A DNA stretch of 64,000 nucleotides, from positions 1 through 64,000 of the forward strand of contig CATEFX010000026.1 in assembly GCA_949499105.1 (NCBI GenBank), given 5' to 3'. The notes beneath the pieces are model-generated. The model did no database searches and was not told the DNA's origin. It saw only the letters and a list, made by a program, of their open reading frames with translations. Shown piece by piece: positions 1-64,000 of this stretch. The stretch comes from Formosa sp. Hel1_33_131. Its GTDB lineage: Bacteria > Bacteroidota > Bacteroidia > Flavobacteriales > Flavobacteriaceae. The translations under genes and the position numbers were made by a program. How positions within the stretch are numbered: position 1 is the first letter of the stretch; each line of letters starts with the position of its first letter.

Positions 1-575
1 ATTTTTTCGTTTAAAGCGGTAAGCAGTTCATCGACTTCAGCTTTAGAATAGGTATAAATTTTAGTCACCGCATCCTGATCGTCTATAGGATCTGCCAAAT
101 CTTTGATTTGTTGGTTGTTTGCTGAGTTGTTTTCAGCTAATACAGCTTCTAAATTGGGCATTGTTGGTGTGGCGTTGCCACTGTTTTCAGCATACAACGC
201 ATACGGAACACTGAGGAGTTGGGTGGTTCCCATGGCTATATAGCCCGCACCTGTATTGAGTTCGATGCCCAAAAAATAACTTCCTAATGACCAGTCAATC
301 AGCGTAAAGTTGCCAGTGACCGCAGTGCCATCTCCGATGATAAGGTTTACTTGGCCTAAATCGTCCGGAGAGACGAAGTGTGTTTCTGTAAATACAGGGT
401 TACTTGTTGCAGACCCTTGTTGAATATTAAACCTAAAATTGACATTTTGGTTGACAATCAGCGCCCCGTCGGCATTTCGCACGGTGGCTTGGTAGTTAAA
501 TCCTTGCGGCGTTTGAGCTTGTAAGCTCAATGTACTTGTTAAGATGAGCACGAAGGCTATGAGTAAATTTTTCAT
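1..575 (-). CDS. Secreted surface protein, N-terminal part (cut by window start)
   Basis: The frame is open from an ATG at 575 down to base 1 (191 codons), so the C-terminus lies outside. Residues 1-21 are a signal peptide ending in LSLQAQ, followed by TPQGFNYQATVRNADG, a pattern I know from large flavobacterial surface proteins that carry tail-fibre-like or repeat regions further on. Around residues 110-130 the chain reads LLSVPYALYAEN, also typical of that group, and then turns into a helical-looking linker. Its ATG overlaps the TGA of the upstream gene as ATGA, so the two are probably translationally coupled. Function unknown; a surface or adhesion role is inference. Confidence 0.75.
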   Translation of the reverse strand, partial: MKNLLIAFVLILTSTLSLQAQTPQGFNYQATVRNADGALIVNQNVNFRFNIQQGSATSNPVFTETHFVSPDDLGQVNLIIGDGTAVTGNFTLIDWSLGSYFLGIELNTGAGYIAMGTTQLLSVPYALYAENSGNATPTMPNLEAVLAENNSANNQQIKDLADPIDDQDAVTKIYTYSKAEVDELLTALNEK

Positions 576-1048
576 TGTTTTATAATCTTGTATGTATTTG
601 ATTGGTTAGTTTTTAAAGTTGTGACTGTAATTAAATATACGCCTGACCTGTAGGATTGCATAGAGAAGGGTTGTCTTTTTTGATGCGTTCCTGAAAACAG
701 CTGTTTGCCAGTTATCGATGTGATATTCAACTTAAACTGTGTCGCCGTAGGATGGGAGATAAAAAGGGCTTCAGTTACGGGGTTGGGAAATACTTTTAGG
801 TTTAAATGAAGACTAGGATTTTCAACACTCAAAGCTTCTAAATCTAAGGAAGGGTAGTAGCCATTGCCGAGTTGTATGGAGCCATCTTCGGAAGTCATCG
901 CGCCCACGATCACTTCGCCGGTGGTATAGCTCAATTTGTTGGTGCCATTATCATCAGTGCCGCCGCCAGGGCCAATCACTTGTTTGGAAATGCTTTGAGA
1001 AGACACAGTCATACTCAACAACACACATAGTAATGTTATATATTTCAT
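572..1048 (-). CDS. Small secreted protein with T9SS type A sorting domain
   Basis: 158 residues. Residues 1-18 form a signal peptide (hydrophobic ITLLCVLLSMTVSSQS). The middle contains GPGGGTDDNGTNKLSYTTGEV, and from about residue 85 a C-terminal domain opens with LKVFPNPV, the hallmark of T9SS type A (Por secretion) sorting domains, and ends SGVYLITV..TYKIIKQ. This signals export across the outer membrane by type IX secretion. Between the signal peptide and the sorting domain only about 65 residues remain, so the cargo is small. It is first in a two-gene operon with the surface protein that begins inside its stop codon (ATGA). Confidence 0.85.
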   Translation of the reverse strand: MKYITLLCVLLSMTVSSQSISKQVIGPGGGTDDNGTNKLSYTTGEVIVGAMTSEDGSIQLGNGYYPSLDLEALSVENPSLHLNLKVFPNPVTEALFISHPTATQFKLNITSITGKQLFSGTHQKRQPFSMQSYRSGVYLITVTTLKTNQSNTYKIIKQ

Positions 1049-1084
1049 AAAAATTAATTGGTTAATAATTTCATATTTGATTTA

Positions 1085-1459
1085 TTAAATGAAACGAGTT
1101 TGTTCAATCTTAGCCATAGTCCCTTCCGCTTTGATTTCAAATCCTAGTAATCCAGCATGTAAAATAAAAGTTGATAAATTTTCTATCCCCCACTGATTAC
1201 AAACGGAAATTTTAGTGCCGTCCCTTAAAGTGATTGGGGTATCTATATAATAGTATTGCGCATTTTTTCTATCAATATCATTCAATTTTTTAATGACCCC
1301 TTTGCCGCCTTGCAAGTCATCAAACCAGACTTTTTGTAACACACTAAAACTCATTTGAGATTTTTCAATGTAATTTTCTACTATTTTCTGAACCAATCTC
1401 GCTTTGCATAGGTTTTGTGCGATGCCTTTAACGGCGTATTTTGTGTAATCTCTTGCCAT
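1085..1459 (-). CDS. Hypothetical protein, 124 aa
   Basis: I do not recognise the family. The protein is cytoplasmic-looking: no signal peptide or membrane segment. It is rich in charged helices at the N-terminus (about residues 5-45) and then carries DDLQGGKGVIKKL and DGTKISVCNQWG, which look like conserved turns rather than low-complexity sequence. It stands alone on the minus strand, 36 bases upstream of the T9SS protein, with a 241-base gap on its other side. Codon use and base composition resemble neighbours. Start chosen at the first ATG (MARDYTKY). Possibly nucleic-acid-associated, but that is a guess. Confidence 0.6.
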   Translation of the reverse strand: MARDYTKYAVKGIAQNLCKARLVQKIVENYIEKSQMSFSVLQKVWFDDLQGGKGVIKKLNDIDRKNAQYYYIDTPITLRDGTKISVCNQWGIENLSTFILHAGLLGFEIKAEGTMAKIEQTRFI

Positions 1460-1687
1460 TTTATTTAGTTTGATTAGTGTCTTTAAATCAAAGGTGTTCT
1501 ATGTACACAGTATATTTGGTTTATAGTACAAAAAAATACTTTCCGTTGACATCCAAATTTTTAACCTCCAAAAACTGTGATGTAAGTTTAGTAATGAAAA
1601 TCGCATAGCGTTAAATTATTCATTGTAAAATTAGACTAAATAAGTTAAAATTTTAGCCCAACTATAGCCCATAGCTTATATTTTTCT

Positions 1688-1695
1688 TATTTTTG
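1688..1695 (+). promoter_or_regulatory. Candidate -7 element (TATTTTTG) right before the 1701 gene
   Basis: TATTTTTG fits the Bacteroidota -7 consensus TAnnTTTG. It lies only five bases before the ATG at 1701, so transcription would start at or within a base or two of the ATG, giving a leaderless mRNA. No TTG -33 element is seen at the expected distance, so this is weak. The remaining 1460-1700 gap is AT-rich and shows nothing else I can support. Confidence 0.3.
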
Positions 1696-1700
1696 AATTC

Positions 1701-2996
1701 ATGGAGGCTTTGATTGGACAACTAAAACAGGAAATTAATCAAAAACTGGGTTTCGAAATTCGGCGTCAAGCGGATGTGCGGTATCTACATCAAAGCATCA
1801 CTTTAGAAAATAAATTGAGCGTTGGTTTTAATACCTTGCGTCGTTTTTTTGGATTTTTACCAGAACGCGCGCCACAGCTTAAAACCTTGGAAGTCCTCGC
1901 TCAATTCTTGGGTTATGCCTCCTATTCGGATTTTTTAAATTTCGTCAATAAGGATCAAAATTGGTACCACTGGACTTTTGTGAATGATTTTGAAAATTTG
2001 GAGTCAATCGATCTCACTCAAATTCAACAATTAATCGCTCTAAAATCACAGCCCGATTATGTGTTGTTTTTAAGTCATATTATAAAAACATTTATTCGTA
2101 GAGATCGAATTGATTTATTGAAAATTATATTTTCAAATCCGAAACTTCACTTTGATCTTCATTCCCAAACGTCTGAAGTAAGTAAATTAGCATACGCTGT
2201 TGGGGGACTTTTAAGAACGCTGCCTAAAAGTAGTTATGAAGGGCTAGAAGCGTTGCTATCGGATACTTATGTTTTTAAAACACATATTTTAGATTTTCAC
2301 ATTGATTACACCCATTTCAATGGCTACTATGGGTATTTAAATACGGCCAGGTTGGCGTATGACACCCAACCAGGACATCGAATTTTTATCAATCTAATCA
2401 AAAATTACCATCTTTTTTTGGCAGGAAAATCAACTTTTGAAATCTACCAACCGAAGGTTTCAAACCTAAGCATGTATTCTGTATTACACGGACGCTTGTT
2501 GGGCTATCAGTTGTTGACGCATCATTTTAAATTCAAAGAACCCATTGATACCTTGCTGTCAGAGATCCTACAAACAGGAGAGCAATATTCAAAGGTTTTA
2601 TTTTATATAGAAATCGTTTCAGCGCTTATATTCACCAAGCAAATGGAGGCTTTAGAGCTGATTTTTGAGCGTTATCATAAAGAACTTTTCGAGGATACTA
2701 CTTGGAGGTATTATACATCTCATAACGTCCATTTAATTGCCCTTGTATTGGTGGAATTAAACAAACAGAACTACAAAAAAGCCCTTTATAGTTTCAATCA
2801 AATCAATTTAAACATGAGTACCTCCAATGCGTATTACCGTTATTTAAAGTTGTTTTATAACATCGCGGCGTATCAATTAGAACGACAAACAGCATCAAAC
2901 GCTCAAACTCTTTTGGAGATTGAAAAGGACTATAAATCACTTGTCAAGACAACAGGTTTCAAGCGATTTAATTTAACCTTATTAAAAAAATATTAG
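1701..2996 (+). CDS. Putative DNA-binding regulatory protein, 431 aa
   Basis: The first about 90 residues (SVGFNTLRRFFGFLP, then LKTLEVLAQFLGYASYSDFLNF) match an N-terminal module I associate with flavobacterial proteins of suspected DNA-binding function: a helical segment with 'TLRRFFG' followed by 'LAQFLGY.S..DF'. The rest, about 340 residues, is all-helical with many aromatic residues and no catalytic motif that I can see; a TPR-like sensing domain would fit. No signal peptide or membrane segments. The next gene starts 10 bases after the stop on the same strand, so they are likely cotranscribed. Regulatory function is inference from the N-terminal module only. Confidence 0.6.
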   Translation: MEALIGQLKQEINQKLGFEIRRQADVRYLHQSITLENKLSVGFNTLRRFFGFLPERAPQLKTLEVLAQFLGYASYSDFLNFVNKDQNWYHWTFVNDFENLESIDLTQIQQLIALKSQPDYVLFLSHIIKTFIRRDRIDLLKIIFSNPKLHFDLHSQTSEVSKLAYAVGGLLRTLPKSSYEGLEALLSDTYVFKTHILDFHIDYTHFNGYYGYLNTARLAYDTQPGHRIFINLIKNYHLFLAGKSTFEIYQPKVSNLSMYSVLHGRLLGYQLLTHHFKFKEPIDTLLSEILQTGEQYSKVLFYIEIVSALIFTKQMEALELIFERYHKELFEDTTWRYYTSHNVHLIALVLVELNKQNYKKALYSFNQINLNMSTSNAYYRYLKLFYNIAAYQLERQTASNAQTLLEIEKDYKSLVKTTGFKRFNLTLLKKY

Positions 2997-3006
2997 CTAA
3001 CTATCT

Positions 3007-3837
3007 ATGGAGTATTTGATTTTATCGTCCTTGTTTTTTGCATTTAACAATGTCTTATGGAAGTGGATTGTAGCGGACTATTTACCCTTACAGGTGATTG
3101 TTAAACGCTCGATGCTCACAAGTTTATTAGGGGGTCTGGTTTTGGTTTTATACGCGAGTCACTTTACAATCTACACCACCCTTAGCGAAGCGCTCTTTGT
3201 CAACTTAACATGTATTATTGGTGCGCTAGGATTAATATTTATGATTTACGCTTTAAAAGAAAGTACTCTTAATAATTTTATTCATTACAGTTTACTAGGC
3301 AGTATTGGCACAGCTACTTACCTTTATTTTATTGAAGATATCATTCCGCAAAATTATCTTTTAGGAATTCTTTTGATCGCCTTTGGTTTTTGTGCTTTTT
3401 TATGGAATCAACGGTTTAATTCTAAAACAGTTCAGTTTTCTGCCCATCGCAATTTGGCATTGATGACGCTTTGTTTTTCTATTTCAGGAATCATGCAATG
3501 GTATAATTTAAAAACCTATGATGTGATTTTTCTTGCGGTCCATCAAGAAGTTGAGGTTTTGATTGTTGCAGGAATTATCATGTGTTATTTGAAGCAACCA
3601 ATTTTGTCATTTTTTAAATTTGATTACATCCTATTGATGGCGCCGATTGTTGCCATTGCAATTATTGCCGGCATGTATGGTTTAAAAATGACCAACCCTT
3701 TTATCTCTAGTATTGTGAGTTTGACAGCCCCCATGCTGACAATGGCGTTGGCTGTACTCGTATTAAAAGAGCACTTTAAATGGTATTATGTCAGCTCCAT
3801 GTTTATGGTCATATTAGGGGCATGGATGCTTACTTAA
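3007..3837 (+). CDS. EamA/DMT-type membrane transporter-like protein
   Basis: 276 residues with about ten hydrophobic segments in two halves, the size and layout of the drug/metabolite transporter (EamA) superfamily. The N-terminus SSLFFAFNNVLWKW and the C-terminal APMLTMALAVLVLKEHF, ending in a last helix with GAWMLT, match the usual DMT ends ('ALA.L.LGE.....'). Substrate cannot be told. It follows the putative regulator by 10 bases and converges on metK with only 7 bases between stops, leaving no room for a long terminator. Confidence 0.7.
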   Translation: MEYLILSSLFFAFNNVLWKWIVADYLPLQVIVKRSMLTSLLGGLVLVLYASHFTIYTTLSEALFVNLTCIIGALGLIFMIYALKESTLNNFIHYSLLGSIGTATYLYFIEDIIPQNYLLGILLIAFGFCAFLWNQRFNSKTVQFSAHRNLALMTLCFSISGIMQWYNLKTYDVIFLAVHQEVEVLIVAGIIMCYLKQPILSFFKFDYILLMAPIVAIAIIAGMYGLKMTNPFISSIVSLTAPMLTMALAVLVLKEHFKWYYVSSMFMVILGAWMLT

Positions 3838-3844
3838 GGATTTT

Positions 3845-5098
3845 TTAAATGCCAAAAGCATCTTTAATCACATTCACATAATCCAGTTTTTCCCACGTAA
3901 ACAATTCAACATCTAAAGTTAAACTTTCGCCATTCGGTTGATGAAAAGTTTTAGTCACTGTCTTGTGTTCGCGACCCATATGTCCATAAGCAGCAGTTTC
4001 GCTATAAATTGGACTTCGGAGTTTTAATCGTTTTTCGATGGCTGCTGGTCGTAAATCAAATAATTTTGAGATATTATTTGCAATTTCACCATCTGTTAAA
4101 TTAAAAGGGCAGGTGCCATAAGTATCTATAAAGACACCCATCGGTTCTGCCACACCAATGGCATAACTCACTTGTACTAAAACTTCTGAGCAAATCCCAG
4201 CAGCAACCATATTTTTGGCAATATGACGGGTCGCATAGGCGGCACTACGGTCTACCTTACTAGGGTCTTTCCCAGAAAAAGCCCCACCACCATGAGCACC
4301 TTTACCGCCATAGGTATCCACGATAATTTTTCGTCCTGTAAGACCGGTGTCTCCGTGTGGTCCACCAATTACAAATTTACCGGTTGGATTGATATGATAG
4401 GTGATTTGATCATTAAATAATTCTTGAATCTGAGCAGGTAGTTTTGCTACCACTCTTGGTATTAATTTCGTTTTTAAATCTTCACGAATGGTAGCCAACA
4501 TAGCGGTTTCTTTGTCAAAATCATCATGTTGCGTAGAAATGACAATCGCATCAATACGTTTTGGCGTATTATCGTCATCGTATTCAATCGTAACCTGACT
4601 TTTAGAATCGGGTCTTATATAAGAAATTTCGGTGCCTTCGCGGCGCATGGCTGCTAATTCGATCAATATACGGTGTGATAGATCTAATGCCAACGGCATA
4701 TAGTTTTCGGTTTCATTGGTAGCATATCCAAACATCATTCCTTGATCGCCAGCGCCTTGTTCTTCTTCACTTCCTCTGTCCACACCTCTGTTGATATCTT
4801 CCGACTGCTCATGAATGGCAGAAAGAACGCCACAAGAATTGCCGTCAAACATATACTCCCCTTTGGTATATCCAATTTTATTGATAGTATCGCGTGCAAT
4901 TTTTTGCACATCCAAATACGTTTTTGATTTAACCTCTCCAGCTAAAAAAACTTGACCTGTTGTAACCAGTGTTTCACAGGCCACTTTTGAATCGGGGTCA
5001 AAGGCTAGAAAATGGTCGATTAGGGCGTCGCTAATTTGGTCTGCAACCTTGTCTGGATGGCCTTCTGAAACGCTTTCGGATGTAAATAAATAACTCAT
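3845..5098 (-). CDS. metK: S-adenosylmethionine synthetase
   Basis: Makes S-adenosylmethionine from methionine and ATP in the cytoplasm. 417 residues, slightly longer than the roughly 385-residue E. coli enzyme as is usual in Bacteroidota. Signature pieces are present: [15 protein letters not shown] at the N-terminus (ATP/Mg binding), [12 protein letters not shown] (methionine loop), [14 protein letters not shown] and [19 protein letters not shown]. The leader between 5099 and 5223 carries a SAM-II-type riboswitch, giving feedback by the product. Single-gene unit, convergent with the DMT-like gene. Confidence 0.98.
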
Positions 5099-5154
5099 AA
5101 ACAGTGTTTTATGAGAACAAAAATTGGATTGCAGAGCTGGTGGAGTAGTGTTTA

Positions 5155-5205
5155 CTGCTTTAGCTTTTTTTTAATGAGGTTGCAATCAGATCAAATTTGT
5201 CCTCC
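5155..5205 (-). promoter_or_regulatory. SAM-II riboswitch in the metK leader
   Basis: Read on the minus strand: GGAGG (5205-5201), then TTTGATCTGATTGCAA, then CCTC pairing with GAGG to close P1, then an A-rich stretch and GCTAAAGCAG. This follows the SAM-II layout (P1, loop with 'TTGCAA', A-rich joint, 'GCUAAA'). CTG in the loop (5189-5187) can pair with CAG after GCTAAAG (5157-5155), forming the expected pseudoknot. It sits about 56 bases before the metK ATG. High SAM should stabilise the fold and reduce metK expression. Confidence 0.82.
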
Positions 5206-5215
5206 AATGATGATG

Positions 5216-5223
5216 CAAATTTA
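5216..5223 (-). promoter_or_regulatory. metK promoter -7 element (TAAATTTG)
   Basis: TAAATTTG on the minus strand matches TAnnTTTG. Transcription would start near 5210-5206, at the first base of the riboswitch P1 stem, which supports both calls. The -33 TTG is not clear. Confidence 0.55.
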
Positions 5224-5269
5224 CTGAATATAGAATGAATAAAAAAACTTTATATCTAATGGTTTTATA

Positions 5270-5298
5270 TTGACAATAATTTATTTCGTTTATTTTTG
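5270..5298 (+). promoter_or_regulatory. Promoter of the PagL-like gene
   Basis: TTG at 5270-5272 and TATTTTTG at 5291-5298, 18 bases apart, fit the Bacteroidota promoter. The start codon at 5317 would follow a leader of about 13 bases. The promoter is divergent from that of metK. Confidence 0.6.
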
Positions 5299-5316
5299 CG
5301 ATCTAATTAAATTGAA

Positions 5317-6408
5317 ATGCAACGTTTGCTTCTTTGGTGTTTTATTGTTTCTTGCTTTGTGGGTTCTTCACAAAATAAGTCCAGTAGCACCTATTTAGAT
5401 ATTAACTATTTTAAAGGAACGATCCCACTTCATAATACGGACATACTGCATCTCATTCAAGGCCATCCAGAAGGGGTTATCGTTGGCTGGAACCACCGAA
5501 CCAACGGAAAAAAGGATTGGGAACACCGCTATAATTACCCGGATTTTGGAGCTTCTTTTATGTATCAAGATTTAAAAAATGAGGTGCTTGGGAACACCTT
5601 TGGCTTTTATGGGCACTTTAATTTTTACTTTCTCAAACGTCGATTGATGTTACGCGTAGGTCAAGGCTTTGTGGTCGCAACCAACCCGTATGATAAAACC
5701 TCCAACCCAAAAAATATTGCATTTGGGTCGAAACTATTAGGCAGTCCATATCTGATGCTCAACTATAAAAAACCAAATATATTAGGTCCCATTGGGATTC
5801 AATCGGGCTTGGTTTTCTTTCACGCCTCCAATGGAAGTTTTAAAGCACCCAACACAAGTGTGAATACCATTGCATTTAATATTGGAATAAATTATGATTT
5901 AGATACCAAGGAAATAATCTACGAAGCACCTCCTGAAATGGCTGAAGTTTCTAAAGCTTTAAACTATAATTTTGTGCTGCGCTCTGGGATCAACCAAACT
6001 GATGTGGTCGGAAGTAAACAATACCCTTTTTATACATTTTCCGTTTATGCTGAGAAGCGTTTTAATTTTTTCAGCGCGCTTCAATTTGGAGTCGATGCAT
6101 TTTTCTCCTATGCTTTAAAGGAAGAAATTAAGTATCGAAGTGTGGCTTTCCCTGAAGAGCCTTCGGATCCTAATGCCGATTATAAACGTATTGGAGGTTT
6201 TTTAGGCTATGAATTATTTATAAATAAATGGTCGGTGGTAGCACAGACCGGTTATTATCTATATTATCCTTTTGATTATGAAGGTCGTATATATAACAGA
6301 CTTGGTTTAAAATATTATTTTAGTAAACAATGGTTTGGAGCTTTTACCATAAAATCCCATATTGCTAACGCAGAAGCACTCGAATTTGGAATTGGAATCC
6401 GTCTATAA
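5317..6408 (+). CDS. Acyloxyacyl hydrolase / PagL-like lipid A deacylase
   Basis: 363 residues with signal peptide (1-18, cut near GSSQ). The body alternates polar and hydrophobic residues with aromatic ends, as in outer-membrane beta-barrels. Around residue 168-182 is VFFHASNGSFKAPNTSVN: the His and Ser two apart match the catalytic His-x-Ser of PagL-type lipid A 3-O-deacylases. The family removes a fatty acid from lipid A at the outer membrane. Longer than Pseudomonas PagL (about 170 aa), with an extra C-terminal barrel-like half from about residue 200. Its TAA is one base from the next ATG, so they form an operon. Confidence 0.7.
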   Translation: MQRLLLWCFIVSCFVGSSQNKSSSTYLDINYFKGTIPLHNTDILHLIQGHPEGVIVGWNHRTNGKKDWEHRYNYPDFGASFMYQDLKNEVLGNTFGFYGHFNFYFLKRRLMLRVGQGFVVATNPYDKTSNPKNIAFGSKLLGSPYLMLNYKKPNILGPIGIQSGLVFFHASNGSFKAPNTSVNTIAFNIGINYDLDTKEIIYEAPPEMAEVSKALNYNFVLRSGINQTDVVGSKQYPFYTFSVYAEKRFNFFSALQFGVDAFFSYALKEEIKYRSVAFPEEPSDPNADYKRIGGFLGYELFINKWSVVAQTGYYLYYPFDYEGRIYNRLGLKYYFSKQWFGAFTIKSHIANAEALEFGIGIRL

Positions 6409-6409
6409 C

Positions 6410-7156
6410 ATGAAACAATTATTTTATACACTCCTACTTTTAATGTTCTTTTCTTGTGATAAAGAAGACGCTTGGGACTGTATTCAAACCGCAGGTGCGC
6501 CGGTAGTTCAAGTTTTGAACGTGGAAGCTTTTGAGAGAATTTTAGTCAACCGAGATATTAAATTGGTGGTTAAACAAGGACACGATTATAAAGTAGAAAT
6601 TCAAACAGGGGAAAACTTGCTTGGTACTATTGAAGTCGTAGTGGTGGATCATGAACTCCAACTGTCCAACACCAACAGTTGTAATTACGTAAGAGATTTT
6701 GGGCTAACCAAAATGATCGTAACCACACCGGCTTTGAAAGGAATTAGAAGTAGTACACAATATTTAACGTCGTCGGAAGGGGTTTTGAATTTTGAAAGCC
6801 TGGCACTTGTCTCAGAGAATTTTAATTCGAATTACCTAAGTTCAGGCGATTTCAAGCTGACTATAGACACCCAAAGCCTCAGTGTCATTGCCAATAACCT
6901 TTCTTCATTTAACATTTCTGGAACGGTAGAAACGCTGACTATAGGCTTTTACGCGGGTTTGTGTGAATTTAAAGGCGCCGATTTAATAGCCCAGCACGTA
7001 AAAATATTCCAAAGAAGCAGTCACGATATTACCGTCAATCCGCAACAATCCTTAACAGTCGATATCCGAAGTGTCGGGGATGTCATCAGTGTTCAGAGGC
7101 CGCCCATCGTGGAACTTGAGCAATATTACACAGGTCAGTTGTTGTTTTTGGATTAA
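6410..7156 (+). CDS. DUF2807 (head-GIN type) lipoprotein
   Basis: Start set at the ATG at 6410 because it gives a lipoprotein signal: MKQLFYTLLLLMFFSC with lipobox Cys at residue 16; a longer reading would overlap the upstream gene. The mature part is repetitive beta: 'VEAFERILVNRDIKLVVKQG', 'LSNTNSC', 'SLSVIANNLSSFNISG', typical of the right-handed beta-helix DUF2807 domain seen in Bacteroidota cell-envelope proteins. 248 residues. No enzyme motif. Only one base follows the PagL-like gene, implying joint expression and an envelope role. Confidence 0.75.
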   Translation: MKQLFYTLLLLMFFSCDKEDAWDCIQTAGAPVVQVLNVEAFERILVNRDIKLVVKQGHDYKVEIQTGENLLGTIEVVVVDHELQLSNTNSCNYVRDFGLTKMIVTTPALKGIRSSTQYLTSSEGVLNFESLALVSENFNSNYLSSGDFKLTIDTQSLSVIANNLSSFNISGTVETLTIGFYAGLCEFKGADLIAQHVKIFQRSSHDITVNPQQSLTVDIRSVGDVISVQRPPIVELEQYYTGQLLFLD

Positions 7157-7378
7157 TCTAGATGCACTAAGCAGCACATTTAGAGCTTGTTCTAAGCCAA
7201 GTCGTGCAAAAAGCATCTAAATTAATTCGTGAAAAAAAGGACTTAAAAATATATTTTATCGATTATTGGCTACTTTTCATTGAATTATCTATAAATTTCC
7301 TACACAATGCATAAAAAAAAGAAATTAAGTTTTAATTTCTAAAAAATATATATACTTTAGCTTTTCAGTTAAACAACT
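7157..7378 (+). other. Leader upstream of the aromatic operon
   Basis: AT-rich, no gene. An inverted repeat AGAAATTAA/TTAATTTCT (7320-7340) may end the preceding operon or be part of the promoter region. TACTTTAG (7353-7360) is one mismatch from TAnnTTTG and is the best candidate -7 for the leader-peptide transcript; no convincing -33 element. Confidence 0.4.
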
Positions 7379-7456
7379 ATGACCACAGTTAATTACATTT
7401 TTTATAGCTTTTACTATTTCTTTTTTAGAAAAAAGAACGAGACGCTGTGTATGTAA
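7379..7456 (+). CDS. Phe/Tyr-rich leader peptide of the pheA operon
   Basis: ATG at 7379 opens a 25-codon frame ending TAA 7454-7456. Residues 6-16 read YIFYSFYYFFF: five Phe and four Tyr in eleven codons, after which come RKKNETLCM. Such a run has no ordinary protein role but is what a ribosome-mediated attenuator uses to sense charged tRNA-Phe and tRNA-Tyr. It is followed by competing hairpins (7438-7503) and then directly by pheA, whose products are Phe and Tyr precursors. Too short for routine gene finding. The peptide itself is probably without function; its translation is the signal. Confidence 0.88.
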   Translation: MTTVNYIFYSFYYFFFRKKNETLCM

Positions 7457-7512
7457 TTTATCAATATAAATTTTAAATATAAGTCTCGATGTAAACATCG
7501 GGATTTTTTTTT
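7438..7512 (+). terminator. Attenuator: antiterminator and terminator before pheA
   Basis: Terminator: TCTCGATG (7484-7491) pairs with CATCGGGA (7496-7503) around a TAAA loop, followed by nine T (7504-7512) that run straight into the pheA ATG. Antiterminator: CGAGAC (7438-7443, inside the end of the leader peptide) is the exact complement of GTCTCG (7483-7488), which is the left arm of the terminator, so the two exclude each other. Between them AATTTAT/ATAAATT (7455-7472) makes a small hairpin that brings the arms together. A ribosome stalled on Phe/Tyr codons would leave 7438-7443 free (readthrough); one that reaches the stop codon covers it (termination). Confidence 0.85.
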
Positions 7513-8340
7513 ATGACAAAAAAAGTAGCCATACAAGGAATTGAAGGATCATTTCATCACATCGTTTCTCAAACGTATTTTGAGGAAGCTGTGGAAGTGC
7601 AACCCTATCTTTCATTTAGTGAAGTGGTCGATAGCTTGTTGTCCAAGACCTCAGATATTGCTGTGATGGCATTAGAGAATTCAATTGCAGGGTCTATCAT
7701 TCCAAACTATGCGCATATCAATGATCAAGATTTGCACATTACAGGCGAATATTTTTTAGAGATTCAACATAATTTGATGGCGCTAAAAGGCCAGTCGATA
7801 GAAGATATCAAAGAAGTTTTTTCACATCCAATGGCATTATTACAATGCAAAGATTTTTTTAAACAGTATCCACATATAAAATTAATTGAAGACACGGATA
7901 CTGCGGAGGTTGCGAAACGAATTTCAAAATATCAGTTTCAAGGAATTGCAGCGATTGCAAGTTTGGAGGCCGCTAATATTTTTGATTTAGAGATTTTGGC
8001 CAAAAGTATTCAAACCATCAAGCATAACGAAACTCGATTTGTGATTGTCGAAAGAGATCCAATTTTACAAAATGTAGAAAACATTAGTAAAGCTTCTGTA
8101 AAATTTCTTTTAGATCACAAACGTGGAAGTTTAGCTGCCATGCTTAACGTGATGAGTGATTGTAATTTAAATTTAACAAAAATACAATCGTTACCAAAAA
8201 TTGACACCCCTTGGAAATATGCTTTTTTTGTAGACATTACATTTGAGGACTACTCCGATTACGAAAAAGGGAAAGCCATTATGAAAATCATGGCTGAAGA
8301 ATTTAAAATTTTAGGAGAATATAAAAACGCCAAAAAATAA
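7513..8340 (+). CDS. pheA: Prephenate dehydratase
   Basis: Converts prephenate to phenylpyruvate, the committed step to phenylalanine. 275 residues: periplasmic-binding-like PDT domain (residues 1-180; IQGIEGSFHH near the start, ALENSIAGSI, and the catalytic HNETRF at about 175-180) and a C-terminal ACT domain (residues 195-270; KRGSLAAML corresponds to the Phe-binding GALV region and KIQSLP to ESRP). Monofunctional: no chorismate mutase, which here is fused to the DAHP synthase. First structural gene of the attenuated operon; its start touches the terminator U-tract and it has no Shine-Dalgarno site. Its stop overlaps the next start (TAATG). Confidence 0.96.
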   Translation: MTKKVAIQGIEGSFHHIVSQTYFEEAVEVQPYLSFSEVVDSLLSKTSDIAVMALENSIAGSIIPNYAHINDQDLHITGEYFLEIQHNLMALKGQSIEDIKEVFSHPMALLQCKDFFKQYPHIKLIEDTDTAEVAKRISKYQFQGIAAIASLEAANIFDLEILAKSIQTIKHNETRFVIVERDPILQNVENISKASVKFLLDHKRGSLAAMLNVMSDCNLNLTKIQSLPKIDTPWKYAFFVDITFEDYSDYEKGKAIMKIMAEEFKILGEYKNAKK

Positions 8341-9482
8341 TGGTCACTGCCAATCGATTACATACCGTTGAAGAATACTACTTTTCTAAGAAATTAAGGG
8401 AAGTCAATGCGCTCAAAGCTGCAGGCGCCCCGATCATTAATTTAGGAATTGGCAGTCCAGATTTGGCACCACCAAAGGCCGTTATTTCTGCCATTACCGA
8501 AAGCCTCACAGACCCCACAGCACATAAATATCAAAGTTACCAAGGGCTGCCAGCATTGCGGGAAGCCATGGCCAAATTTTACCAAACACATTACAAGGTC
8601 GCTCTGAATCCCGAAAACGAAGTTTTACCTCTTATTGGAAGTAAAGAAGGGATTATGCACATTTCAATGGCGTATCTCAATGAAGGCGATGCCGTGTTAA
8701 TCCCGAATCCAGGATATCCAACCTACACTTCAGTGACTAAATTAGTGGGAGCGACGCCTGTTTTTTATGATTTAAAAGCAAGTTCTAATTGGCAGCCAGA
8801 TTTAGCAGCTCTTGAAGAAATGGATGTCTCTAAGGTTAAAATAATGTGGGTCAATTATCCACACATGCCTACTGGAACCCTAGCAGATCAAAAGGTGTTA
8901 AAAGCATTGGTTGATTTTGCAAAAAAACATGCTATTTTACTCATTAATGACAATCCCTATAGTTTCATTCTAAATGATCAACCGTCTAGTATTTTCAATA
9001 TTGAAGGCGCAAAAGAGGTGTGTTTAGAGCTGAATTCTTTAAGCAAAACCTTCAATATGGCTGGATGGCGTGTTGGCATGTTGACGGGATCAGCAGGGCA
9101 TTTAAACAACGTTATTAAAGTGAAAAGCAATATGGACTCAGGAATGTTTTACGGCATTCAAAAAGGGGCGATTGAAGCTTTAAATAGTTCAAAAAACTGG
9201 TTTAACGACCTAAATAAAATCTATACAGAACGTCGAGAACTGGTTTGGAAATTAGCCACTGCTCTCAACTGTACGTTTGAAACCAATACTTCAGGAATGT
9301 TTGTATGGGCCAAACTACCTACAGGCCTGAGTTCGGAAGTCTTTATTGATCAAATATTACAAGAGCATCATATATTTATTGCGCCAGGAACCATCTTTGG
9401 CAGCAATGGTGAAGGTTACATTCGGTTTTCATTATGTGCCCCAAAAGAAAGTATTCAATCTGCAATAAATCGAGTCTTATGA
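8340..9482 (+). CDS. PLP-dependent class I/II aminotransferase (aromatic pathway)
   Basis: 380 residues, fold-type I aminotransferase: GIGSPDLAPP near residue 38, NPGYPTY at about 125, WVNYPHMPTG, NDNPYSF, and NSLSKTFNMAGWRVGM with the PLP-binding Lys near residue 236. A member of the AspC/DapL-like group. In this operon, between pheA and tyrA, it most likely does the last transamination of phenylpyruvate and hydroxyphenylpyruvate; substrate is inferred from context. Overlaps pheA by one base and tyrA by four (ATGA). Confidence 0.9.
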   Translation: MVTANRLHTVEEYYFSKKLREVNALKAAGAPIINLGIGSPDLAPPKAVISAITESLTDPTAHKYQSYQGLPALREAMAKFYQTHYKVALNPENEVLPLIGSKEGIMHISMAYLNEGDAVLIPNPGYPTYTSVTKLVGATPVFYDLKASSNWQPDLAALEEMDVSKVKIMWVNYPHMPTGTLADQKVLKALVDFAKKHAILLINDNPYSFILNDQPSSIFNIEGAKEVCLELNSLSKTFNMAGWRVGMLTGSAGHLNNVIKVKSNMDSGMFYGIQKGAIEALNSSKNWFNDLNKIYTERRELVWKLATALNCTFETNTSGMFVWAKLPTGLSSEVFIDQILQEHHIFIAPGTIFGSNGEGYIRFSLCAPKESIQSAINRVL

Positions 9483-10330
9483 AACAGGTATGTATCATAG
9501 GGGTTGGGTTAATTGGCGGCAGTTTTGCGTTAGATTTAAAGCAATACATAAATGGGGTTCGTGTGTTAGGAATCGATCAAAATGAAGCACACTTAACAGA
9601 CGCATTAGCATTAGGTATTATTGATCAAATAGGCACATTTGATCGCCTGATGGATGCTGACCTCGTCGTGTTGGCAATCCCTGTAAACGCAGCGATTAAG
9701 GTCTTGCCGCAAGTTTTGGAGTTGATAGCGGACCACACAATCGTCATAGACATGGGATCAACCAAAGAAGCGATTTGTGAGGTTGTATCCTCACACCCAA
9801 GACGTGCTCAATTTTTAGCAACCCATCCCATTGCAGGAACTGAATTTTCGGGGCCTTCTGCAGCGATTACAGGACTTTTTAAAAACAAAACAAACATTAT
9901 CTGCGAACTAGATAAAACTTCAGTTGCTTTGGGTGAACCCGTTTTAGAGCTTTTCAAAACACTGGGAATGCACCTTCGTTTTATGCCTGCCAAAGACCAT
10001 GATAAACACATTGCATATGTGTCTCATTTATCACATATCAGTTCTTTTATGTTGGGAAAAACGGTGATTGAGAAAGAAAAAAACGAACGTGATATTTTTG
10101 ATATGGCTGGCAGTGGGTTCGAATCTACGGTTCGATTGGCCAAAAGTTCACCTGCCATGTGGACCCCTATTTTTGAACAAAATAAAGCCAATGTCATCGA
10201 AACACTTACCGAGTATATTCAAAATTTAAATCAATTTAAATCCTATATGGAAAACGATGATTTTGAAGCGGTCTATAATGAAATGAAAAACACAAATCAT
10301 ATAAAACAAATATTAAAAGGAATTGCTTAA
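9479..10330 (+). CDS. tyrA: Prephenate dehydrogenase
   Basis: Oxidises prephenate to 4-hydroxyphenylpyruvate with NAD(P), the branch to tyrosine. 283 residues. Start placed at the ATG at 9479, because it yields MKQVCIIGVGLIGGS, a Rossmann GxGxxG motif beginning where family members begin, and because the start overlaps the previous stop as ATGA; an upstream in-frame start would only add residues read from inside the aminotransferase gene. Further motifs: DMGSTK, THPIAGTEFSGP, and the helical C-terminal dimerisation part with HLSHISSFML. No fused mutase or ACT domain. Confidence 0.95.
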   Translation: MKQVCIIGVGLIGGSFALDLKQYINGVRVLGIDQNEAHLTDALALGIIDQIGTFDRLMDADLVVLAIPVNAAIKVLPQVLELIADHTIVIDMGSTKEAICEVVSSHPRRAQFLATHPIAGTEFSGPSAAITGLFKNKTNIICELDKTSVALGEPVLELFKTLGMHLRFMPAKDHDKHIAYVSHLSHISSFMLGKTVIEKEKNERDIFDMAGSGFESTVRLAKSSPAMWTPIFEQNKANVIETLTEYIQNLNQFKSYMENDDFEAVYNEMKNTNHIKQILKGIA

Positions 10331-10341
10331 AAAAAGAAACA

Positions 10342-11424
10342 ATGGAAAACAAAAAAGAACTTAGAAACTGGTTAAACGACTTAAACCTAGACCACCCTTT
10401 AGTGATCGCTGGGCCATGTAGTGCAGAAACAGAAGAACAAGTGTTAAGAATTGCACATGAACTGAAAGACACGGATGTTAATTATTACCGTGCAGGAATT
10501 TGGAAACCACGAACCCGTCCAGGAAATTTTGAAGGCGTTGGGGCATTAGGCTTAAAATGGCTTCAAAAAGTAAAAGCGGAGACCGGTTTAAAAACAGCGA
10601 CCGAAGTTGCCAACAGAGCTCACGTTGAATTGGCTTTGGAACATGACATCGATTTACTTTGGATTGGCGCACGTTCGACCGTGAGTCCATTTATTGTGCA
10701 AGAAATTGCAGATGCCTTACAAGGCACTGATAAAATTGTGTTGGTTAAAAACCCAGTGAATCCAGATTTGGCATTGTGGTTAGGTGCAATTGAGCGTTTG
10801 GCAACAGCAGATATCAAAAACTTAGGAGTGATTCACAGAGGGTTTTCATCGTATGAAAAAACAAAATATAGAAACACACCAGAATGGCAAATGGCGATTG
10901 AGCTTCAAACCAGGTTTCCAGACCTTCCATTAATCAATGATCCATCTCATATTACTGGAAAACGCGATATGATTTTTGAGGTCTCTCAAACAGCCTTAGA
11001 CTTGAATTTTGATGGCCTTATGATTGAAACGCATCACGATCCTGATAATGCATGGAGTGATGCTGCACAACAAGTAACGCCTGCCTCATTGATTCAAATC
11101 ATGAAAGATTTAAAAATCAGAAAAGAATCGACTCCAGAAGCTGACTATAACGACAAACTTCAAAATTTACGTACACAAATAGATGTCATGGACAATCAAT
11201 TGCTCGAAACAATCGGGAAGCGAATGAAGGTTTCCGAAGGGATTGGAGCTCTTAAAAAACAGAAAAATGTTGCTGTTTTACAAAGCAAACGTTGGAATGA
11301 AATTTTAGGAAAAATGGTTTTAGAAGGAGAGCAGCATAATTTGAGTGAAGAGTTTATCCTCAAATTATTTAAAGCGGTTCACCAAGAATCCATTAATCAT
11401 CAAGAATTGATCTTGAATAAATAA
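10342..11424 (+). CDS. aroF: Bifunctional DAHP synthase / chorismate mutase
   Basis: Residues 1-260 are a 3-deoxy-7-phosphoheptulonate synthase (type I-beta like; AGPCSAET, YRAGIWKPRTRPG, KNPVNPD, GVIHRGF, NDPSHITGKR, GLMIETHHDPDNAWSD), which opens the shikimate pathway from PEP and erythrose-4-phosphate. Residues 270-360 are an AroQ-type chorismate mutase (LRTQIDVMDNQLLETIGKRM..VSEGIGALK). The fusion is well known in Bacteroidota and links the first and the branch-point step. Last gene of the attenuated operon, so Phe/Tyr starvation would raise both ends of the pathway. Followed by a long hairpin repeat. Confidence 0.93.
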   Translation: MENKKELRNWLNDLNLDHPLVIAGPCSAETEEQVLRIAHELKDTDVNYYRAGIWKPRTRPGNFEGVGALGLKWLQKVKAETGLKTATEVANRAHVELALEHDIDLLWIGARSTVSPFIVQEIADALQGTDKIVLVKNPVNPDLALWLGAIERLATADIKNLGVIHRGFSSYEKTKYRNTPEWQMAIELQTRFPDLPLINDPSHITGKRDMIFEVSQTALDLNFDGLMIETHHDPDNAWSDAAQQVTPASLIQIMKDLKIRKESTPEADYNDKLQNLRTQIDVMDNQLLETIGKRMKVSEGIGALKKQKNVAVLQSKRWNEILGKMVLEGEQHNLSEEFILKLFKAVHQESINHQELILNK

Positions 11425-11429
11425 AATAA

Positions 11430-11567
11430 AAAAGGCTGTCTAAAAAGTCCTTTTTCTTGTCAAGCTGAATTTATTTCAGCTTCTCATGGTTATTGGTTTT
11501 CAATACCTTAAGATTCTGAAATAAATTCAGAATGACAGGTTTTCTGTTTTTTAGACAGCTTCTTTTT
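11430..11567 (+). repeat. Long imperfect inverted repeat (about 55-base arms), probable two-way terminator
   Basis: Left arm 11430-11484 and right arm 11511-11567 are imperfect reverse complements; both contain GCTGTCTAAAAA and CTGAATTTATTTCAG in inverse order, with a roughly 25-base loop. It lies between two convergent transcription units (aromatic operon, minus-strand peptide island). The inner 'TGACA..TTCTGAATTTATTTCAGAA' text resembles a family of dispersed intergenic repeats in Flavobacteriaceae, and it is the source of a false reading with SEFISES. Confidence 0.75.
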
Positions 11568-11591
11568 ATACCCTGTAAAGCCCCAAAATCG

Positions 11592-11670
11592 AAGATTCGA
11601 TAGAATCAAATTTTGAGGAGCGTGTGGTTTACAAAGTTTATTTGGGCAAAGTTTGATTCTATCGAATCTT
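11592..11670. repeat. 19-bp perfect inverted repeat with 41-base loop
   Basis: AAGATTCGATAGAATCAAA (11592-11610) is the exact reverse complement of TTTGATTCTATCGAATCTT (11652-11670). Outer bases CAAAATCG/CGATTTTG add a further stem with an internal bulge. No coding frame. The rest of 11671-11822 is AT-rich with nothing I can support. Confidence 0.8.
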
Positions 11671-11822
11671 TGATTTCCCGATTTTGAGCTTATATTATTC
11701 CCATTACTTTTTCGTTCTAACTTCAAATTTTTATACTATTTAGTTTGCAATCCATTTTGTTCGTTTTTTATGTGCATCAAAGTCGGGAGACTTTGCAGCG
11801 GGGTATCTTTATTTCTTAAGTT

Positions 11823-11882
11823 AGAACCTGTATCACTAACTTTAATGTATTGATGTATTTTGCGTAAGTATTCTAATTTTTT
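11823..11882 (-). pseudogene. Fragment of a regulator gene (copy of the 13469-13792 N-terminus)
   Basis: Minus-strand codons 11882 to 11823 read KKLEYLRKIHQYIKVSDTGS; the intact protein at 13469-13792 has IKQLERLRKIHQYIKVANTG. DNA identity is high across ATACATCAATACATTAAAGT. The fragment lies in frame directly after the TGA of the M28 peptidase gene, without its own start, and the similarity stops after about 20 codons. A decayed duplicate rather than a gene. Confidence 0.7.
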
Positions 11883-12950
11883 TCATCGTAATTCATTTAA
11901 TGTTTCGATTCTTTTAATAAAATTATAAATTAATTGATATTGTTCATATAGTTTAATTTCATCAACTAATTTAATATTATCCCTAATCCCGTGTAGTGAT
12001 CCAACTGGAATCAGAAGTGCGCTTCCTATATAATCCCCAATATCTACTAATTCACAAGATGAAAAATTAATAACCTCTGTTTCTTTCTTTTTAGTAAAAT
12101 AACTCCTTTGTGGTAGAAATGCACCTACTAAATTAAATTGTAAACTTCTTCCAAAGTCCTTTATAAAACTAGTTTTTTTAAATGGAGCATAATCACTGCA
12201 GGCGAATGTAGGCATTTTCCCCGCCCCTAATTCGATTCCTAAATCTTTGGCAACATCAAATGATAATGAAGATAGTTTACTATTACTTACATTTGTTGAA
12301 ACACAATTTTTTTTATTTTTAACACCAATAACATCAGTGTTAATTGTATATAAAATATTATTAAATATGCTATCAGATAGTTTAGCAACATGAGACCGAG
12401 ACCCTCTTAATCCAGATTCTTCAGAACCAACTAATAAAATTCTATAATTATATTTAAAATTTTCATTAGATATTGATTTTGCAAGCTGTAATAAAATAGC
12501 GACACCTGTTGCATTGTCAATTGCCCCATGTGAAGAATAGGACCACGATATTAATGGGTCTAATACCCCATTTAATAATGTACTCACAAATGATAACGGG
12601 TTTAAATCAACTTTGTCATAATGAGCAACCAGATAAACTATTTTATTTGATTTTCCCTTTAGATTAATTAATATATTTTTTTGGGAGCTTAGCCAGTCAA
12701 TGTTTTCAATAGACGTAAAATCAGTTAGATAAAAATCATTGATTCTGTTTAAAATGCTTTTTCCTCGTTTCACATTTCCACCGGCATTTACTATTTGTTC
12801 AACAGTAAGGTTCAAGTTTTTTATTGTTTCTATTTTATTTTTCGTGAAACCTATTTTTCCTGATGATTTATTAAGGTTTGAAGGGACTAATTTATGTGAG
12901 CAAGAGAAACAGCATAAAACTAAGATAAATATGAAAAATATTTTAGTCAT
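11883..12950 (-). CDS. M28-family metallopeptidase, lipoprotein
   Basis: Start taken at 12950 (MTKIFFIFILVLCCFSC) because it gives a lipobox with Cys at residue 17; the open frame continues 20 codons upstream but without sense. 355 residues. M28 zinc-peptidase ligands are visible: AHYDKV (His, Asp region), GAIDNATG (bridging Asp), EESGLRGS (Glu-Glu), NTDVIG (Asp) and a late His in GSLHGIRDN. Family members are aminopeptidases or carboxypeptidases. Anchored at the envelope on the periplasmic or outer side. It follows the double-glycine peptide gene by 108 bases containing two hairpins, so processing or clearing of the exported peptide, or self-protection, is a reasonable inference. AT-rich like the island. 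Confidence 0.85.
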   Translation of the reverse strand: MTKIFFIFILVLCCFSCSHKLVPSNLNKSSGKIGFTKNKIETIKNLNLTVEQIVNAGGNVKRGKSILNRINDFYLTDFTSIENIDWLSSQKNILINLKGKSNKIVYLVAHYDKVDLNPLSFVSTLLNGVLDPLISWSYSSHGAIDNATGVAILLQLAKSISNENFKYNYRILLVGSEESGLRGSRSHVAKLSDSIFNNILYTINTDVIGVKNKKNCVSTNVSNSKLSSLSFDVAKDLGIELGAGKMPTFACSDYAPFKKTSFIKDFGRSLQFNLVGAFLPQRSYFTKKKETEVINFSSCELVDIGDYIGSALLIPVGSLHGIRDNIKLVDEIKLYEQYQLIYNFIKRIETLNELR

Positions 12951-12974
12951 AATGGGTAAGTTAAGATTTATTAA

Positions 12975-13047
12975 AATGAATTCCTCAAGATGGTTGCAAG
13001 AGGAATTCATTAATTTAGGGATTCTTTTGCATTTAATAAAAATGCAA
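12975..13047 (-). terminator. Two stem-loops between the peptide gene and the M28 gene
   Basis: AATGAATTCCTC (12975-12986) pairs exactly with GAGGAATTCATT (13000-13011), and TTGCATTT (13027-13034) with AAATGCAA (13040-13047). On the minus strand they follow the peptide stop (13059) and precede the M28 start. Neither has a long U-tract, so a partial terminator or an mRNA end-stabiliser that makes the peptide more abundant than M28 fits best. Confidence 0.55.
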
Positions 13048-13058
13048 TTATTAAAAAC

Positions 13059-13286
13059 TTACCTTCTTCTTCTTACACTTGATCTAGCTCTACTAGTCAA
13101 TGTTCCTCTAGCCGTTGTTGAATGACCGTTTCTTTCATTCTTCTTTCTAGAATTACTAATCCATAGGTGACCAAGGTAAGTGGCAACAACAACAATACCT
13201 AAAATAACAAAAAAGCCTCCTCCATCAGTTTCTCTAATTTCTTTTGCGTTCAATTCTAGAACACCATAATTTTCTAAATTTTTCAT
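13059..13286 (-). CDS. Double-glycine leader peptide, bacteriocin-like
   Basis: Start at 13286 gives MKNLENYGVLELNAKEIRE, then TDGG. This is the Bacteroidota form of a GG leader (Leu, Glu-Leu, Ile at the usual spacings; GG at residues 22-23). Predicted mature part is 52 residues: a hydrophobic stretch (GFFVILGIVVVATYLGHLW) and then a basic tail with nine Arg and two Lys ending RARSSVRRRR. A C39-peptidase ABC exporter, which cuts after GG, is encoded upstream on the same strand. 75 residues in total. Bacteriocin or signalling peptide; target unknown. A longer start adding MFNFKFNK is less likely as it precedes the leader consensus. Confidence 0.8.
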   Translation of the reverse strand: MKNLENYGVLELNAKEIRETDGGGFFVILGIVVVATYLGHLWISNSRKKNERNGHSTTARGTLTSRARSSVRRRR

Positions 13287-13349
13287 TTTATTAAATTTAA
13301 AGTTAAACATTTATTTTTGTATTGGAATGTTAAGATTCCTTATTTCACA

Positions 13350-13428
13350 CTTAGGCTTTCATTTCGACTCCGCTAAATGATCGCAATCAGTGGTCGTTTA
13401 GAATAACAACTTTGCAATGACACATCAA
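13350..13428. repeat. Dispersed flavobacterial-type intergenic repeat
   Basis: Read on the minus strand it runs TGTCATTGC..., then CGATCATTTAGCGGAGTCG, then AAATGAAAG, resembling 'GTCATTGC...' repeats I know from flavobacterial intergenic DNA. No coding capacity. The rest of the 13311-13468 gap shows nothing else. Confidence 0.5.
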
Positions 13429-13468
13429 AAACTTTTAAAATGTGCACCTTTTTTTGTTTTTGATGGTA

Positions 13469-13792
13469 CTAATATAATTTTCCCCACTCTAATTGCATTG
13501 GAGTAAAGAAATTTTTTATTGAGCCACCAGCAATTTTTATTTTTTCTTTAGAGGTAAGCAATTGAATTGAATAAGCTATTTCTAATTCACATTCTTCATT
13601 ATAGGTATAGCTTCTTAAATTTCTAGAATACTCAATTGGGAAGCCTTTAATTTTTAAATCATCTAAAATATTATATAACTGACTTTCACTTATATTTAAT
13701 TTTTTGGAGAATTCTTTTGGTGTGCCAGTGTTTGCTACTTTAATGTATTGATGTATTTTACGTAAGCGTTCTAGTTGTTTAATTATTTTCAT
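13469..13792 (-). CDS. Winged-helix DNA-binding-like protein
   Basis: 107 residues. The N-terminal 65 residues (LERLRKIHQYIKVANTGTP, EFSKKLNISESQLYNILDDL, KGFPIEYSRNLRSYTY) have the helix-turn-helix and wing pattern of HTH_11-type domains. The C-terminal 40 residues (IAYSIQLLTSKEKIKIAGG) have no known function. No membrane segment. Located between the ABC exporter and the peptide gene, so a regulator of the peptide cassette is the natural inference. A degenerate copy of its first codons lies at 11823-11882. Confidence 0.7.
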   Translation of the reverse strand: MKIIKQLERLRKIHQYIKVANTGTPKEFSKKLNISESQLYNILDDLKIKGFPIEYSRNLRSYTYNEECELEIAYSIQLLTSKEKIKIAGGSIKNFFTPMQLEWGKLY

Positions 13793-13805
13793 AAATCCTT
13801 TTGTC

Positions 13806-13849
13806 CTTCCTTCATTTTCTACTTTGGGGAAATGAAGGAAGTTTTTTTT
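13806..13849 (+). terminator. Strong hairpin with U-tract (plus-strand sense)
   Basis: CTTCCTTCATTT (13806-13817) pairs exactly with AAATGAAGGAAG (13830-13841) and is followed by eight T on the plus strand. No plus-strand gene ends here, while on the minus strand it lies in the short leader of the winged-helix gene. It may stop antisense transcription or act as a leader hairpin. Confidence 0.6.
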
Positions 13850-13892
13850 AATTAATAATTTATTTTGCTGTTCAATTTTTAGTGTTTAATTA

Positions 13893-13930
13893 GGCTTCGA
13901 CAAGCTTGACTGCTGTCTGGCAGGCTCAGT
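13893..13930. repeat. Dispersed repeat, GGCTTCGACAAGCTTGACTG type
   Basis: GGCTTCGACAAGCTTGACTG followed by CAGGCTCAGTCTGATAG resembles the common flavobacterial intergenic repeat family whose reverse reads 'CAGACTGAGC..GTCGAAGCC'. It separates the winged-helix gene from the ABC transporter. Confidence 0.45.
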
Positions 13931-13948
13931 CTGATAGTTATGTTTTAA

Positions 13949-16129
13949 TTATTCATTCTTCATTAAAACAGGTATTTGCTGTCGCCACAGGTTGTAATAA
14001 TGTTCTTTTTTGTTGTATAACTCGGTATGTGAGCCTTGTTCAAGTACGTTTCCTTTAGAAAGCACCACAATTTCATCGGCATTTACAACCGTACTTAAAC
14101 GGTGAGCAATTACAATAATGGTTTTTTGCTGGGTTCTTAAATTTTGAATGGTACGTTGTATATAATTTTCAGAGTTACTATCTAAAGATGATGTAGCTTC
14201 ATCTAATACTAAAATTTCGGGTTGTATATATAAAGCTCTAGCAATAGCAATCCGCTGTTTCTGTCCGCCAGATAAAGATGCACCATTTTCACCTAAATAC
14301 GTATTAAAACCGTTTGGAAGTGATTCAATAAAATCTTGAATACCTATGTTTTTACAAATAGAAAGTATCAATTCCATATTTGGTTGAAATTCACCAACGG
14401 CAATATTCTCCATAACATTACCAGCAAACAAATCTATTTTTTGAGGCACTACACTTACTAGTTGACGTAAGCTATTGTTTTCAATGTATTGTAAATTAAA
14501 ATCACCAATAGTAATTGTGCCACTTTGTAACGGATACATATTTTGCAATAATGAAATGAGGGTTGATTTCCCCGAACCACTTTCCCCAACAATTGCTGTA
14601 ATGTTTCCTTTTTTAATATTGAGGTTGAAGTCTTTAAAAACTTCTACACGTGTACCGTAACGGAAAGAAACTTTTTTAAACGTAATATCACCTATTTTGT
14701 CAGCGATTAGTTTTAATTTGTTTTCAGATTCTTCGCGTTCTAAATCCATTATTTCAAATAACCTATCTGCTGCAATTAAGGCGTTTTGTATTTGTTTATT
14801 TGCTCCAACCAACCCTGCTATTGGTCCTGTAAAATAACCAATAATAGCATAGAAAGACATTAATTCACCAGGTGTAATCTCTCTATCAATTACAAAATAT
14901 GAACCAAACCATAATAAAATAATGGTAAAAGCTTGTGATAGTGTACTTGAAGAAGTTCCTGAAAAAACACTGTTTAAAGCAGATTTGTAACCCGTATTTA
15001 ATAAACTGATAAAAAGAGTTTCGGTTTTAATATTGGCGAAACTTTCTAAACCAAACCTTTTAATTGTCCCAACGGAATTTAAAGATTCTACTAACTGACT
15101 TTCTAATTCAGCAGCTTTTTCCATTACTTTACGTTCCGTTTTTTTATTAAGTTTATTTACAATGGCGTAAATAATAATGTAGAAAGGTATAATGGCTAGC
15201 ATAATTAAAGCCAATTTCCAATAATAAGTAAACATTAATCCAAAAGAAAAGATGACAATTAAAACATTTACTGCTAAATCTAAAGCAACTCCATTTATAA
15301 ACGTTCTAATTTTTACAGCATCATTTATACGTGAAATAATTTCTCCTACACGCATGGTGTCAAAAAACTGTTGTGGTAGTTTTAATAAATGTTTATGATA
15401 CCCTAATATTAAACGAGCATCTATTTGTTGTCCTGTTTTTATGAGAAAAACATCAATAAAAACACCAATTGACACTTCTAAAATTAAAAGAACAACCATT
15501 ATGATACTTAATAGGGTTAACAGTTTGGTGTTTCCGCCAACCAATACAAAGTCTGTGATTTTTTCAATATATATAGCTGTAGAAAATCCTAGAAGCGTAA
15601 ATATTAAAGCACCAATAAAAGCTTGAATTAAAATATACTTATGAGGTTTTAATAAAAACCAAAAACGTTTTGATACTGAAACTTTTTTATTACCTGTTTT
15701 AAAACTTTCATCGGGTAATAAAAGCACTAAAACACCTGTCCATTCATCTTTAAATTCTTTATGAGTTTTTTTATGAAGTTTACCTGTTCCAGGATCCATG
15801 ATTTCAATATAGGTTTTGGTGACTTCATAAATTACTACATAATGTTGTAATTTTTTTTTAACAACAACGTGTGCTATTGCGGGTTTTGGAATTTTGAATA
15901 AACTATCAAATTCACCACGTACACCTTTCGCTTCAAAGCTTAATTTTTGAGCAGCTTCAATTAAGCCTAATATATTTGTGCCTTTTTTATCTGTACCAGC
16001 ATATTGTCGAATTCTTGCTATTGGTATTTCTAAATTATGATGTGCACTAATTGAAGCCAAACAAGCAGCACCACAATCAGTAATATCGTGTTGTTTTATT
16101 GCAATTTTTTTAGTTCTTTTTTTTGTCAA
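13949..16129 (-). CDS. Peptidase-domain ABC transporter (C39 peptidase, PCAT type)
   Basis: 726 residues, single-chain half transporter. Residues 1-130 are a C39 cysteine peptidase: IKQHDITDCGAACL with Gln13 and Cys19, LQHYVV with His96 and MDPGTG with Asp112. Residues about 165-440 hold six membrane helices; residues about 480-720 are the ATPase (Walker A GESGSGKST near 516, signature LSGGQKQRIAIARA, Walker B LVLDEATSSLD, H-loop AHRLST). It cuts the leader after a double glycine and exports the peptide across the inner membrane. Substrate is most likely the peptide at 13059. The HlyD-type adaptor is 15 bases upstream. Confidence 0.96.
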   Translation of the reverse strand: MTKKRTKKIAIKQHDITDCGAACLASISAHHNLEIPIARIRQYAGTDKKGTNILGLIEAAQKLSFEAKGVRGEFDSLFKIPKPAIAHVVVKKKLQHYVVIYEVTKTYIEIMDPGTGKLHKKTHKEFKDEWTGVLVLLLPDESFKTGNKKVSVSKRFWFLLKPHKYILIQAFIGALIFTLLGFSTAIYIEKITDFVLVGGNTKLLTLLSIIMVVLLILEVSIGVFIDVFLIKTGQQIDARLILGYHKHLLKLPQQFFDTMRVGEIISRINDAVKIRTFINGVALDLAVNVLIVIFSFGLMFTYYWKLALIMLAIIPFYIIIYAIVNKLNKKTERKVMEKAAELESQLVESLNSVGTIKRFGLESFANIKTETLFISLLNTGYKSALNSVFSGTSSSTLSQAFTIILLWFGSYFVIDREITPGELMSFYAIIGYFTGPIAGLVGANKQIQNALIAADRLFEIMDLEREESENKLKLIADKIGDITFKKVSFRYGTRVEVFKDFNLNIKKGNITAIVGESGSGKSTLISLLQNMYPLQSGTITIGDFNLQYIENNSLRQLVSVVPQKIDLFAGNVMENIAVGEFQPNMELILSICKNIGIQDFIESLPNGFNTYLGENGASLSGGQKQRIAIARALYIQPEILVLDEATSSLDSNSENYIQRTIQNLRTQQKTIIVIAHRLSTVVNADEIVVLSKGNVLEQGSHTELYNKKEHYYNLWRQQIPVLMKNE

Positions 16130-16144
16130 TTTTCAATTTTTATT

Positions 16145-17302
16145 TTAAGATTTGTTCCGATTATCTGGGTTTAACCAATCATCGAGTTTATCATATAATA
16201 GTTGAGATAAAGTTCTTTCAGTTAGTTTAAATCGTGCATTAAAAGTCATTCCTTTTTTTAAGTTTCCTTTAAAATTGTTTTTTAGTGTTAGATACTTTTG
16301 GTCAACTTTACAGCGAATTTTAAATATTGGAGTTTCATTAATCAATTCAATATCTTTTCCAATGTCAACTATTTTTCCTGTTGCCAAGCCCCATTGGTTG
16401 TAGTTAAATGCATCTATTTGAAATTTCACATTGTTGTTTGGGTTAATTAATCCAATATCAATAGTAGAAACATAACATTCAGCAATGAAATTTCCATCAG
16501 GTGATATTTCCGCTAAAGGAATTCCTGTATTTATTAAACTACCTTGTTGAACTCCGATGACATTTATTAATGTTCCGCTAATTGGAGCGGTTAATACATA
16601 GTAATTTCTGTTTTCCTTTTGAAGTTGAAAGTTGTTTTCTAATTCGTTTAATTCTCTATTTTTACTTGTTAAATTAGCTTGCCAATTATTAAGTTGTTGC
16701 TTTTTTAGTTGAGCAATAGAATTGATTATTAAATCGTAATCAAATTTATAATTTTCATATTCAACAGCAGCAATAATCCCTTTTTGAAAAAGTTTTTGAT
16801 TTCTCAAATAATCACGTTTTTCTTTTTTAAATCGAGTTTGTAATTCTTGCAATTTTTCTAGGTATTGAATATAATCTTTCTGATATTTTTGAGAGTACAG
16901 ACTGTCTAAAATAATACGTTTGTTGTTTACAAGATAGTTAGCATCGTGCATAAATTCTTTTGTGTCTGTGATGTTAATTTTCAGCAAGTCTAGTTTGTTC
17001 TTAATATTGAAATCATCTAAAACTAATAAAGTGTCTCCTTTTGAAACTTGCTTGTTAACCTCAATCGAGTTTTTAAGTACTTTCCCTGAATAGATTGTGG
17101 TTAGTTTTATATGTTCTTTACCAGATTTGATAATGCCTCTTGAAGAAGTGTAAACATCAACTTTTATAAATGGTAGTGCAATAAATGCTCCTGTAAGTGC
17201 AATTAAGAATATTGAGTAAATAATAGAGCTTTTCTTACTGTGCTTGAATTGGTGAACTTCGGTTGTATTCTCCAATATTTCTTTAGGGAATATGTTTTTC
17301 AT
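16145..17302 (-). CDS. HlyD-family secretion adaptor
   Basis: 385 residues: cytoplasmic N-terminus, one membrane helix (about 29-47), beta-barrel/lipoyl halves (VLKNSIEVNKQVSKGDTLLVLD; YVLTAPISGTLINVIG) flanking a long helical hairpin (about 100-215, rich in Lys/Gln/Leu). Acts with the ABC exporter in a type I-like secretion path to an outer-membrane channel; no TolC homologue is in this window, so a chromosomal one would be shared. The first gene of the island operon: it sits 15 bases before the ABC gene. It differs from MFP proteins of drug pumps in the ABC-linked C-terminal layout. Confidence 0.93.
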   Translation of the reverse strand: MKNIFPKEILENTTEVHQFKHSKKSSIIYSIFLIALTGAFIALPFIKVDVYTSSRGIIKSGKEHIKLTTIYSGKVLKNSIEVNKQVSKGDTLLVLDDFNIKNKLDLLKINITDTKEFMHDANYLVNNKRIILDSLYSQKYQKDYIQYLEKLQELQTRFKKEKRDYLRNQKLFQKGIIAAVEYENYKFDYDLIINSIAQLKKQQLNNWQANLTSKNRELNELENNFQLQKENRNYYVLTAPISGTLINVIGVQQGSLINTGIPLAEISPDGNFIAECYVSTIDIGLINPNNNVKFQIDAFNYNQWGLATGKIVDIGKDIELINETPIFKIRCKVDQKYLTLKNNFKGNLKKGMTFNARFKLTERTLSQLLYDKLDDWLNPDNRNKS

Positions 17303-17585
17303 AGGTTTTTAATTTTCTTTTTTATTCAAAAATCGTCGGAATTTTTTTTTGGTTCTTCTGCTTGCGTACCACTCCAGTTCCCCAAGATCATTTATAATTC
17401 AATAAAATAATATCTTAAGCTTTGGTTAAGTTGCTTATGAAGAATTAGACTTGGGATCTAAATTTTTGTAAATTTAATAAAGTGAATTACATTATAAAAG
17501 TAAAAAAGCTATTATTTAAAATAATAATTCAATAAAACAAACAATAAATAAGAATAATTACAGTAAAAACATCATTTAACTAATA

Positions 17586-17634
17586 AAAAATCAATATTAA
17601 GCCTTACTTAAAGTAAGGCTTAATATTGATTTTT
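17586..17634. terminator. Perfect 23-24 bp stem-loop
   Basis: AATCAATATTAAGCCTTACT (inside 17586-17609) mirrors AGTAAGGCTTAATATTGATT (inside 17611-17634), with one to three loop bases at 17610. A-runs on the left and T-runs on the right make it terminator-like in both directions. No gene ends next to it except the 17816 gene, whose terminator is a different hairpin. Confidence 0.7.
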
Positions 17635-17720
17635 GAAACTCTTCTTCTTAAAACAAGTATCACTATTTTATCAAAAATTAGCTTTAGTATATTTTAAGAA
17701 TTAATATATTTTACGCACAA

Positions 17721-17754
17721 AAAAGCTCCGTGAAGTGCACTTCACGGAGCTTTT
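17721..17754. terminator. Perfect palindrome, terminator of the 17816 gene
   Basis: AAAAGCTCCGTGAAGTG and CACTTCACGGAGCTTTT form a 34-base palindrome centred between 17737 and 17738. On the minus strand six T follow. It lies 62 bases after the stop of the 17816-18622 gene. Confidence 0.85.
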
Positions 17755-17815
17755 ATTTATTTTTATAATAATCGGTGTGAGCCTATAAAATAGGATACCG
17801 GATTCTTAAGCTTTG

Positions 17816-18622
17816 TTATTTAATAGAGAAATCAAAAACAGATTGATTTCTACGACCTGTTGGAACTGTTCCTTGGTAAATAAAACAATACTCCCCCGGC
17901 TCTAATTTTTCTGGAACTACTTTAAATTTGTTATTCCCAATCGTTTCAATGTTAAAAGGAATGGATGCTTTTGGATCAATGCCACTCGTTCTAGCATAGG
18001 CGCTATTTTTTGCAGTCACAACCTCTCTAAGGTTTTTAGATTTTTTCACCTTCATTTTTACCAAAACAAATTCGTTTGGCGAAGTGGCCACTCGAAACCA
18101 CCAATTAAAAAGACTCGGCTTGTCCCCTTGGAAATTTTGCATATTGTCAGCTTCAGTATCTGGATCGAAGATAAATGTAAACTCTGGAGTGGTGGATCTA
18201 ATCACATTATTAGAAGTTCTTTTTGGTAATTGCGATTTTTCTTTGGCATTAATAAGACCCGATACTAAATTTTGAGCAAGTGCATTTTGATTCACCCCTG
18301 AAAACACAGATGCCAATACAGGTTTGATCGTCGTGTCTGCCGCTAAATAATAAATCCCTGTTTTCGATTTTGTATTAAATTTCGATTTTGCCATTACTAA
18401 GGCGATCACCGTTGAGGATACCCCCGATTCTTTTAACTTTGATAAGGCAGTTATAGAAGCATCAAAATCAACGTCCGAAGAGTTTATTTTACTTACAATA
18501 ATGGCTTCGTCAAAACCTAATTCTTGCATTTGGATGATCGATCCATTTGTAATGACCTCTTGCGCGTAATTAAATTGAAGTGTTAAAGAGAGTAACACAG
18601 CAAATAAAGTTGTCTTTTTCAT
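17816..18622 (-). CDS. Secreted protein of unknown function, 268 aa
   Basis: Start set at 18622 (MKKTTLFAVLLSLTLQ, signal peptide ending NYAQ) because a -7 element lies at 18651-18644 and an upstream in-frame ATG would precede or fall within it. Residues 22-80 (IIQMQELGFDEAIIVSKI, LKESGVSSTVIALVM) repeat a 'm..lGf.e.iIv.kI' pattern found in several Bacteroidota envelope proteins. The rest is beta-rich and ends RNQSVFDFSIK. No catalytic motif. Isolated, with its own promoter and terminator. Confidence 0.65.
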   Translation of the reverse strand: MKKTTLFAVLLSLTLQFNYAQEVITNGSIIQMQELGFDEAIIVSKINSSDVDFDASITALSKLKESGVSSTVIALVMAKSKFNTKSKTGIYYLAADTTIKPVLASVFSGVNQNALAQNLVSGLINAKEKSQLPKRTSNNVIRSTTPEFTFIFDPDTEADNMQNFQGDKPSLFNWWFRVATSPNEFVLVKMKVKKSKNLREVVTAKNSAYARTSGIDPKASIPFNIETIGNNKFKVVPEKLEPGEYCFIYQGTVPTGRRNQSVFDFSIK

Positions 18623-18643
18623 ATCTAAAGTTAAATTGGATTT

Positions 18644-18651
18644 CAAAGGTA
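18644..18651 (-). promoter_or_regulatory. -7 element TACCTTTG
   Basis: TACCTTTG on the minus strand fits TAnnTTTG; a start near 18639 would leave a leader of about 17 bases before the ATG at 18622. No clear TTG at -33. Confidence 0.5.
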
Positions 18652-18706
18652 TAACAAAATATATTAAAAAGAAATTTGTTTCTTTGTAGATATCTTAAAA
18701 TCAAGA

Positions 18707-19657
18707 ATGACAGGCACTGTATATAAATCGACTGGAAGTTGGTACTCTATTAAATCGGATCGTGGAGAATTCTATGAATGTCGGATCAAAGGTAAGTTTC
18801 GAATTCAGGGCATTAAAAGCACCAACCCATTAGCAGTTGGGGATCAGGTCGATTTTGATTTAGAAACAAGTAACAATACCCAAACAGGGGTTATTACCAC
18901 AATCCATCCACGAAAAAACTACATCGTACGAAAATCGGTCAACCTCTCCAAACAAACCCATATTATTGCGAGTAATATTGATCAAGTATTTTTATTAATT
19001 ACGATTGATAATCCCCCAACATTCACGAGTTTTATCGACCGTTTTTTAGCAACCACAGAAGCCTATGCAATCAAAGCCGTCTTGCTTTTTAACAAAGCAG
19101 ATGTTAATGACGAAGCGACTCAACAAATCGTAAAAAACTTATCGGCGCTCTATGAAGGTATTGGATATCAATGCTTAAGTATCTCCGCCAAAACAGGCGA
19201 GAATATTGAAGCCGTTAAAACGCTGATGACCGGAAAATCAAGCATGTTTGCGGGCCATTCAGGCGTTGGAAAATCAACTTTAGTCAACACCATTGAGCCT
19301 GGGTTAAATATTAAAACTAAAGAAATTTCAGATCAACACAAGCAAGGACAGCACACCACCACTTTTGCTGAAATGTTTGACCTCAGTTTTGAGGCTCAAA
19401 TTATTGACACCCCTGGAATCAAAGGATTTGGGGTGGTTGATATGGAGCCTGCTGAAATAGATAATTATTTCCCAGAGCTATTTGCCTTAAAACAATCTTG
19501 CAAATTTAATAATTGTTTGCATGTGCATGAGCCTCAATGCGCCGTTAAATTGGCCCTCGAAACCAATCAAATTGCAGCTTCGCGTTACAAAAGCTATACT
19601 CAAATTATTGAAGGCGACGACGAACATTACCGTACCGATAATTACGAGCCAAAATGA
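18707..19657 (+). CDS. rsgA: Ribosome biogenesis GTPase RsgA
   Basis: Circularly permuted GTPase that acts in late 30S subunit maturation. 316 residues: N-terminal OB domain (residues 1-75), then G4 (LFNKAD), G5 (SAKTGE), G1 (GHSGVGKST) and G3 (DTPGIKGFG) in permuted order, and a C-terminal zinc knuckle CKFNNCLHVHEPQC. All key residues are present. Its TGA overlaps the ATG of dtd (ATGA), so translation is coupled. Confidence 0.97.
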   Translation: MTGTVYKSTGSWYSIKSDRGEFYECRIKGKFRIQGIKSTNPLAVGDQVDFDLETSNNTQTGVITTIHPRKNYIVRKSVNLSKQTHIIASNIDQVFLLITIDNPPTFTSFIDRFLATTEAYAIKAVLLFNKADVNDEATQQIVKNLSALYEGIGYQCLSISAKTGENIEAVKTLMTGKSSMFAGHSGVGKSTLVNTIEPGLNIKTKEISDQHKQGQHTTTFAEMFDLSFEAQIIDTPGIKGFGVVDMEPAEIDNYFPELFALKQSCKFNNCLHVHEPQCAVKLALETNQIAASRYKSYTQIIEGDDEHYRTDNYEPK

Positions 19658-20106
19658 GAGCAGTGATTCAAAGAGTTTCCCAAGCATCTGTAACCATTGA
19701 AGGGCAGGTCGTATCAGAAATAGCCTCTGGACTTTTAGTGCTTTTAGGAATTATGGACTCGGATACTACTGAAGACATCCAGTGGTTGAGCAACAAACTA
19801 ACCAATCTCCGCATTTTTAACGACGCCGATGGCGTGATGAATACCTCTTTAAAAGATAGCAATGGATCGGCTATTGTGGTGAGTCAGTTTACCTTGTATG
19901 CACAAACCAAAAAAGGCAATCGTCCCAGTTATATCAAAGCCGCGAAACCTGAAATTGCAAAACCACTTTATGAGCAATTTATAAAACAATTTGAGGCGGA
20001 CTTAGGACAAGTGATCCAAACAGGTGCGTTTGGTGCCGATATGAAAGTCGCCCTTATAAACGATGGTCCCGTAACCATTGTGATGGATTCAAAAGCACGG
20101 GAATAA
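19654..20106 (+). CDS. dtd: D-aminoacyl-tRNA deacylase
   Basis: Frees tRNA charged with D-amino acids or mis-charged glycine. 150 residues, usual size. Starts MRAVIQRVSQASVTI; contains the SQFTLYA motif (catalytic region, near residue 78) and NDGPVTI near the C-terminus (cross-dimer Gly-Pro motif). Coupled to rsgA by four bases. Confidence 0.97.
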   Translation: MRAVIQRVSQASVTIEGQVVSEIASGLLVLLGIMDSDTTEDIQWLSNKLTNLRIFNDADGVMNTSLKDSNGSAIVVSQFTLYAQTKKGNRPSYIKAAKPEIAKPLYEQFIKQFEADLGQVIQTGAFGADMKVALINDGPVTIVMDSKARE

Positions 20107-20196
20107 TCCTCTACTTTATGTGCCGTTATTTTAGCTAAATTAATTTGTTTTCATTTGTACATTAACTAATTTAGTTGTTCAATAATTTTTCTACAA

Positions 20197-20523
20197 ATGG
20201 AACTTCAAAACGCACAAAAAACCGTCGACGACTGGATCAAAGCCCATGGGGTTCGCTACTTTAACGAACTGACTAATATGGCACAACTCACCGAAGAAGT
20301 AGGGGAGGTTGCCCGAATAATTTCGCGTCGCTATGGCGAGCAAAGTGAGAAAGAAAGTGACAAAAATAAAGACCTCGGTGAAGAATTGGCTGATGTTTTA
20401 TTCGTTGTTCTTTGTTTAGCGAATCAAACTGGCGTAAATTTGCAAGAAGCCTTTGACAAAAAGCTAGATTTAAAAACCAAACGGGATCACAACCGTCATC
20501 ATAGCAACGAAAAACTAAAATAG
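20197..20523 (+). CDS. MazG-type nucleotide pyrophosphohydrolase
   Basis: 108 residues, single all-alpha MazG-like domain: LTEEVGEVARII (Glu-Glu) and EELADVLFVVLCLA (Glu and Asp) provide the metal-binding EExxE / ExxD residues. Hydrolyses non-canonical or excess nucleoside triphosphates to monophosphates. The aroA gene starts three bases after its last stop base using TTG, so they form one unit. Confidence 0.9.
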   Translation: MELQNAQKTVDDWIKAHGVRYFNELTNMAQLTEEVGEVARIISRRYGEQSEKESDKNKDLGEELADVLFVVLCLANQTGVNLQEAFDKKLDLKTKRDHNRHHSNEKLK

Positions 20524-20525
20524 AT

Positions 20526-21752
20526 TTGCATCTTTTTCTTCAACATTCAAAAATACACCCAAGTACGGACATTACCATAACGGGATCTAAAAGTGAGTCC
20601 AACCGTCTGTTATTATTAAAGGCTCTTTTTACAAACTTAGAAATTAATAATGTTTCTAATTCGGACGACAGTCAATACATGCTCAAAGCATTAAAGTCGG
20701 ACGATTCCACAGTCGATATTCATCACGCCGGAACCGCGATGCGTTTTTTGACGGCCTATTTTGCGACCTTAGAAGGCAAGACAACTCTATTAACAGGTTC
20801 CCAACGGATGCAAGAACGTCCGATCAAAATTTTGGTGGATGCTCTCAGAGAATTGGGTGCAGACATTGCATACGACAAAGAAGAAGGCTATCCTCCCTTA
20901 CGAATTACGGGAAAAACCTTCGTCAAGGACGAAGTTCGTTTAAAAGCAAATGTAAGCAGTCAGTATATTTCAGCCTTATTGTTAATGGCCACCAAACTTA
21001 AAAATGGCTTGAAATTACATCTTGATGGAAAAATTACTTCGGTACCTTACATCAATATGACTCTTTCTTTACTGAATCAAATAGGGGTTGAAACGTCTTT
21101 TGAAGGGCAGCTGATTCAAGTAAAACCGTATTTAGACACTGTTTCAAAAACCCTTACTGTGGAATCGGATTGGTCGTCGGCTTCTTATTTCTACAGCATC
21201 ATTGCGCTGAGCCCTGTAGGGACTCAAATAAATCTGAGTACGTATAAAAAAGATAGTTTACAGGGGGATGCGGTCTTACAAGCTATTTACAAACAATTGG
21301 GGGTGACCACCACTTTTGAGGGGTCTAACATCAACCTAAAAAAAACGACGGCTCAATTACCAGAATCTTTAAATTTAGATTTGGCCAATGCGCCTGACAT
21401 CGCTCAAACAATTGTAGTAAGCTGTTTAGGACTTCAAGTGAACTGTAATTTAACAGGGTTGCACACGCTTAAAATCAAGGAAACGGACCGATTGGAAGCA
21501 CTAAAAAATGAAATTAATAAATTTGGAACTGCGATTAAAATCACCAATGACAGCTTACATCTTTTGGATCCAAAATTATTGACGCCCAATGCCATTATTG
21601 AAACGTATAACGACCACCGAATGGCGATGGCCTTTGCGCCTTTGGCGCTTCGTACCGAATTTTCTATAAAAGAAGCGGAGGTTGTTTCTAAATCCTTCCC
21701 TGATTTTTGGGAAAACTTAAAACAATTAGGTTTCAATAGCACTGAATCTTAA
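20526..21752 (+). CDS. aroA: 3-phosphoshikimate 1-carboxyvinyltransferase (EPSP synthase)
   Basis: Sixth step of the shikimate pathway: joins PEP to shikimate-3-phosphate. 408 residues with ITGSKSESNR (phosphate/PEP loop), SSQYISALLL, NAPDIAQT, KIKETDRLEALKNE and YNDHRMAMAFA, all active-site motifs. The start is a TTG at 20526; no ATG lies upstream within the frame and the N-terminus then matches family alignments. Two bases after the MazG stop, implying coupling. Separate from the aromatic operon at 7.5-11.4 kb. Confidence 0.94.
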   Translation: MHLFLQHSKIHPSTDITITGSKSESNRLLLLKALFTNLEINNVSNSDDSQYMLKALKSDDSTVDIHHAGTAMRFLTAYFATLEGKTTLLTGSQRMQERPIKILVDALRELGADIAYDKEEGYPPLRITGKTFVKDEVRLKANVSSQYISALLLMATKLKNGLKLHLDGKITSVPYINMTLSLLNQIGVETSFEGQLIQVKPYLDTVSKTLTVESDWSSASYFYSIIALSPVGTQINLSTYKKDSLQGDAVLQAIYKQLGVTTTFEGSNINLKKTTAQLPESLNLDLANAPDIAQTIVVSCLGLQVNCNLTGLHTLKIKETDRLEALKNEINKFGTAIKITNDSLHLLDPKLLTPNAIIETYNDHRMAMAFAPLALRTEFSIKEAEVVSKSFPDFWENLKQLGFNSTES

Positions 21753-21770
21753 AAATAAAGGTTCAAATAC

Positions 21771-21802
21771 TTGACAACGCCTATTTTGAGGTCGTATATT
21801 CG
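21771..21802 (+). promoter_or_regulatory. queA promoter
   Basis: TTG at 21771-21773 and TATATTCG at 21795-21802 (one mismatch to TAnnTTTG) with a 21-base spacer, about 25 bases before the ATG. Confidence 0.5.
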
Positions 21803-21826
21803 CAGCTTGATATCTAAAAAACACGC

Positions 21827-22876
21827 ATGAAATTATCACACTTTAGCTTTGATTTGCCAGACGAATTATTAGCAGAATACCCTTCCGAACACAGAGATGA
21901 GTCTCGACTCATGGTCTTAAATCGTGAGAAGCAAACTATCGAACACAAATACTTTAAAGATTTAATTGATTATTTCGATGAAGATGATGTGATGATTCTT
22001 AATGACACCAAAGTATTCCCAGCACGATTGTTTGGAAATAAAGAAAAAACAGGGGCTCGTATCGAGGTTTTTCTTCTTAGAGAGTTAAATGCAGAGCAAC
22101 GTTTGTGGGATGTGTTAGTCGATCCAGCGCGTAAAATTAGAATCGGGAATAAACTCTATTTTGGAGATGATGAAACCTTGGTTGCTGAGGTGATTGATAA
22201 TACAACTTCAAGAGGCCGTACGCTTCGGTTTTTGTATGATGGATCATATGAGGAGTTTAGAAAAAAATTAACCCTCCTTGGTCAAACACCCCTTCCAAAG
22301 TATATTAATAGAGAAGTTGAGGCTTCTGACGAAGAACGTTATCAAACCATTTATGCTAAAAATGAAGGTGCCGTAGCGGCTCCAACTGCTGGACTTCACT
22401 TTTCTAAGCATTTATTAAAACGTCTTGAAATCAAGGGAGTTAACTTTGCGAACCTCACGCTTCATGTTGGATTAGGAACGTTCAACCCTGTAGAAGTAGA
22501 AGACTTGTCCAAACATAAAATGGACAGTGAAGAAATTATTATACCAGCAAAAACAGCAACGATCATCAACAAAGCTCTGGTTGAAAAACGTCGTATTTGC
22601 GCTGTTGGAACGACTGCTATGCGTACGATCGAAAGCTCAGTCTCTTCGAAAGGGAACCTCAATGAATATGCGGGATGGACCAATAAATTTATTTTCCCTC
22701 CGTATGAGTTTTCAATTGCAAACTGTATGATTACTAATTTTCATACGCCAAAATCTACATTACTTATGATGACTGCAGCGTTTGGAGGTCATGATTTTGT
22801 AAAGAGAGCGTATGAAGAAGCTGTTAAAGAAAAATATAAATTTTATAGTTATGGCGATGCCATGCTCATCATTTAA
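21827..22876 (+). CDS. queA: S-adenosylmethionine:tRNA ribosyltransferase-isomerase
   Basis: Transfers a ribosyl group from SAM to 7-aminomethyl-7-deazaguanine in tRNA during queuosine synthesis. 349 residues, typical length. Recognisable parts: [22 protein letters not shown] at the N-terminus, [67 protein letters not shown] and [11 protein letters not shown]. Followed by a terminator at 22888. Confidence 0.97.
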
Positions 22877-22887
22877 TGAAATGACCT

Positions 22888-22917
22888 AAAAGCCTCGCTA
22901 CAGAGGCTTTTTTTATT
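22888..22917 (+). terminator. Intrinsic terminator after queA
   Basis: AAAAGCCTC pairs with GAGGCTTTT around GCTACA, followed by a T-run. 12 bases after the queA stop. Confidence 0.9.
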
Positions 22918-22937
22918 TTTAATCACTATTATTTGTT

Positions 22938-23981
22938 ATGAATTCCATCAAAAAAGACATACGTGCGTTATCAAAAGAGGATCTAAGGTCCTTTTTTACA
23001 ACACAGGGAGATCAAGCTTTTAGAGGAACTCAAGTTTATGAATGGCTTTGGCAAAAGGGAGCGCATCATTTTGATGACATGACCAATTTATCTAAAGACA
23101 CCCGATTAATGTTGGATGCCAATTTTAGCATCAATCATATCGAAGTAGATTCGATGCAACGTAGCACAGATGGGACCATTAAAAACGGCATTCGACTTCA
23201 CGATGGAATGATCGTTGAATCGGTTTTGATTCCAACATCCAAACGATCTACCGCTTGCGTGTCTTCACAAGTTGGCTGTAGTCTTGACTGTAAGTTTTGT
23301 GCGACGTCACGATTAAAACGCATGCGAAATCTGAATCCGGATGAGATTTATGATCAAGTGGTTGCCATTGACAAACAAAGTAAATTATACCACAACCGTC
23401 CGCTCTCCAATATTGTTTTTATGGGGATGGGGGAGCCCTTAATGAATTACAATAATGTTCTCAAAGCCATCGATAAAATCACTTCCAAAGAGGGCTTAGG
23501 GATGTCTCCAAAGCGAATTGTGGTGTCGACTTCCGGCGTTCCGAAAATGATTAAAAAAATGGCTGATGATCAGGTTAAATTTAATTTAGCCGTTTCGCTT
23601 CATTCAGCGATTGATGCCGTTCGTACGTCGATCATGCCTTTTAATGAAACCTTTCCTTTAAAAGATTTGCGGGAAGCCCTTCAACATTGGTATGACGCCA
23701 CCAATCGAATCATCACCTACGAATATGTGGTATGGGAAGGGATTAATGATACCAAAACAGATATTGAGGCGCTAATCAAATTTTGTCAGTTTGCACCGAG
23801 CAAAGTCAATCTAATTGAATACAATCCCATAGATGATGGGGAGTTTCAACAAGCAAGTTCTACTGCCATCGATCTCTATGTATCCATGTTAGAAGCTAAA
23901 AACATTACTGTGACAGTCCGTCGTTCGCGAGGTAAGGATATTGATGCTGCATGCGGTCAATTGGCCAATAAGGACGCTTAG
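22938..23981 (+). CDS. rlmN: 23S rRNA (adenine-C2)-methyltransferase RlmN
   Basis: Radical-SAM enzyme that methylates A2503 of 23S rRNA and A37 of some tRNAs. 347 residues. Iron-sulfur cluster motif GCSLDCKFC (CxxxCxxC) after residue 110, GMGEPLMNYNN, SLHSA and a final Cys in DAACGQLA that carries the methyl group in the reaction. Close to the terminator of queA; its own promoter is not clear. Confidence 0.97.
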   Translation: MNSIKKDIRALSKEDLRSFFTTQGDQAFRGTQVYEWLWQKGAHHFDDMTNLSKDTRLMLDANFSINHIEVDSMQRSTDGTIKNGIRLHDGMIVESVLIPTSKRSTACVSSQVGCSLDCKFCATSRLKRMRNLNPDEIYDQVVAIDKQSKLYHNRPLSNIVFMGMGEPLMNYNNVLKAIDKITSKEGLGMSPKRIVVSTSGVPKMIKKMADDQVKFNLAVSLHSAIDAVRTSIMPFNETFPLKDLREALQHWYDATNRIITYEYVVWEGINDTKTDIEALIKFCQFAPSKVNLIEYNPIDDGEFQQASSTAIDLYVSMLEAKNITVTVRRSRGKDIDAACGQLANKDA

Positions 23982-24003
23982 ACACAAGTCCCTCACTAAA
24001 AAC

Positions 24004-25041
24004 CTAAGGCGCTGGATTTGGAATCGCAGCATGAATTTCGTTAATACGATCCAATGTTTCTTCTGAGAGTTCGGTATCAATACTCTCTATGTTTTCTTTA
24101 AGTTGATCCAAGTTGGTAGCCCCAATAATATTACTCGTCACAAAGGGTCTTTGGTTTACAAAAGCGAGTGCCAAGGTGGTTAAACTGATGCCTAAATCTT
24201 GCGCCAATTTCAAATACTGTTTGGTTGCTTCGGTCGATTGCTCGCTACTGTAGCGCGCAAATCTCGGAAATAATTTTAGACGTGCATTATCTGCAGCTGT
24301 GCCTTCAATATATTTTCCTGAAAGCACTCCAAAGGCTAGGGGTGAGTAGGCCAAAAGCCCAATATTTTCACGTAAAGAAACTTCCGCTAAATCCCCTTCA
24401 AACACACGATTCAACATAGAATATGCATTTTGTGTAGTACTAACGGGTGTTAAATTATGATTTCGAACTTCTTCGGCATATCGCATGGTCCCCCAAGCTT
24501 TTTCATTTGAGATTCCAATAGATCGAATTTTACCAGCATCCACAAAGCTTTTTAAAGTGTGTAATACTTCATTAAAATTATCGGACCATGGATCGTTTGG
24601 ACTTGGTTTGAAATCACGCACCCCAAACGTATTGGTTTGGCGCTCCGGCCAATGCAGTTGGTATAAATCAATATAATCAGTTTGTAAACGCTGCAATTCT
24701 AAATCCAAAGCGTCTTTAATGGAATTGTCTCGAAATCCGGTGGTTCTAATATGTGCCGTATAATCGCCTGGTCCTGCAATTTTACTGGCAATAATTACTT
24801 TATCTCTTGTGTTATTCTTTTTGAGCCAAGTTCCAATATATTTGCTAGTAAGTCCTTGTGTTTCTGCAGTTGCAGGGACTGGATAGAGTTCGGCAGTATC
24901 AATAAAATTGACCCCATGATCCAATGCAAAATCCATTTGTGCATGGCCTTCGGCTTCTGTGTTTTGATTTCCCCAGGTCATTGTGCCGAGGCAAATTTTA
25001 CTCACTTTAATATCTGTACTCGGAAGTTTGGTGTATTTCAT
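24004..25041 (-). CDS. Aldo/keto reductase (Tas-like)
   Basis: 345 residues, TIM barrel. Catalytic tetrad is visible: FIDTAELYP (Asp, Tyr), IIASKI (Lys) and YQLHWPER (His). C-terminal NADPH part IIGATNLDQLKENI. Closest in layout to E. coli Tas (about 346 residues). Substrate unknown. Its ATG overlaps the stop of the OmpA-like gene by one base (TAATG), so they are coupled, although their functions seem unrelated. Confidence 0.92.
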   Translation of the reverse strand: MKYTKLPSTDIKVSKICLGTMTWGNQNTEAEGHAQMDFALDHGVNFIDTAELYPVPATAETQGLTSKYIGTWLKKNNTRDKVIIASKIAGPGDYTAHIRTTGFRDNSIKDALDLELQRLQTDYIDLYQLHWPERQTNTFGVRDFKPSPNDPWSDNFNEVLHTLKSFVDAGKIRSIGISNEKAWGTMRYAEEVRNHNLTPVSTTQNAYSMLNRVFEGDLAEVSLRENIGLLAYSPLAFGVLSGKYIEGTAADNARLKLFPRFARYSSEQSTEATKQYLKLAQDLGISLTTLALAFVNQRPFVTSNIIGATNLDQLKENIESIDTELSEETLDRINEIHAAIPNPAP

Positions 25042-26000
25042 TAATCGTTATTTAAAAGCTTTGATATTTCATCTAATTTTGGGGTCAACACCACTTCAAT
25101 ACGTCTGTTTTTTGCTTTTCCTTGGGTTGTTTCGTTGGATGCAATTGGTGCAAATTCCCCACGACCCGCAGCGGTTAAATTTTCTGGGTTGATTGCCTCG
25201 TTTTCTCTTAAAATTTGAACGATTGCTGTGGCGCGTTTGGTGGATAAATCCCAGTTATTTGCAATCTGTCCACCACTCGAAAAAGGATCATTATCTGTGT
25301 GACCTTCAATAAGCACTGCGATGTCTGGATTGTCTCCTAACACAGCTCCGAGTTGTTCGATAGCCGTCCGTCCTTCATTGCCAATCGCCCAGCTACCCGA
25401 TTTAAAAAGCAACTTATTTTCCATAGATACATACACGTTTCCATTGCGTTGTTCAACGGTGAGTCCTTTTCCTTCAAAGGCAGTTAATGCATTTGAAATC
25501 GCATTTTTTAAATCACGCATCGCTTGATCTTTAGAAGCAATTAAGGCTTCTAACTCTGCAATACGTTGAGAGCGTTCTTGCATGTCGGCTTCTAATTTTA
25601 AAAGACGATCATTCTCTGCCGTTAATGCCAATTCTTTCGCATCTAATTGTGCTAAAAGCTCTCTGTTTTTTTGCGCATTTTCTGCGATCGATTTAGAACT
25701 ATTTTGTTCCAATGCAGAATAAGCCTCGTTGAGAGCATCGTATTTTTTTTGAAGAGCACTGACTTCTTGTTGCAGTTGATTTCGTTCTAAAAGCGTTGCG
25801 TCATAGTCGCTTTGTAATTGGTCAAGTTGATTTTGAAGACTGTTTTTGTCATTTAAAACACCGTCACTGGCAGCGCTTAAGCTGTCATATTCATTTTTGA
25901 GGGTTGTATATTTTCCTTCCAGTTCCTTATATATTTTAGAAGAGACACAAGAAGTAGATGTACTAATTACGAGTGTTAATATTAAGAGTTTTTTAATCAT
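25041..26000 (-). CDS. OmpA-family peptidoglycan-binding lipoprotein
   Basis: 319 residues. Lipobox STSC around Cys18; residues 20-180 are a coiled coil (heptads with LQNQLDQLQSDYDATL and further). Residues 190-310 are an OmpA C-terminal domain: LLFKSGS, VLIEGHTDN, LSTKRATAIV, AAGRGEFAPIASN, KAKNRRIEVVL. Anchors the outer membrane to peptidoglycan by a long rod. Upstream partner of the aldo/keto reductase gene. Confidence 0.93.
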   Translation of the reverse strand: MIKKLLILTLVISTSTSCVSSKIYKELEGKYTTLKNEYDSLSAASDGVLNDKNSLQNQLDQLQSDYDATLLERNQLQQEVSALQKKYDALNEAYSALEQNSSKSIAENAQKNRELLAQLDAKELALTAENDRLLKLEADMQERSQRIAELEALIASKDQAMRDLKNAISNALTAFEGKGLTVEQRNGNVYVSMENKLLFKSGSWAIGNEGRTAIEQLGAVLGDNPDIAVLIEGHTDNDPFSSGGQIANNWDLSTKRATAIVQILRENEAINPENLTAAGRGEFAPIASNETTQGKAKNRRIEVVLTPKLDEISKLLNND

Positions 26001-26021
26001 TGTATGTTTATTTATATTTTT

Positions 26022-26783
26022 TTATTGTAATTCAACCAAAACTGGACAGTGGTCACTGTGAACTGCTTCCGATAGGATAACGGCTCGTTTTAATTTTTCT
26101 TGTAAAGGGGATGAAACTAGCGTATAGTCCAATCGCCACCCTTTGTTATTTGCTCGGGAGTTTGCTCGGTAACTCCACCAGCTATAGTGATGTGGTTCCG
26201 AATTAAATTCACGAAATGCATCCACAAATCCAGCGTCCAAAAATTGACGCATCCAAGCACGTTCTTCTGGTAAAAACCCGGAAACATTTTTGTTTCTTAC
26301 GGGGTCGTGTATGTCAATAGCTTCGTGACAAATATTATAATCGCCACAAATTACTAGGTTAGGAATTTCTTTTTTTAACGTGTTTATATAGTTTTGAAAC
26401 AAATCCATATATTCAAGTTTGTGCTCCAAACGTGCTAAATTGGTGCCAGACGGCAAGTATAAACTCATCACCGAAACACCATCAAAATCTGCACGAATAT
26501 TGCGACCTTCAAAATCCATAGACTCAATGCCAGTTCCAAAAACGATGTTGTTAGGTTTTGTTTTTGATAAAATTGCCACTCCACTGTAGCCTTTTTTTTG
26601 GGCACTAAACCAATAGTTATAGGCGTATCCAGCGTCTTCAAAAACACTTAAATCGAGTTGATCTTCTTGGGCTTTAATTTCTTGTAAACAGATCACATCA
26701 GGATCAGCGTTTTTCAGCCAATCGATAAACCCTTTTTTAAGGGCTGCCCGGATTCCATTAACATTGTAAGAAATAATTTTCAT
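26022..26783 (-). CDS. xth: Exodeoxyribonuclease III
   Basis: 253 residues, AP endonuclease/3'-5' exonuclease for base-excision repair. Motifs: SYNVNGIRAA at the start, CLQEIKAQ (metal Glu), GDYNICH, GWRLDYTLVS and SDHCPVLVEL (catalytic His). No frame defects. Divergent to the giant outer-membrane gene. Confidence 0.95.
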   Translation of the reverse strand: MKIISYNVNGIRAALKKGFIDWLKNADPDVICLQEIKAQEDQLDLSVFEDAGYAYNYWFSAQKKGYSGVAILSKTKPNNIVFGTGIESMDFEGRNIRADFDGVSVMSLYLPSGTNLARLEHKLEYMDLFQNYINTLKKEIPNLVICGDYNICHEAIDIHDPVRNKNVSGFLPEERAWMRQFLDAGFVDAFREFNSEPHHYSWWSYRANSRANNKGWRLDYTLVSSPLQEKLKRAVILSEAVHSDHCPVLVELQ

Positions 26784-26873
26784 CTATTGTAACAATAATT
26801 TCAGCTAAATTAATTAATAGAGTACTTTTACCCTAAATATTTAGTCCTGTTTTAACGAAAACTATCAACAAAA

Positions 26874-26881
26874 TATTTTTG
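26874..26881 (+). promoter_or_regulatory. -7 element TATTTTTG of the large outer-membrane gene
   Basis: TATTTTTG fits the consensus; start near 26887. It overlaps a TTG that would be the upstream in-frame start, so the ATG at 26903 or 26906 is preferred. Confidence 0.45.
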
Positions 26882-26902
26882 GATGTTTTTAGTTTAAGAG
26901 TC

Positions 26903-29900
26903 ATGATGAAGCATTGCCTTACACTTATATTGTTTTTATTCCTTACACAAGCTTGGTCTCAAGAAGTGTCGTCTTTGTATAGAACAAAAAAACTAGTCGT
27001 AACGCAAACGATTCAAATTGATACTGTGAGTCTCAATCCTTCAAGTTTTTCGATAGTAACCTTAAATAACGAACAGATTCCCCCCGAGCGTTACACGGTC
27101 GATTATCAAAACGCAGTATTGACGTTCAAGATACCAATAACAGCCGATTCCATTCGCGTTGACTACTTAAGATATCCGGATTTTATCACGAAAACATACC
27201 AAGAATTGGATGAACGGATCATTGTCAATAGTACAGGGGACTTACAAAAACTTTATAAGTTATCACAGCCGAGTACAAAACGAACCGTAGTTCCCTTTGA
27301 TGGATTAGTGTCTTCTGGAAGTATTTCAAGAGGGGTTACGATTGGGAATAATCAAAATTCTGTTTTAAACAGTGAACTCGATCTTCAAATTAGTGGCAAA
27401 CTAAATGACAAAGTAACGTTACGAGCCTCAATTCAAGATTCAAATATTCCTTTACAAGAAAGTGGGTATTCACAACAATTAGATGAATTTGATCAGGTTT
27501 TTATAGAGGTATTTAGTGACCACTGGGGCATTAGAGCTGGGGATATTGATTTAGTGGATTCTCTATCTTATTTTGGACGCTTCTCTAAACGTGTCCAAGG
27601 GCTGTCTTTGACCACCAATTTTAAAAAAGATGAATCTGAATACAGTGCATTTGCTTCTGGCGCTCTAGTTCGTGGGCAATTTAGAACGAGTCAATTTACA
27701 GCACAAGAAGGCAATCAAGGACCTTATAAACTGGTGGGGCCCAATAACGAACTCTATGTTTTAGTGGTTTCGGGAAGTGAAACTGTGTATGTGAATGGAA
27801 TTCCTTTGCAACGGGGTGCCACAGAAGATTATAGTATTGATTACAATGCTGGTGAAATTATTTTTAATGCGACTTATCCTATTACCTCCGAAATGCGAAT
27901 TACGGTCGACTATCAATACAGTGAACGCAATTACTCCCGGTTTATAGGCTACGCGGGCAGTCGCTTTAAAACTCAAAAATGGAAACTTGGTGTTTCTGTT
28001 TACAATGAAAATGATTTAAAAAACCAACCGCTTCAACAGTCTATAAATCCCGATCAAGTTGCGATTTTGGCCAATGCTGGAGATGACCCATCGTTGATGA
28101 CAGCGCCTTCGGCAACTCTTGAATCGTATAATGAAAACCGAATTTTATATAAAAAAATCAATGTGAATGGTGTGGCTATTTTTGAGTTTTCTAACAACTC
28201 TGAGGATGAATTGTATCGTGTAAATTTTACGGCAGTGGGGTCTCAACAAGGAAATTATAGCATTAAAAGTTCCAATGCCATTTCAAACATCTACGAATAC
28301 ATCGCACCTATAAATGGCGTCAAACAAGGCGATTTCGAACCTATTATACAGCTTGTAGCCCCTGTGAAACTTCAACTGGCAGTTGTGAATGGATCTTATA
28401 ATCCAACCGAAAAAACCGCCATTAATTTCGAATTTGCCGCGAGTAAAAACGATTTAAATTTATTTTCTTCTCTAGAAGATCAGGACAATACCGGTATTGC
28501 GAGTCAATTATCGATCGCCCATCAATTATTGGAAACCTCTAAACAATGGACGTTAAATTTGAGGTCCGATATTGATTATATTCAAAACGATTTCAGAACG
28601 GTTGAGAGACTTTATAATGCAGAGTTTAATCGCGACTGGAATATTGAAACACCTTTCGGGAATCAAATTATTTCAGCCCTTGGAGATCAAGTGTTTATAA
28701 CAACTGGGGCGAAATTACAACATCCAGAAAGAGGCGAGTTAAACTACCAGTTTCAACATCTAAATTTTAATCAAAATTATGACGGGAATCGTCATTTACT
28801 TTTGACAAAGCTAAAATTTGACCGCTTTCAATTAGTTTCTAATTCAAGTGTTTTGGAAACAGATGGGTTAGCGTCTAGTTCTCTTTTTTATCGGTCCAAT
28901 ACTCATTTAAAATACAGCTATCAAAACGGGTGGTCAGGAGTTAAATTTTCAACAGAACACAACGAAAAAAAGCAACTTGAATTAAATCGATTCGATCCTA
29001 TAAGTCAAAAATTTCAAGCCTATGAAGTTTTTACGGGAATTGGTGATTCGACCAAGGTGTTTACCAAATTAGGGTATATTCACAGAGTCAATGACAGTCT
29101 TCAAAATAACCGTCTTGCGAAAGTAAATCAATCAGATACTTATTATTTGGATTCTAAATTTATACAAACTAAAAACACAAATTTGAGTCTGTATGCGAAC
29201 TACAGGGAATTCAAAACGAACAACACTTTAAAGACCTCTCAAAAATCAATCAATTCCAGATTACAATACAGCCAGAAACTCGCCAATAACCTCTTCCATT
29301 GGAATACGCTTTTTGAAACCAATGCGGGGCGATTACCCCAACAAGATTTCACTTATATTGAGGTTGAAGCTGGACAGGGAAGTTTTGTGTGGTTCGATTA
29401 TAATGAAAACGGCATCCAAGAGTTAGAAGAATTTGAAGTGGCCCAATTCCAAGACCAAGCAACGTATATCCGTGTGTTGCTCCCCAACCAAGTTTACATT
29501 CGTACACATCAAAATAAATTAAGTCAATCGCTGACGTTTAATCCCATTCAATGGGTCAATTCAACACAAACCTCCAAAAAGTTTTGGTCTCATTTTTACA
29601 ATCAAACGACGTTTCTAGTCGATCGCAAAGACAAAAATAACAGTGAATCCATCCGATTAAATCCATTTCAATCCAAGGCAGATGATCAATTGGCGCTTCA
29701 ATCTAACTTTAGAAATCAGTTGTTTTATAATCGGGGTAAACAACATTATACGGTTTCGTATAGTTATTCAGAATCCAAAGCACGAAATGTGCTTTCATTT
29801 GGGTATGTTGAACAACAGTCGCTCAGCCATCAGCTCAATTTTTCCCATAAAATCCAAAACCAATGGTTGCTTAGTTTCCAATCTAACTTAGATAAAAACC

Positions 29901-30340
29901 AAAGTGAAAGTGAAAATTTTTCTTCTAAAAACTATCAGTTAAGTGAGTCACTGTTGAATCCAAAACTATCGTATTTATTAGATGACAACAAACGATTTGA
30001 TGTGTATTATCAGTATCAAATAAAGGACAATTCAATTGGAGATTTGGAGCAGTTAACACAACAAAAATACGGCCTATCTTTTACTCTGACACAAAGCCAA
30101 AAAGCCGCTATTACAGGGGAGTTTAATTATTTTTCAAATCAATTTTCTGGAAATTCGAATACGCCTGTTGCGTATCAAATGATGGAAGGCTTGCAGCCAG
30201 GCACCAACTTTACTTGGTCCTTAATTGCACAAAAAAAACTGACAAAGTTTTTAGATTTGAATCTTAATTATTTTGGAAGAAAGAGTGAAACAAGTCGTAC
30301 CATCCACACAGGGACTGTGCAGTTGAAAGCCTATTTTTAA
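26903..30340 (+). CDS. Very large outer-membrane beta-barrel protein
   Basis: About 1145 residues; signal peptide MMKHCLTLILFLFLTQAWSQ. Start 26903/26906 chosen because of the -7 element upstream. Residues 20-130 look like an adhesion or plug-like domain; from about 140 come repeated patterns such as GVTIGNNQNSVLNSELDLQI and ASIQDSNIPLQESGYS, and later long alternating strands with aromatic girdles up to a barrel-like end LNLNYFGRK...VQLKAYF. The pattern recalls SprA-type gliding/T9SS barrels, but it is only half that length and I do not claim orthology. Its last 75 bases have a degenerate copy at 31790-31864. No close context partners. Confidence 0.65.
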   Translation: MMKHCLTLILFLFLTQAWSQEVSSLYRTKKLVVTQTIQIDTVSLNPSSFSIVTLNNEQIPPERYTVDYQNAVLTFKIPITADSIRVDYLRYPDFITKTYQELDERIIVNSTGDLQKLYKLSQPSTKRTVVPFDGLVSSGSISRGVTIGNNQNSVLNSELDLQISGKLNDKVTLRASIQDSNIPLQESGYSQQLDEFDQVFIEVFSDHWGIRAGDIDLVDSLSYFGRFSKRVQGLSLTTNFKKDESEYSAFASGALVRGQFRTSQFTAQEGNQGPYKLVGPNNELYVLVVSGSETVYVNGIPLQRGATEDYSIDYNAGEIIFNATYPITSEMRITVDYQYSERNYSRFIGYAGSRFKTQKWKLGVSVYNENDLKNQPLQQSINPDQVAILANAGDDPSLMTAPSATLESYNENRILYKKINVNGVAIFEFSNNSEDELYRVNFTAVGSQQGNYSIKSSNAISNIYEYIAPINGVKQGDFEPIIQLVAPVKLQLAVVNGSYNPTEKTAINFEFAASKNDLNLFSSLEDQDNTGIASQLSIAHQLLETSKQWTLNLRSDIDYIQNDFRTVERLYNAEFNRDWNIETPFGNQIISALGDQVFITTGAKLQHPERGELNYQFQHLNFNQNYDGNRHLLLTKLKFDRFQLVSNSSVLETDGLASSSLFYRSNTHLKYSYQNGWSGVKFSTEHNEKKQLELNRFDPISQKFQAYEVFTGIGDSTKVFTKLGYIHRVNDSLQNNRLAKVNQSDTYYLDSKFIQTKNTNLSLYANYREFKTNNTLKTSQKSINSRLQYSQKLANNLFHWNTLFETNAGRLPQQDFTYIEVEAGQGSFVWFDYNENGIQELEEFEVAQFQDQATYIRVLLPNQVYIRTHQNKLSQSLTFNPIQWVNSTQTSKKFWSHFYNQTTFLVDRKDKNNSESIRLNPFQSKADDQLALQSNFRNQLFYNRGKQHYTVSYSYSESKARNVLSFGYVEQQSLSHQLNFSHKIQNQWLLSFQSNLDKNQSESENFSSKNYQLSESLLNPKLSYLLDDNKRFDVYYQYQIKDNSIGDLEQLTQQKYGLSFTLTQSQKAAITGEFNYFSNQFSGNSNTPVAYQMMEGLQPGTNFTWSLIAQKKLTKFLDLNLNYFGRKSETSRTIHTGTVQLKAYF

Positions 30341-30653
30341 TTTTTTGGTATGATTTTTATCAAAATTGGTATCATCTAAATTTATACATTAATGAACAAA
30401 TCTCTATTTCCATTCTAAAATCATCGCATCCAATCACGCTTCCAAATACTGAACTCGTTTGGCAATCTGCTCCATCCAACGGATATTCATAAGTGCCACA
30501 TCCACTCGATGCCATTGCTGAAATAGTTTTGTAACCCTAATTTTGATGGATTGTGTTTATAGTAATGATTTGGTTATTGTTGTTTTGCCACTTATAGCAT
30601 CTTAACATGAACTGCATAAAATAGATCGAAACTAGAACATTTAATTCCTATTG
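30341..30653. other. Non-coding gap after the large outer-membrane gene
   Basis: AT-rich. Two minus-strand frames near 30425-30550 are open but have no convincing start, and I cannot decide between them; may be remnants of decayed DNA, as in the next segment. No terminator with a clean stem seen. Confidence 0.4.
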
Positions 30654-30986
30654 TCATCTATTCTTCTTCTTTTGAAGTAATGGTATTGTAAATGTTACAA
30701 ATACTCCACCCATTCCAGTTGCTAATATATCTCTTTTATCTAAAAGGCCTCCTCGATGGTTGTCAAATACTTCTTTAGCAACGCCAGCTACAAGTGAAGT
30801 ACATATACCTGTAATTATAGCTTTAGTTTTATTCTGGTGCCTTTGATATGACATATCGTAACCAAATGCTCCAGCAATACTCCCAGCCGAAAAATGTAAT
30901 TTTTTATCGCGTTCTTGTAGAATAAATGTTTGTCCTAACATGGAGAGTCCAAACATAAAAATAATACTGTGGATTAGGTTTTTCAT
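30654..30986 (-). CDS. Small membrane protein, YfiM/DUF2279-like
   Basis: 110 residues with signal/membrane segment at 1-19, then ERDKKLHFSAGSIAGAFGYDM, a 'DK..HF..G' pattern, and later VAKEVFDNHRGGLLDKRDILATGMGGV, a 'KE..D....G..D..D..at..G' pattern, both as in small VanZ-like or YfiM-type lipoproteins. Two to three membrane helices. Function unknown. Intact, although surrounded by decayed DNA. Confidence 0.6.
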   Translation of the reverse strand: MKNLIHSIIFMFGLSMLGQTFILQERDKKLHFSAGSIAGAFGYDMSYQRHQNKTKAIITGICTSLVAGVAKEVFDNHRGGLLDKRDILATGMGGVFVTFTIPLLQKKKNR

Positions 30987-31046
30987 AGCTTAGTTTAAAT
31001 TGATTATTTGCATCTCTAGATTTAGCGTATTTTGTTTTCCTACTCT

Positions 31047-31721
31047 TTATGCATCTCCACATTTTAAGTGAAGCTTCCTTAATGTGTTTTCTAAATTATT
31101 TAATGAAGGACTACAAACACCAATAATTCCACCATAGAAAGTCGTAGGTAAAAAAGGGGTCAGCATAGTGCCGGTACAAATGGAGTCCACTTGTGTAAAT
31201 AGTAGGATTGCTTTTGTAAATACTATAATGGTCATTTTACCATCATTAAAGCAAACACCCAGAATTGGGGGTTGTGGGGGTAAAGGAGTATTCTGTAGGC
31301 ACTGTATTATTTAGGGCAGGAGATCAGGTGCCCTAAAGTCATTATTTTATATGGTTGGTGAATTCAATAAAATAGCTACTTCACAAATAGGACTTATAGT
31401 TGTAAACGTTGGAGTAATAGCTGGATTGACGGTGATTAAAACATACTTGGTTGTGACGTCTCCACAAATGTCGGTACTGCTAACTGTAAAGGTTGATGTT
31501 ATAGTAGGTGCCAATGTAGGATTAGCATTGTTAGCATTGTCATACCAAACACCTCCAGATTGAATTTGTAAATCTGGAGGTGTTTGATAACAATTGTTCT
31601 CTAAGTCTGAGGTGCTGCCAGCAGTCATGGAATTTAACTGTGCATGAGATAAAGTTTGAAAGCTTATAACGGTAAAAATAAACAACGCTATAAGTGCTGT
31701 GTTATTACGATTAAACATCAA
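31047..31721 (-). pseudogene. Decayed paralogue of the lectin/T9SS adhesin
   Basis: Minus strand. The 5' part (31721-31347) keeps a signal peptide (IALFIFTVISFQTLSHAQ) and VSSTDICG..TKYVLITVNPAITPTFTTISPIC, then stops. Downstream (about 31320-31240) GT*SPALNNTVPTEYSFTPT reads on with TGA where Trp stands in the repeat of the 32453-34915 protein (GTWSPVLNN..TTEYTFTPD). Then, in a shifted frame, LFTQVDSICTGTMLTPFLPTT and IIGVCSPSLNNL correspond to the same repeat unit (LFTQVDPICIGSVLAPLPTT). Both premature stops and a frameshift show it is dead. Confidence 0.85.
31546..31586. repeat. 16-bp perfect inverted repeat inside the pseudogene
   Basis: CAAACACCTCCAGATT (31546-31561) and AATCTGGAGGTGTTTG (31571-31586) form a stem with a 9-base loop, within the coding part of the decayed adhesin copy (reading YQTPPDLQIQSGGVWY on the minus strand). 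Confidence 0.8.
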
Positions 31722-31789
31722 TATGTTACTTAAAAGTTTGGTTAGTTCTCAAGTTAGTGAAAATAAATAGCTTTATTTTAAAATGGAGT

Positions 31790-31864
31790 GTATAATTATT
31801 ATGAAAGAATGAAGTAAATCGAACGATTCATGCGGGGACCATACAATTGAAAGCCTATTTTTAA
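31790..31864 (+). pseudogene. Truncated duplicate of the 3' end of the large outer-membrane gene
   Basis: 31811-31864 reads EVNRTIHAGTIQLKAYF then TAA; the intact gene ends ETSRTIHTGTVQLKAYF then TAA. DNA similarity extends back to about 31790 (AATTATT.TG.AAGAA). No start or longer frame remains. It marks an old duplication around 30.3-31.9 kb. Confidence 0.75.
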
Positions 31865-31916
31865 TTCCTTATTTCATAATTATTATTATATTTAGTGCTC
31901 CAAACCTACTTTTATT

Positions 31917-32456
31917 ATGAAAACAGCCTATTTATTTATCCTTATTTTTTGTCTTAGTTTTTTGGGACATGCTCAAAGTGATTCTTCAACAATTTTTAGT
32001 AAACGTCACGAAGTAAAAATTGGAATGGTTAAGCTTTTAGTGGCGCCCATTTTGGAAGGGACGTATGAATATATTCCGGATCGAAATATCGGTTATGGTG
32101 CAAGTCTGCTATTTAATTTTAATACCTCAAATGACTATTTCGAAGATTTTTCTTTGACTCCCTTTTTTAGAATGTATTTTCAGAAAGATGAACAATTTGG
32201 AGCCAAAGGGTTTTTTGTCGAAGCATTTACTGCCTTTTATACAGGTAAAGAAGATGTCGATACCCTAACTGGATCCAACTCTAATACTACTAATTCTTTT
32301 TTTGAAACGGCCTTTGGGTTTTCATTTGGTAAAAAGTGGATTAATTTTAAAGGATTCGTATTTGAAGCTAAATTAGGGGTTGGTCGAAACCTTTTAGGAA
32401 ACACCTCATTTGAGGTCATCGGTAAAGGCGATTTGTATGTAGGGTATCGTTTTTAA
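31917..32456 (+). CDS. Small outer-membrane barrel protein
   Basis: 179 residues. Signal peptide MKTAYLFILIFCLSFLGHAQ. The mature part alternates in eight or so strands (EVKIGMVKLLVAPILEGTYEYI, YGASLLFNF, GFFVEAFTAFYTGK, FEAKLGVGRNLLG) and ends with an aromatic residue (YVGYRF), as outer-membrane barrels do. Resembles DUF3575-like proteins. No enzyme motif. Its last four bases overlap the convergent stop of the lectin adhesin. Confidence 0.7.
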   Translation: MKTAYLFILIFCLSFLGHAQSDSSTIFSKRHEVKIGMVKLLVAPILEGTYEYIPDRNIGYGASLLFNFNTSNDYFEDFSLTPFFRMYFQKDEQFGAKGFFVEAFTAFYTGKEDVDTLTGSNSNTTNSFFETAFGFSFGKKWINFKGFVFEAKLGVGRNLLGNTSFEVIGKGDLYVGYRF

Positions 32457-34915
32457 AGCCGTAATGAAAAATGGGCATTGTATTTACTAGCGATTCCATT
32501 GGAGTCGATATAGTTAATTTCGAACCAGTAATCTGACCCTGCTAACATCGTTCCATTGTACGTGCCATCCCATCCATTGCCACTAGGTCTAATTTGCTTG
32601 ATAAGTTTTCCATATCGGTCAAAAATCCTAATTTTAGCTGAGGCTTGATTTTCTAAACATTTGATGTTCCAAGTGTCATTGAATCCATCATTGTTTGGCG
32701 TAAAAAACTTTGGAAAATAGATGAGGTTGATGTTTTTTTGTGGTACGGTACTACATCCGAGAACTTCCCTTGCTCTTACGGTATGCGTTTCACACCCAAA
32801 TACATTCTCAAAAACGCCACTGTTTTGCCAAGGACCGCCATCAATCTGATATTCATAATCGCCATTACCACCGGTAGCAGTGACTGAAATAATCTGATTT
32901 GCATCGAAATCTTCCGATAGATTTTTAGCACTGATTGTTAGAGTATTGATAGGGTTCACCACAATGGTAATGGTTGTAGTGTCAGCACATTGCCCTGGGT
33001 CCGGAGTGAACGTATAAATAGTTGTTGTTAAATTATTTAAAGACGGACTCCATGCGCCCGTGATTCCACCTTTAGAAGTCGTGGGCAGAGGTGCCAATAC
33101 ACTTCCAATACAAATGGGGTCAACTTGCGTAAATAAGGGAGTTGTTTGTGTTAAGACTGTGATTGTCATTTTAGTTTCAGCAAAACAAATGTTTGATACA
33201 GGGTCTGGAGTGAATGTATATTCAGTTGTTTGTATATTGTTTAATACTGGTGACCAAGTGCCACTAAATCCGTTAATTGAAACGGTGGGTAAATCCAATA
33301 AAACATCGCCAACACAAATCGTGTCCACTTGTGTAAATGTTGGAATAACAATCGGATTGACCGTTATGGTCATTGTTGTACTATTGGCACATTGCCCTGT
33401 ATCAGGCGTAAAGTTGTAAGTGCCAGTCTTAGTATTGTCAAAGACAGGCGACCATGTCCCTGTAAAACCTTCAATGGAAGTTGTGGGGAGTGTTATTGGC
33501 TCGCCTTCGCATATGGGTGGTATTTGTGTAAATGTAGAAAGCCTCTTTGGTACTACTACAATATTTTGTGTAGAAGTGTTTGCACACTGATCAGAATTTG
33601 GTGTAAATACATAATTAGTCGTTTGAGTGTTGTTAAGTGCAGGGCTCCAACTTCCAATAATACCTTCATTAGAAGTTGTTGGTAATGGAGCTAAAGTATC
33701 TCCCTCACAAATGGAGTTTATTAGATTGAATGTTGGTGCAATAATTGGATTGACCGTAGCCGTCACCTCAGTTCTAGTTCCAGTGGTACAGCCGTTTTCT
33801 GAAGCCAAAATCCAAAAGGTTTTAGAAGTCATTAAAGTGGGGCTGTAGGTTTTACCTGTATGTAATAGGGTGCCTCCATTTTGGCTATCATACCATAATA
33901 TATCAGTAGTATTTGAAGTCGCCGACATATTTGCAGACTCATTACTGCAACTTACAGAGGGGTTGGTAGATAAAATTTGTGGAGGGCTAAAGGTTGTAGA
34001 CCCAGAAATATTTAAGACAGGATCTCCGGGAGTTCCTCCGTATTCAACAACATAGCCTTTCGCTTGATAGTTTGAAGGTTGGCCTGACGTATTATTGGGT
34101 AAATCGTTCCAAGAGCCAACTATACCTGGAGTAGAATCATCCTTGATATGGGCATAATCTTCACCACTTCCAAAATCATTAGGTTCGGAAGTATTCCAAT
34201 TGGCATAGTTTGGTGTGGAACCATTTGCAGCGCCATTCCAAAAAGTGGTCCCTGCTTCCGGTCCTGTCATCCATTTCCAAACGCCTTCACTTCCAGCGTC
34301 AGAGCCGCCAATCCAGCCTGTACCTGGCGTTAATTCTCCAGAAATTTGTCCTTCGTCAGCTATGGTTAAGGTGGCTAGATAGCCTCGCAACCCAAAATAA
34401 TCCATCGCTTCAGCTGCCGCTTTGGCATCAGTCCAAGTGATTAAATTTGCGGGAACAAAGTCATAATAATGATCCGTGGAGGCTAAATAATTAGCAGATC
34501 CCGCAGTTAAGGAAAAGGTTTTGTTTGTTACATTTATATTACTGCTATTAAAAACGACATCCTTAACCGCTGCAATCATATCATTATAAGTTGCAGAACC
34601 TCCACCGGTTCCGGTTAATATTAATTTAGCTTGATTTGCATTCCAATCGGGAACTACATTGGGATGAGACCCTATTAAAGAGAGTTGATCTTCACCCAAA
34701 ACATAACCAGATGAAATTTGAATATAAAACGCAGGAATGAGTGTATCATCTAGATCAACGATGTTAAAAGAAGTTACTATTCGTTGTTGACTTTGTAGGC
34801 AATAGATTTGATCGCCTACAGCAGTCACTGTTGGAGGGTCATTTATTTGACCAAAAAAAGTACTGGTATTTAAAAATAACAGTGTGTATATAATATGTTT
34901 GATATTTAAATTCAA
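32453..34915 (-). CDS. C-type-lectin adhesin with repeats and T9SS type B sorting domain
   Basis: 820 residues. Signal peptide 1-22; residues about 25-140 a cadherin/Ig-like start; 145-295 a C-type lectin-like domain (WTDAKAAAEAMDYFGLRGYLATL, GWIGGSDAGSEGVWKWM, WNTSEPNDFGSGEDYAHI, SWNDLPNN, GYVVEYGG); from about 390 five tandem repeats of roughly 65 residues built on 'PTFTQVDTICVGD.L..LPT.S..GF.GTWSPVLNN..TTEYTFTPD' ; and about 745-820 a gliding-motility-associated C-terminal domain (FFTPNNDGFNDTWNI, IRIFDRYGKLI, GWDGTYNG). Secreted by T9SS to the cell surface; likely carbohydrate binding. A dead relative lies at 31047-31721. Confidence 0.9.
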   Translation of the reverse strand: MNLNIKHIIYTLLFLNTSTFFGQINDPPTVTAVGDQIYCLQSQQRIVTSFNIVDLDDTLIPAFYIQISSGYVLGEDQLSLIGSHPNVVPDWNANQAKLILTGTGGGSATYNDMIAAVKDVVFNSSNINVTNKTFSLTAGSANYLASTDHYYDFVPANLITWTDAKAAAEAMDYFGLRGYLATLTIADEGQISGELTPGTGWIGGSDAGSEGVWKWMTGPEAGTTFWNGAANGSTPNYANWNTSEPNDFGSGEDYAHIKDDSTPGIVGSWNDLPNNTSGQPSNYQAKGYVVEYGGTPGDPVLNISGSTTFSPPQILSTNPSVSCSNESANMSATSNTTDILWYDSQNGGTLLHTGKTYSPTLMTSKTFWILASENGCTTGTRTEVTATVNPIIAPTFNLINSICEGDTLAPLPTTSNEGIIGSWSPALNNTQTTNYVFTPNSDQCANTSTQNIVVVPKRLSTFTQIPPICEGEPITLPTTSIEGFTGTWSPVFDNTKTGTYNFTPDTGQCANSTTMTITVNPIVIPTFTQVDTICVGDVLLDLPTVSINGFSGTWSPVLNNIQTTEYTFTPDPVSNICFAETKMTITVLTQTTPLFTQVDPICIGSVLAPLPTTSKGGITGAWSPSLNNLTTTIYTFTPDPGQCADTTTITIVVNPINTLTISAKNLSEDFDANQIISVTATGGNGDYEYQIDGGPWQNSGVFENVFGCETHTVRAREVLGCSTVPQKNINLIYFPKFFTPNNDGFNDTWNIKCLENQASAKIRIFDRYGKLIKQIRPSGNGWDGTYNGTMLAGSDYWFEINYIDSNGIASKYNAHFSLRL

Positions 34916-34935
34916 AATTGGGTAATATTTTTAAT

Positions 34936-36480
34936 TTAATTAATTTTATTTAACCAATATTTCATGGCAACTTCATTGTCAATAATCGTTTTTAAATCCT
35001 CAATTTTCACACGTTGTTGCTCCATAGAATCTCGATGTCTAATCGTAACGCATTGGTCTTCCAAAGAATCGTGATCCACCGTAATACAAAAAGGAGTTCC
35101 TAAAGCATCCTGTCGGCGGTAGCGTCGTCCAACGGCATCTTTTTCATCATAAACCACATTGAAATCCCATTTTAAATCATTCAAAATCGTTTTTGCAACT
35201 TCTGGTAATCCATCCTTTTTTACAAGCGGAAAAACAGCTGCTTTTATTGGCGCTAAAACAGCAGGCAATTTCAAAACGGTTCGGGTTGTATTATTTTCTA
35301 AAGTCTCCTCCATTAATGCATTTGAAAATACGGCCAAAAACATACGATCCAATCCAATCGAGGTTTCTAGAACGTAAGGAACATAGCTTTTATTTTCTTC
35401 GTGATCAAAATATTGAAGTTTTTTGCCTGAATGGGTTTCGTGTTGATTTAAATCAAAGTCGGTTCGCGAATGGATGCCTTCTAATTCTTTGAATCCAAAC
35501 GGAAATTTAAACTCAATATCTGCGGCAGCATCTGCATAATGGGCTAATTTATCGTGGTCATGGAATCGATAATTATCGGCGCCAATACCCAATGATAAGT
35601 GCCATTTCATACGTGCTTCTTTCCAATAGTCATACCATTTTCCTTGGGTTCCTGGTTTGATAAAAAACTGCATTTCCATTTGTTCAAACTCTCGCATTCT
35701 AAAAATAAACTGTCGTGCGACAATTTCGTTTCGAAAAGCTTTCCCTGTTTGCGCAATTCCAAAAGGGATTTTCATACGCCCCGTTTTTTGTACATTCAAA
35801 AAATTCACAAAAATACCTTGGGCGGTTTCAGGCCGTAAGTACAAATCCATGGCGCTTTCTGCAGAAGCTCCTAGTTTGGTGCCAAACATAAGGTTGAATT
35901 GTTTCACATCGGTCCAGTTTCTGCTTCCAGTCAATGGATCTGCTATTTCCAACTCTTCAATAAGAGCTTTTACGTCGACTAAATCTTCATTTTCTAAAGA
36001 TTTACCCATGCGTGCTAAAATACTTTTTATTTTAGCTTGATAATCTCCAACGCGGCCATTCGTGGCGATAAATTCGGCTTTGTCAAAGCTAGCTCCAAAT
36101 CGCTTTTCAGCTTTCTTAATTTCTTTTTCAATTTTACCTTCAATTTTGGCACAATAGTCTTCGATTAAAACATCGGCTCTGTACCGCTTTTTAGAATCTT
36201 TATTATCAATCAAAGGGTCGTTAAAAGCATCGACGTGACCAGAAGCTTTCCATGTGGTTGGATGCATAAAAATAGCGGCATCTAATCCCACAATATTATC
36301 ATTCATTTGGACCATGGCTTTCCACCAGTAATCACGAATGTTTTTCTTTAATTCTACCCCGTTTTGAGCGTAGTCATAAACAGCACTTAAGCCATCATAT
36401 ATTTCACTGCTTTGGAATACAAATCCGTATTCTTTTGCATGTGATATTACTTTTTTGAAAGTATCCCCTTGATTTGTCAT
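34936..36480 (-). CDS. glyS: Glycine--tRNA ligase (single-chain, alpha2 type)
   Basis: 514 residues, class II synthetase of the eukaryote/Bacteroidota form. Starts DTFKKVISHAKEYGFVFQSSEIYDGLSAVYDYA; motif 2 FRNEIVARQFIFRMREFEQMEMQFF; motif 3-like ETSIGLDRMFLAVF; anticodon-binding domain from about residue 400 (VLAPIKAAVFPLV). Transcription start probably near the ATG: TATTTTTG lies at 36492-36485 on the minus strand, five bases before it. Confidence 0.96.
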   Translation of the reverse strand: MTNQGDTFKKVISHAKEYGFVFQSSEIYDGLSAVYDYAQNGVELKKNIRDYWWKAMVQMNDNIVGLDAAIFMHPTTWKASGHVDAFNDPLIDNKDSKKRYRADVLIEDYCAKIEGKIEKEIKKAEKRFGASFDKAEFIATNGRVGDYQAKIKSILARMGKSLENEDLVDVKALIEELEIADPLTGSRNWTDVKQFNLMFGTKLGASAESAMDLYLRPETAQGIFVNFLNVQKTGRMKIPFGIAQTGKAFRNEIVARQFIFRMREFEQMEMQFFIKPGTQGKWYDYWKEARMKWHLSLGIGADNYRFHDHDKLAHYADAAADIEFKFPFGFKELEGIHSRTDFDLNQHETHSGKKLQYFDHEENKSYVPYVLETSIGLDRMFLAVFSNALMEETLENNTTRTVLKLPAVLAPIKAAVFPLVKKDGLPEVAKTILNDLKWDFNVVYDEKDAVGRRYRRQDALGTPFCITVDHDSLEDQCVTIRHRDSMEQQRVKIEDLKTIIDNEVAMKYWLNKIN

Positions 36481-36496
36481 GTTACAAAAATAAATA

Positions 36497-36516
36497 ACCC
36501 CTATGAATTAAGGGGT
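36497..36516. promoter_or_regulatory. Stem-loop between divergent glyS and comF-like genes
   Basis: ACCCCT (36497-36502) pairs with AGGGGT (36511-36516) around ATGAATTA. Inverted symmetry in a divergent promoter region could be an operator; too little to name a regulator. Confidence 0.45.
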
Positions 36517-36575
36517 AGAATCGATCAAAAATATGAAATATTATTTTATTTTTAAGCACCCCAAAACTTCTGCTT

Positions 36576-37268
36576 ATGCTTTCACAATTGGTAAATCTTT
36601 TTTTCCCGAAAACCTGTCAAGCCTGCAACCATGTTTTAACAGATTATGAAGCTCATATTTGTGTGAAGTGTCGCCATGAGTTACCATTGACCAATTACCA
36701 TTATGAGCGTCCCGAAGTTGTTAAAAAAATATTTTATGGGCGTGTGGAACTTGAAGCAGCGACCGCCTTATTCTATTTTCATAAACAAGGAGCGGTTCAA
36801 CACTTATTACATAATTTAAAGTACAAAGGTCAGGAACAACTTGGGCAGGTTTTTGGGGTCTGGCTAGGAGCAGAGCTCCAGGAATCGTCTTATTTTAAAT
36901 CGATTGATGTTGTAATTCCGGTTCCGGTTCACTCCAAAAAATTAAAACAAAGAGGCTATAATCAAGTGGCTCTTTTTGCGAAACATTTAGCCAAGTCTCT
37001 CAATGCGCGCTATGTAGATACGGTTTTGTTAAAATCGATGAACACGAAAACTCAAGTTTTTCAATCCCGAGAAGAACGTTTTCAATCGGTTGCAAATACT
37101 TTTTACGCCAAAAACCTGTCGAGGATTGATGGCAAACATGTGCTTTTAGTCGACGATGTAATTACGACCGGTGCCACCATTGAAGCCTGTGCATTGGTTT
37201 TGAATTCAGGAGCTAAGATTCGTTTAAGTTTAGCAACGATTGCAATTACGCATTCCATTTTTCGTTAG
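36576..37268 (+). CDS. ComF-family phosphoribosyltransferase-like protein
   Basis: 230 residues. N-terminal zinc finger CQACNHVLTDYEAHICVKC (two CxxC pairs) and C-terminal PRTase domain with VLLVDDVITTGATIEAC (PRPP loop) and KQRGYNQVALFAKHLA. In naturally competent bacteria ComF aids uptake of single-stranded DNA; in Bacteroidota the homologue is widespread and its exact role is not set. Divergent from glyS and 40 bases before the Ig-like lipoprotein. Confidence 0.88.
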   Translation: MLSQLVNLFFPKTCQACNHVLTDYEAHICVKCRHELPLTNYHYERPEVVKKIFYGRVELEAATALFYFHKQGAVQHLLHNLKYKGQEQLGQVFGVWLGAELQESSYFKSIDVVIPVPVHSKKLKQRGYNQVALFAKHLAKSLNARYVDTVLLKSMNTKTQVFQSREERFQSVANTFYAKNLSRIDGKHVLLVDDVITTGATIEACALVLNSGAKIRLSLATIAITHSIFR

Positions 37269-37308
37269 TACTAAAATATGTTGTTTCTTTGCGTAAAATG
37301 TACGGTTA

Positions 37309-38910
37309 ATGGGTAAGAAGTTTGCTAATTTTGGGTTTTTAATTCTTGTAAGTTTGATTTTGACGCACTGCGCCAATAGAGGCACAACTTCGGGTGGAGA
37401 CAAAGATGAAACGCCGCCAGTGATTATTAAATCGGTGCCAGAGAATTTTTCCGTCAATTTTGACGCCACAGAAATCAAAATTTATTTCGATGAATACATC
37501 AAAATGAAAGACTTGCAAAAGCAACTTATTGTGTCGCCGCCCATGGATCCCGAACCAGAAATTACACCCCTAGGTACAGCGAGCAAATACATTACTATTA
37601 GGATTTCTGACACACTTTCACCTAATACGACCTATGCCTTTAATTTTGGAGAAAGTATTGCCGATAATAACGAGGGTAACTTATTCCCATACTATAAATA
37701 TGTATTTTCCACTGGAAGCTATATCGACTCGTTATCGGTTTCTGGAATTGTCAATGAAGCTTTTAATAAGAAAGTGGATGAACGCATAGCGGTTTTATTA
37801 TACGAAGTCGATTCAACGTTTACAGATTCCATAATTTATAAAAATAAGCCCAAATATATCGCGGTGACCGATAGTGTTTCTGGGTTTAAGTTAGAAAACA
37901 TTAAAGAGGGAACTTATTTTTTAGCCGCACTTAAAGAAGAAAATTCTAATTACACATTTCAATCCAAAACAGATAAAATTGGCTATAGAAAACGCTTAAT
38001 TACAGTTCCTTCAGACACAGCCTATGTGTTGCGAATGTTTAAAGAATCGGTTGACTACAAATTCAACCGTGCTCGACAAGTTTCTCAAAACAAAATTTCT
38101 TTTGGGTATGAAGGCGATGGTGAAGCGATGCAAATAAAATTGCTTTCAGATGCGCCAGAAGATTTTACTTCGATCCTCACTAAAGAGAAAGGAAAAGATA
38201 CTCTTAATTATTGGTACCGTCCAAAGCTGGAAGTGGATTCTTTGATTTTTGAAATCACTCATTTACAATCGATAGACACTGCTGTTGTTAGAATTAAAGA
38301 CTTTAAATCGGATTCTTTAGTTTTCAAATCAGAGTCCTCTCAACTTAAATTACTTGAACCTTACAAATTAAGTGCGACAATCCCTTTAGGCTCTATTGAC
38401 GAAACGAAAGTGCGTGTGAGAGATAAGGATTCTCTTTTTCAAGGCGCAAGCTTGGTCTTAGATTCCTTCTCCAATACGGTTGGTTTAAATTTTGATAAAA
38501 CAGAGAAAAACACCTATAATATTCAAATTCTTCCTGGTGCTTTTATCGATTTTTACGGCGCTCAAAATGACACCTTAAATTTTAAAGCCACGACTAAATT
38601 AGCAGCTGATTATGGGAATTTAAGAATCAATATAAGGAACGGGGTTTACCCTCTAGTTGTTCAAGTCACAGACCTTAAAGGGGTCGTTATTGAGTCTTAT
38701 TACGCTCAAGATGCTTCGCCTATAGATTTCAAAGACGTCATTCCAGGCACTTATCTCTTAAGGGCTATTTTTGATTTGAACCAAAATGGACTTTATGATA
38801 CGGGACGTTATTTAAGTAAAACGCAACCCGAACGCGTGAGTTATGCCTCCGAGCCTATTGAAGTTCGTGCGGGATGGGATACTATAGAAGAGTTTATCTT
38901 AGACGATTAA
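37309..38910 (+). CDS. Lipoprotein with Big_5-type Ig-like domain
   Basis: 533 residues. Lipobox SLILTHC puts Cys at residue 21. Residues 35-130 are a Big_5 Ig-like domain ([56 protein letters not shown]). The rest consists of beta-sandwich-like repeats ending with a prealbumin-like fold ([13 protein letters not shown]). I know this arrangement from Bacteroidota hypothetical proteins; function unknown. Its last four bases overlap the convergent sdhB stop. Confidence 0.8.
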
Positions 38911-39653
38911 GATTTTAAACTCGCTTTGATCAATTCACGGTTCATTCGCGCTATGTTTTCTAGTGAAATGCCTTTAGGACATTCAACTTCACAAGCCCCC
39001 GTATTGGTACAGTTCCCAAAACCTTCTAAATCCATTTGAGCAACCATATTTTGAACACGATCCGTGGCTTCAATCTGACCTTGAGGTAATAATGCATATT
39101 GAGACACTTTAGCACCTACAAAAAGCATTGCGGACGAGTTTTTACAACTTGCTACACAAGCACCACACCCAATACAGGTGGCAGCATCCATGGCCTCATC
39201 AGCATCGTGTTTTGAAATTGGAATCGAATTTCCATCTTGTGTATTTCCAGAAGTATTTACGGAGATAAAACCGCCTGCATGTTGGATTCTGTCAAAAGCC
39301 GATCGATCTACAATCAAATCTTTTATGACGGGAAATGCTTCTGCTCTAAAAGGTTCAATAAAAATGGTGTCACCATCCTTAAATTTACGCATGTGTAATT
39401 GACAAGTCGTAACCAACCTGTCTGGTCCATGTGCTTCTCCATTAATATACAATGAGCAAGAACCACAAATGCCTTCTCTACAATCATGATCAAAAGCCAC
39501 TGGCGAATCGCCCGTAGTGATGAGTTGTCTGTTTAGTACATCCAACATTTCAAGAAATGACATGTCTGGAGAAATATCTTGAATTGGATATTCTACAATT
39601 TTCCCTTCAGTTTTGGCGTTCTCTTGTCGCCATATTTGTAATGTTAAATTCAT
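38907..39653 (-). CDS. sdhB: Succinate dehydrogenase/fumarate reductase iron-sulfur subunit
   Basis: 248 residues. [2Fe-2S] ligands in CREGICGSC and later C, and two ferredoxin-type clusters ([23 protein letters not shown]). Carries electrons from the flavin to the membrane cytochrome b in respiratory complex II. Third gene of sdhCAB; 8 bases after sdhA. Confidence 0.97.
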
Positions 39654-39661
39654 ATCAGTGC

Positions 39662-41659
39662 TTATTTGTATGAGCGTTCTTTAACTTCAATATTTTCGTA
39701 AACTAATGCTTCTTTATGTAATTCAGCATCCTTAGGTTCTCCTTTGTATTCCCATGCAGATACAAACTGAAATTCTTTTCGGCGTTGTGCTTCGCCGTCT
39801 GGAGTTTGATGTTCTTCTCTAAAATGGCCACCAGCAGATTCTTCACGAACCAACGCATCTTTTGCAAACAATTCGCCCAATTCTAGGAAGTCAGCCACAC
39901 GGCCTGCTTTTGCGAGCTCTTCATTAAACTCATTTGCAGAACCTGGAACTAATACCTCTTTATAAAACTCATCTCGAAGTGCCGAAATTTCTTCGATCGC
40001 TTCTTTTAATTCTTTTTCATTTCGAGCCATTCCACATTTGTTCCACATTATTTTTCCAAGACGCTTATGGAAATAATCTACGGGTTTGGTCCCTTTATTG
40101 TTGACAAAGTGATTGATTTCTGACTTTACCTTTGCTTCTGCTTCTTCAAATTCTACAGTATCCGTTGAAATGGGCCCTGTTCTAATGTCATCAGACAAAT
40201 AATTTCCAATAGTGTATGGCAATACAAAGTAACCATCGGCGAGCCCTTGCATTAAAGCGGAAGCACCTAATCGATTTGCGCCATGTTCTGAGAAGTTAGC
40301 TTCTCCAATGGCATACAATCCAGGAATGGTTGTTTGTAAGTTATAATCCACCCAAACACCGCCCATAGTGTAGTGCACCGCTGGATAAATCATCATTGGA
40401 GTTTCGTATGGATTTTCATCCACAATTTTTTCATACATCTGGAACAAGTTCCCGTACTTACTTTTAACGAGGTCTTTTCCTAAGGTTTGAATGAGGCTTG
40501 CATCGTCTTCATCCAATCCTTTAATGTGTGCTTGTTCTTTTCCGTATCTAAGGATCGCCGCAGCAAAATCTAAAAAGACAGCTTCTCCTGTTTTATTCAC
40601 TCCAAAACCAGCATCGCAACGTTCTTTAGCGGCCCGAGACGCCACATCTCTAGGAACTAAGTTTCCAAAGGCGGGATAGCGTCTTTCTAAAAAGTAATCG
40701 CGTTGGTCTTCAGCTAGATCCGTTGGTTTTAATTCTCGATTTTGAATTGCTTTCGCATCTTCTATATTTTTCGGTACCCATATACGTCCGTCATTCCTTA
40801 AGGATTCTGACATGAGGGTTAATTTTGATTGATGATCTCCCGAAACTGGAATACACGTTGGGTGGATTTGTGTGTAACAAGGATTTGCAAAATAAGCACC
40901 TCGCTTGTGCGCTTTCCATGCTGCGGTCACATTACTCCCCATGGCGTTAGTAGAGAGATAAAACACGTTTCCGTAGCCTCCCGAGCCTAAAACAACCGCG
41001 TGAGCCGAGTGACGTTCAATTTCACCAGTCACTAAGTTTCGAGCAATAATTCCTCGCGCTTTTCCATCGACCACCACCACGTCTAACATTTCGTGACGGT
41101 TATACATTTTAATTTTTCCTCGCCCAATTTGACGGTTCATCGCAGAGTAGGCCCCTAATAATAATTGTTGACCTGTTTGACCTTTTGCATAAAAGGTTCT
41201 CGACACTAAAACGCCTCCAAAAGAGCGGTTGTCTAACAATCCACCATAGTCTCTTGCAAAAGGAACCCCTTGAGCAACACACTGGTCAATAATATTGGTT
41301 GAAACTTCTGCTAATCGATGCACATTTGCTTCCCGAGAACGGTAGTCGCCCCCTTTGACGGTATCATAAAATAAGCGGTACGTAGAATCGCCATCCCCTT
41401 GATAGTTTTTTGCTGCGTTGATCCCTCCTTGTGCTGCAATGGAGTGTGCACGACGCGGAGAATCTTGAAAACAAAACGCTTTTACATTATAGCCAAGTTC
41501 GGCAAGTGTTGCCGCTGCAGAGCCTCCTGCAAGACCTGTGCCTACAACGATTACGTCGAGCAGACGTTTGTTGGCAGGGTTTACAAGGTTAATATTGTTT
41601 TTATGATTGGTCCATTTATCTGCTAAAGGACCTTCTGGTATTTTTGAATCTAAAGCCAT
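39662..41659 (-). CDS. sdhA: Succinate dehydrogenase/fumarate reductase flavoprotein subunit
   Basis: 665 residues, a size typical of Bacteroidota/epsilon-type enzymes. N-terminal FAD fold ([19 protein letters not shown]), flavinylated His in [15 protein letters not shown], and catalytic region with [12 protein letters not shown] and [17 protein letters not shown]. Oxidises succinate to fumarate (or reverses). 11 bases after sdhC and 8 before sdhB. Confidence 0.98.
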
Positions 41660-41670
41660 AATCCTATGTT

Positions 41671-42354
41671 TTAGTGTGTATTATTAAAAAAGTGGAACAG
41701 GGCGATGACGATAAACCCTAATGGGATAATGATCGCATACGCAATTCCAAAACCTTTTAATGATTTAGTGAATTTATTGTTAGCTCCAACCGATTGAAAT
41801 GCGGAATTGAACCCATGAAGTAAATGCAATGAAAGAAAAATAAATCCAACACAATAGAGGCCAACGCGCCAAAGAGGAACAAATTTGTGTTGAAGTTCTT
41901 CAAAATATCGATACCCCGATCCATCCTCTAAAAGTCCAGAATTATCCCCAACGACATATTTGATATTTAGTTCAGGAATCCAGAAATCAATGAAATGAAT
42001 CACTAGAAACACTAAAATAAATCCACCACTATAGATCATATTTCTACTCATCCAAGTAGAGTTTGCATTTCCGTTATTTTTTGCGTAGCCTATTTTTCGA
42101 GATGATTTGTTTTTAAACTCTAAAACAAACCCCATCGCGAAATGAAAAATCACTCCAAAAATAAGCACGGGTTGTAGTGCAAATTGCACCAAGGGGTTGG
42201 TTCCCATGAAATGAGACACTTCGTTAAAAGTATCGGGGTTGATGACCGATAAAATATTGATCGCAAAATGCTGTAAAATGAAAAACATGAGGAAAAATGC
42301 AGAGAGCGCCATCGCTATCTTTTTCCCAATTGAAGAACTTAAAAATCCACCCAT
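41671..42354 (-). CDS. sdhC: Succinate dehydrogenase cytochrome b subunit
   Basis: 227 residues starting at ATG 42354 ([18 protein letters not shown]); a longer frame would begin upstream of the mapped promoter (42380-42410) and is excluded by it. Five membrane helices: about 12-35, 58-80, 100-125, 155-180, 200-222. Heme-ligand His residues lie in [29 protein letters not shown] and [11 protein letters not shown]. The diheme single-subunit anchor typical of Bacteroidota complex II (no separate sdhD). Confidence 0.9.
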
Positions 42355-42379
42355 TATTTTATGATATTTTTTAACCACA

Positions 42380-42410
42380 CAAAGGTACTTCACGACAACG
42401 TTTTAGGCAA
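42380..42410 (-). promoter_or_regulatory. sdhCAB promoter
   Basis: On the minus strand TTG (42410-42408), a 20-base spacer, then TACCTTTG (42387-42380). Transcription starts near 42375, a leader of about 20 bases. Close to the consensus. Confidence 0.75.
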
Positions 42411-42511
42411 TAACATTGCGGATAATTTTACTATTTAGAATTACTTTAAATAAGCTTTTTCGGTAGTTTGTATTTTATTGATTTAAACCTCACTTATTAT
42501 TATAAAATCTC

Positions 42512-42519
42512 TAAATTTG
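42512..42519 (+). promoter_or_regulatory. -7 element TAAATTTG of the pepP-like gene
   Basis: TAAATTTG matches the consensus and predicts a start near 42525, 12 bases before the ATG at 42537. It falls inside the longer in-frame reading, which argues against that start. -33 not clear. Confidence 0.55.
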
Positions 42520-42536
42520 ATACAAATAATAAGAAT

Positions 42537-43832
42537 ATGAAATACCATCCAATTCCTTCGCAACTATTTATAAAAAATAGAGTAAAGTTGTCACAGCAGA
42601 TGATACCTAATTCTATTGCTGTGTTTAATTCCAACGACGTTTTTTCTACAGGGGCAGATAGTACACTTCCTTTTGAACAGCATCGTAATATTTTTTATTT
42701 AAGCGGGGTTGATCAAGAAGAAAGTATTTTAATTGTTTTTCCAGATGCTCGTGAAAAAGAACACCGAGAAATCTTATTTGTAAAAGAGACCAATGATCAT
42801 ATTGCTGTGTGGGAAGGCGCAAAACTCAGTAAATCTCAGGCCACTGAATCTTCAGGTGTTCAGACGGTGTATTGGTTAAAAGAATTTGATTCTATTTTCC
42901 CAAAATTGATGGAGGAGGCAAAATTATTTTATTTTAATAATAATGATCATTACCGTCAAGCGGTAGAAATGGAAACCCGCGACGATCGTTTTTTGAAGAT
43001 GATAAAGTCAACGTATCCAGCGCATGAAATCCTGCCTAATTTCCCTATAATGGAATCAATTCGCGGGGTGAAAGAACCCGAAGAAATCGCGCTAATTCAA
43101 ACGGCTTGTGACATTACCGAAAAAGGGTTTAAAAGAGTCTTAGGATTTGTGAAGCCCGGCGTTATGGAATACGAAATTGAGGCAGAGTACACCCATGAAT
43201 TCCTTAGAAATCGATCTAAAGGTTTTGCATATACGCCCATTATTGGATCGGGATATAACGCGTGTGTTTTGCATTATATAGAAAATAATCAAGCATGTAA
43301 GGACGGCGATATGTTGCTGATGGATGTGGCTGCTGAATACGCCAACTATTCCAGCGATATGACGCGTACGATCCCTGTAAATGGGCGTTTTACTGCCCGT
43401 CAAAAAGCCGTATACCAAGCTGTTTTAAATGTCAAAAATGAGGCGACTCAATTGCTTGTTCCAGGGGTGCTATTAGATGAATACCATAAGGAAGTTGGAA
43501 AAATGATGACCTCTGAACTTTTAGATTTAGCATTAATAGATAAAGCTGATGTCCAAAGCGAAGATCCAAAATGGCCTGCGTATAAAAAATATTTCATGCA
43601 TGGGACTTCTCATCATATGGGATTAGACACCCACGATTTAGGGGCAATCAAAATCCCTGTAACCTCTCAAATGGTATTTACAGTCGAGCCAGGAATTTAT
43701 ATCCCTGACGAAAAAATGGGCATTAGACTGGAAGACGATGTGGTCGTTCAAGCCGATGGCCCACCTTTAAATTTAATGCAACAGATTCCTATCGAAATTG
43801 AAGAAATAGAAGCGTTGATGCATTCGAATTAA
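42537..43832 (+). CDS. pepP: Xaa-Pro aminopeptidase (M24B)
   Basis: 431 residues from ATG 42537 (MKYHPIPSQLF); see the promoter. Removes an N-terminal residue before proline. N-terminal creatinase-like domain (SGVDQEESILIVF) and pita-bread catalytic domain with MDVAAEYANYSSDMTRTIP (two Asp), HGTSHHMGLDTHD (His), VEPGIYI (Glu) and GIRLEDDVVV (Glu), all five metal ligands. Ends four bases inside the convergent metal-binding lipoprotein. Confidence 0.95.
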   Translation: MKYHPIPSQLFIKNRVKLSQQMIPNSIAVFNSNDVFSTGADSTLPFEQHRNIFYLSGVDQEESILIVFPDAREKEHREILFVKETNDHIAVWEGAKLSKSQATESSGVQTVYWLKEFDSIFPKLMEEAKLFYFNNNDHYRQAVEMETRDDRFLKMIKSTYPAHEILPNFPIMESIRGVKEPEEIALIQTACDITEKGFKRVLGFVKPGVMEYEIEAEYTHEFLRNRSKGFAYTPIIGSGYNACVLHYIENNQACKDGDMLLMDVAAEYANYSSDMTRTIPVNGRFTARQKAVYQAVLNVKNEATQLLVPGVLLDEYHKEVGKMMTSELLDLALIDKADVQSEDPKWPAYKKYFMHGTSHHMGLDTHDLGAIKIPVTSQMVFTVEPGIYIPDEKMGIRLEDDVVVQADGPPLNLMQQIPIEIEEIEALMHSN

Positions 43833-44329
43833 GCTTTTTTAGTGCAACATTCTTTTTTACAATCCTTAGCACACGCTTTTTTTTCGACTTCCATTTTGTC
43901 TTTACAACAGGCTTTTTTGCAGTCTTTATCACAGGCTTTTTTGACCCCTGAAAACGCTTCAACAGTCTGCATGTTTTCTACAGAATATGTTTTCCCAACG
44001 GAAGTGACTGTTTTAGTGATGCTCTCTGGGTTGACTTTTGCAACATCGTATTCGACCATCGCCATTTCATTTTTAAAATCGACGGTTGCAGATTTCACGC
44101 CTTCCATGCGAGCAAGTTTTTTCTCAATAGTTTTAGCACAACCCATTTCACAAGTCATTCCTTTAATGCCGAATTCTGCTTTAGAATAAGTGGCATTAGG
44201 ATCGAGTTGATGTGCAGCTTTTTCTGTGGCTGTTTCTACTGTTTTGATCTCTGCCTTCGTCTCATTTTTACAAGAAAAAAGGATCACTAAAATGAATACT
44301 GAGGTTAAGATGATTTTTAAATGTTTCAT
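43829..44329 (-). CDS. Heavy-metal-associated (HMA-like) lipoprotein with Cys-rich tail
   Basis: 166 residues. Lipobox LFSC at Cys20. Residues 55-120 are an HMA fold, FGIKGMTCEMGCAKTIEKKL, in which the metal site is CxxxC (Cys-Glu-Met-Gly-Cys) rather than the classic CxxC. The last 35 residues hold ten Cys in pairs and runs with Lys (DCKKACCKD; DCKKECCTK), a likely soft-metal binding tail. Located in the periplasm or outer membrane. Role in copper or zinc sequestration is inference. Overlaps pepP by four bases at convergent stops. Confidence 0.8.
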   Translation of the reverse strand: MKHLKIILTSVFILVILFSCKNETKAEIKTVETATEKAAHQLDPNATYSKAEFGIKGMTCEMGCAKTIEKKLARMEGVKSATVDFKNEMAMVEYDVAKVNPESITKTVTSVGKTYSVENMQTVEAFSGVKKACDKDCKKACCKDKMEVEKKACAKDCKKECCTKKA

Positions 44330-44419
44330 AATGTTTTGTTTAGGTGTTCAAACAAATGTAAAAATAATTAGTTGTTATTCTAATTTATTATCCAATTTTG
44401 TAAGTAATAATACTTTCTA

Positions 44420-45307
44420 ATGAATCAAGAACAAAAAAAATGGATATATCTCTGTATCCTCGCCATCGTATGGGGAAGCTCCTTTATACTAATTAAAAAA
44501 GGTTTAATAGGGTTAACTCCGCTGCAATTGGGGAGTTTACGAACGGTTATTTCTTCGGTTTTCATCTTTATAATTGGGTTTAAATCTCTCAAAACTATTT
44601 TAAATCATCAATGGAAATGGATTATATTATCTGGATTTTTAGGGACATTTTTACCCAGTTTCTTATTTGCATTTGCAGAAACCGAAGTCGACAGCGGAGT
44701 TGTGTGTATTCTAAATGCGTTAGTGCCTCTGAATGCCATTTTAATAGGGTTGGCAGTTTTTAAAATAGCGTCTACAAAAATTCAAATTTTTGGAGTTTCA
44801 CTTGGTTTTATTGGGGCTTCGATGCTCATTTTAAACAGTATGGATCTCAATCCCGATCAAAATTATCTATATGCTGGTTTTGTTGTTTTAGCAACCTTAA
44901 TGTATGGGTTCAATGTTAATATAATCAAACACTACCTTCAGGAAGTGAAGCCAATCGCCATAGCGACTGGTAATTTTGCTGCAATTATAATCCCCGCTTT
45001 ACTCGTTTTAATTTTATCAGATTTTTTTAATGTACAAACCTTTGAAAACGAAGCGATCTATTCGTCTATTGGATACATTGCTGTTTTGTCTTTATTTGGC
45101 ACGGTGATGGCTAAAATTATATTTAATAATTTAATTCAAATTTCAAGTCCTGTATTTGCATCTTCCGTAACCTATCTAATGCCTGTTGTGGCACTCCTTT
45201 GGGGTTTGCTCGATGGTGAGCTTTTTGGATTAGATCAAGGGCTGGCGTCTTTACTTATTTTATCTGGGATTTATTTGGCGAATAAAAAAGCAAAAAACCG
45301 AAGCTAA
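44420..45307 (+). CDS. EamA-family transporter
   Basis: 295 residues, ten membrane helices as two EamA repeats: WGSSFILIKKGLIGLTPLQLGSLR at the start of the first, and SPVFASSVTYLMPVVALLWGLLDGE in the second. Exports small metabolites or drugs; substrate unknown. Its terminator hairpin overlaps its stop codon. Confidence 0.85.
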   Translation: MNQEQKKWIYLCILAIVWGSSFILIKKGLIGLTPLQLGSLRTVISSVFIFIIGFKSLKTILNHQWKWIILSGFLGTFLPSFLFAFAETEVDSGVVCILNALVPLNAILIGLAVFKIASTKIQIFGVSLGFIGASMLILNSMDLNPDQNYLYAGFVVLATLMYGFNVNIIKHYLQEVKPIAIATGNFAAIIIPALLVLILSDFFNVQTFENEAIYSSIGYIAVLSLFGTVMAKIIFNNLIQISSPVFASSVTYLMPVVALLWGLLDGELFGLDQGLASLLILSGIYLANKKAKNRS

Positions 45308-45322
45308 AGCCTCGGCTTTTTT
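45298..45322 (+). terminator. Terminator overlapping the EamA stop codon
   Basis: CCGAAGC (45298-45304), loop TAAA, GCCTCGG (45309-45315) with one A/C mismatch, then six T. The TAA stop is inside the loop. Also serves as a hairpin for the convergent M16 gene. Confidence 0.75.
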
Positions 45323-45340
45323 AAATAATATAAATGGGGA

Positions 45341-47407
45341 TTATTTAAAATCTTCTTCAGAAACCCCTTGATTAATTAAAACCTCACTTGCTTTTAAGTT
45401 GATTACTTGAGGGCCAGCAGTTATTTTCTGAGCAAAAGGAAACAACACACCATTAACTTCTTTATAGTCAGAATAGTCCTGAACCGAGGTTACTTTTACA
45501 TCTTCTTCCTCTTCTGTTTTTTCAGTTCGAACTAAAAAACCTGTTGCTGCATCATAGTAACGAAAAGATTCTTCTTTCACCTGTATTTTATAAACATCTA
45601 CACCGTCAATAGCTGACAAGCTAACCAATGTAAGAGTATTTGCATCTAAATAGGCTTCTGGGAACAAGCCTTTTTCATTCGATTTTTCAGCGAATTCTTT
45701 TTCAGACATTGGTTCCTTTCTGCCTTGGTTTTCTGTATATCCAGTGCTCCCATCAAATTTTTGTTTGACAATAGTACCCATTCCAGCAATAGACATTTCC
45801 ATTGAGGCCTTATTTGGAGACATTGACTTCATGACTGCTGTTGGATTAAACGGCATGCCTTCAATGGTAACATCCGCAGACATCAGTATTGAGTTTACAG
45901 TATTGACCGCCTCCAGGCCACCAATTGCTTTAATATAATCATCAAGTACCGTTGCCACAGTGACGCCTGCTGGAACTGGTTTTTTGAATTCTGGTTTTTC
46001 AACGGAATTTGCATAGGTGTCAAAATAGTTGATTGGAATGCCTATTTTTTCAAGGTTGTCAACCACTTCACTCCCTTTTCCAACCACCACGATACGAGCG
46101 TTGTCGGCGCTAAAATAGGTGTTTGCAATTCGTTGCACATCTTCAATAGTGACTGCATTTATCTTTTGAAGGTATGTGGTGTAAAAATCTTCGGGAAGCT
46201 CATTAACTTTTGTATTGACAGCATATTGTGCAATAGTACTTGGTTTCTCGAGGGCTAGTACGAAATCGCCCACATATTTCGCTTTGGCATTTGCCAGTGC
46301 TTCCGCTTCTACTGGGTTTGCTTGAATACGTTTTATTTCTTTAACGGTTTCAACAACAGCACTGTCAGTGACGGCATTTCTAACAGACGCTCCAGCTCTA
46401 AATCGAGAGATAAATTTATCAGTTCCAACTGATGAACGGGCACCGTACGTATAGCCGTGATCTTCACGAAGATTCATGTTTAAGTAGCTGTTAAATCCGC
46501 CCCCTAATATTTTATTAGCAATAAGAACCGCATGGTAATCGGGGTCGCTCATCTTTAAATTTACCGTGCTTGTTAAAGAGATGTTTGATTGTACGGCATT
46601 TGGCATATCAACAAAATTGATTTCTAAAGTTTTTGGATTCGCATTGGCTTCTGGAATAATGGTTTCTATTGGGGAACCCTTTTCCCATTGTTTAAACTGT
46701 TTTTTTACTAATTTGATAACCGATTTCGTATCAACATCTCCAATCACAACTAAATAGGATTTGTTTGGGTTGAAGTATTTTTGATAGTAATTTCGAATGT
46801 CATTAATAGTCACTTTACTGACGGATTCTTCGGAAACAAATTCCCCGTAAGGATGTTGTGTCCCATACGCTAAAGCACTTCCTACACGCCCCGAGATGAC
46901 GTCCACACTTTTTTCGTTGGACTTTATCCCATCGATAAGCTTGTTTTTTTCTTTCTGAAATTCTTCTTCGGTTAATAATGGGTTTATAGCGGCATCTGCT
47001 AATAATTCCAGAATACGATTGCTGTATTTTGTTAATGAACTCGCAGAGCCACCTCTAAATCCAAAATTTATTCTTGCCCCTAAAAAATCAATTTCTTCGT
47101 TAAAGTCGTTTTTAGAAATTGTGGTCGTTCCATTGCCAAGCATAGCACCTAAGAGTTCGGTAACGCCTGCTTTGGTTCCTTCTGCAATAGGATCTCTATC
47201 AAACGCCAATCTAAAAGAAACTCTTGGCAGTTTATGGTTTTCCACAATGAGCACTTTTAGGCCGTTTTTTAATTCAAATTCTTGTGGCTTCTCCAATGAA
47301 ATTTTTGGAGCGGGACCTGGTTTAGGTTGCTGAGAGCGGTCCATCTGAGCATTTACTCCTAATGACATAAAAAACAAGGCAATTAATGTATATAGTTTAG
47401 TTTTCAT
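45341..47407 (-). CDS. M16-family peptidase-like protein, lacking the HxxEH site
   Basis: 688 residues; signal peptide 1-20 (FMSLGVNAQ). Residues 30-460 have an M16 (insulinase/mitochondrial-processing) fold: LKNGLKVLIVENH, GVTELLGAMLGNGTT. Where catalytic members have HxxEH, this one has VTELL, so zinc binding is lost. The last 190 residues (VLDDYIKAIGGLEAVN...) resemble an outer-membrane-lipoprotein-sorting domain. Likely the inactive partner of the 47426 gene, 18 bases upstream on the same strand, in analogy to alpha/beta M16 pairs. Confidence 0.88.
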   Translation of the reverse strand: MKTKLYTLIALFFMSLGVNAQMDRSQQPKPGPAPKISLEKPQEFELKNGLKVLIVENHKLPRVSFRLAFDRDPIAEGTKAGVTELLGAMLGNGTTTISKNDFNEEIDFLGARINFGFRGGSASSLTKYSNRILELLADAAINPLLTEEEFQKEKNKLIDGIKSNEKSVDVISGRVGSALAYGTQHPYGEFVSEESVSKVTINDIRNYYQKYFNPNKSYLVVIGDVDTKSVIKLVKKQFKQWEKGSPIETIIPEANANPKTLEINFVDMPNAVQSNISLTSTVNLKMSDPDYHAVLIANKILGGGFNSYLNMNLREDHGYTYGARSSVGTDKFISRFRAGASVRNAVTDSAVVETVKEIKRIQANPVEAEALANAKAKYVGDFVLALEKPSTIAQYAVNTKVNELPEDFYTTYLQKINAVTIEDVQRIANTYFSADNARIVVVGKGSEVVDNLEKIGIPINYFDTYANSVEKPEFKKPVPAGVTVATVLDDYIKAIGGLEAVNTVNSILMSADVTIEGMPFNPTAVMKSMSPNKASMEMSIAGMGTIVKQKFDGSTGYTENQGRKEPMSEKEFAEKSNEKGLFPEAYLDANTLTLVSLSAIDGVDVYKIQVKEESFRYYDAATGFLVRTEKTEEEEDVKVTSVQDYSDYKEVNGVLFPFAQKITAGPQVINLKASEVLINQGVSEEDFK

Positions 47408-47425
47408 TGTAAAGACTTTTATGGG

Positions 47426-48745
47426 TTATTCCAGATGGGATTCGGGTAAATACTCTAATATCAATCGTTGGTTTGGGTTTAGATATTTATTGGCAACTGT
47501 TTTTATTTCTTCCCGGGTGATAGAACGGTATATGTCAATTTCATTGTTAATCAAATTAACATCATTATATAACAAATAATAGCGTGCCAATGAATTAGCA
47601 ATGCCTTCAATGCTTGAGTTGGAGCTTACAAATTTATTTTCAAATTTATTTTGAATTTTTTGGTAATCTCTTTCAGAAATAAGGTTGTTTTGAAGTTTTA
47701 CAATTTCCTCATCCATTTCAGTGACAAGGTCGTCCAATGAAACCTCTCCTAATGGCAATCCATATAAAATATAAGTTCCGTAGTCCTCTTGACTAAAATC
47801 AATGGCACCGACTTGAAGTCCCATTTTTTTATCATCGACAATTTTTTTATAAAGCTTAGACGTTTTTCCATCACTTAAGTATGTTGAAATCATACTTAAA
47901 ACATAGGCATCTCTCTCTTTAAATGAGGGCGTTCTGTAAGCGGCCATAACCGCTGGAATTTGAATATTAGCATCATAAGCTTTCGCTCGAATTGGTTTGG
48001 TGATAGGGTCTTCTTTTGGAAAGTTCCTTACGATATCTTTGCCTCTTGGAATCGGTCCAAAATAGGCCTCGATCATTTTTTTTACAGCTTCAACATCAAT
48101 ATCCCCAGCGACGACTAAAACAGCATTGTTGGGCACATAGAATTTTTTGTTAAACGCCTGAAACTCCTCTAGAGTAGCTGCGTCTAAATGTTCCATTTTC
48201 CCAATGGTAGTCCCTTTGTAGGGGTGTTTTTTAAATATATTAAGTTTAATCTTCTCAAGAAACTTTCCGTAAGGTCTGTTGTCAACTCTTAGTCGCTTTT
48301 CTTCTTTTACAACTTCGTTTTGCGTATCAACTCCATCTTGATTAATCACAGGATGAAGGAGTCGCTCGGATTCCATCCATAATCCAAGCTCCACATTGTT
48401 TGAAGGGAATACTTCATAATAGTAAGTTCGGTCGTCGGTCGTATTGGCATTGTTGCTTCCGCCGTTTGAGGCGACAATCGTAAACCATTCACCTTTGGGG
48501 ATATTTACAGTTCCTTCAAATAGTAGGTGTTCAAAAAAGTGAGCAAACCCTGTGCGTTCTGGATTTTCATCTTTTGCACCTATGTGGTACATTACAGAAG
48601 TTGTTACAACGGGAGCAGAGTTGTCTTGATGTAAAATAACGTGCATGCCGTTACTCAAATCGTACTCTTCAAATTTAACTTCTTGTGCTGAGGCTGTTAA
48701 TACCAACCCGAGCAAAGTCGCTAAAGTACATAAGCAATTTTTCAT
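47426..48745 (-). CDS. M16-family zinc metallopeptidase (catalytic)
   Basis: 439 residues, signal peptide MKNCLCTLATLLGLVLTASA. Active-site HFFEH within FAHFFEHLLFEGT, and a downstream Glu in NEVVKEEKR about 75 residues later (third zinc ligand). Periplasmic or surface peptide cleavage. Forms an operon with the inactive M16 gene. Confidence 0.92.
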   Translation of the reverse strand: MKNCLCTLATLLGLVLTASAQEVKFEEYDLSNGMHVILHQDNSAPVVTTSVMYHIGAKDENPERTGFAHFFEHLLFEGTVNIPKGEWFTIVASNGGSNNANTTDDRTYYYEVFPSNNVELGLWMESERLLHPVINQDGVDTQNEVVKEEKRLRVDNRPYGKFLEKIKLNIFKKHPYKGTTIGKMEHLDAATLEEFQAFNKKFYVPNNAVLVVAGDIDVEAVKKMIEAYFGPIPRGKDIVRNFPKEDPITKPIRAKAYDANIQIPAVMAAYRTPSFKERDAYVLSMISTYLSDGKTSKLYKKIVDDKKMGLQVGAIDFSQEDYGTYILYGLPLGEVSLDDLVTEMDEEIVKLQNNLISERDYQKIQNKFENKFVSSNSSIEGIANSLARYYLLYNDVNLINNEIDIYRSITREEIKTVANKYLNPNQRLILEYLPESHLE

Positions 48746-48879
48746 AAGTTAGGTTTAAATTTGAGTGTTTATAATAAGACGAGTTTCGTTACATATTGTT
48801 ACACAAACACAGTTAAAATACTATTTTTTTGAAAGTCAAGGCGTATCTCAAGAAATTACAAGGATAAGGTAGAAATTAT

Positions 48880-48909
48880 TTGCAGATTAAGATAATAGAA
48901 TTATATTTG
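48880..48909 (+). promoter_or_regulatory. rplU promoter
   Basis: TTG (48880-48882), 19-base spacer, TATATTTG (48902-48909): the best match to the Bacteroidota consensus in the window. Confidence 0.85.
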
Positions 48910-48915
48910 CACCCG

Positions 48916-48934
48916 CCTTACTTTTTTGGTAAGG
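48916..48934 (+). promoter_or_regulatory. Leader hairpin before rplU
   Basis: CCTTAC (48916-48921) pairs exactly with GTAAGG (48929-48934), within the first bases of the mRNA. May be a ribosomal-protein autoregulation site; not assigned to a known L21 leader family. Confidence 0.45.
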
Positions 48935-48973
48935 GGAATTTATTTAAACTAATTTAACAAAAAACGTTACGCT

Positions 48974-49516
48974 ATGTACGCAATTGTAGAGATAGCAGGG
49001 CATCAATTCAAAGTTGAAAAAGACCAAAAAGTCTTTGTCAACCGTTTGCAAACAGAAGAAGGAAAAAAAGTCACTTTTGACTCTGTACTTCTTTTAGCAG
49101 ATGGTGATAAAGTTACTGTTGGCGCCCCAGCTATAGACGGCGCTCAAGTAGGAGCCAAAGTCTTAAAGCACCTTAAAGGTGATAAAGTGATCGTATTCAA
49201 AAAGAAACGACGAAAAGGGTATAGAGTTAAGAATGGCCATCGCCAATCTTTAACTGAAATACAAATTGAAAGCATTGTTGCTTCAGGAGCTAAAAAAGCG
49301 ACACCAGCGAAAGCTGTTGCGCCAAAAGCAGAGGCAAAACCAGCGGCAAAGAAGGAGGTTTCTAAGCCAGCTGCTAAAGTTGCTGCACCAAAAGCAGAAG
49401 CTGCTCAAGATTTGACTGCAATGACCGTTGCACAATTAAAAGAATTAGCAAAAGCTAAAGGGATTTCTGGAATTTCAGCAATGAAAAAATCAGATTTAAT
49501 TTCAGCTTTAAGTTAG
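48974..49516 (+). CDS. rplU: 50S ribosomal protein L21 with C-terminal extension
   Basis: Residues 1-105 are L21 (MYAIVEIAGHQFKVEK, GDKVIVFKKKRRKGYRVKNGHRQ). The remaining 75 residues are an Ala/Lys/Pro linker (about 110-145) and a short helical end, LTAMTVAQLKELAKAKGISG...KSDLISALS, of the SAP/Rho-N type fold that binds nucleic acid. Total 180 residues versus about 103 in E. coli. First gene of rplU-rpmA. Confidence 0.96.
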   Translation: MYAIVEIAGHQFKVEKDQKVFVNRLQTEEGKKVTFDSVLLLADGDKVTVGAPAIDGAQVGAKVLKHLKGDKVIVFKKKRRKGYRVKNGHRQSLTEIQIESIVASGAKKATPAKAVAPKAEAKPAAKKEVSKPAAKVAAPKAEAAQDLTAMTVAQLKELAKAKGISGISAMKKSDLISALS

Positions 49517-49545
49517 AATTAATAACATATTAAAATCGAAATAAA

Positions 49546-49806
49546 ATGGCACATAAAAAAGGAGTCGGAAGTTCGAAAAATGGTAGAGAATCAGAATCAA
49601 AACGTCTAGGCGTAAAGATCTTTGGTGGTCAAGCAGCTATTGCTGGTAACATTATCGTAAGACAACGAGGTACTGCACACAATCCAGGAGAGAATGTGTA
49701 TGCTGGAAAAGATCATACCCTTCATGCTAAAGTGGATGGGCTTGTGAAATTTGCAAAAAAGAAAAACAACAGATCATATGTTTCTATTGTTCCTTTTGAA
49801 GCATAA
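49546..49806 (+). CDS. rpmA: 50S ribosomal protein L27
   Basis: 86 residues: [38 protein letters not shown]. Sits near the peptidyl-transferase centre. 29 bases after rplU and followed by a terminator. Confidence 0.98.
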
Positions 49807-49830
49807 GCATTCAAATTAAAATTTTAAAAA

Positions 49831-49858
49831 AAGCTTCGCATTGCGAAGCTTTTTTTTG
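49831..49858. terminator. Two-way terminator between rpmA and the GNAT gene
   Basis: AAGCTTCGC (49831-49839) pairs with GCGAAGCTT (49843-49851), flanked by A-runs left and T-runs right. Confidence 0.9.
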
Positions 49859-49866
49859 TGATACAA

Positions 49867-50382
49867 TTAGCTAATTAATTTTTCAAAAGCCAGACGTTTA
49901 TCGGAGTTCTCTAAATAAATGACACCACAATAGTGATACCCTAATTTGATGAGCAATCCTTGCATGCCTAGGTTTTTTTCGTGCGTATCAATCCGCATGG
50001 ACTTAATGTTGTTTTGTTTCAGGGTTTGTTCACACGCGTTAAAGATAAATTTTGCAATTCCTTTACCTCTGAATTTATCACTCACAGCCATTCGATGAAT
50101 GACCCCGTACGTTGCATTATTTTTGGTCTTCCAATTTCCTTCAATAGTAGTATAAGTTGGTTCGGGTCGTGTGGTGAACATCGCTGTAGCAATTGTGTTT
50201 ACATCCTTTGCTCTTACCACGTAACTGTCAGAGTTAAACACATCCTTTAGGATCGTTTTTTCATTAGGATATCCATTTTGCCATTGATCAATGTTTTGCA
50301 TCTTCAAATACGCCTGAGCTTCCTCAATGATTTTTAATACCGAACTTAAATCGCCTTCTTTCGTTGGTAAAAACGTCATCAT
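49867..50382 (-). CDS. GNAT-family acetyltransferase
   Basis: 171 residues, GNAT fold. Acetyl-CoA loop in AVSDKFRGKGIAKFIF (R/QxxGxG/A) and later MRIDTHEKNLGMQGLLIKLGYHY. Acceptor unknown. Confidence 0.85.
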   Translation of the reverse strand: MMTFLPTKEGDLSSVLKIIEEAQAYLKMQNIDQWQNGYPNEKTILKDVFNSDSYVVRAKDVNTIATAMFTTRPEPTYTTIEGNWKTKNNATYGVIHRMAVSDKFRGKGIAKFIFNACEQTLKQNNIKSMRIDTHEKNLGMQGLLIKLGYHYCGVIYLENSDKRLAFEKLIS

Positions 50383-50423
50383 TTCTTTTGAATCATTTTA
50401 GTTGAAATTCTAAAAATAAATAA

Positions 50424-52835
50424 TTATTTCCCGAACAAATGTAATTCATTAAACTCTTTGTCTACCGTGATGGTTTGGGAGTTCTCTACAGAATTTAAAT
50501 TAGTTTCTACTTCGATAACAACATTATCAATTTGAATAGACCCAATTGTAAATGGAAGGTTGTGAAATACCATATTAAATTTATGATATTTAGCATTGAA
50601 CTGTCCTTCTTTATGCTGTTGCAGAATTAACTCATCCTTTTTTCCAGTTAGTTTAAACGAACGCAAGCTATATCGTCCCTTTTTATAATCGTATCCATCA
50701 TGCGCATCATCGTAAAGTTTTGAGCGTTCTTTGCCCATTTTAAAATAGACATCCAGCGTAATTTCATCAAATGATTTTTCGCCAACGTATTGCTGGATAG
50801 GATATTTTGGGATGACAGCGCCTTCTTTGATAAATATAGGCATGCTATCGATATCTGCATCTACCCACATTTCTTTGCCACCATCAATAACCTCATCTGT
50901 CCAGAAATCGTACCATTTCCCCCTTGGAATATACATTCTTCGTCCTTTCGCATTGGCTTCTAAAATTGGACATACAAGGATTTTTTCTCCAAAGACAAAC
51001 TCATCACTTCGGTAGTGTGTTGCTGCATCATCTTGATCATATAATACCAGTGATTTTAAGATAGGAACGCCGTTAGTGATGTAATTCCAAAAGGCCGTAT
51101 ACAAATAGGGTAGCAATTGGTATCTGATCTCCACAAATTTTCTTACGATGTCTGTGATTTCTTCACCAAATACCCAAGGTTCTTGATCGCCATGATCGCC
51201 AGAAGAATGCACGCGACAAAAGGCATGAAAAATTCCTAATTGAATCCAGCGAGCAAATAACTCGCCTTGTGGTTGTTCGGCAAATCCTCCGATGTCACTT
51301 CCTGCAAATGAAAATCCAGACATGGCCATTCGTTGCGCTTGCACATTTGCAATCCATAAATGTTCCCAAGTGGCGACATTATCACCCATCCATGTTGAGG
51401 TGTAGCGTTGAGTCCCTGAATAGGCGGCTCTTGTAATAACAAACGGACGTTTTGGATAGGCATATTTTTTTAATCCATGATAGGTGGCGCGTGCCATTTG
51501 CATTCCATACACATTATGCGCTTTTCTATGACTGCACGGGTTGCCGTCATAATCGTGTCGTACATCATCTGGAAACGACTTGTTAGGAACGTCCATAACG
51601 GCCGGTTCGTTCATGTCATTCCAAACACCTTTCACGCCGATGTCTTCGATTAATTCTTGAAACAATCCTGACCACCATTCTCGAACTTCGGGTCGTGTGA
51701 AATCTGGGAAGTAGCATTCGCCTGGCCAAACTTTTCCTTTCATGTAGGGACCGTCAGCCCGCTTACAAAAATAATCTTTATCCAATGCTTCTTTAAATAC
51801 ATCGTACTCTAAATCAATTTTAATCCCTGGATCTATAATTACAACGGTTTTAAATCCGTCTTCTTCCAATTCTTTCACCATCCGTTTTGGGTCTGGAAAA
51901 TGATTTTTATCCCAAGTGAAGCAACGAAACCCCTCCATGTAATCAATGTCTAAATAAATAGCATCACAAGGAATTTTAAGTTTTCTAAAGGAGTTTGTAA
52001 TCTCTTTGACATTGCTTTCTGGATAATAACTCCATTTGCATTGGTGAAAACCTAGAGCCCACAAAGGTGGTAAATGCTGAGGTTTACCTGTTAAATCAGT
52101 ATAGTTTACGACGACATCTTCCATCTTTGGTCCATAGATAAAGTAGTAATTCATCTCGCCCCCTTGTGCCCAAAAACTTGTTATATTCCTTCGTTCTTGC
52201 GCAAAATCAAAGTAAGATTTGAATGTATTATCAAAAAATATCCCATAAGATTTATGATCTTGTATCGCAGTGTAAAAAGGAATTGCTTTATAGATAGGGT
52301 CGGTGTCTTTTCCAAAGGCATATGAATCGGTTACCCAATTCTCAAAACGCTTTCCTTTGATGTTTACATCTACGGGTTTATCTCCTAAGCCATAAAAGCT
52401 TTCAGCTTTTTGACAGATTTTACTCATTTTCACGATATCTCCACCAAATTCGTAACTTTCTTCCCAGTGAAAACCAATTTCGTCTTGGTTGATTAATTTT
52501 AGATCCAAAGCATCATAAAGACTAATTTGGATGCTTTCTTTTTCAACCTTACAAATAAGCTTTGAAGTTGTAATTATATAATGTGTTTTGTCTTCAGAGA
52601 CTTCCAAAAAGTTATACCCTCTACTTGCGTGTTTTGTGATGCCATATGAAAAATCCTCCCCAAACTTCCCTGTGGTTGAATACCGAAAGCGCAGCACACT
52701 ATCTCTAACGATAGTGATTTGTAATACTACATTATTCTTGGTGAAAAAATAAAGAGTATCTACATCTTTTTTATACTTAATTATGTTGGTTGGAAACAAG
52801 TTTCCTTTTTGTTCTAGTTCTGTATTAACAATCAT
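50424..52835 (-). CDS. Glycoside hydrolase family 31 alpha-glucosidase
   Basis: 803 residues. N-terminal beta-sandwich, then barrel with PLWALGFHQCKWSYYPES, CDAIYLDIDYMEGF and the nucleophile Asp in GVWNDMNEPAVMD, then the C-terminal beta domains (SMPIFIKEGAVIPKYP). No signal peptide, so cytoplasmic. Cleaves terminal alpha-glucosidic bonds, likely from glycogen or its degradation products. Last gene of the glycogen operon, 98 bases after glgB. Confidence 0.94.
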   Translation of the reverse strand: MIVNTELEQKGNLFPTNIIKYKKDVDTLYFFTKNNVVLQITIVRDSVLRFRYSTTGKFGEDFSYGITKHASRGYNFLEVSEDKTHYIITTSKLICKVEKESIQISLYDALDLKLINQDEIGFHWEESYEFGGDIVKMSKICQKAESFYGLGDKPVDVNIKGKRFENWVTDSYAFGKDTDPIYKAIPFYTAIQDHKSYGIFFDNTFKSYFDFAQERRNITSFWAQGGEMNYYFIYGPKMEDVVVNYTDLTGKPQHLPPLWALGFHQCKWSYYPESNVKEITNSFRKLKIPCDAIYLDIDYMEGFRCFTWDKNHFPDPKRMVKELEEDGFKTVVIIDPGIKIDLEYDVFKEALDKDYFCKRADGPYMKGKVWPGECYFPDFTRPEVREWWSGLFQELIEDIGVKGVWNDMNEPAVMDVPNKSFPDDVRHDYDGNPCSHRKAHNVYGMQMARATYHGLKKYAYPKRPFVITRAAYSGTQRYTSTWMGDNVATWEHLWIANVQAQRMAMSGFSFAGSDIGGFAEQPQGELFARWIQLGIFHAFCRVHSSGDHGDQEPWVFGEEITDIVRKFVEIRYQLLPYLYTAFWNYITNGVPILKSLVLYDQDDAATHYRSDEFVFGEKILVCPILEANAKGRRMYIPRGKWYDFWTDEVIDGGKEMWVDADIDSMPIFIKEGAVIPKYPIQQYVGEKSFDEITLDVYFKMGKERSKLYDDAHDGYDYKKGRYSLRSFKLTGKKDELILQQHKEGQFNAKYHKFNMVFHNLPFTIGSIQIDNVVIEVETNLNSVENSQTITVDKEFNELHLFGK

Positions 52836-52933
52836 TTAGTTTCTTTTTTTGTAAAATGAAAAAGTACATAAAAATTTTTACGCTCAAAAGCAATCCTATG
52901 CTAATATCTGCGAAAACGTTTAAGTACTTGGCG

Positions 52934-54838
52934 TTAGTATTTTAAAGCAAGCATCGCTAAGGGTGGCAGGTTTATTTCTATAGAGTTTTCTCGTTCATTC
53001 CAATGTATAGCATCTGTTTTCAAGGGTATATTTAGATAATTTCCAGTCCCATTAAATTCGATACTATCGCTGTTGAATAATTCTTTTAATTTACCGGGTT
53101 TTGGAACTCCTATCCTATAGTTTTCACGTGGAATTGGAGTTAGATTGCAAATGATAATAACTAGGTCTTTTTCGTCTTCACTTTTTCTTATGTAAGAAAT
53201 CACCGAATTTTCGTGGTCGTTGTGATTGATCCACTCAAAGCCATCAAATGAAAATTGTTTTTTATACAGGGCGGGTTCTTTTCTGTATAATTTATTTAGT
53301 TCTTTGACGAGGTTTTGCGCTCCTTTATGCACGTCATAGTCAAGTAAGTGCCATTGTAAGCCTTGTTGAAAATTCCATTCCGAAACCTGTCCAAATTCAC
53401 TGCCTTGAAACAACAACTTAGCTCCGGGATGTGTGTACATAAAACTGAATAATAGGCGCATATTAGCAAAACGTTGCCATTCATCTCCTGGCATTTTGTC
53501 TAGGATAGATTTTTTGCCATACACCACCTCGTCATGCGAAAGTGGCAACATAAAATTTTCAGTAAATGCGTAATTAAGGCTAAATGTTAATTCATTTTGA
53601 TGGTGCTTTCTATAGATAGGTTCTTTAGAAAAATATTCCAAGGTGTCGTGCATCCAGCCCATCATCCATTTCATCCCAAAACCGAGCCCTTCTAAAAACA
53701 CTGGGCTAGAAACTTTTGAAAATGAGGTTGACTCTTCGGCAATAGTCTGTACATCTGGAAAATTTTCATACACTGCAATATTCATTTCTTTGATAAAATC
53801 GATGGCTTCCAAGTTTTCTCTGCCGCCATAAATATTGGGTTCCCATTCGCCGTCTTCTCTGGAGTAGTCTAAAAACAACATTGACGTTACTGCATCGACT
53901 CGAAGTCCATCGATATGATATTGATCGAGCCAAAATAGGGCATTACTTATTAAAAATGATTTTACTTCATTGCGTCCATAATTAAAGATGAGGCTTTTCC
54001 AATCTTGGTGATAGCCTTTCCTAATGTCTGGATGTTCATATAAATGAGAGCCGTCAAACAATCCTAAGCCATGGGCGTCAGCTGGAAAATGAGCTGGAAC
54101 CCAGTCTAAAATAATTCCGATTCCTTTTTCATGAAATTTATCCACTAATAATTTAAATTCATCAGGGAAGCCAAATCTAGAGGTCGGCGCAAAAAAACCA
54201 GTTAATTGATAGCCCCAACTTGGATCGTAGGGGTATTCCATAATAGGCATAAATTCCACGTGCGTAAAATTCATATCTGCGACATAGTTTACTAAATCTT
54301 CTGCAAGTTCTACATAGCTTAAAAATCTATTTTCTTCGATGTTTCGTTTCCAAGATCCTAAATGAACTTCATAGATAGCGTAGGGAGCGTCTAACGCATT
54401 TTTATCTTTTCGGATTTTCATCCATTTGTCGTCTTTCCAAGCGTAGTCATCTTCCCAAATGATTGATGCTGTTTTTGGAGGGTGCTCGCACCTTCGTGCA
54501 TAAGGATCTGCTTTTTCGGTAATTAGGTTGTCATTAGAACTGTATATTTTATACTTGTAGCTCTCTCCTTTGGCGGCGTGAGCGATAAAGCCTTCCCAGA
54601 TACCACTTTCGTCCCAGCGAACATTTAGAGGGTGTTTTTGATCATTCCAAAAATTGAAATCACCAATCACAGAAACGGATTTTGCTGTTGGCGCCCAAAC
54701 GGCGAAGTAAGTGCCCTGAACTCCATTGAGCGTAAGGATATGTGCCCCAAATTTTTCATATAATTTATAATGTTTTCCAGCTTTAAATAAATTAATATCA
54801 AAATCGGAGAATAAGCTGTGAGTAATTATGTTTGCCAT
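52934..54838 (-). CDS. glgB: 1,4-alpha-glucan branching enzyme
   Basis: 634 residues from ATG 54838 (MANIITHSLFSDFD). An alternative ATG at 54856 adds six residues. N-terminal CBM48 (VWAPTAKSVSVIGDFN) and GH13 barrel with GLRVDAVTSMLFLDYSR (nucleophile Asp), TIAEESTSFSKVSSP (acid/base Glu) and LPLSHDEVVYGKKS (third Asp). Introduces alpha-1,6 branches in glycogen. Starts 14-31 bases after glgC. Confidence 0.96.
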   Translation of the reverse strand: MANIITHSLFSDFDINLFKAGKHYKLYEKFGAHILTLNGVQGTYFAVWAPTAKSVSVIGDFNFWNDQKHPLNVRWDESGIWEGFIAHAAKGESYKYKIYSSNDNLITEKADPYARRCEHPPKTASIIWEDDYAWKDDKWMKIRKDKNALDAPYAIYEVHLGSWKRNIEENRFLSYVELAEDLVNYVADMNFTHVEFMPIMEYPYDPSWGYQLTGFFAPTSRFGFPDEFKLLVDKFHEKGIGIILDWVPAHFPADAHGLGLFDGSHLYEHPDIRKGYHQDWKSLIFNYGRNEVKSFLISNALFWLDQYHIDGLRVDAVTSMLFLDYSREDGEWEPNIYGGRENLEAIDFIKEMNIAVYENFPDVQTIAEESTSFSKVSSPVFLEGLGFGMKWMMGWMHDTLEYFSKEPIYRKHHQNELTFSLNYAFTENFMLPLSHDEVVYGKKSILDKMPGDEWQRFANMRLLFSFMYTHPGAKLLFQGSEFGQVSEWNFQQGLQWHLLDYDVHKGAQNLVKELNKLYRKEPALYKKQFSFDGFEWINHNDHENSVISYIRKSEDEKDLVIIICNLTPIPRENYRIGVPKPGKLKELFNSDSIEFNGTGNYLNIPLKTDAIHWNERENSIEINLPPLAMLALKY

Positions 54839-54869
54839 AGTATGTTTTTGGTCCACAAAATAAGGACAA

Positions 54870-56132
54870 TTAAATGACGGTTCCTTTAGGGATTGTCGCC
54901 CCTTTTTTAATTACTACAATGCCATCTTTTATTAAGTAAGTATCTGTTTCTTTGTCTTTTAAATGGAGTCCGCCAGTAATTTTGACATGGTCGCCAATCC
55001 GACAATTTTTATCGATAATACAATTCGTAATATGACAAAATTCACCAATTCCAATCAACGTATCAATCTTAAAAAGCTCCATTTCTTTCAGCGATTCATA
55101 ATTATCACTTCCCATCATATAGGTGTTAGAAATCACAGAATCCTTCCCAATTCGAGACCGAATCCCAATGACTGATTTCTCAATACTTTTAGCCTGAATG
55201 ATACACCCTTCTGCAATTACGGCTTTGTTTAAAACCGTTCCTGAGATTTTTGAAGTTGGTAAAATTCGAGCCCTTGTAAACACTCTATTTTCGCCATATA
55301 GATTAAATTTAGGGATGTCATCTGTCAGTCCCAGATTGGCTTCAAAAAAGGAATCTATATTTCCGATATCGGTCCAATAGCCTTCATATTGATAACTGAG
55401 GGTTTTGTGTTTGTGTATCGATTGTGGGATAATTTCTTTACCAAAATCTATAGTGTCTGGATTTTCCATTAGTTTGATTAATAGGTCTCTATTAAAAATA
55501 TAGATTCCCATAGAGGCAAGATAATTTCTACCGTCATCCTTCATTTCTTTACTGGTGTCAGAAGTCCAATCCGGTAAAAGATCTGCAGCAGGTTTTTCTA
55601 TGAAGGATGTAATCACGTTTTCTGCATTGGTTTTTAAAATACCAAATGAGGTTGCATCTTTCGCATTTACGGGGTAAGTAGCGATTGATATTTCAGAATG
55701 ACTTTCAATGTGTTTTTCAATCATATCCTTAAAATCCATGTTGTATAATTGATCCCCTGAAAGTATTAATGCATACTCAAAATCATTCGATAAAAAATGG
55801 TGCATACTTTGTCTTACAGCATCGGCAGTGCCTTGAAACCATTTGTCACTTTGCATGGTTTGTTCTGCCGCGAGTACATCAACAAATGCGTCGCTAAAAA
55901 AACTAAAATGATACGTGTTTTTGATGTGTTTGTTTAAGGACGCAGAATTGAATTGCGTTAATACATACATACGTTTAATTTCGGAATTAATACAATTCGA
56001 AATTGGGATATCGACTAAGCGATACTTCCCTGCAATTGGAACTGCAGGTTTGGACCTGTCGGCTGTTAAAGGATACAATCGAGACCCTTGGCCACCTCCT
56101 AAAATAATTGAAAGTACTTTGTTGTTAATCAT
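54870..56132 (-). CDS. glgC: Glucose-1-phosphate adenylyltransferase
   Basis: 420 residues. Nucleotidyltransferase domain with GGGQGSRLYPLTADRSKPAVPIAG, ALILSGDQLYNMDF, FIEKP; C-terminal left-handed beta-helix (hexapeptide-like repeats such as VIAEGCIIQAKSIEKSVIGI). Forms ADP-glucose, the substrate of GlgA. Spaced 3 bases after glgA. Confidence 0.97.
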   Translation of the reverse strand: MINNKVLSIILGGGQGSRLYPLTADRSKPAVPIAGKYRLVDIPISNCINSEIKRMYVLTQFNSASLNKHIKNTYHFSFFSDAFVDVLAAEQTMQSDKWFQGTADAVRQSMHHFLSNDFEYALILSGDQLYNMDFKDMIEKHIESHSEISIATYPVNAKDATSFGILKTNAENVITSFIEKPAADLLPDWTSDTSKEMKDDGRNYLASMGIYIFNRDLLIKLMENPDTIDFGKEIIPQSIHKHKTLSYQYEGYWTDIGNIDSFFEANLGLTDDIPKFNLYGENRVFTRARILPTSKISGTVLNKAVIAEGCIIQAKSIEKSVIGIRSRIGKDSVISNTYMMGSDNYESLKEMELFKIDTLIGIGEFCHITNCIIDKNCRIGDHVKITGGLHLKDKETDTYLIKDGIVVIKKGATIPKGTVI

Positions 56133-56135
56133 AGG

Positions 56136-57536
56136 TTATAGAATTAAGGATTGATAAAGGTTGACATATTCTTGAGCAGAATGGTCCCAAGAATGGTCTA
56201 TTGACATGAGTTTTTTTGAAGTCAGTCTATATTTTTTTTGATCTAAATACAGTGCATTTGCTCGTTCAATCGCATGTACTATTTTTTCCACAGTCACACC
56301 ATCATGGCAAATACCAAAGCCTTTATTGTCTACATCGATCACCGTATCTTTTAGGCCCCCAATGGCGTTCACTACAGGAATGGTGCCGTAACGTAAGGCA
56401 TACATTTGATTCAATCCGCAGGGTTCTACTCTGGATGGCATTAGTAAAAAATCTGCACCTGCATATATGAGGTGCGAAAGTTTTTCGTCATACCCTATGA
56501 AGGCATTAAAGTTTTTAAGCGATTTCAAGGTTCCTAGTTGAGCTTCCGTTTCTTTGTCTCCAGAACCTAAAAGTAAAATTGCAATGTCATTTTCTTTTAA
56601 GGCTTTTTCAAAAACCGCAGGAAACAAATCGGATCCTTTTTCGTGAACGAGTCTTCCAATAAAGGTGAATAGTGGTTTTGAAACATCTAAATCAAATTCG
56701 TTACATAGCCATTTTTTGGAGACCCTTTTACCTGAAATTACAGACGTTTTGGAGTAATTTTTATGAAGATAAGGATCGCTTTCGGGATTCCAAACATTCC
56801 AATCTATTCCGTTTAAAATCCCAAGACACTTTGTGCTTTCATGATTAAATAAGCTTTCCAGTCCGTTTGCTTTTTGTTTTAATTCTTCCATATAGGAAGG
56901 CGAAACCGTTGTCACGCTCCAAGCACATTTGACACCTGCAGCTAAAGAATTTATCGCTCCATCCCAATCCAATAATCCAGTATTTTCAGGATTAAATGAA
57001 GGGATTAAGTGCGATTTGTCATGTGAAAACCACCCTTGATATTGGGCATTATGAATCGAAATAACGGTCGGAATGTTTTTTAAAGATTCATATTTGAAGC
57101 TCTGAGACATCATAAAAGGGATTAATCCAGTGTGATGGTCGTGGGTGTGTATGAGATTTGGTTTTTGTTTTAAGGAGAGAATCCAGTCGAGAGTTGCAAT
57201 TTGAAAGGCTAAAAACCGTTCTGTATCATCGCTAGAATAGACATAATCCTTAAACAATAATTCACGGACATCCACGCAAAACAAATCAAATCCTAAGGTG
57301 CTATTTTCAAGTTTTAGTATTTTAAAATTGAAGATTGTTTCACCCAATAATAAGGAGTTTTTATAAATCGATTTAAATGAGTTGTTCTGTGAAAAAACAG
57401 TGTCGTAATAAGGCATAACAACATTACTGTTCACACCTATTTTTTGTTGATATTTAGGCAATGAACCTACAACATCGGCTAAGCCGCCTACTTTTGCTAT
57501 CGGATAACACTCCGCACTTATGTGTAAAACATTCAT
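56136..57536 (-). CDS. glgA: Glycogen synthase (GT5)
   Basis: 466 residues. N-terminal ADP-glucose loop KVGGLADVVGSLPK, HTHDHHTGLIP, middle FIGRLVHEKGSDLF, C-terminal PSRVEPCGLNQMYALRYGTIPVV. Adds glucose from ADP-glucose to glycogen. First gene of the operon; starts MNVLHISAECYPIAKVGG. Confidence 0.97.
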   Translation of the reverse strand: MNVLHISAECYPIAKVGGLADVVGSLPKYQQKIGVNSNVVMPYYDTVFSQNNSFKSIYKNSLLLGETIFNFKILKLENSTLGFDLFCVDVRELLFKDYVYSSDDTERFLAFQIATLDWILSLKQKPNLIHTHDHHTGLIPFMMSQSFKYESLKNIPTVISIHNAQYQGWFSHDKSHLIPSFNPENTGLLDWDGAINSLAAGVKCAWSVTTVSPSYMEELKQKANGLESLFNHESTKCLGILNGIDWNVWNPESDPYLHKNYSKTSVISGKRVSKKWLCNEFDLDVSKPLFTFIGRLVHEKGSDLFPAVFEKALKENDIAILLLGSGDKETEAQLGTLKSLKNFNAFIGYDEKLSHLIYAGADFLLMPSRVEPCGLNQMYALRYGTIPVVNAIGGLKDTVIDVDNKGFGICHDGVTVEKIVHAIERANALYLDQKKYRLTSKKLMSIDHSWDHSAQEYVNLYQSLIL

Positions 57537-57633
57537 ATCTCATAAACTTACAAAATATCATTTCATTTTCACAATAATTCCAGAAACAATTTTTAATTGT
57601 CTCATCTATCTAGTATTTCTTTTAAGTTTTAAC

Positions 57634-57667
57634 AAAAAAAGGCAGCCTGAAAAGGCTGCCTTTTTTT
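57634..57667. terminator. Terminator of ahcY (minus strand)
   Basis: GGCAGCC (57641-57647) pairs with GGCTGCC (57654-57660) with A- and T-runs on both sides; 19 bases after the ahcY stop. It can work in both directions. Confidence 0.92.
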
Positions 57668-57685
57668 GTTAAATTTTTCGTTTTT

Positions 57686-59002
57686 TTAGTAACGGTAATA
57701 TTCTGGTTTAAATGGTCCTTCAACCGATACGCCTATATAACTAGCTTGGTCTGATCGAAGATTCGTAAGCTCTACTCCGATTTTTTCAAGGTGTAATTTC
57801 GCTACTTTTTCATCTAAATGTTTTGGTAACATATATACTTCGTTACTATAAGCATCTCTATTGGTCCAAAGTTCAATTTGAGCTAATACTTGGTTTGTAA
57901 AAGAATTACTCATTACAAAACTTGGGTGCCCAGTAGCACATCCTAAATTAACTAAACGGCCTTCGGCTAAAACAATAATGTCATTTCCGTCAATAGTATA
58001 TTTATCAACTTGTGCTTTGATTTCAACTTTGCTGTCTCCGTGTGTATCATTTAGCCAAGTCATGTCAATTTCATTATCAAAGTGACCAATGTTACAAACG
58101 ATTGTTTTGTCTTTCATTGCTTCAAAATGAATGCTTTGAACGATGTCTTTATTACCAGTAGCGGTCACCACAATGTCAGCAGTCGGTAATGCAGTTTCTA
58201 GTTTTTTCACTTCAAATCCGTCCATCGCTGCTTGTAGAGCACAAATAGGATCAATTTCTGTGATCGTTACAATACTTCCAGCACCTTGAAAAGATGCGGC
58301 GGTTCCTTTACCAACGTCACCATATCCACAAACCACGACTCTTTTTCCTGCGAGCATAATATCAGTGGCACGACGCACAGCATCGACAGCACTTTCTCTA
58401 CAACCGTATTTGTTATCGAATTTACTTTTAGTCACCGAATCATTAACGTTGATTGCTGGCATTGATAAAGTGCCGTTTTTCATACGTTCATATAAACGGT
58501 GTACGCCAGTCGTTGTTTCTTCACTAAGGCCATTAATTCCAGACATTAATTCCGGGTAGTGATCAAAGACTAGGTTGGTTAAATCGCCACCATCATCTAA
58601 AATCATATTTAAAGGTTGACGATCTTCTCCAAAAAACAGAGTTTGTTCGATACACCAATCAAATTCTTCTTCGGTTAAACCTTTCCAAGCATACACGGGA
58701 ATTCCTGCGGCGGCGATTGCTGCTGCGGCCTGATCTTGTGTTGAAAATATATTACAAGAACTCCATGTAACATCCGCTCCTAGTGCGATCAAAGTTTCAA
58801 TTAAAACAGCGGTTTGTATGGTCATGTGTAAACAACCTGCAATTCGAGCACCCTTAAGAGGTTGGCTGTCTTTGTATTCTTCACGAAGACTCATTAGGCC
58901 TGGCATTTCTGCTTCAGCAAGTTCAATTTCTTTGCGTCCCCAATCAGCAAGAGACAGGTCTTTTACTTTGTAAGGTACGTAAGGGATGGTTTTTACGTTC
59001 AT
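57686..59002 (-). CDS. ahcY: Adenosylhomocysteinase
   Basis: Hydrolyses S-adenosylhomocysteine to adenosine and homocysteine, closing the SAM cycle with MetK. 438 residues from ATG 59002 ([19 protein letters not shown]); another ATG six codons upstream is possible. Motifs: [40 protein letters not shown] (NAD binding), [28 protein letters not shown]. Its promoter lies at 59099-59092. Confidence 0.97.
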
Positions 59003-59091
59003 AAGATTGTTTTTAAACACAGTTTTTAGAGAATAATTTTCTAAAATAATGTATTTTCGTTTTTTATTTAATTTTACATTGCAAAGATAAC

Positions 59092-59099
59092 TATTAACT
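59092..59099 (-). promoter_or_regulatory. ahcY -7 element TATCTTTG
   Basis: TATCTTTG on the minus strand matches TAnnTTTG about 90 bases before the ahcY start. No TTG at the usual distance. Confidence 0.5.
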
Positions 59100-59112
59100 T
59101 TTTAAAAATTAA

Positions 59113-59745
59113 ATGCCACTTTACAAATCACTCGATTTAAACTCACAAACTATTGTTAAAATATGGAAGATTTCTGAGTCTAAGGAATTTTTTATGAATC
59201 AAATAGTTCTAAACCCTGAAAGTTTGGAACGTGTTAACGGGATGAAAAGTGAGTTGCATCAGCGCGGATTTTTGAGTGTTCGAATGCTGTTGTCTGAATT
59301 TGGATATACGGATGAAGATTTGGTTTATGATTCATTTAGAAAGCCACATTTAAAAGATGGTAAGCATATCTCTATTACACATTCTTACAATTTTTCAGCG
59401 GTTGTAGTCAGCTCCAAAGAAGTGGGGGTGGATATTGAAAAACAACGTGAAAAAATCACCAAGATTGCAACTAAATTTATAGGTTTTGAAGACTCTTATT
59501 TGAAAGAGAATGACTCCAAACTAATTCAAAAACTAACACGAATATGGTGTATTAAAGAATCCCTCTACAAATTATATGCCACCCCAGGAATGGTTTTTAA
59601 GAAGCATTTTTTGGTAGTGCCATTCGGAACAGAATCGAACAGTACAACCGCTTGGATTATTCACAATAATAATAGGTTAAAATTTAAAGCTATATTCATG
59701 GAGTTTGAAGGCTTTGGATGTGCGATTGTAGGGCCTAATTTGTAA
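59113..59745 (+). CDS. 4'-phosphopantetheinyl transferase (Sfp-like)
   Basis: 210 residues. Adds the phosphopantetheine arm of CoA to carrier proteins. Motifs: KHISITHSYNFSAVVVS, VGVDIEKQREK (Mg-binding Asp and Glu), WCIKESLYKLYA. N-terminus MPLYKSLDLNSQTIVKIWKI fits flavobacterial homologues. Divergent from ahcY. Confidence 0.9.
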   Translation: MPLYKSLDLNSQTIVKIWKISESKEFFMNQIVLNPESLERVNGMKSELHQRGFLSVRMLLSEFGYTDEDLVYDSFRKPHLKDGKHISITHSYNFSAVVVSSKEVGVDIEKQREKITKIATKFIGFEDSYLKENDSKLIQKLTRIWCIKESLYKLYATPGMVFKKHFLVVPFGTESNSTTAWIIHNNNRLKFKAIFMEFEGFGCAIVGPNL

Positions 59746-59814
59746 TATAATTTTAAATGAACCGAGCATCATACAAAAAGGATAGCTCTTCGAATGAAAG
59801 AAAAATAAAAACTC

Positions 59815-60108
59815 ATGAACATCTCTGTAGAATTCACACTTATGCCACTACAAACCGATTTTGAATCTCCAATCATTGATTTCATCATACGATTACGAGC
59901 ATCAGAATTTACGGTTATAGAAAATCCATTAAGTACACAAATTTATGGGGAATATGATGCATTAATGCTATTTTTGTCTCCGACTATAAGAATGTCATTC
60001 GATAATACAGACCATGTCGTTTTAAATATGAAACGAGCATGTTCGGAATTTTATCACCCATGGAAAATGATTAATAGCGAACAGCATGTGGCCGATAAAA
60101 AACAATAA
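59815..60108 (+). CDS. Thiamine-binding-like (MTH1187/YkoF-type) protein
   Basis: 97 residues. Two-layer alpha/beta fold with VEFTLMPLQTDFESPIIDFI and FTVIENPLSTQIYGEYDALM, the pattern of small thiamine-binding or cation-linked proteins near thiamine transport genes. Cytoplasmic. It precedes pnuC by 41 bases and a TPP riboswitch lies 2.8 kb on, which fits a thiamine role; the binding role is inference. Confidence 0.6.
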   Translation: MNISVEFTLMPLQTDFESPIIDFIIRLRASEFTVIENPLSTQIYGEYDALMLFLSPTIRMSFDNTDHVVLNMKRACSEFYHPWKMINSEQHVADKKQ

Positions 60109-60149
60109 ATAGAAACACATGAAAATTGTAAAGAGCGATCGCAGCGATT

Positions 60150-60782
60150 ATGAACCAAATTTTTAATTTTTTATTTGAACAATACAGTACGTACGATTCT
60201 TTGGATGTTTTTCTAGAGATTGTCGCTGTAGCGTTTGGGTTTGCATCGGTTTGGTATTCTAAGCAGAATAATATTTTGGTATTTCCAACGGGAATCATTA
60301 GCACTTCTATTTTCGTGTATTTGTTGTTTAAATGGCAGCTAATTGGAGATATGATGATTAACGGTTATTATTTTATAATGAGCCTGTATGGCTGGTATAT
60401 TTGGACTCGAAAAGTAGATGGAAACCATGTAACTCCAATTTCAAAAACGACTAAAAAAGAACAGTTTACGGGAGTTATTATTTTTGGAGCAGCGTTATTA
60501 TTAGTGTATCTTGTTTATCAGTTTTTTGATATGTGGACGAATTGGGTGGCTTATGTCGATACCTTCACAACAGCTTTGTTTTTTGTGGGAATGTGGTTAA
60601 TGGCCAAACGTAAGATAGAAAATTGGTACTTTTGGATCATTGCAGATGTCATATCAGTGCCGTTATATTTTTATAAAGGATTTACATTTACGAGTATACA
60701 ATATTTTGGGTTTACAATTTTAGCAATATTTGGATTTTTAGCATGGAACAAGCACTTGAACAACAGCCGTCTAGCTGTATAA
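60150..60782 (+). CDS. pnuC: PnuC-family vitamin transporter
   Basis: 210 residues with about seven helices. Recognisable PnuC text: WYSKQNNILVFPTGIISTSIFVYLL, YYFIMSLYGWYIW, FWIIADVISVPLYFYKG. Family members transport nicotinamide riboside (PnuC) or thiamine (PnuT). A kinase of the NadR type follows and overlaps by 40 bases, which favours nicotinamide riboside; a thiamine-binding protein and TPP riboswitch nearby favour thiamine. Confidence 0.88.
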   Translation: MNQIFNFLFEQYSTYDSLDVFLEIVAVAFGFASVWYSKQNNILVFPTGIISTSIFVYLLFKWQLIGDMMINGYYFIMSLYGWYIWTRKVDGNHVTPISKTTKKEQFTGVIIFGAALLLVYLVYQFFDMWTNWVAYVDTFTTALFFVGMWLMAKRKIENWYFWIIADVISVPLYFYKGFTFTSIQYFGFTILAIFGFLAWNKHLNNSRLAV

Positions 60783-61312
60783 AAGTAGTATTATTTGGCC
60801 CTGAGTCGACGGGAAAAACGACGTTATCGAAAGATTTAGCGGCCTATTTTGGCACGGACTGGGTCCCTGAATATGCCAGGGAACATCTTCAAAAAAAATG
60901 GGATCATGAGCAAAAAACTTGTGAAGCCAAAGACTTGATGCCAATTGCGGTAGGACAAATGCGATTGGAAAATGAAAGTGCCCTCAAAACAGATGAAATA
61001 TTGTTCTGTGACACCAATCTTTTGGAAACTAAAGTGTATTCTGAAGTCTATTATGATGGGTACTGTGATCCAGTTATCGATCATTATGCTAAAACACACA
61101 CCTATGATTTATACTTTTTATGCGATATTGACGTTCCATGGGAGGCAGATGATTTAAGAGACAAGCCCAATGATCGAAAAAAAATGTTTTCGGCCTTTGA
61201 AGGTGCCTTGCAAGCTTTAGAACTTCCTTATGTAATTTTAAGTGGTTCTAAAACAGAACGATTAAAAAATGCTGTTAACTATATTAACCAACTTTTAATT
61301 CCACAAATTTGA
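60743..61312 (+). CDS. NadR-like P-loop kinase (ribosylnicotinamide-kinase type)
   Basis: 189 residues. P-loop GPESTGKTT, PEYAREHL, FCDTNLLETKVY, DLYFLCDIDVPWEADDLRD, all as in the RNK domain of NadR. The HTH and NMN adenylyltransferase parts of NadR are absent. Probable role: phosphorylates the vitamin imported by PnuC, trapping it. It overlaps pnuC by 40 bases and the next gene by four. Confidence 0.8.
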   Translation: MEQALEQQPSSCIKVVLFGPESTGKTTLSKDLAAYFGTDWVPEYAREHLQKKWDHEQKTCEAKDLMPIAVGQMRLENESALKTDEILFCDTNLLETKVYSEVYYDGYCDPVIDHYAKTHTYDLYFLCDIDVPWEADDLRDKPNDRKKMFSAFEGALQALELPYVILSGSKTERLKNAVNYINQLLIPQI

Positions 61313-62859
61313 ATTTTTCACATTCCGATATTGAACACATAGAAAGCTTAGGCTTAAGCCTTGAAATTGTTAAGAAACAAATTAAAACTTACAAAGGGTC
61401 TCAAAATTACATTAATTTGAGTGCATCCGCTACGATAGGAAATGGAATCTTAAAACTTTCTGAGTCCGAATTGAACGATTTTGTCAACTATTATGATGAA
61501 GAAAAAGGAGCACTCAAAGTTGTCAAGTTTACGCCTGCTTCAGGAGCAGCCTCTCGAATGTTTAAGTTGTTACACGAGTTTTTATCTCAATATGAGCCTC
61601 AAAAAGAAACAATCAATTCATATATAAATAAAAATAAATCGGTAGAGTTGTTTTTATTTTTTGTCACGATCGAAAAACTGCCATTTCACGACGATGTCGT
61701 GGATAAAATGCAAATCGCAATGCCAGATTATGATCTACTTACTTTGGATCAAAGACGGCTTCTGTTTGTGAAAAGTATCTTAGAAGAAGACTATCTAAAC
61801 TATTTAAATATCCCCAAAGGTTTATTGCCTTTTCATCAGTACAAAAACCATACGTCTACGGCTTTTGAAGAGCATTTGTTTGAAGCAGAGAAATATGCTT
61901 CAATTGATGGTAAGGCACAACTACAGTTTACGGTTTCAAAAGCGCATTTAAAACAATTTGAAACAAAATGGGCGTCTATTCAGCGCATTGTAGAGTCGAA
62001 AACGAACACCAAATTTGAACTTTCGTTTTCGTATCAAGAATCCAACACCAATGTATTGGCGGTTGATCTAAAAAATCAGCCGTATAGGTTAAATGAAAAA
62101 CTATTTTTCAGACCCTCTGGACACGGCGCATTGATACAAAACTTAAACCACATCGATGCAGACATTATTTTCGTTAAAAACATAGACAATGTTGTGGTCG
62201 ACAAATACTTAGACCAAATTGCGCGCTATAAAAAAGCACTTGCAGGGGTGCTTCTAAAGCTACAGTTTCAGGTGTTTAAATATGCAAAAATTCTTGAGTC
62301 TAGTGAGATTTCAGAAGTTCAAATATTAGAAATCGTAGATTTTTTAACTCAACAATTAAACATTCGTATCAGTTCAGAATTTGATAAATACGCTTACAAA
62401 TACCAGATTGATTACTTAAAATCAAAAATTAATCGTCCGATCCGTATCTGTGGGATGGTAGAAAACGAAGGCGAGCCTGGCGGAGGTCCATTTTGGGTTA
62501 AAGCCGAAAACGGCGAAATATCCTTACAAATAGTTGAAGCTTCTCAGGTGAATCAAAAACTAAGTCGTCAGAAAACTATTTTGATGAATGCCACTCATTT
62601 TAATCCAGTTGATATTGTTTGTGGTATTAAAAATTACAAAGGAGAAACCTATGATTTAAAACAATTCATAGATCCAAAAACGTATTTTATTACCACAAAA
62701 ACAAAGTACGGGAAACAACTAAAAACATTAGAAAAACCGGGTTTATGGAATGGTAGCATGGCGCATTGGAATACGGTTTTTGTTGAGGTTCCAGTTATTA
62801 CATTCAACCCTGTTAAAACGGTTAATGATCTTTTGAAATTTACGCATCAAGCAAAATAA
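61309..62859 (+). CDS. DUF4301 protein
   Basis: 516 residues. Signature pieces FTPASGAASRMFK near residue 78 and RICGMVENEGEPGGGPFWV near 380-400, which I recognise from DUF4301. No known function; the glycine-rich motifs look like nucleotide or phosphate binding. Start is a TTG overlapping the kinase stop as TTGA (like the common ATGA). Part of the vitamin-linked cluster by position only. Confidence 0.82.
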   Translation: MNFSHSDIEHIESLGLSLEIVKKQIKTYKGSQNYINLSASATIGNGILKLSESELNDFVNYYDEEKGALKVVKFTPASGAASRMFKLLHEFLSQYEPQKETINSYINKNKSVELFLFFVTIEKLPFHDDVVDKMQIAMPDYDLLTLDQRRLLFVKSILEEDYLNYLNIPKGLLPFHQYKNHTSTAFEEHLFEAEKYASIDGKAQLQFTVSKAHLKQFETKWASIQRIVESKTNTKFELSFSYQESNTNVLAVDLKNQPYRLNEKLFFRPSGHGALIQNLNHIDADIIFVKNIDNVVVDKYLDQIARYKKALAGVLLKLQFQVFKYAKILESSEISEVQILEIVDFLTQQLNIRISSEFDKYAYKYQIDYLKSKINRPIRICGMVENEGEPGGGPFWVKAENGEISLQIVEASQVNQKLSRQKTILMNATHFNPVDIVCGIKNYKGETYDLKQFIDPKTYFITTKTKYGKQLKTLEKPGLWNGSMAHWNTVFVEVPVITFNPVKTVNDLLKFTHQAK

Positions 62860-62894
62860 TTTCAAAAAATCTTTTCAATTTTTGAAATCTAAAC

Positions 62895-62902
62895 TATATT
62901 TG
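62895..62902 (+). promoter_or_regulatory. -7 element TATATTTG of the TPP-regulated unit
   Basis: TATATTTG matches the consensus; transcription would start near 62908, just before the riboswitch P1 stem. -33 not seen. Confidence 0.55.
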
Positions 62903-62909
62903 CACTGTT

Positions 62910-62987
62910 CTCAAAAAAGGGGTGCCGATATCGGCTGAGATCATACCCATTGAACCTAGAACAGGTAATGCTGTTTAGGGATGTGAG
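62910..62987 (+). promoter_or_regulatory. TPP riboswitch (THI element)
   Basis: Conserved core is visible: GGGGTGCC (62919-62926), GGCTGAGATCATACCC (62933-62947), TTGAACCT, AGGTAATGC (63-box region 62963-62971) and GGGATGTGAG; P1 is CTCA (62910-62913) with TGAG (62984-62987). It senses thiamine pyrophosphate. After it come two hairpins, TTCAATTAAAATT/AATTTTAATTGAA (62989-63014) and TGAAGCA/TGCTTCA (63022-63037), which could be the expression platform. The target is the TonB receptor at 63102. Confidence 0.95.
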
Positions 62988-63101
62988 TTTCAATTAAAAT
63001 TAATTTTAATTGAAGTTTTAATGAAGCAGTTGCTTCAATAATTATATTAATCAATTTACAAAGAATAATGACCTCTTTTTATTCGATATTATTTTTATCG
63101 T

Positions 63102-64000
63102 ATGAAAAAATCTACGCTATTATCTGCTTTCTTACTAGTCACATTAGTGATGGATGCGCAACAGAATCAAGTCAGAATTGACTCCACTCAAACACAAACC
63201 CTAGAAGAGGTTTTGGTTCAGTCGGTTCGAGTAAAATCAAACGCACCAATTACGCATTCTAACCTTACTAAGACTCAATTAGAACCTCGAAATCTGGGAC
63301 AGGATCTTCCTATTTTATTAAATTATTTACCCTCGGTTGTGACCACCAGTGATGCCGGAGCTGGCATTGGATACACTGGGATTAGAGTTCGCGGGGTCAG
63401 TCCTTTATCCACCAACATTACTATTAATGGAATCCCATATACGGATGCAGAATCCTTAGGCACCTTTTGGGTTAATTTACCAGACTTCACCTCTTCAGTA
63501 GAAAGTTTGCAACTTCAAAGAGGGGTTGGGACGTCTACAAACGGTTCTGGCGCTTTTGGAGCCAGTATTAACATTTTGACAGACGCCACTTCAAAAAAGC
63601 CATCTGCTGAAATCTCAAACTCTTTTGGGAGTTATAATACCAGGCGTCATGCCGTTAAATTCAGTACTGGAAAAATCAATGACGTTTTTGAAGTTTCAGG
63701 GCGTTTGTCTCAAATTAATTCTGACGGCTATGTAGATCGTGCTTTTTCAGATCTGAAATCCTATTTTTTACAAGGGACTTACAACAACAATGGGACGCTT
63801 ATTAAAGCATTGGTTTTTGGGGGTCATGAAAAAACCTATCAGGCTTGGGAGGGCTTGACTCAAGAACAAATGGACGAAAATCGTCGTCAAAACCCATATA
63901 CTTTTGAAAATGAAATTGACAACTATAAACAAGCTCATTACCAACTTCATTGGAATCAAAAATTCAATCAAAAATGGTCCACGAACTTAGGGTTGAATTA
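63102..64000 (+). CDS. TonB-dependent receptor, probable thiamine uptake (cut by window end)
   Basis: Frame open from ATG 63102 to the window end (299 codons). Signal peptide MKKSTLLSAFLLVTLVMDAQ; TonB-box-like TLEEVLVQS at about 35; plug domain (LPSVVTTSDAGAGIGYTGIRVRG, TINGIPYTDAESLGTFWVNLP, GVGTSTNGSGAFGASINILT) and the first barrel strands. Imports a ligand across the outer membrane by TonB energy. TPP riboswitch control points to thiamine or a thiamine precursor. Confidence 0.92.
   Translation, partial: MKKSTLLSAFLLVTLVMDAQQNQVRIDSTQTQTLEEVLVQSVRVKSNAPITHSNLTKTQLEPRNLGQDLPILLNYLPSVVTTSDAGAGIGYTGIRVRGVSPLSTNITINGIPYTDAESLGTFWVNLPDFTSSVESLQLQRGVGTSTNGSGAFGASINILTDATSKKPSAEISNSFGSYNTRRHAVKFSTGKINDVFEVSGRLSQINSDGYVDRAFSDLKSYFLQGTYNNNGTLIKALVFGGHEKTYQAWEGLTQEQMDENRRQNPYTFENEIDNYKQAHYQLHWNQKFNQKWSTNLGLN

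Follow-up and report, generated by a model that had tools for sequence, protein, structure and literature searches.

The window, i.e. the whole stretch of 64,000 nucleotides that was analyzed, belongs to a genome of 2.1 Mb, present in 66 contigs and 86.6% complete. On its forward strand it carries an operon of four genes, reported here with the protein models that they match:

7513 to 8340, + strand: pheA, prephenate dehydratase (PF00800, 185.2 bits)
8340 to 9482, + strand: class I/II aminotransferase (PF00155, 220.3 bits)
9434 to 10330, + strand: tyrA, prephenate dehydrogenase (PF02153 and PF20463; NF006307, 384.5 bits over 295); its start may be a later in-frame ATG, at 9479
10342 to 11424, + strand: bifunctional DAHP synthase/chorismate mutase (PF00793 and PF01817; scoring below the NCBIfam cut-offs for DAHP synthase)

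Within this 86.6% complete genome, the operon seems to hold the sole DAHP synthase found, since the other PF00793 (DAHP_synth_1) match is a KDO8P synthase (364.1 bits over 242) and the class II enzyme (PF01474) is absent from all of the 40 genomes searched. Elsewhere in the window, at 5150 to 5210 on the reverse strand, a SAM-II long-loop riboswitch (RF01726, 61.4 bits) lies just upstream of an ORF at 3845 to 5098 (- strand), which, named from its own sequence, reads as S-adenosylmethionine synthetase.

Upstream of pheA, the closest ORF of at least 80 codons ends at 7156. Between this point and pheA the following elements are found; percentages of paired cells, where reported, refer to an alignment of 79 Flavobacteriaceae leaders (A1):

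7330 to 7361, + strand: likely promoter of the leader (predicted), with a -33-like element, TTTTAATTT, at 7330 to 7338 and a -7-like element, TACTTTAGC, at 7353 to 7361; conserved in near relatives
7379 to 7456, + strand: leader peptide ORF, MTTVNYIFYSFYYFFFRKKNETLCM, 25 codons from the ATG at 7379 to the TAA stop at 7454 to 7456; homologous leaders precede pheA in relatives
7391 to 7398, + strand: protector strand 1, AATTACAT, pairing with 7451 to 7458 (85.6% of cells paired; changes on both sides in 4 of 8 pairs)
7394 to 7426, + strand: control codons, Y I F Y S F Y Y F F F, with 9 Phe/Tyr among 11 (5 Phe, 4 Tyr)
7418 to 7437, + strand: inner protector hairpin (7418 to 7425 with 7430 to 7437), joining Phe codons with A-rich codons in minimum-energy folds
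7438 to 7443, + strand: antiterminator 5' strand (strand 2), CGAGAC; 97.5% of cells paired with strand 3 in the 79 sequences, and the subject of the swap test described below
7451 to 7458, + strand: protector strand 1', ATGTAATT, spanning the last sense codon and the stop, joined to strand 1 in the fold without ribosome
7455 to 7472, + strand: candidate small AU hairpin within the antiterminator (7455 to 7461 with 7466 to 7472); 82.0% of cells paired, a value not above shuffles
7481 to 7506, + strand: intrinsic terminator hairpin, with the core 7484 to 7491 paired with 7496 to 7503 and the loop TAAA
7483 to 7488, + strand: antiterminator 3' strand, which is also the terminator 5' arm (strand 3), GTCTCG; all six columns invariant in the 79 sequences; strand 2 and the terminator 3' arm are its alternative partners
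7504 to 7512, + strand: U9 tract, ending at the pheA start codon (ATG 7513)

A direct read of the control codons (TAC ATT TTT TAT AGC TTT TAC TAT TTC TTT TTT) verified every coordinate of the 25-codon, Phe/Tyr-rich frame reported in the initial annotation. The same holds for the two mutually exclusive helices described there: the CGAGAC of strand 2 is the exact complement of the GTCTCG of strand 3 (6 bp), while the terminator core counts 8 bp, or 11 when the A-U pairs into the U-tract are included, and the nine T do reach the pheA ATG. A scan of 7100 to 7600 found one terminator-like site, against 0.2 expected from shuffles, and the fold of the leader is better than that of 197 of 200 shuffled sequences. 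The earlier inventory of hairpins was correct for antiterminator and terminator, while it overlooked the conserved stem 7391-7398:7451-7458. This stem links the beginning of the control-codon run with the final sense codon and its stop and is likely, on sequence grounds, to be the protector (1:2 type).

When A1 was analyzed by RNAalifold, the predicted structure contained the terminator and a hairpin joining the Phe-codon run to a stretch that includes strand 2. The structure composed of that hairpin, the terminator and the stem 7391-7398:7451-7458 is paired in 92.6% of cells, against 40-56% for slid versions. In it, 9 pairs are changed on both sides versus 5.4 in shuffles, which ignore relatedness; none of 500 shuffles reaches this number. 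A consensus helix related to the inner hairpin takes in part of strand 2 (97.3% of cells paired). In the protector stem, the best pairs vary as UA/UG/CG and CG/UA, partly along the lineage of the window itself. The structure made of the antiterminator and the AU hairpin, tested on the same 79 sequences, is not above column shuffles, though the AU hairpin is conserved. Synonymous recoding of the window leader kept the protector stem in 1536 of 2000 cases and the 6-bp antiterminator in 462 of 2000: the encoded peptide thus accounts for part of both.

The promoter is predicted from near relatives. In 77 of 80 of them with a scored leader, TTAGC is present in the 60 nt that precede the leader start (exact TACTTTAGC in 58 of the 77), and in 75 of the 77 its end sits 8-19 nt 5' of the leader ATG. 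The consensus reads aTTTTGaTTT..tTACTTTAGC, with a TTTTGATTT-like box further up. In 57 of the 77, TTG precedes the -7-like element by 16-22 nt, the window itself having TTTTAA there. Bacteroidota promoters are of the form TTTG / TAnnTTTG, which the boxes of the leader resemble; their position would leave a 5' UTR of only about 4-14 nt. Shine-Dalgarno sites are rarely used in Bacteroidota.

To follow the leader in other genomes, pheA loci were collected as the 80 best PheA matches from genome contigs (L002-L081) and 30 from whole genomes, a set where near relatives dominate. A detector was applied, which requires an aromatic ORF, a terminator and an antiterminator of at least 5 Watson-Crick pairs. 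Of 227 distinct pheA upstream regions, 144 show this full architecture, against none of 2270 dinucleotide shuffles and one of 227 reverse strands. The sampling of the 227 was not random: loci L002-L098 supply 79 of the 144 positives. Aromatic ORFs alone do arise in shuffles (153 of 2270), so that the weight is carried by the combination and by its conservation. Some visible cases are missed by the detector, either because the terminator is not scored (L158, L080) or because only five aromatic residues are present (L104, L128), and a few regions, L022 among them, are cut by contig ends. Nearly all the Flavobacteriaceae pheA loci examined are preceded by an aromatic leader and a terminator. The aminotransferase is the next gene after pheA in 114 of 125 leader-bearing loci with at least 1400 nt downstream of pheA.

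A covariance model built from A1, indicated as R1, has matches at E 0.01 in 110 of 149 family genomes, counted per genome and irrespective of the position of pheA. In the genome of the window it finds the leader at 3.4e-17, the next best match being at 0.006, and none of the six weaker matches contains an aromatic leader. Two of the six (L249 and L250) are terminators 3' of ORFs, whose start we take to be that of elongation factor Ts, and L252 is a terminator after a RecA-like ORF; L254 is the opposite strand of the L249 site, L251 a terminator-like hairpin, and at L253 nothing is evident.

A wider survey for PheA took in 118 genomes of the order, of which 69 had a match, 149 genomes of the class, with 41 matching, and 198 genomes of the phylum, with 172 matching. 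Nine of the 69 order genomes, all from family f16, were left out; the 41 from the class were all examined, and from the 172 of the phylum a part was hand-picked, spanning the families. Counts by family were made on 145 regions, excluding loci L002-L098, and are fairer than the count on 227. They follow a strict rule, requiring at least 6 aromatic residues in 10 codons, a terminator and at least 5 Watson-Crick antiterminator pairs; one region, L191, passes the strict rule in one count and fails in the count by family, where a looser first step picks another ORF. Within the order, 33 of 65 regions and 5 of 8 families are positive (f1 26/26, f2 2/2, f3 1/1, f9 3/3, f15 1/3), the three without a strict leader being f5 (0/19), f12 (0/1) and f16 (0/10). 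In the other orders of the class, 29 of 47 regions and 12 of 20 families are positive; in other classes of the phylum, 3 of 33 regions. Relaxed rules bring the numbers to 35 of 65, 34 of 47 and 4 of 33, respectively, where the few cases with five aromatic residues may be due to chance. A lack of conservation in relatives, named in the initial annotation as refuting it, was not what the comparison showed: both the hairpins and the aromatic run recur throughout the genus and the family, and in many other families of the class.

The distribution has gaps. PheA from family f5 is divergent (27-33% identical). Family f16 is characterized by 600-kb genomes, a size which suggests endosymbionts; at its loci (L133-L136, L163-L165, L193-L195) the aromatic leader is absent in 10 of 10, and in L133-L136 the aminotransferase is still next after pheA. 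Leaders are also absent in f27 (0/5) and in genus g124 of f30 (0/3), though pheA and aminotransferase stay together. Genomes which keep the start of the operon without the leader, as in f16 and f27, are a counterpoint to its interpretation as an attenuator. At the other end of the distribution, the positives from other classes (L202, L214, L224 and, by the relaxed rule, L223) have PheA 40-43% identical to that of the window, while family mates, examined for three of the four (f83, f86, f101), feature PheA 33-38% identical and no leader. This difference suggests that operon and leader were transferred together, or that a binning error occurred.

The position of the terminator relative to pheA bears on the level at which the leader may act. 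The U-run abuts the pheA start in 34 of the 144 leaders, ends 1-9 nt before it in 32 and at least 10 nt before it in 78: the merger seen in the window is therefore not general. A leader acting mainly on translation, with termination secondary, could either hide the abutting pheA start in the hairpin or let leader ribosomes reinitiate at pheA. The 34 abutting cases are compatible with the former, and reinitiation downstream of leader ORFs has been suggested for several groups, Bacteroidetes included (PMC4833913). Both versions are improbable. In the 78 leaders with a distance of at least 10 nt, hairpin, U-run and antiterminator are kept all the same, and in the window the leader stop lies 56 nt from pheA, beyond the 11-14 bp peak reported for Bacteroidetes in the same paper.

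The leader ORF is probably translated. In A1, all of the 62 gap runs inside the ORF are of 3 or 6 nt, in contrast with those 3' of the stop, where 268 of 390 are of 1, 2, 4 or 5 nt; gaps in multiples of three are the mark of a translated frame. Several A1 columns maintain the aromatic class, while swapping the residue: Y57 F20 in column 25, Y48 F26 in column 28, W50 F24 in column 37, F44 Y29 in column 40. Trp is absent from the 16 aligned leaders of the genus of the window and present in 50 of the 63 from other genera, as it is in 72 of the 144 leaders scored in the wider pheA set; its absence in the genus, along with its frequency outside, indicates a leader family sensing aromatics in general. 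In column 37, the 16 leaders of the genus feature Phe, where other genera have Trp (50 of 63). The sensing of two amino acids, to which the initial annotation had drawn attention, is borne out as far as the presence of both Phe and Tyr codons is concerned, but not as an unusual trait, as those same 50 leaders from other genera also add Trp. Attenuators sensing more than one amino acid are not unusual in themselves.

The same residues bear on an arrest of the TnaC type, where the nascent peptide itself, still within the ribosome, would sense the free amino acid. In Flavobacteriaceae, Y-F-F-F is a strongly conserved part of the leader, as might be expected of an arrest peptide. Such peptides need specific residues, whereas F, Y and W interchange at several positions of the leader and, between families, little more than aromatic density is common; this possibility is even more improbable than translational control. 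An ordinary gene-end terminator, accompanied by a chance ORF in AT-rich DNA, would fit the fact that aromatic ORFs alone do arise in shuffles, but hardly deserves consideration, as the nearest upstream ORF of at least 80 codons ends far back and the full combination, never seen in shuffles, is recurrent across families.

The pairing of the alternative strands is also maintained between genera, where strands 2, 3 and 4 change in concert: CGAGAC/GTCTCG, CGGGAC/GTCCCG, GGATTG/CAATCC, GAGCGGTC/GACCGCTC, GAGGCT/AGCCTC and GCGGGA/TCCCGC are found for strands 2 and 3. In a swap test, 41 representatives, hand-picked from the positives with one or few per genus, gave a mean helix score of 11.76 with their own partner, of 8.08 when swapped and of 7.07 when the strand-2 regions were shuffled; none of 20000 permutations reached the mean of the own pairs. 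The own leader beats every swapped partner in just 7 of the 41, because, we think, many of them share a GTCCCG core. When leaders were recoded synonymously, the mean antiterminator score fell from 10.74 to 7.23; in 940 of 5760 recodings the score equalled or exceeded the own value. Within the 79 Flavobacteriaceae sequences, where strand 3 is invariant, antiterminator changes are all on the strand-2 side, as expected when one strand has two partners.

Distances within the leader are conserved as well. In the 144 leaders, a median of 11 nt (quartiles 9-11) separates the last aromatic codon from the start of strand 2, a spacing that would put strand 2 directly in front of a ribosome halted there. 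An occlusion model was built with an assumed footprint, extending 18 nt upstream and 12 nt downstream of the first A-site base, and with RNA emerged to 7490. In this model, the antiterminator has a probability of 1.0 whichever codon from 7394 to 7424 occupies the A site, of 0.62 at 7427 and of 0 from 7430. With downstream footprints from +9 to +15, the antiterminator is lost between codons 7424 and 7433; at +15, the loss starts on the last Phe codon. Without ribosome, the modelled RNA forms first the protector (RNA to 7475), then the antiterminator, at 7490, and finally, at full length, the terminator. The equilibrium fold of the full-length RNA contains the terminator with probability 0.81-0.99 when the ribosome is on the control codons, and 1.0 past them; modelled energies are -6.9 for the antiterminator (-10.2 with the inner hairpin) and -12.4 for the terminator. 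Since the terminator is preferred at full length even with a stalled ribosome, antitermination would have to be kinetic: the antiterminator would need to hold until the polymerase clears the U-tract. For the E. coli trp attenuator, two conformations of similar stability are reported in PMC1183508, along with a ribosome leaving the stop codon in about 1 s.

The locus contains the parts of an amino-acid attenuator: a short leader ORF rich in codons for the products of the operon, conserved in relatives; an intrinsic terminator between this ORF and the first gene; an antiterminator sharing a strand with the terminator; and, by computation, a choice between the helices decided by the position of the ribosome on the control codons. 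From these we infer where transcription starts, that the leader is translated, that ribosomes stall on it and transcription terminates, and in which direction the system responds. RNA polymerase would start a short distance 5' of the leader ORF. Under a shortage of Phe- or Tyr-tRNA, the leading ribosome would stall in codons 7394-7426, leaving the protector region open and strand 2 free just ahead; strand 2 would then pair with strand 3 before the 3' arm of the terminator emerges, and transcription would proceed into pheA. With Phe and Tyr both plentiful, the ribosome would advance and cover strand 2, strand 3 would pair with 7496-7503, and transcription would stop in U9. Anatomy, conservation, co-variation of the strands, modelled geometry and gene context all point the same way as the initial annotation, which had proposed a Phe/Tyr ribosome-mediated attenuator of the aromatic operon. 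In all likelihood, the leader controls the pheA-aminotransferase-tyrA-DAHP synthase operon by ribosome-mediated transcription attenuation.

Among the closest known systems are the pheA (pheL) and trp attenuators of enterobacteria, where control codons in a leader ORF and alternative helices respond to the charging of the cognate tRNA. The leader of the window would share with them the control-codon ORF, the antiterminator and terminator alternatives, along with a likely protector, the kind of operon and the dependence on cognate tRNA charging. It differs in mixing Phe and Tyr, with Trp in many relatives, where the enterobacterial leaders rely on one amino acid; in the location of strand 2 inside the ORF, 11 nt after the run; in the very short predicted 5' UTR; and in the lack of any Rfam leader match. 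Among the 4227 families of Rfam 15, which include riboswitches, T-boxes and known leaders, none matches the leader at the gathering score, the best below threshold being PyrR (26.2 bits, E 0.11). No match was found in 20 loci of relatives either, RF01692 included.

RF01692, the Bacteroid-trp RNA, is a sister attenuator and also a Bacteroidetes element, distinguished by a run of Trp only, by a different sequence and by a different gene, and not matched by the pheA leader. Of 40 genomes searched, 22 have a match to it at E 0.001, with the cut-off reached in 9. The genome of the window (G000) features an RF01692-like sequence (L287) at C33:12568-12684 on the reverse strand, scoring 45.2 bits (cut-off 49) and encoding MNQSLNNTWWWCSRKKKS (WWW). 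The U-tract of its terminator also runs into the next ATG, so that the merger of U-tract and start codon, initially regarded as unusual for the pheA leader, is common to two attenuators of the same genome. The long ORF that follows is presumably an anthranilate synthase, judging from its start. Bacteroid-trp is listed for Bacteroidetes in Table 1 of PMC2864571.

Literature on the pheA leader itself is close in one case. In Flavobacterium psychrophilum a structured element is reported 5' of pheA, present also in other Flavobacteriaceae genera and without Rfam hits (PMC9723704, 2021); a separate sentence of the same paper mentions strong indications of leader-peptide attenuators 5' of operons for amino acids. 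This is very probably the same element as the leader described here; in the section concerned, it is not called a leader-peptide attenuator, and neither anatomy, nor control codons, nor a reach beyond the family is given. Two candidate uORFs with Phe and Tyr, tied to shikimate genes, come from a five-genome study (PMC6429828, 2019), whose passages share these amino acids and genes with our case and contain no link to Bacteroidota. Bacteroides sORFs reminiscent of attenuation leaders are noted in PMC7366714; in Actinobacteria, no conserved RNA structure was observed 5' of operons for phenylalanine or tyrosine (PMC1262725). Among the matches listed from open-licence literature, none describes a Bacteroidota pheA leader peptide. 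This kind of switch is old, and the element itself has very probably been noticed already, in one family. As far as the literature was searched, there is no description of its anatomy, its control logic, its Trp content or its spread through the class.

Outside the Proteobacteria, Firmicutes and Actinobacteria, the pheA leader enlarges the set of known attenuators by a widespread family that is absent from Rfam. The charging levels of two or three tRNAs may be averaged in its single control region. We would also suggest, tentatively and with somewhat less than even confidence, that the leader is an ancient aromatic sensor of the class, reading the charging of Phe, Tyr and often Trp tRNAs in one region, gating the only DAHP synthase, and with it the entry to the shikimate pathway, in place of dedicated repressors, and sometimes moved with its operon to other classes. 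Attenuation by such a leader would imply that, in Bacteroidota, transcription and translation are coupled closely enough for the leading ribosome to control the polymerase, a question for which the leader would provide a ready reporter.
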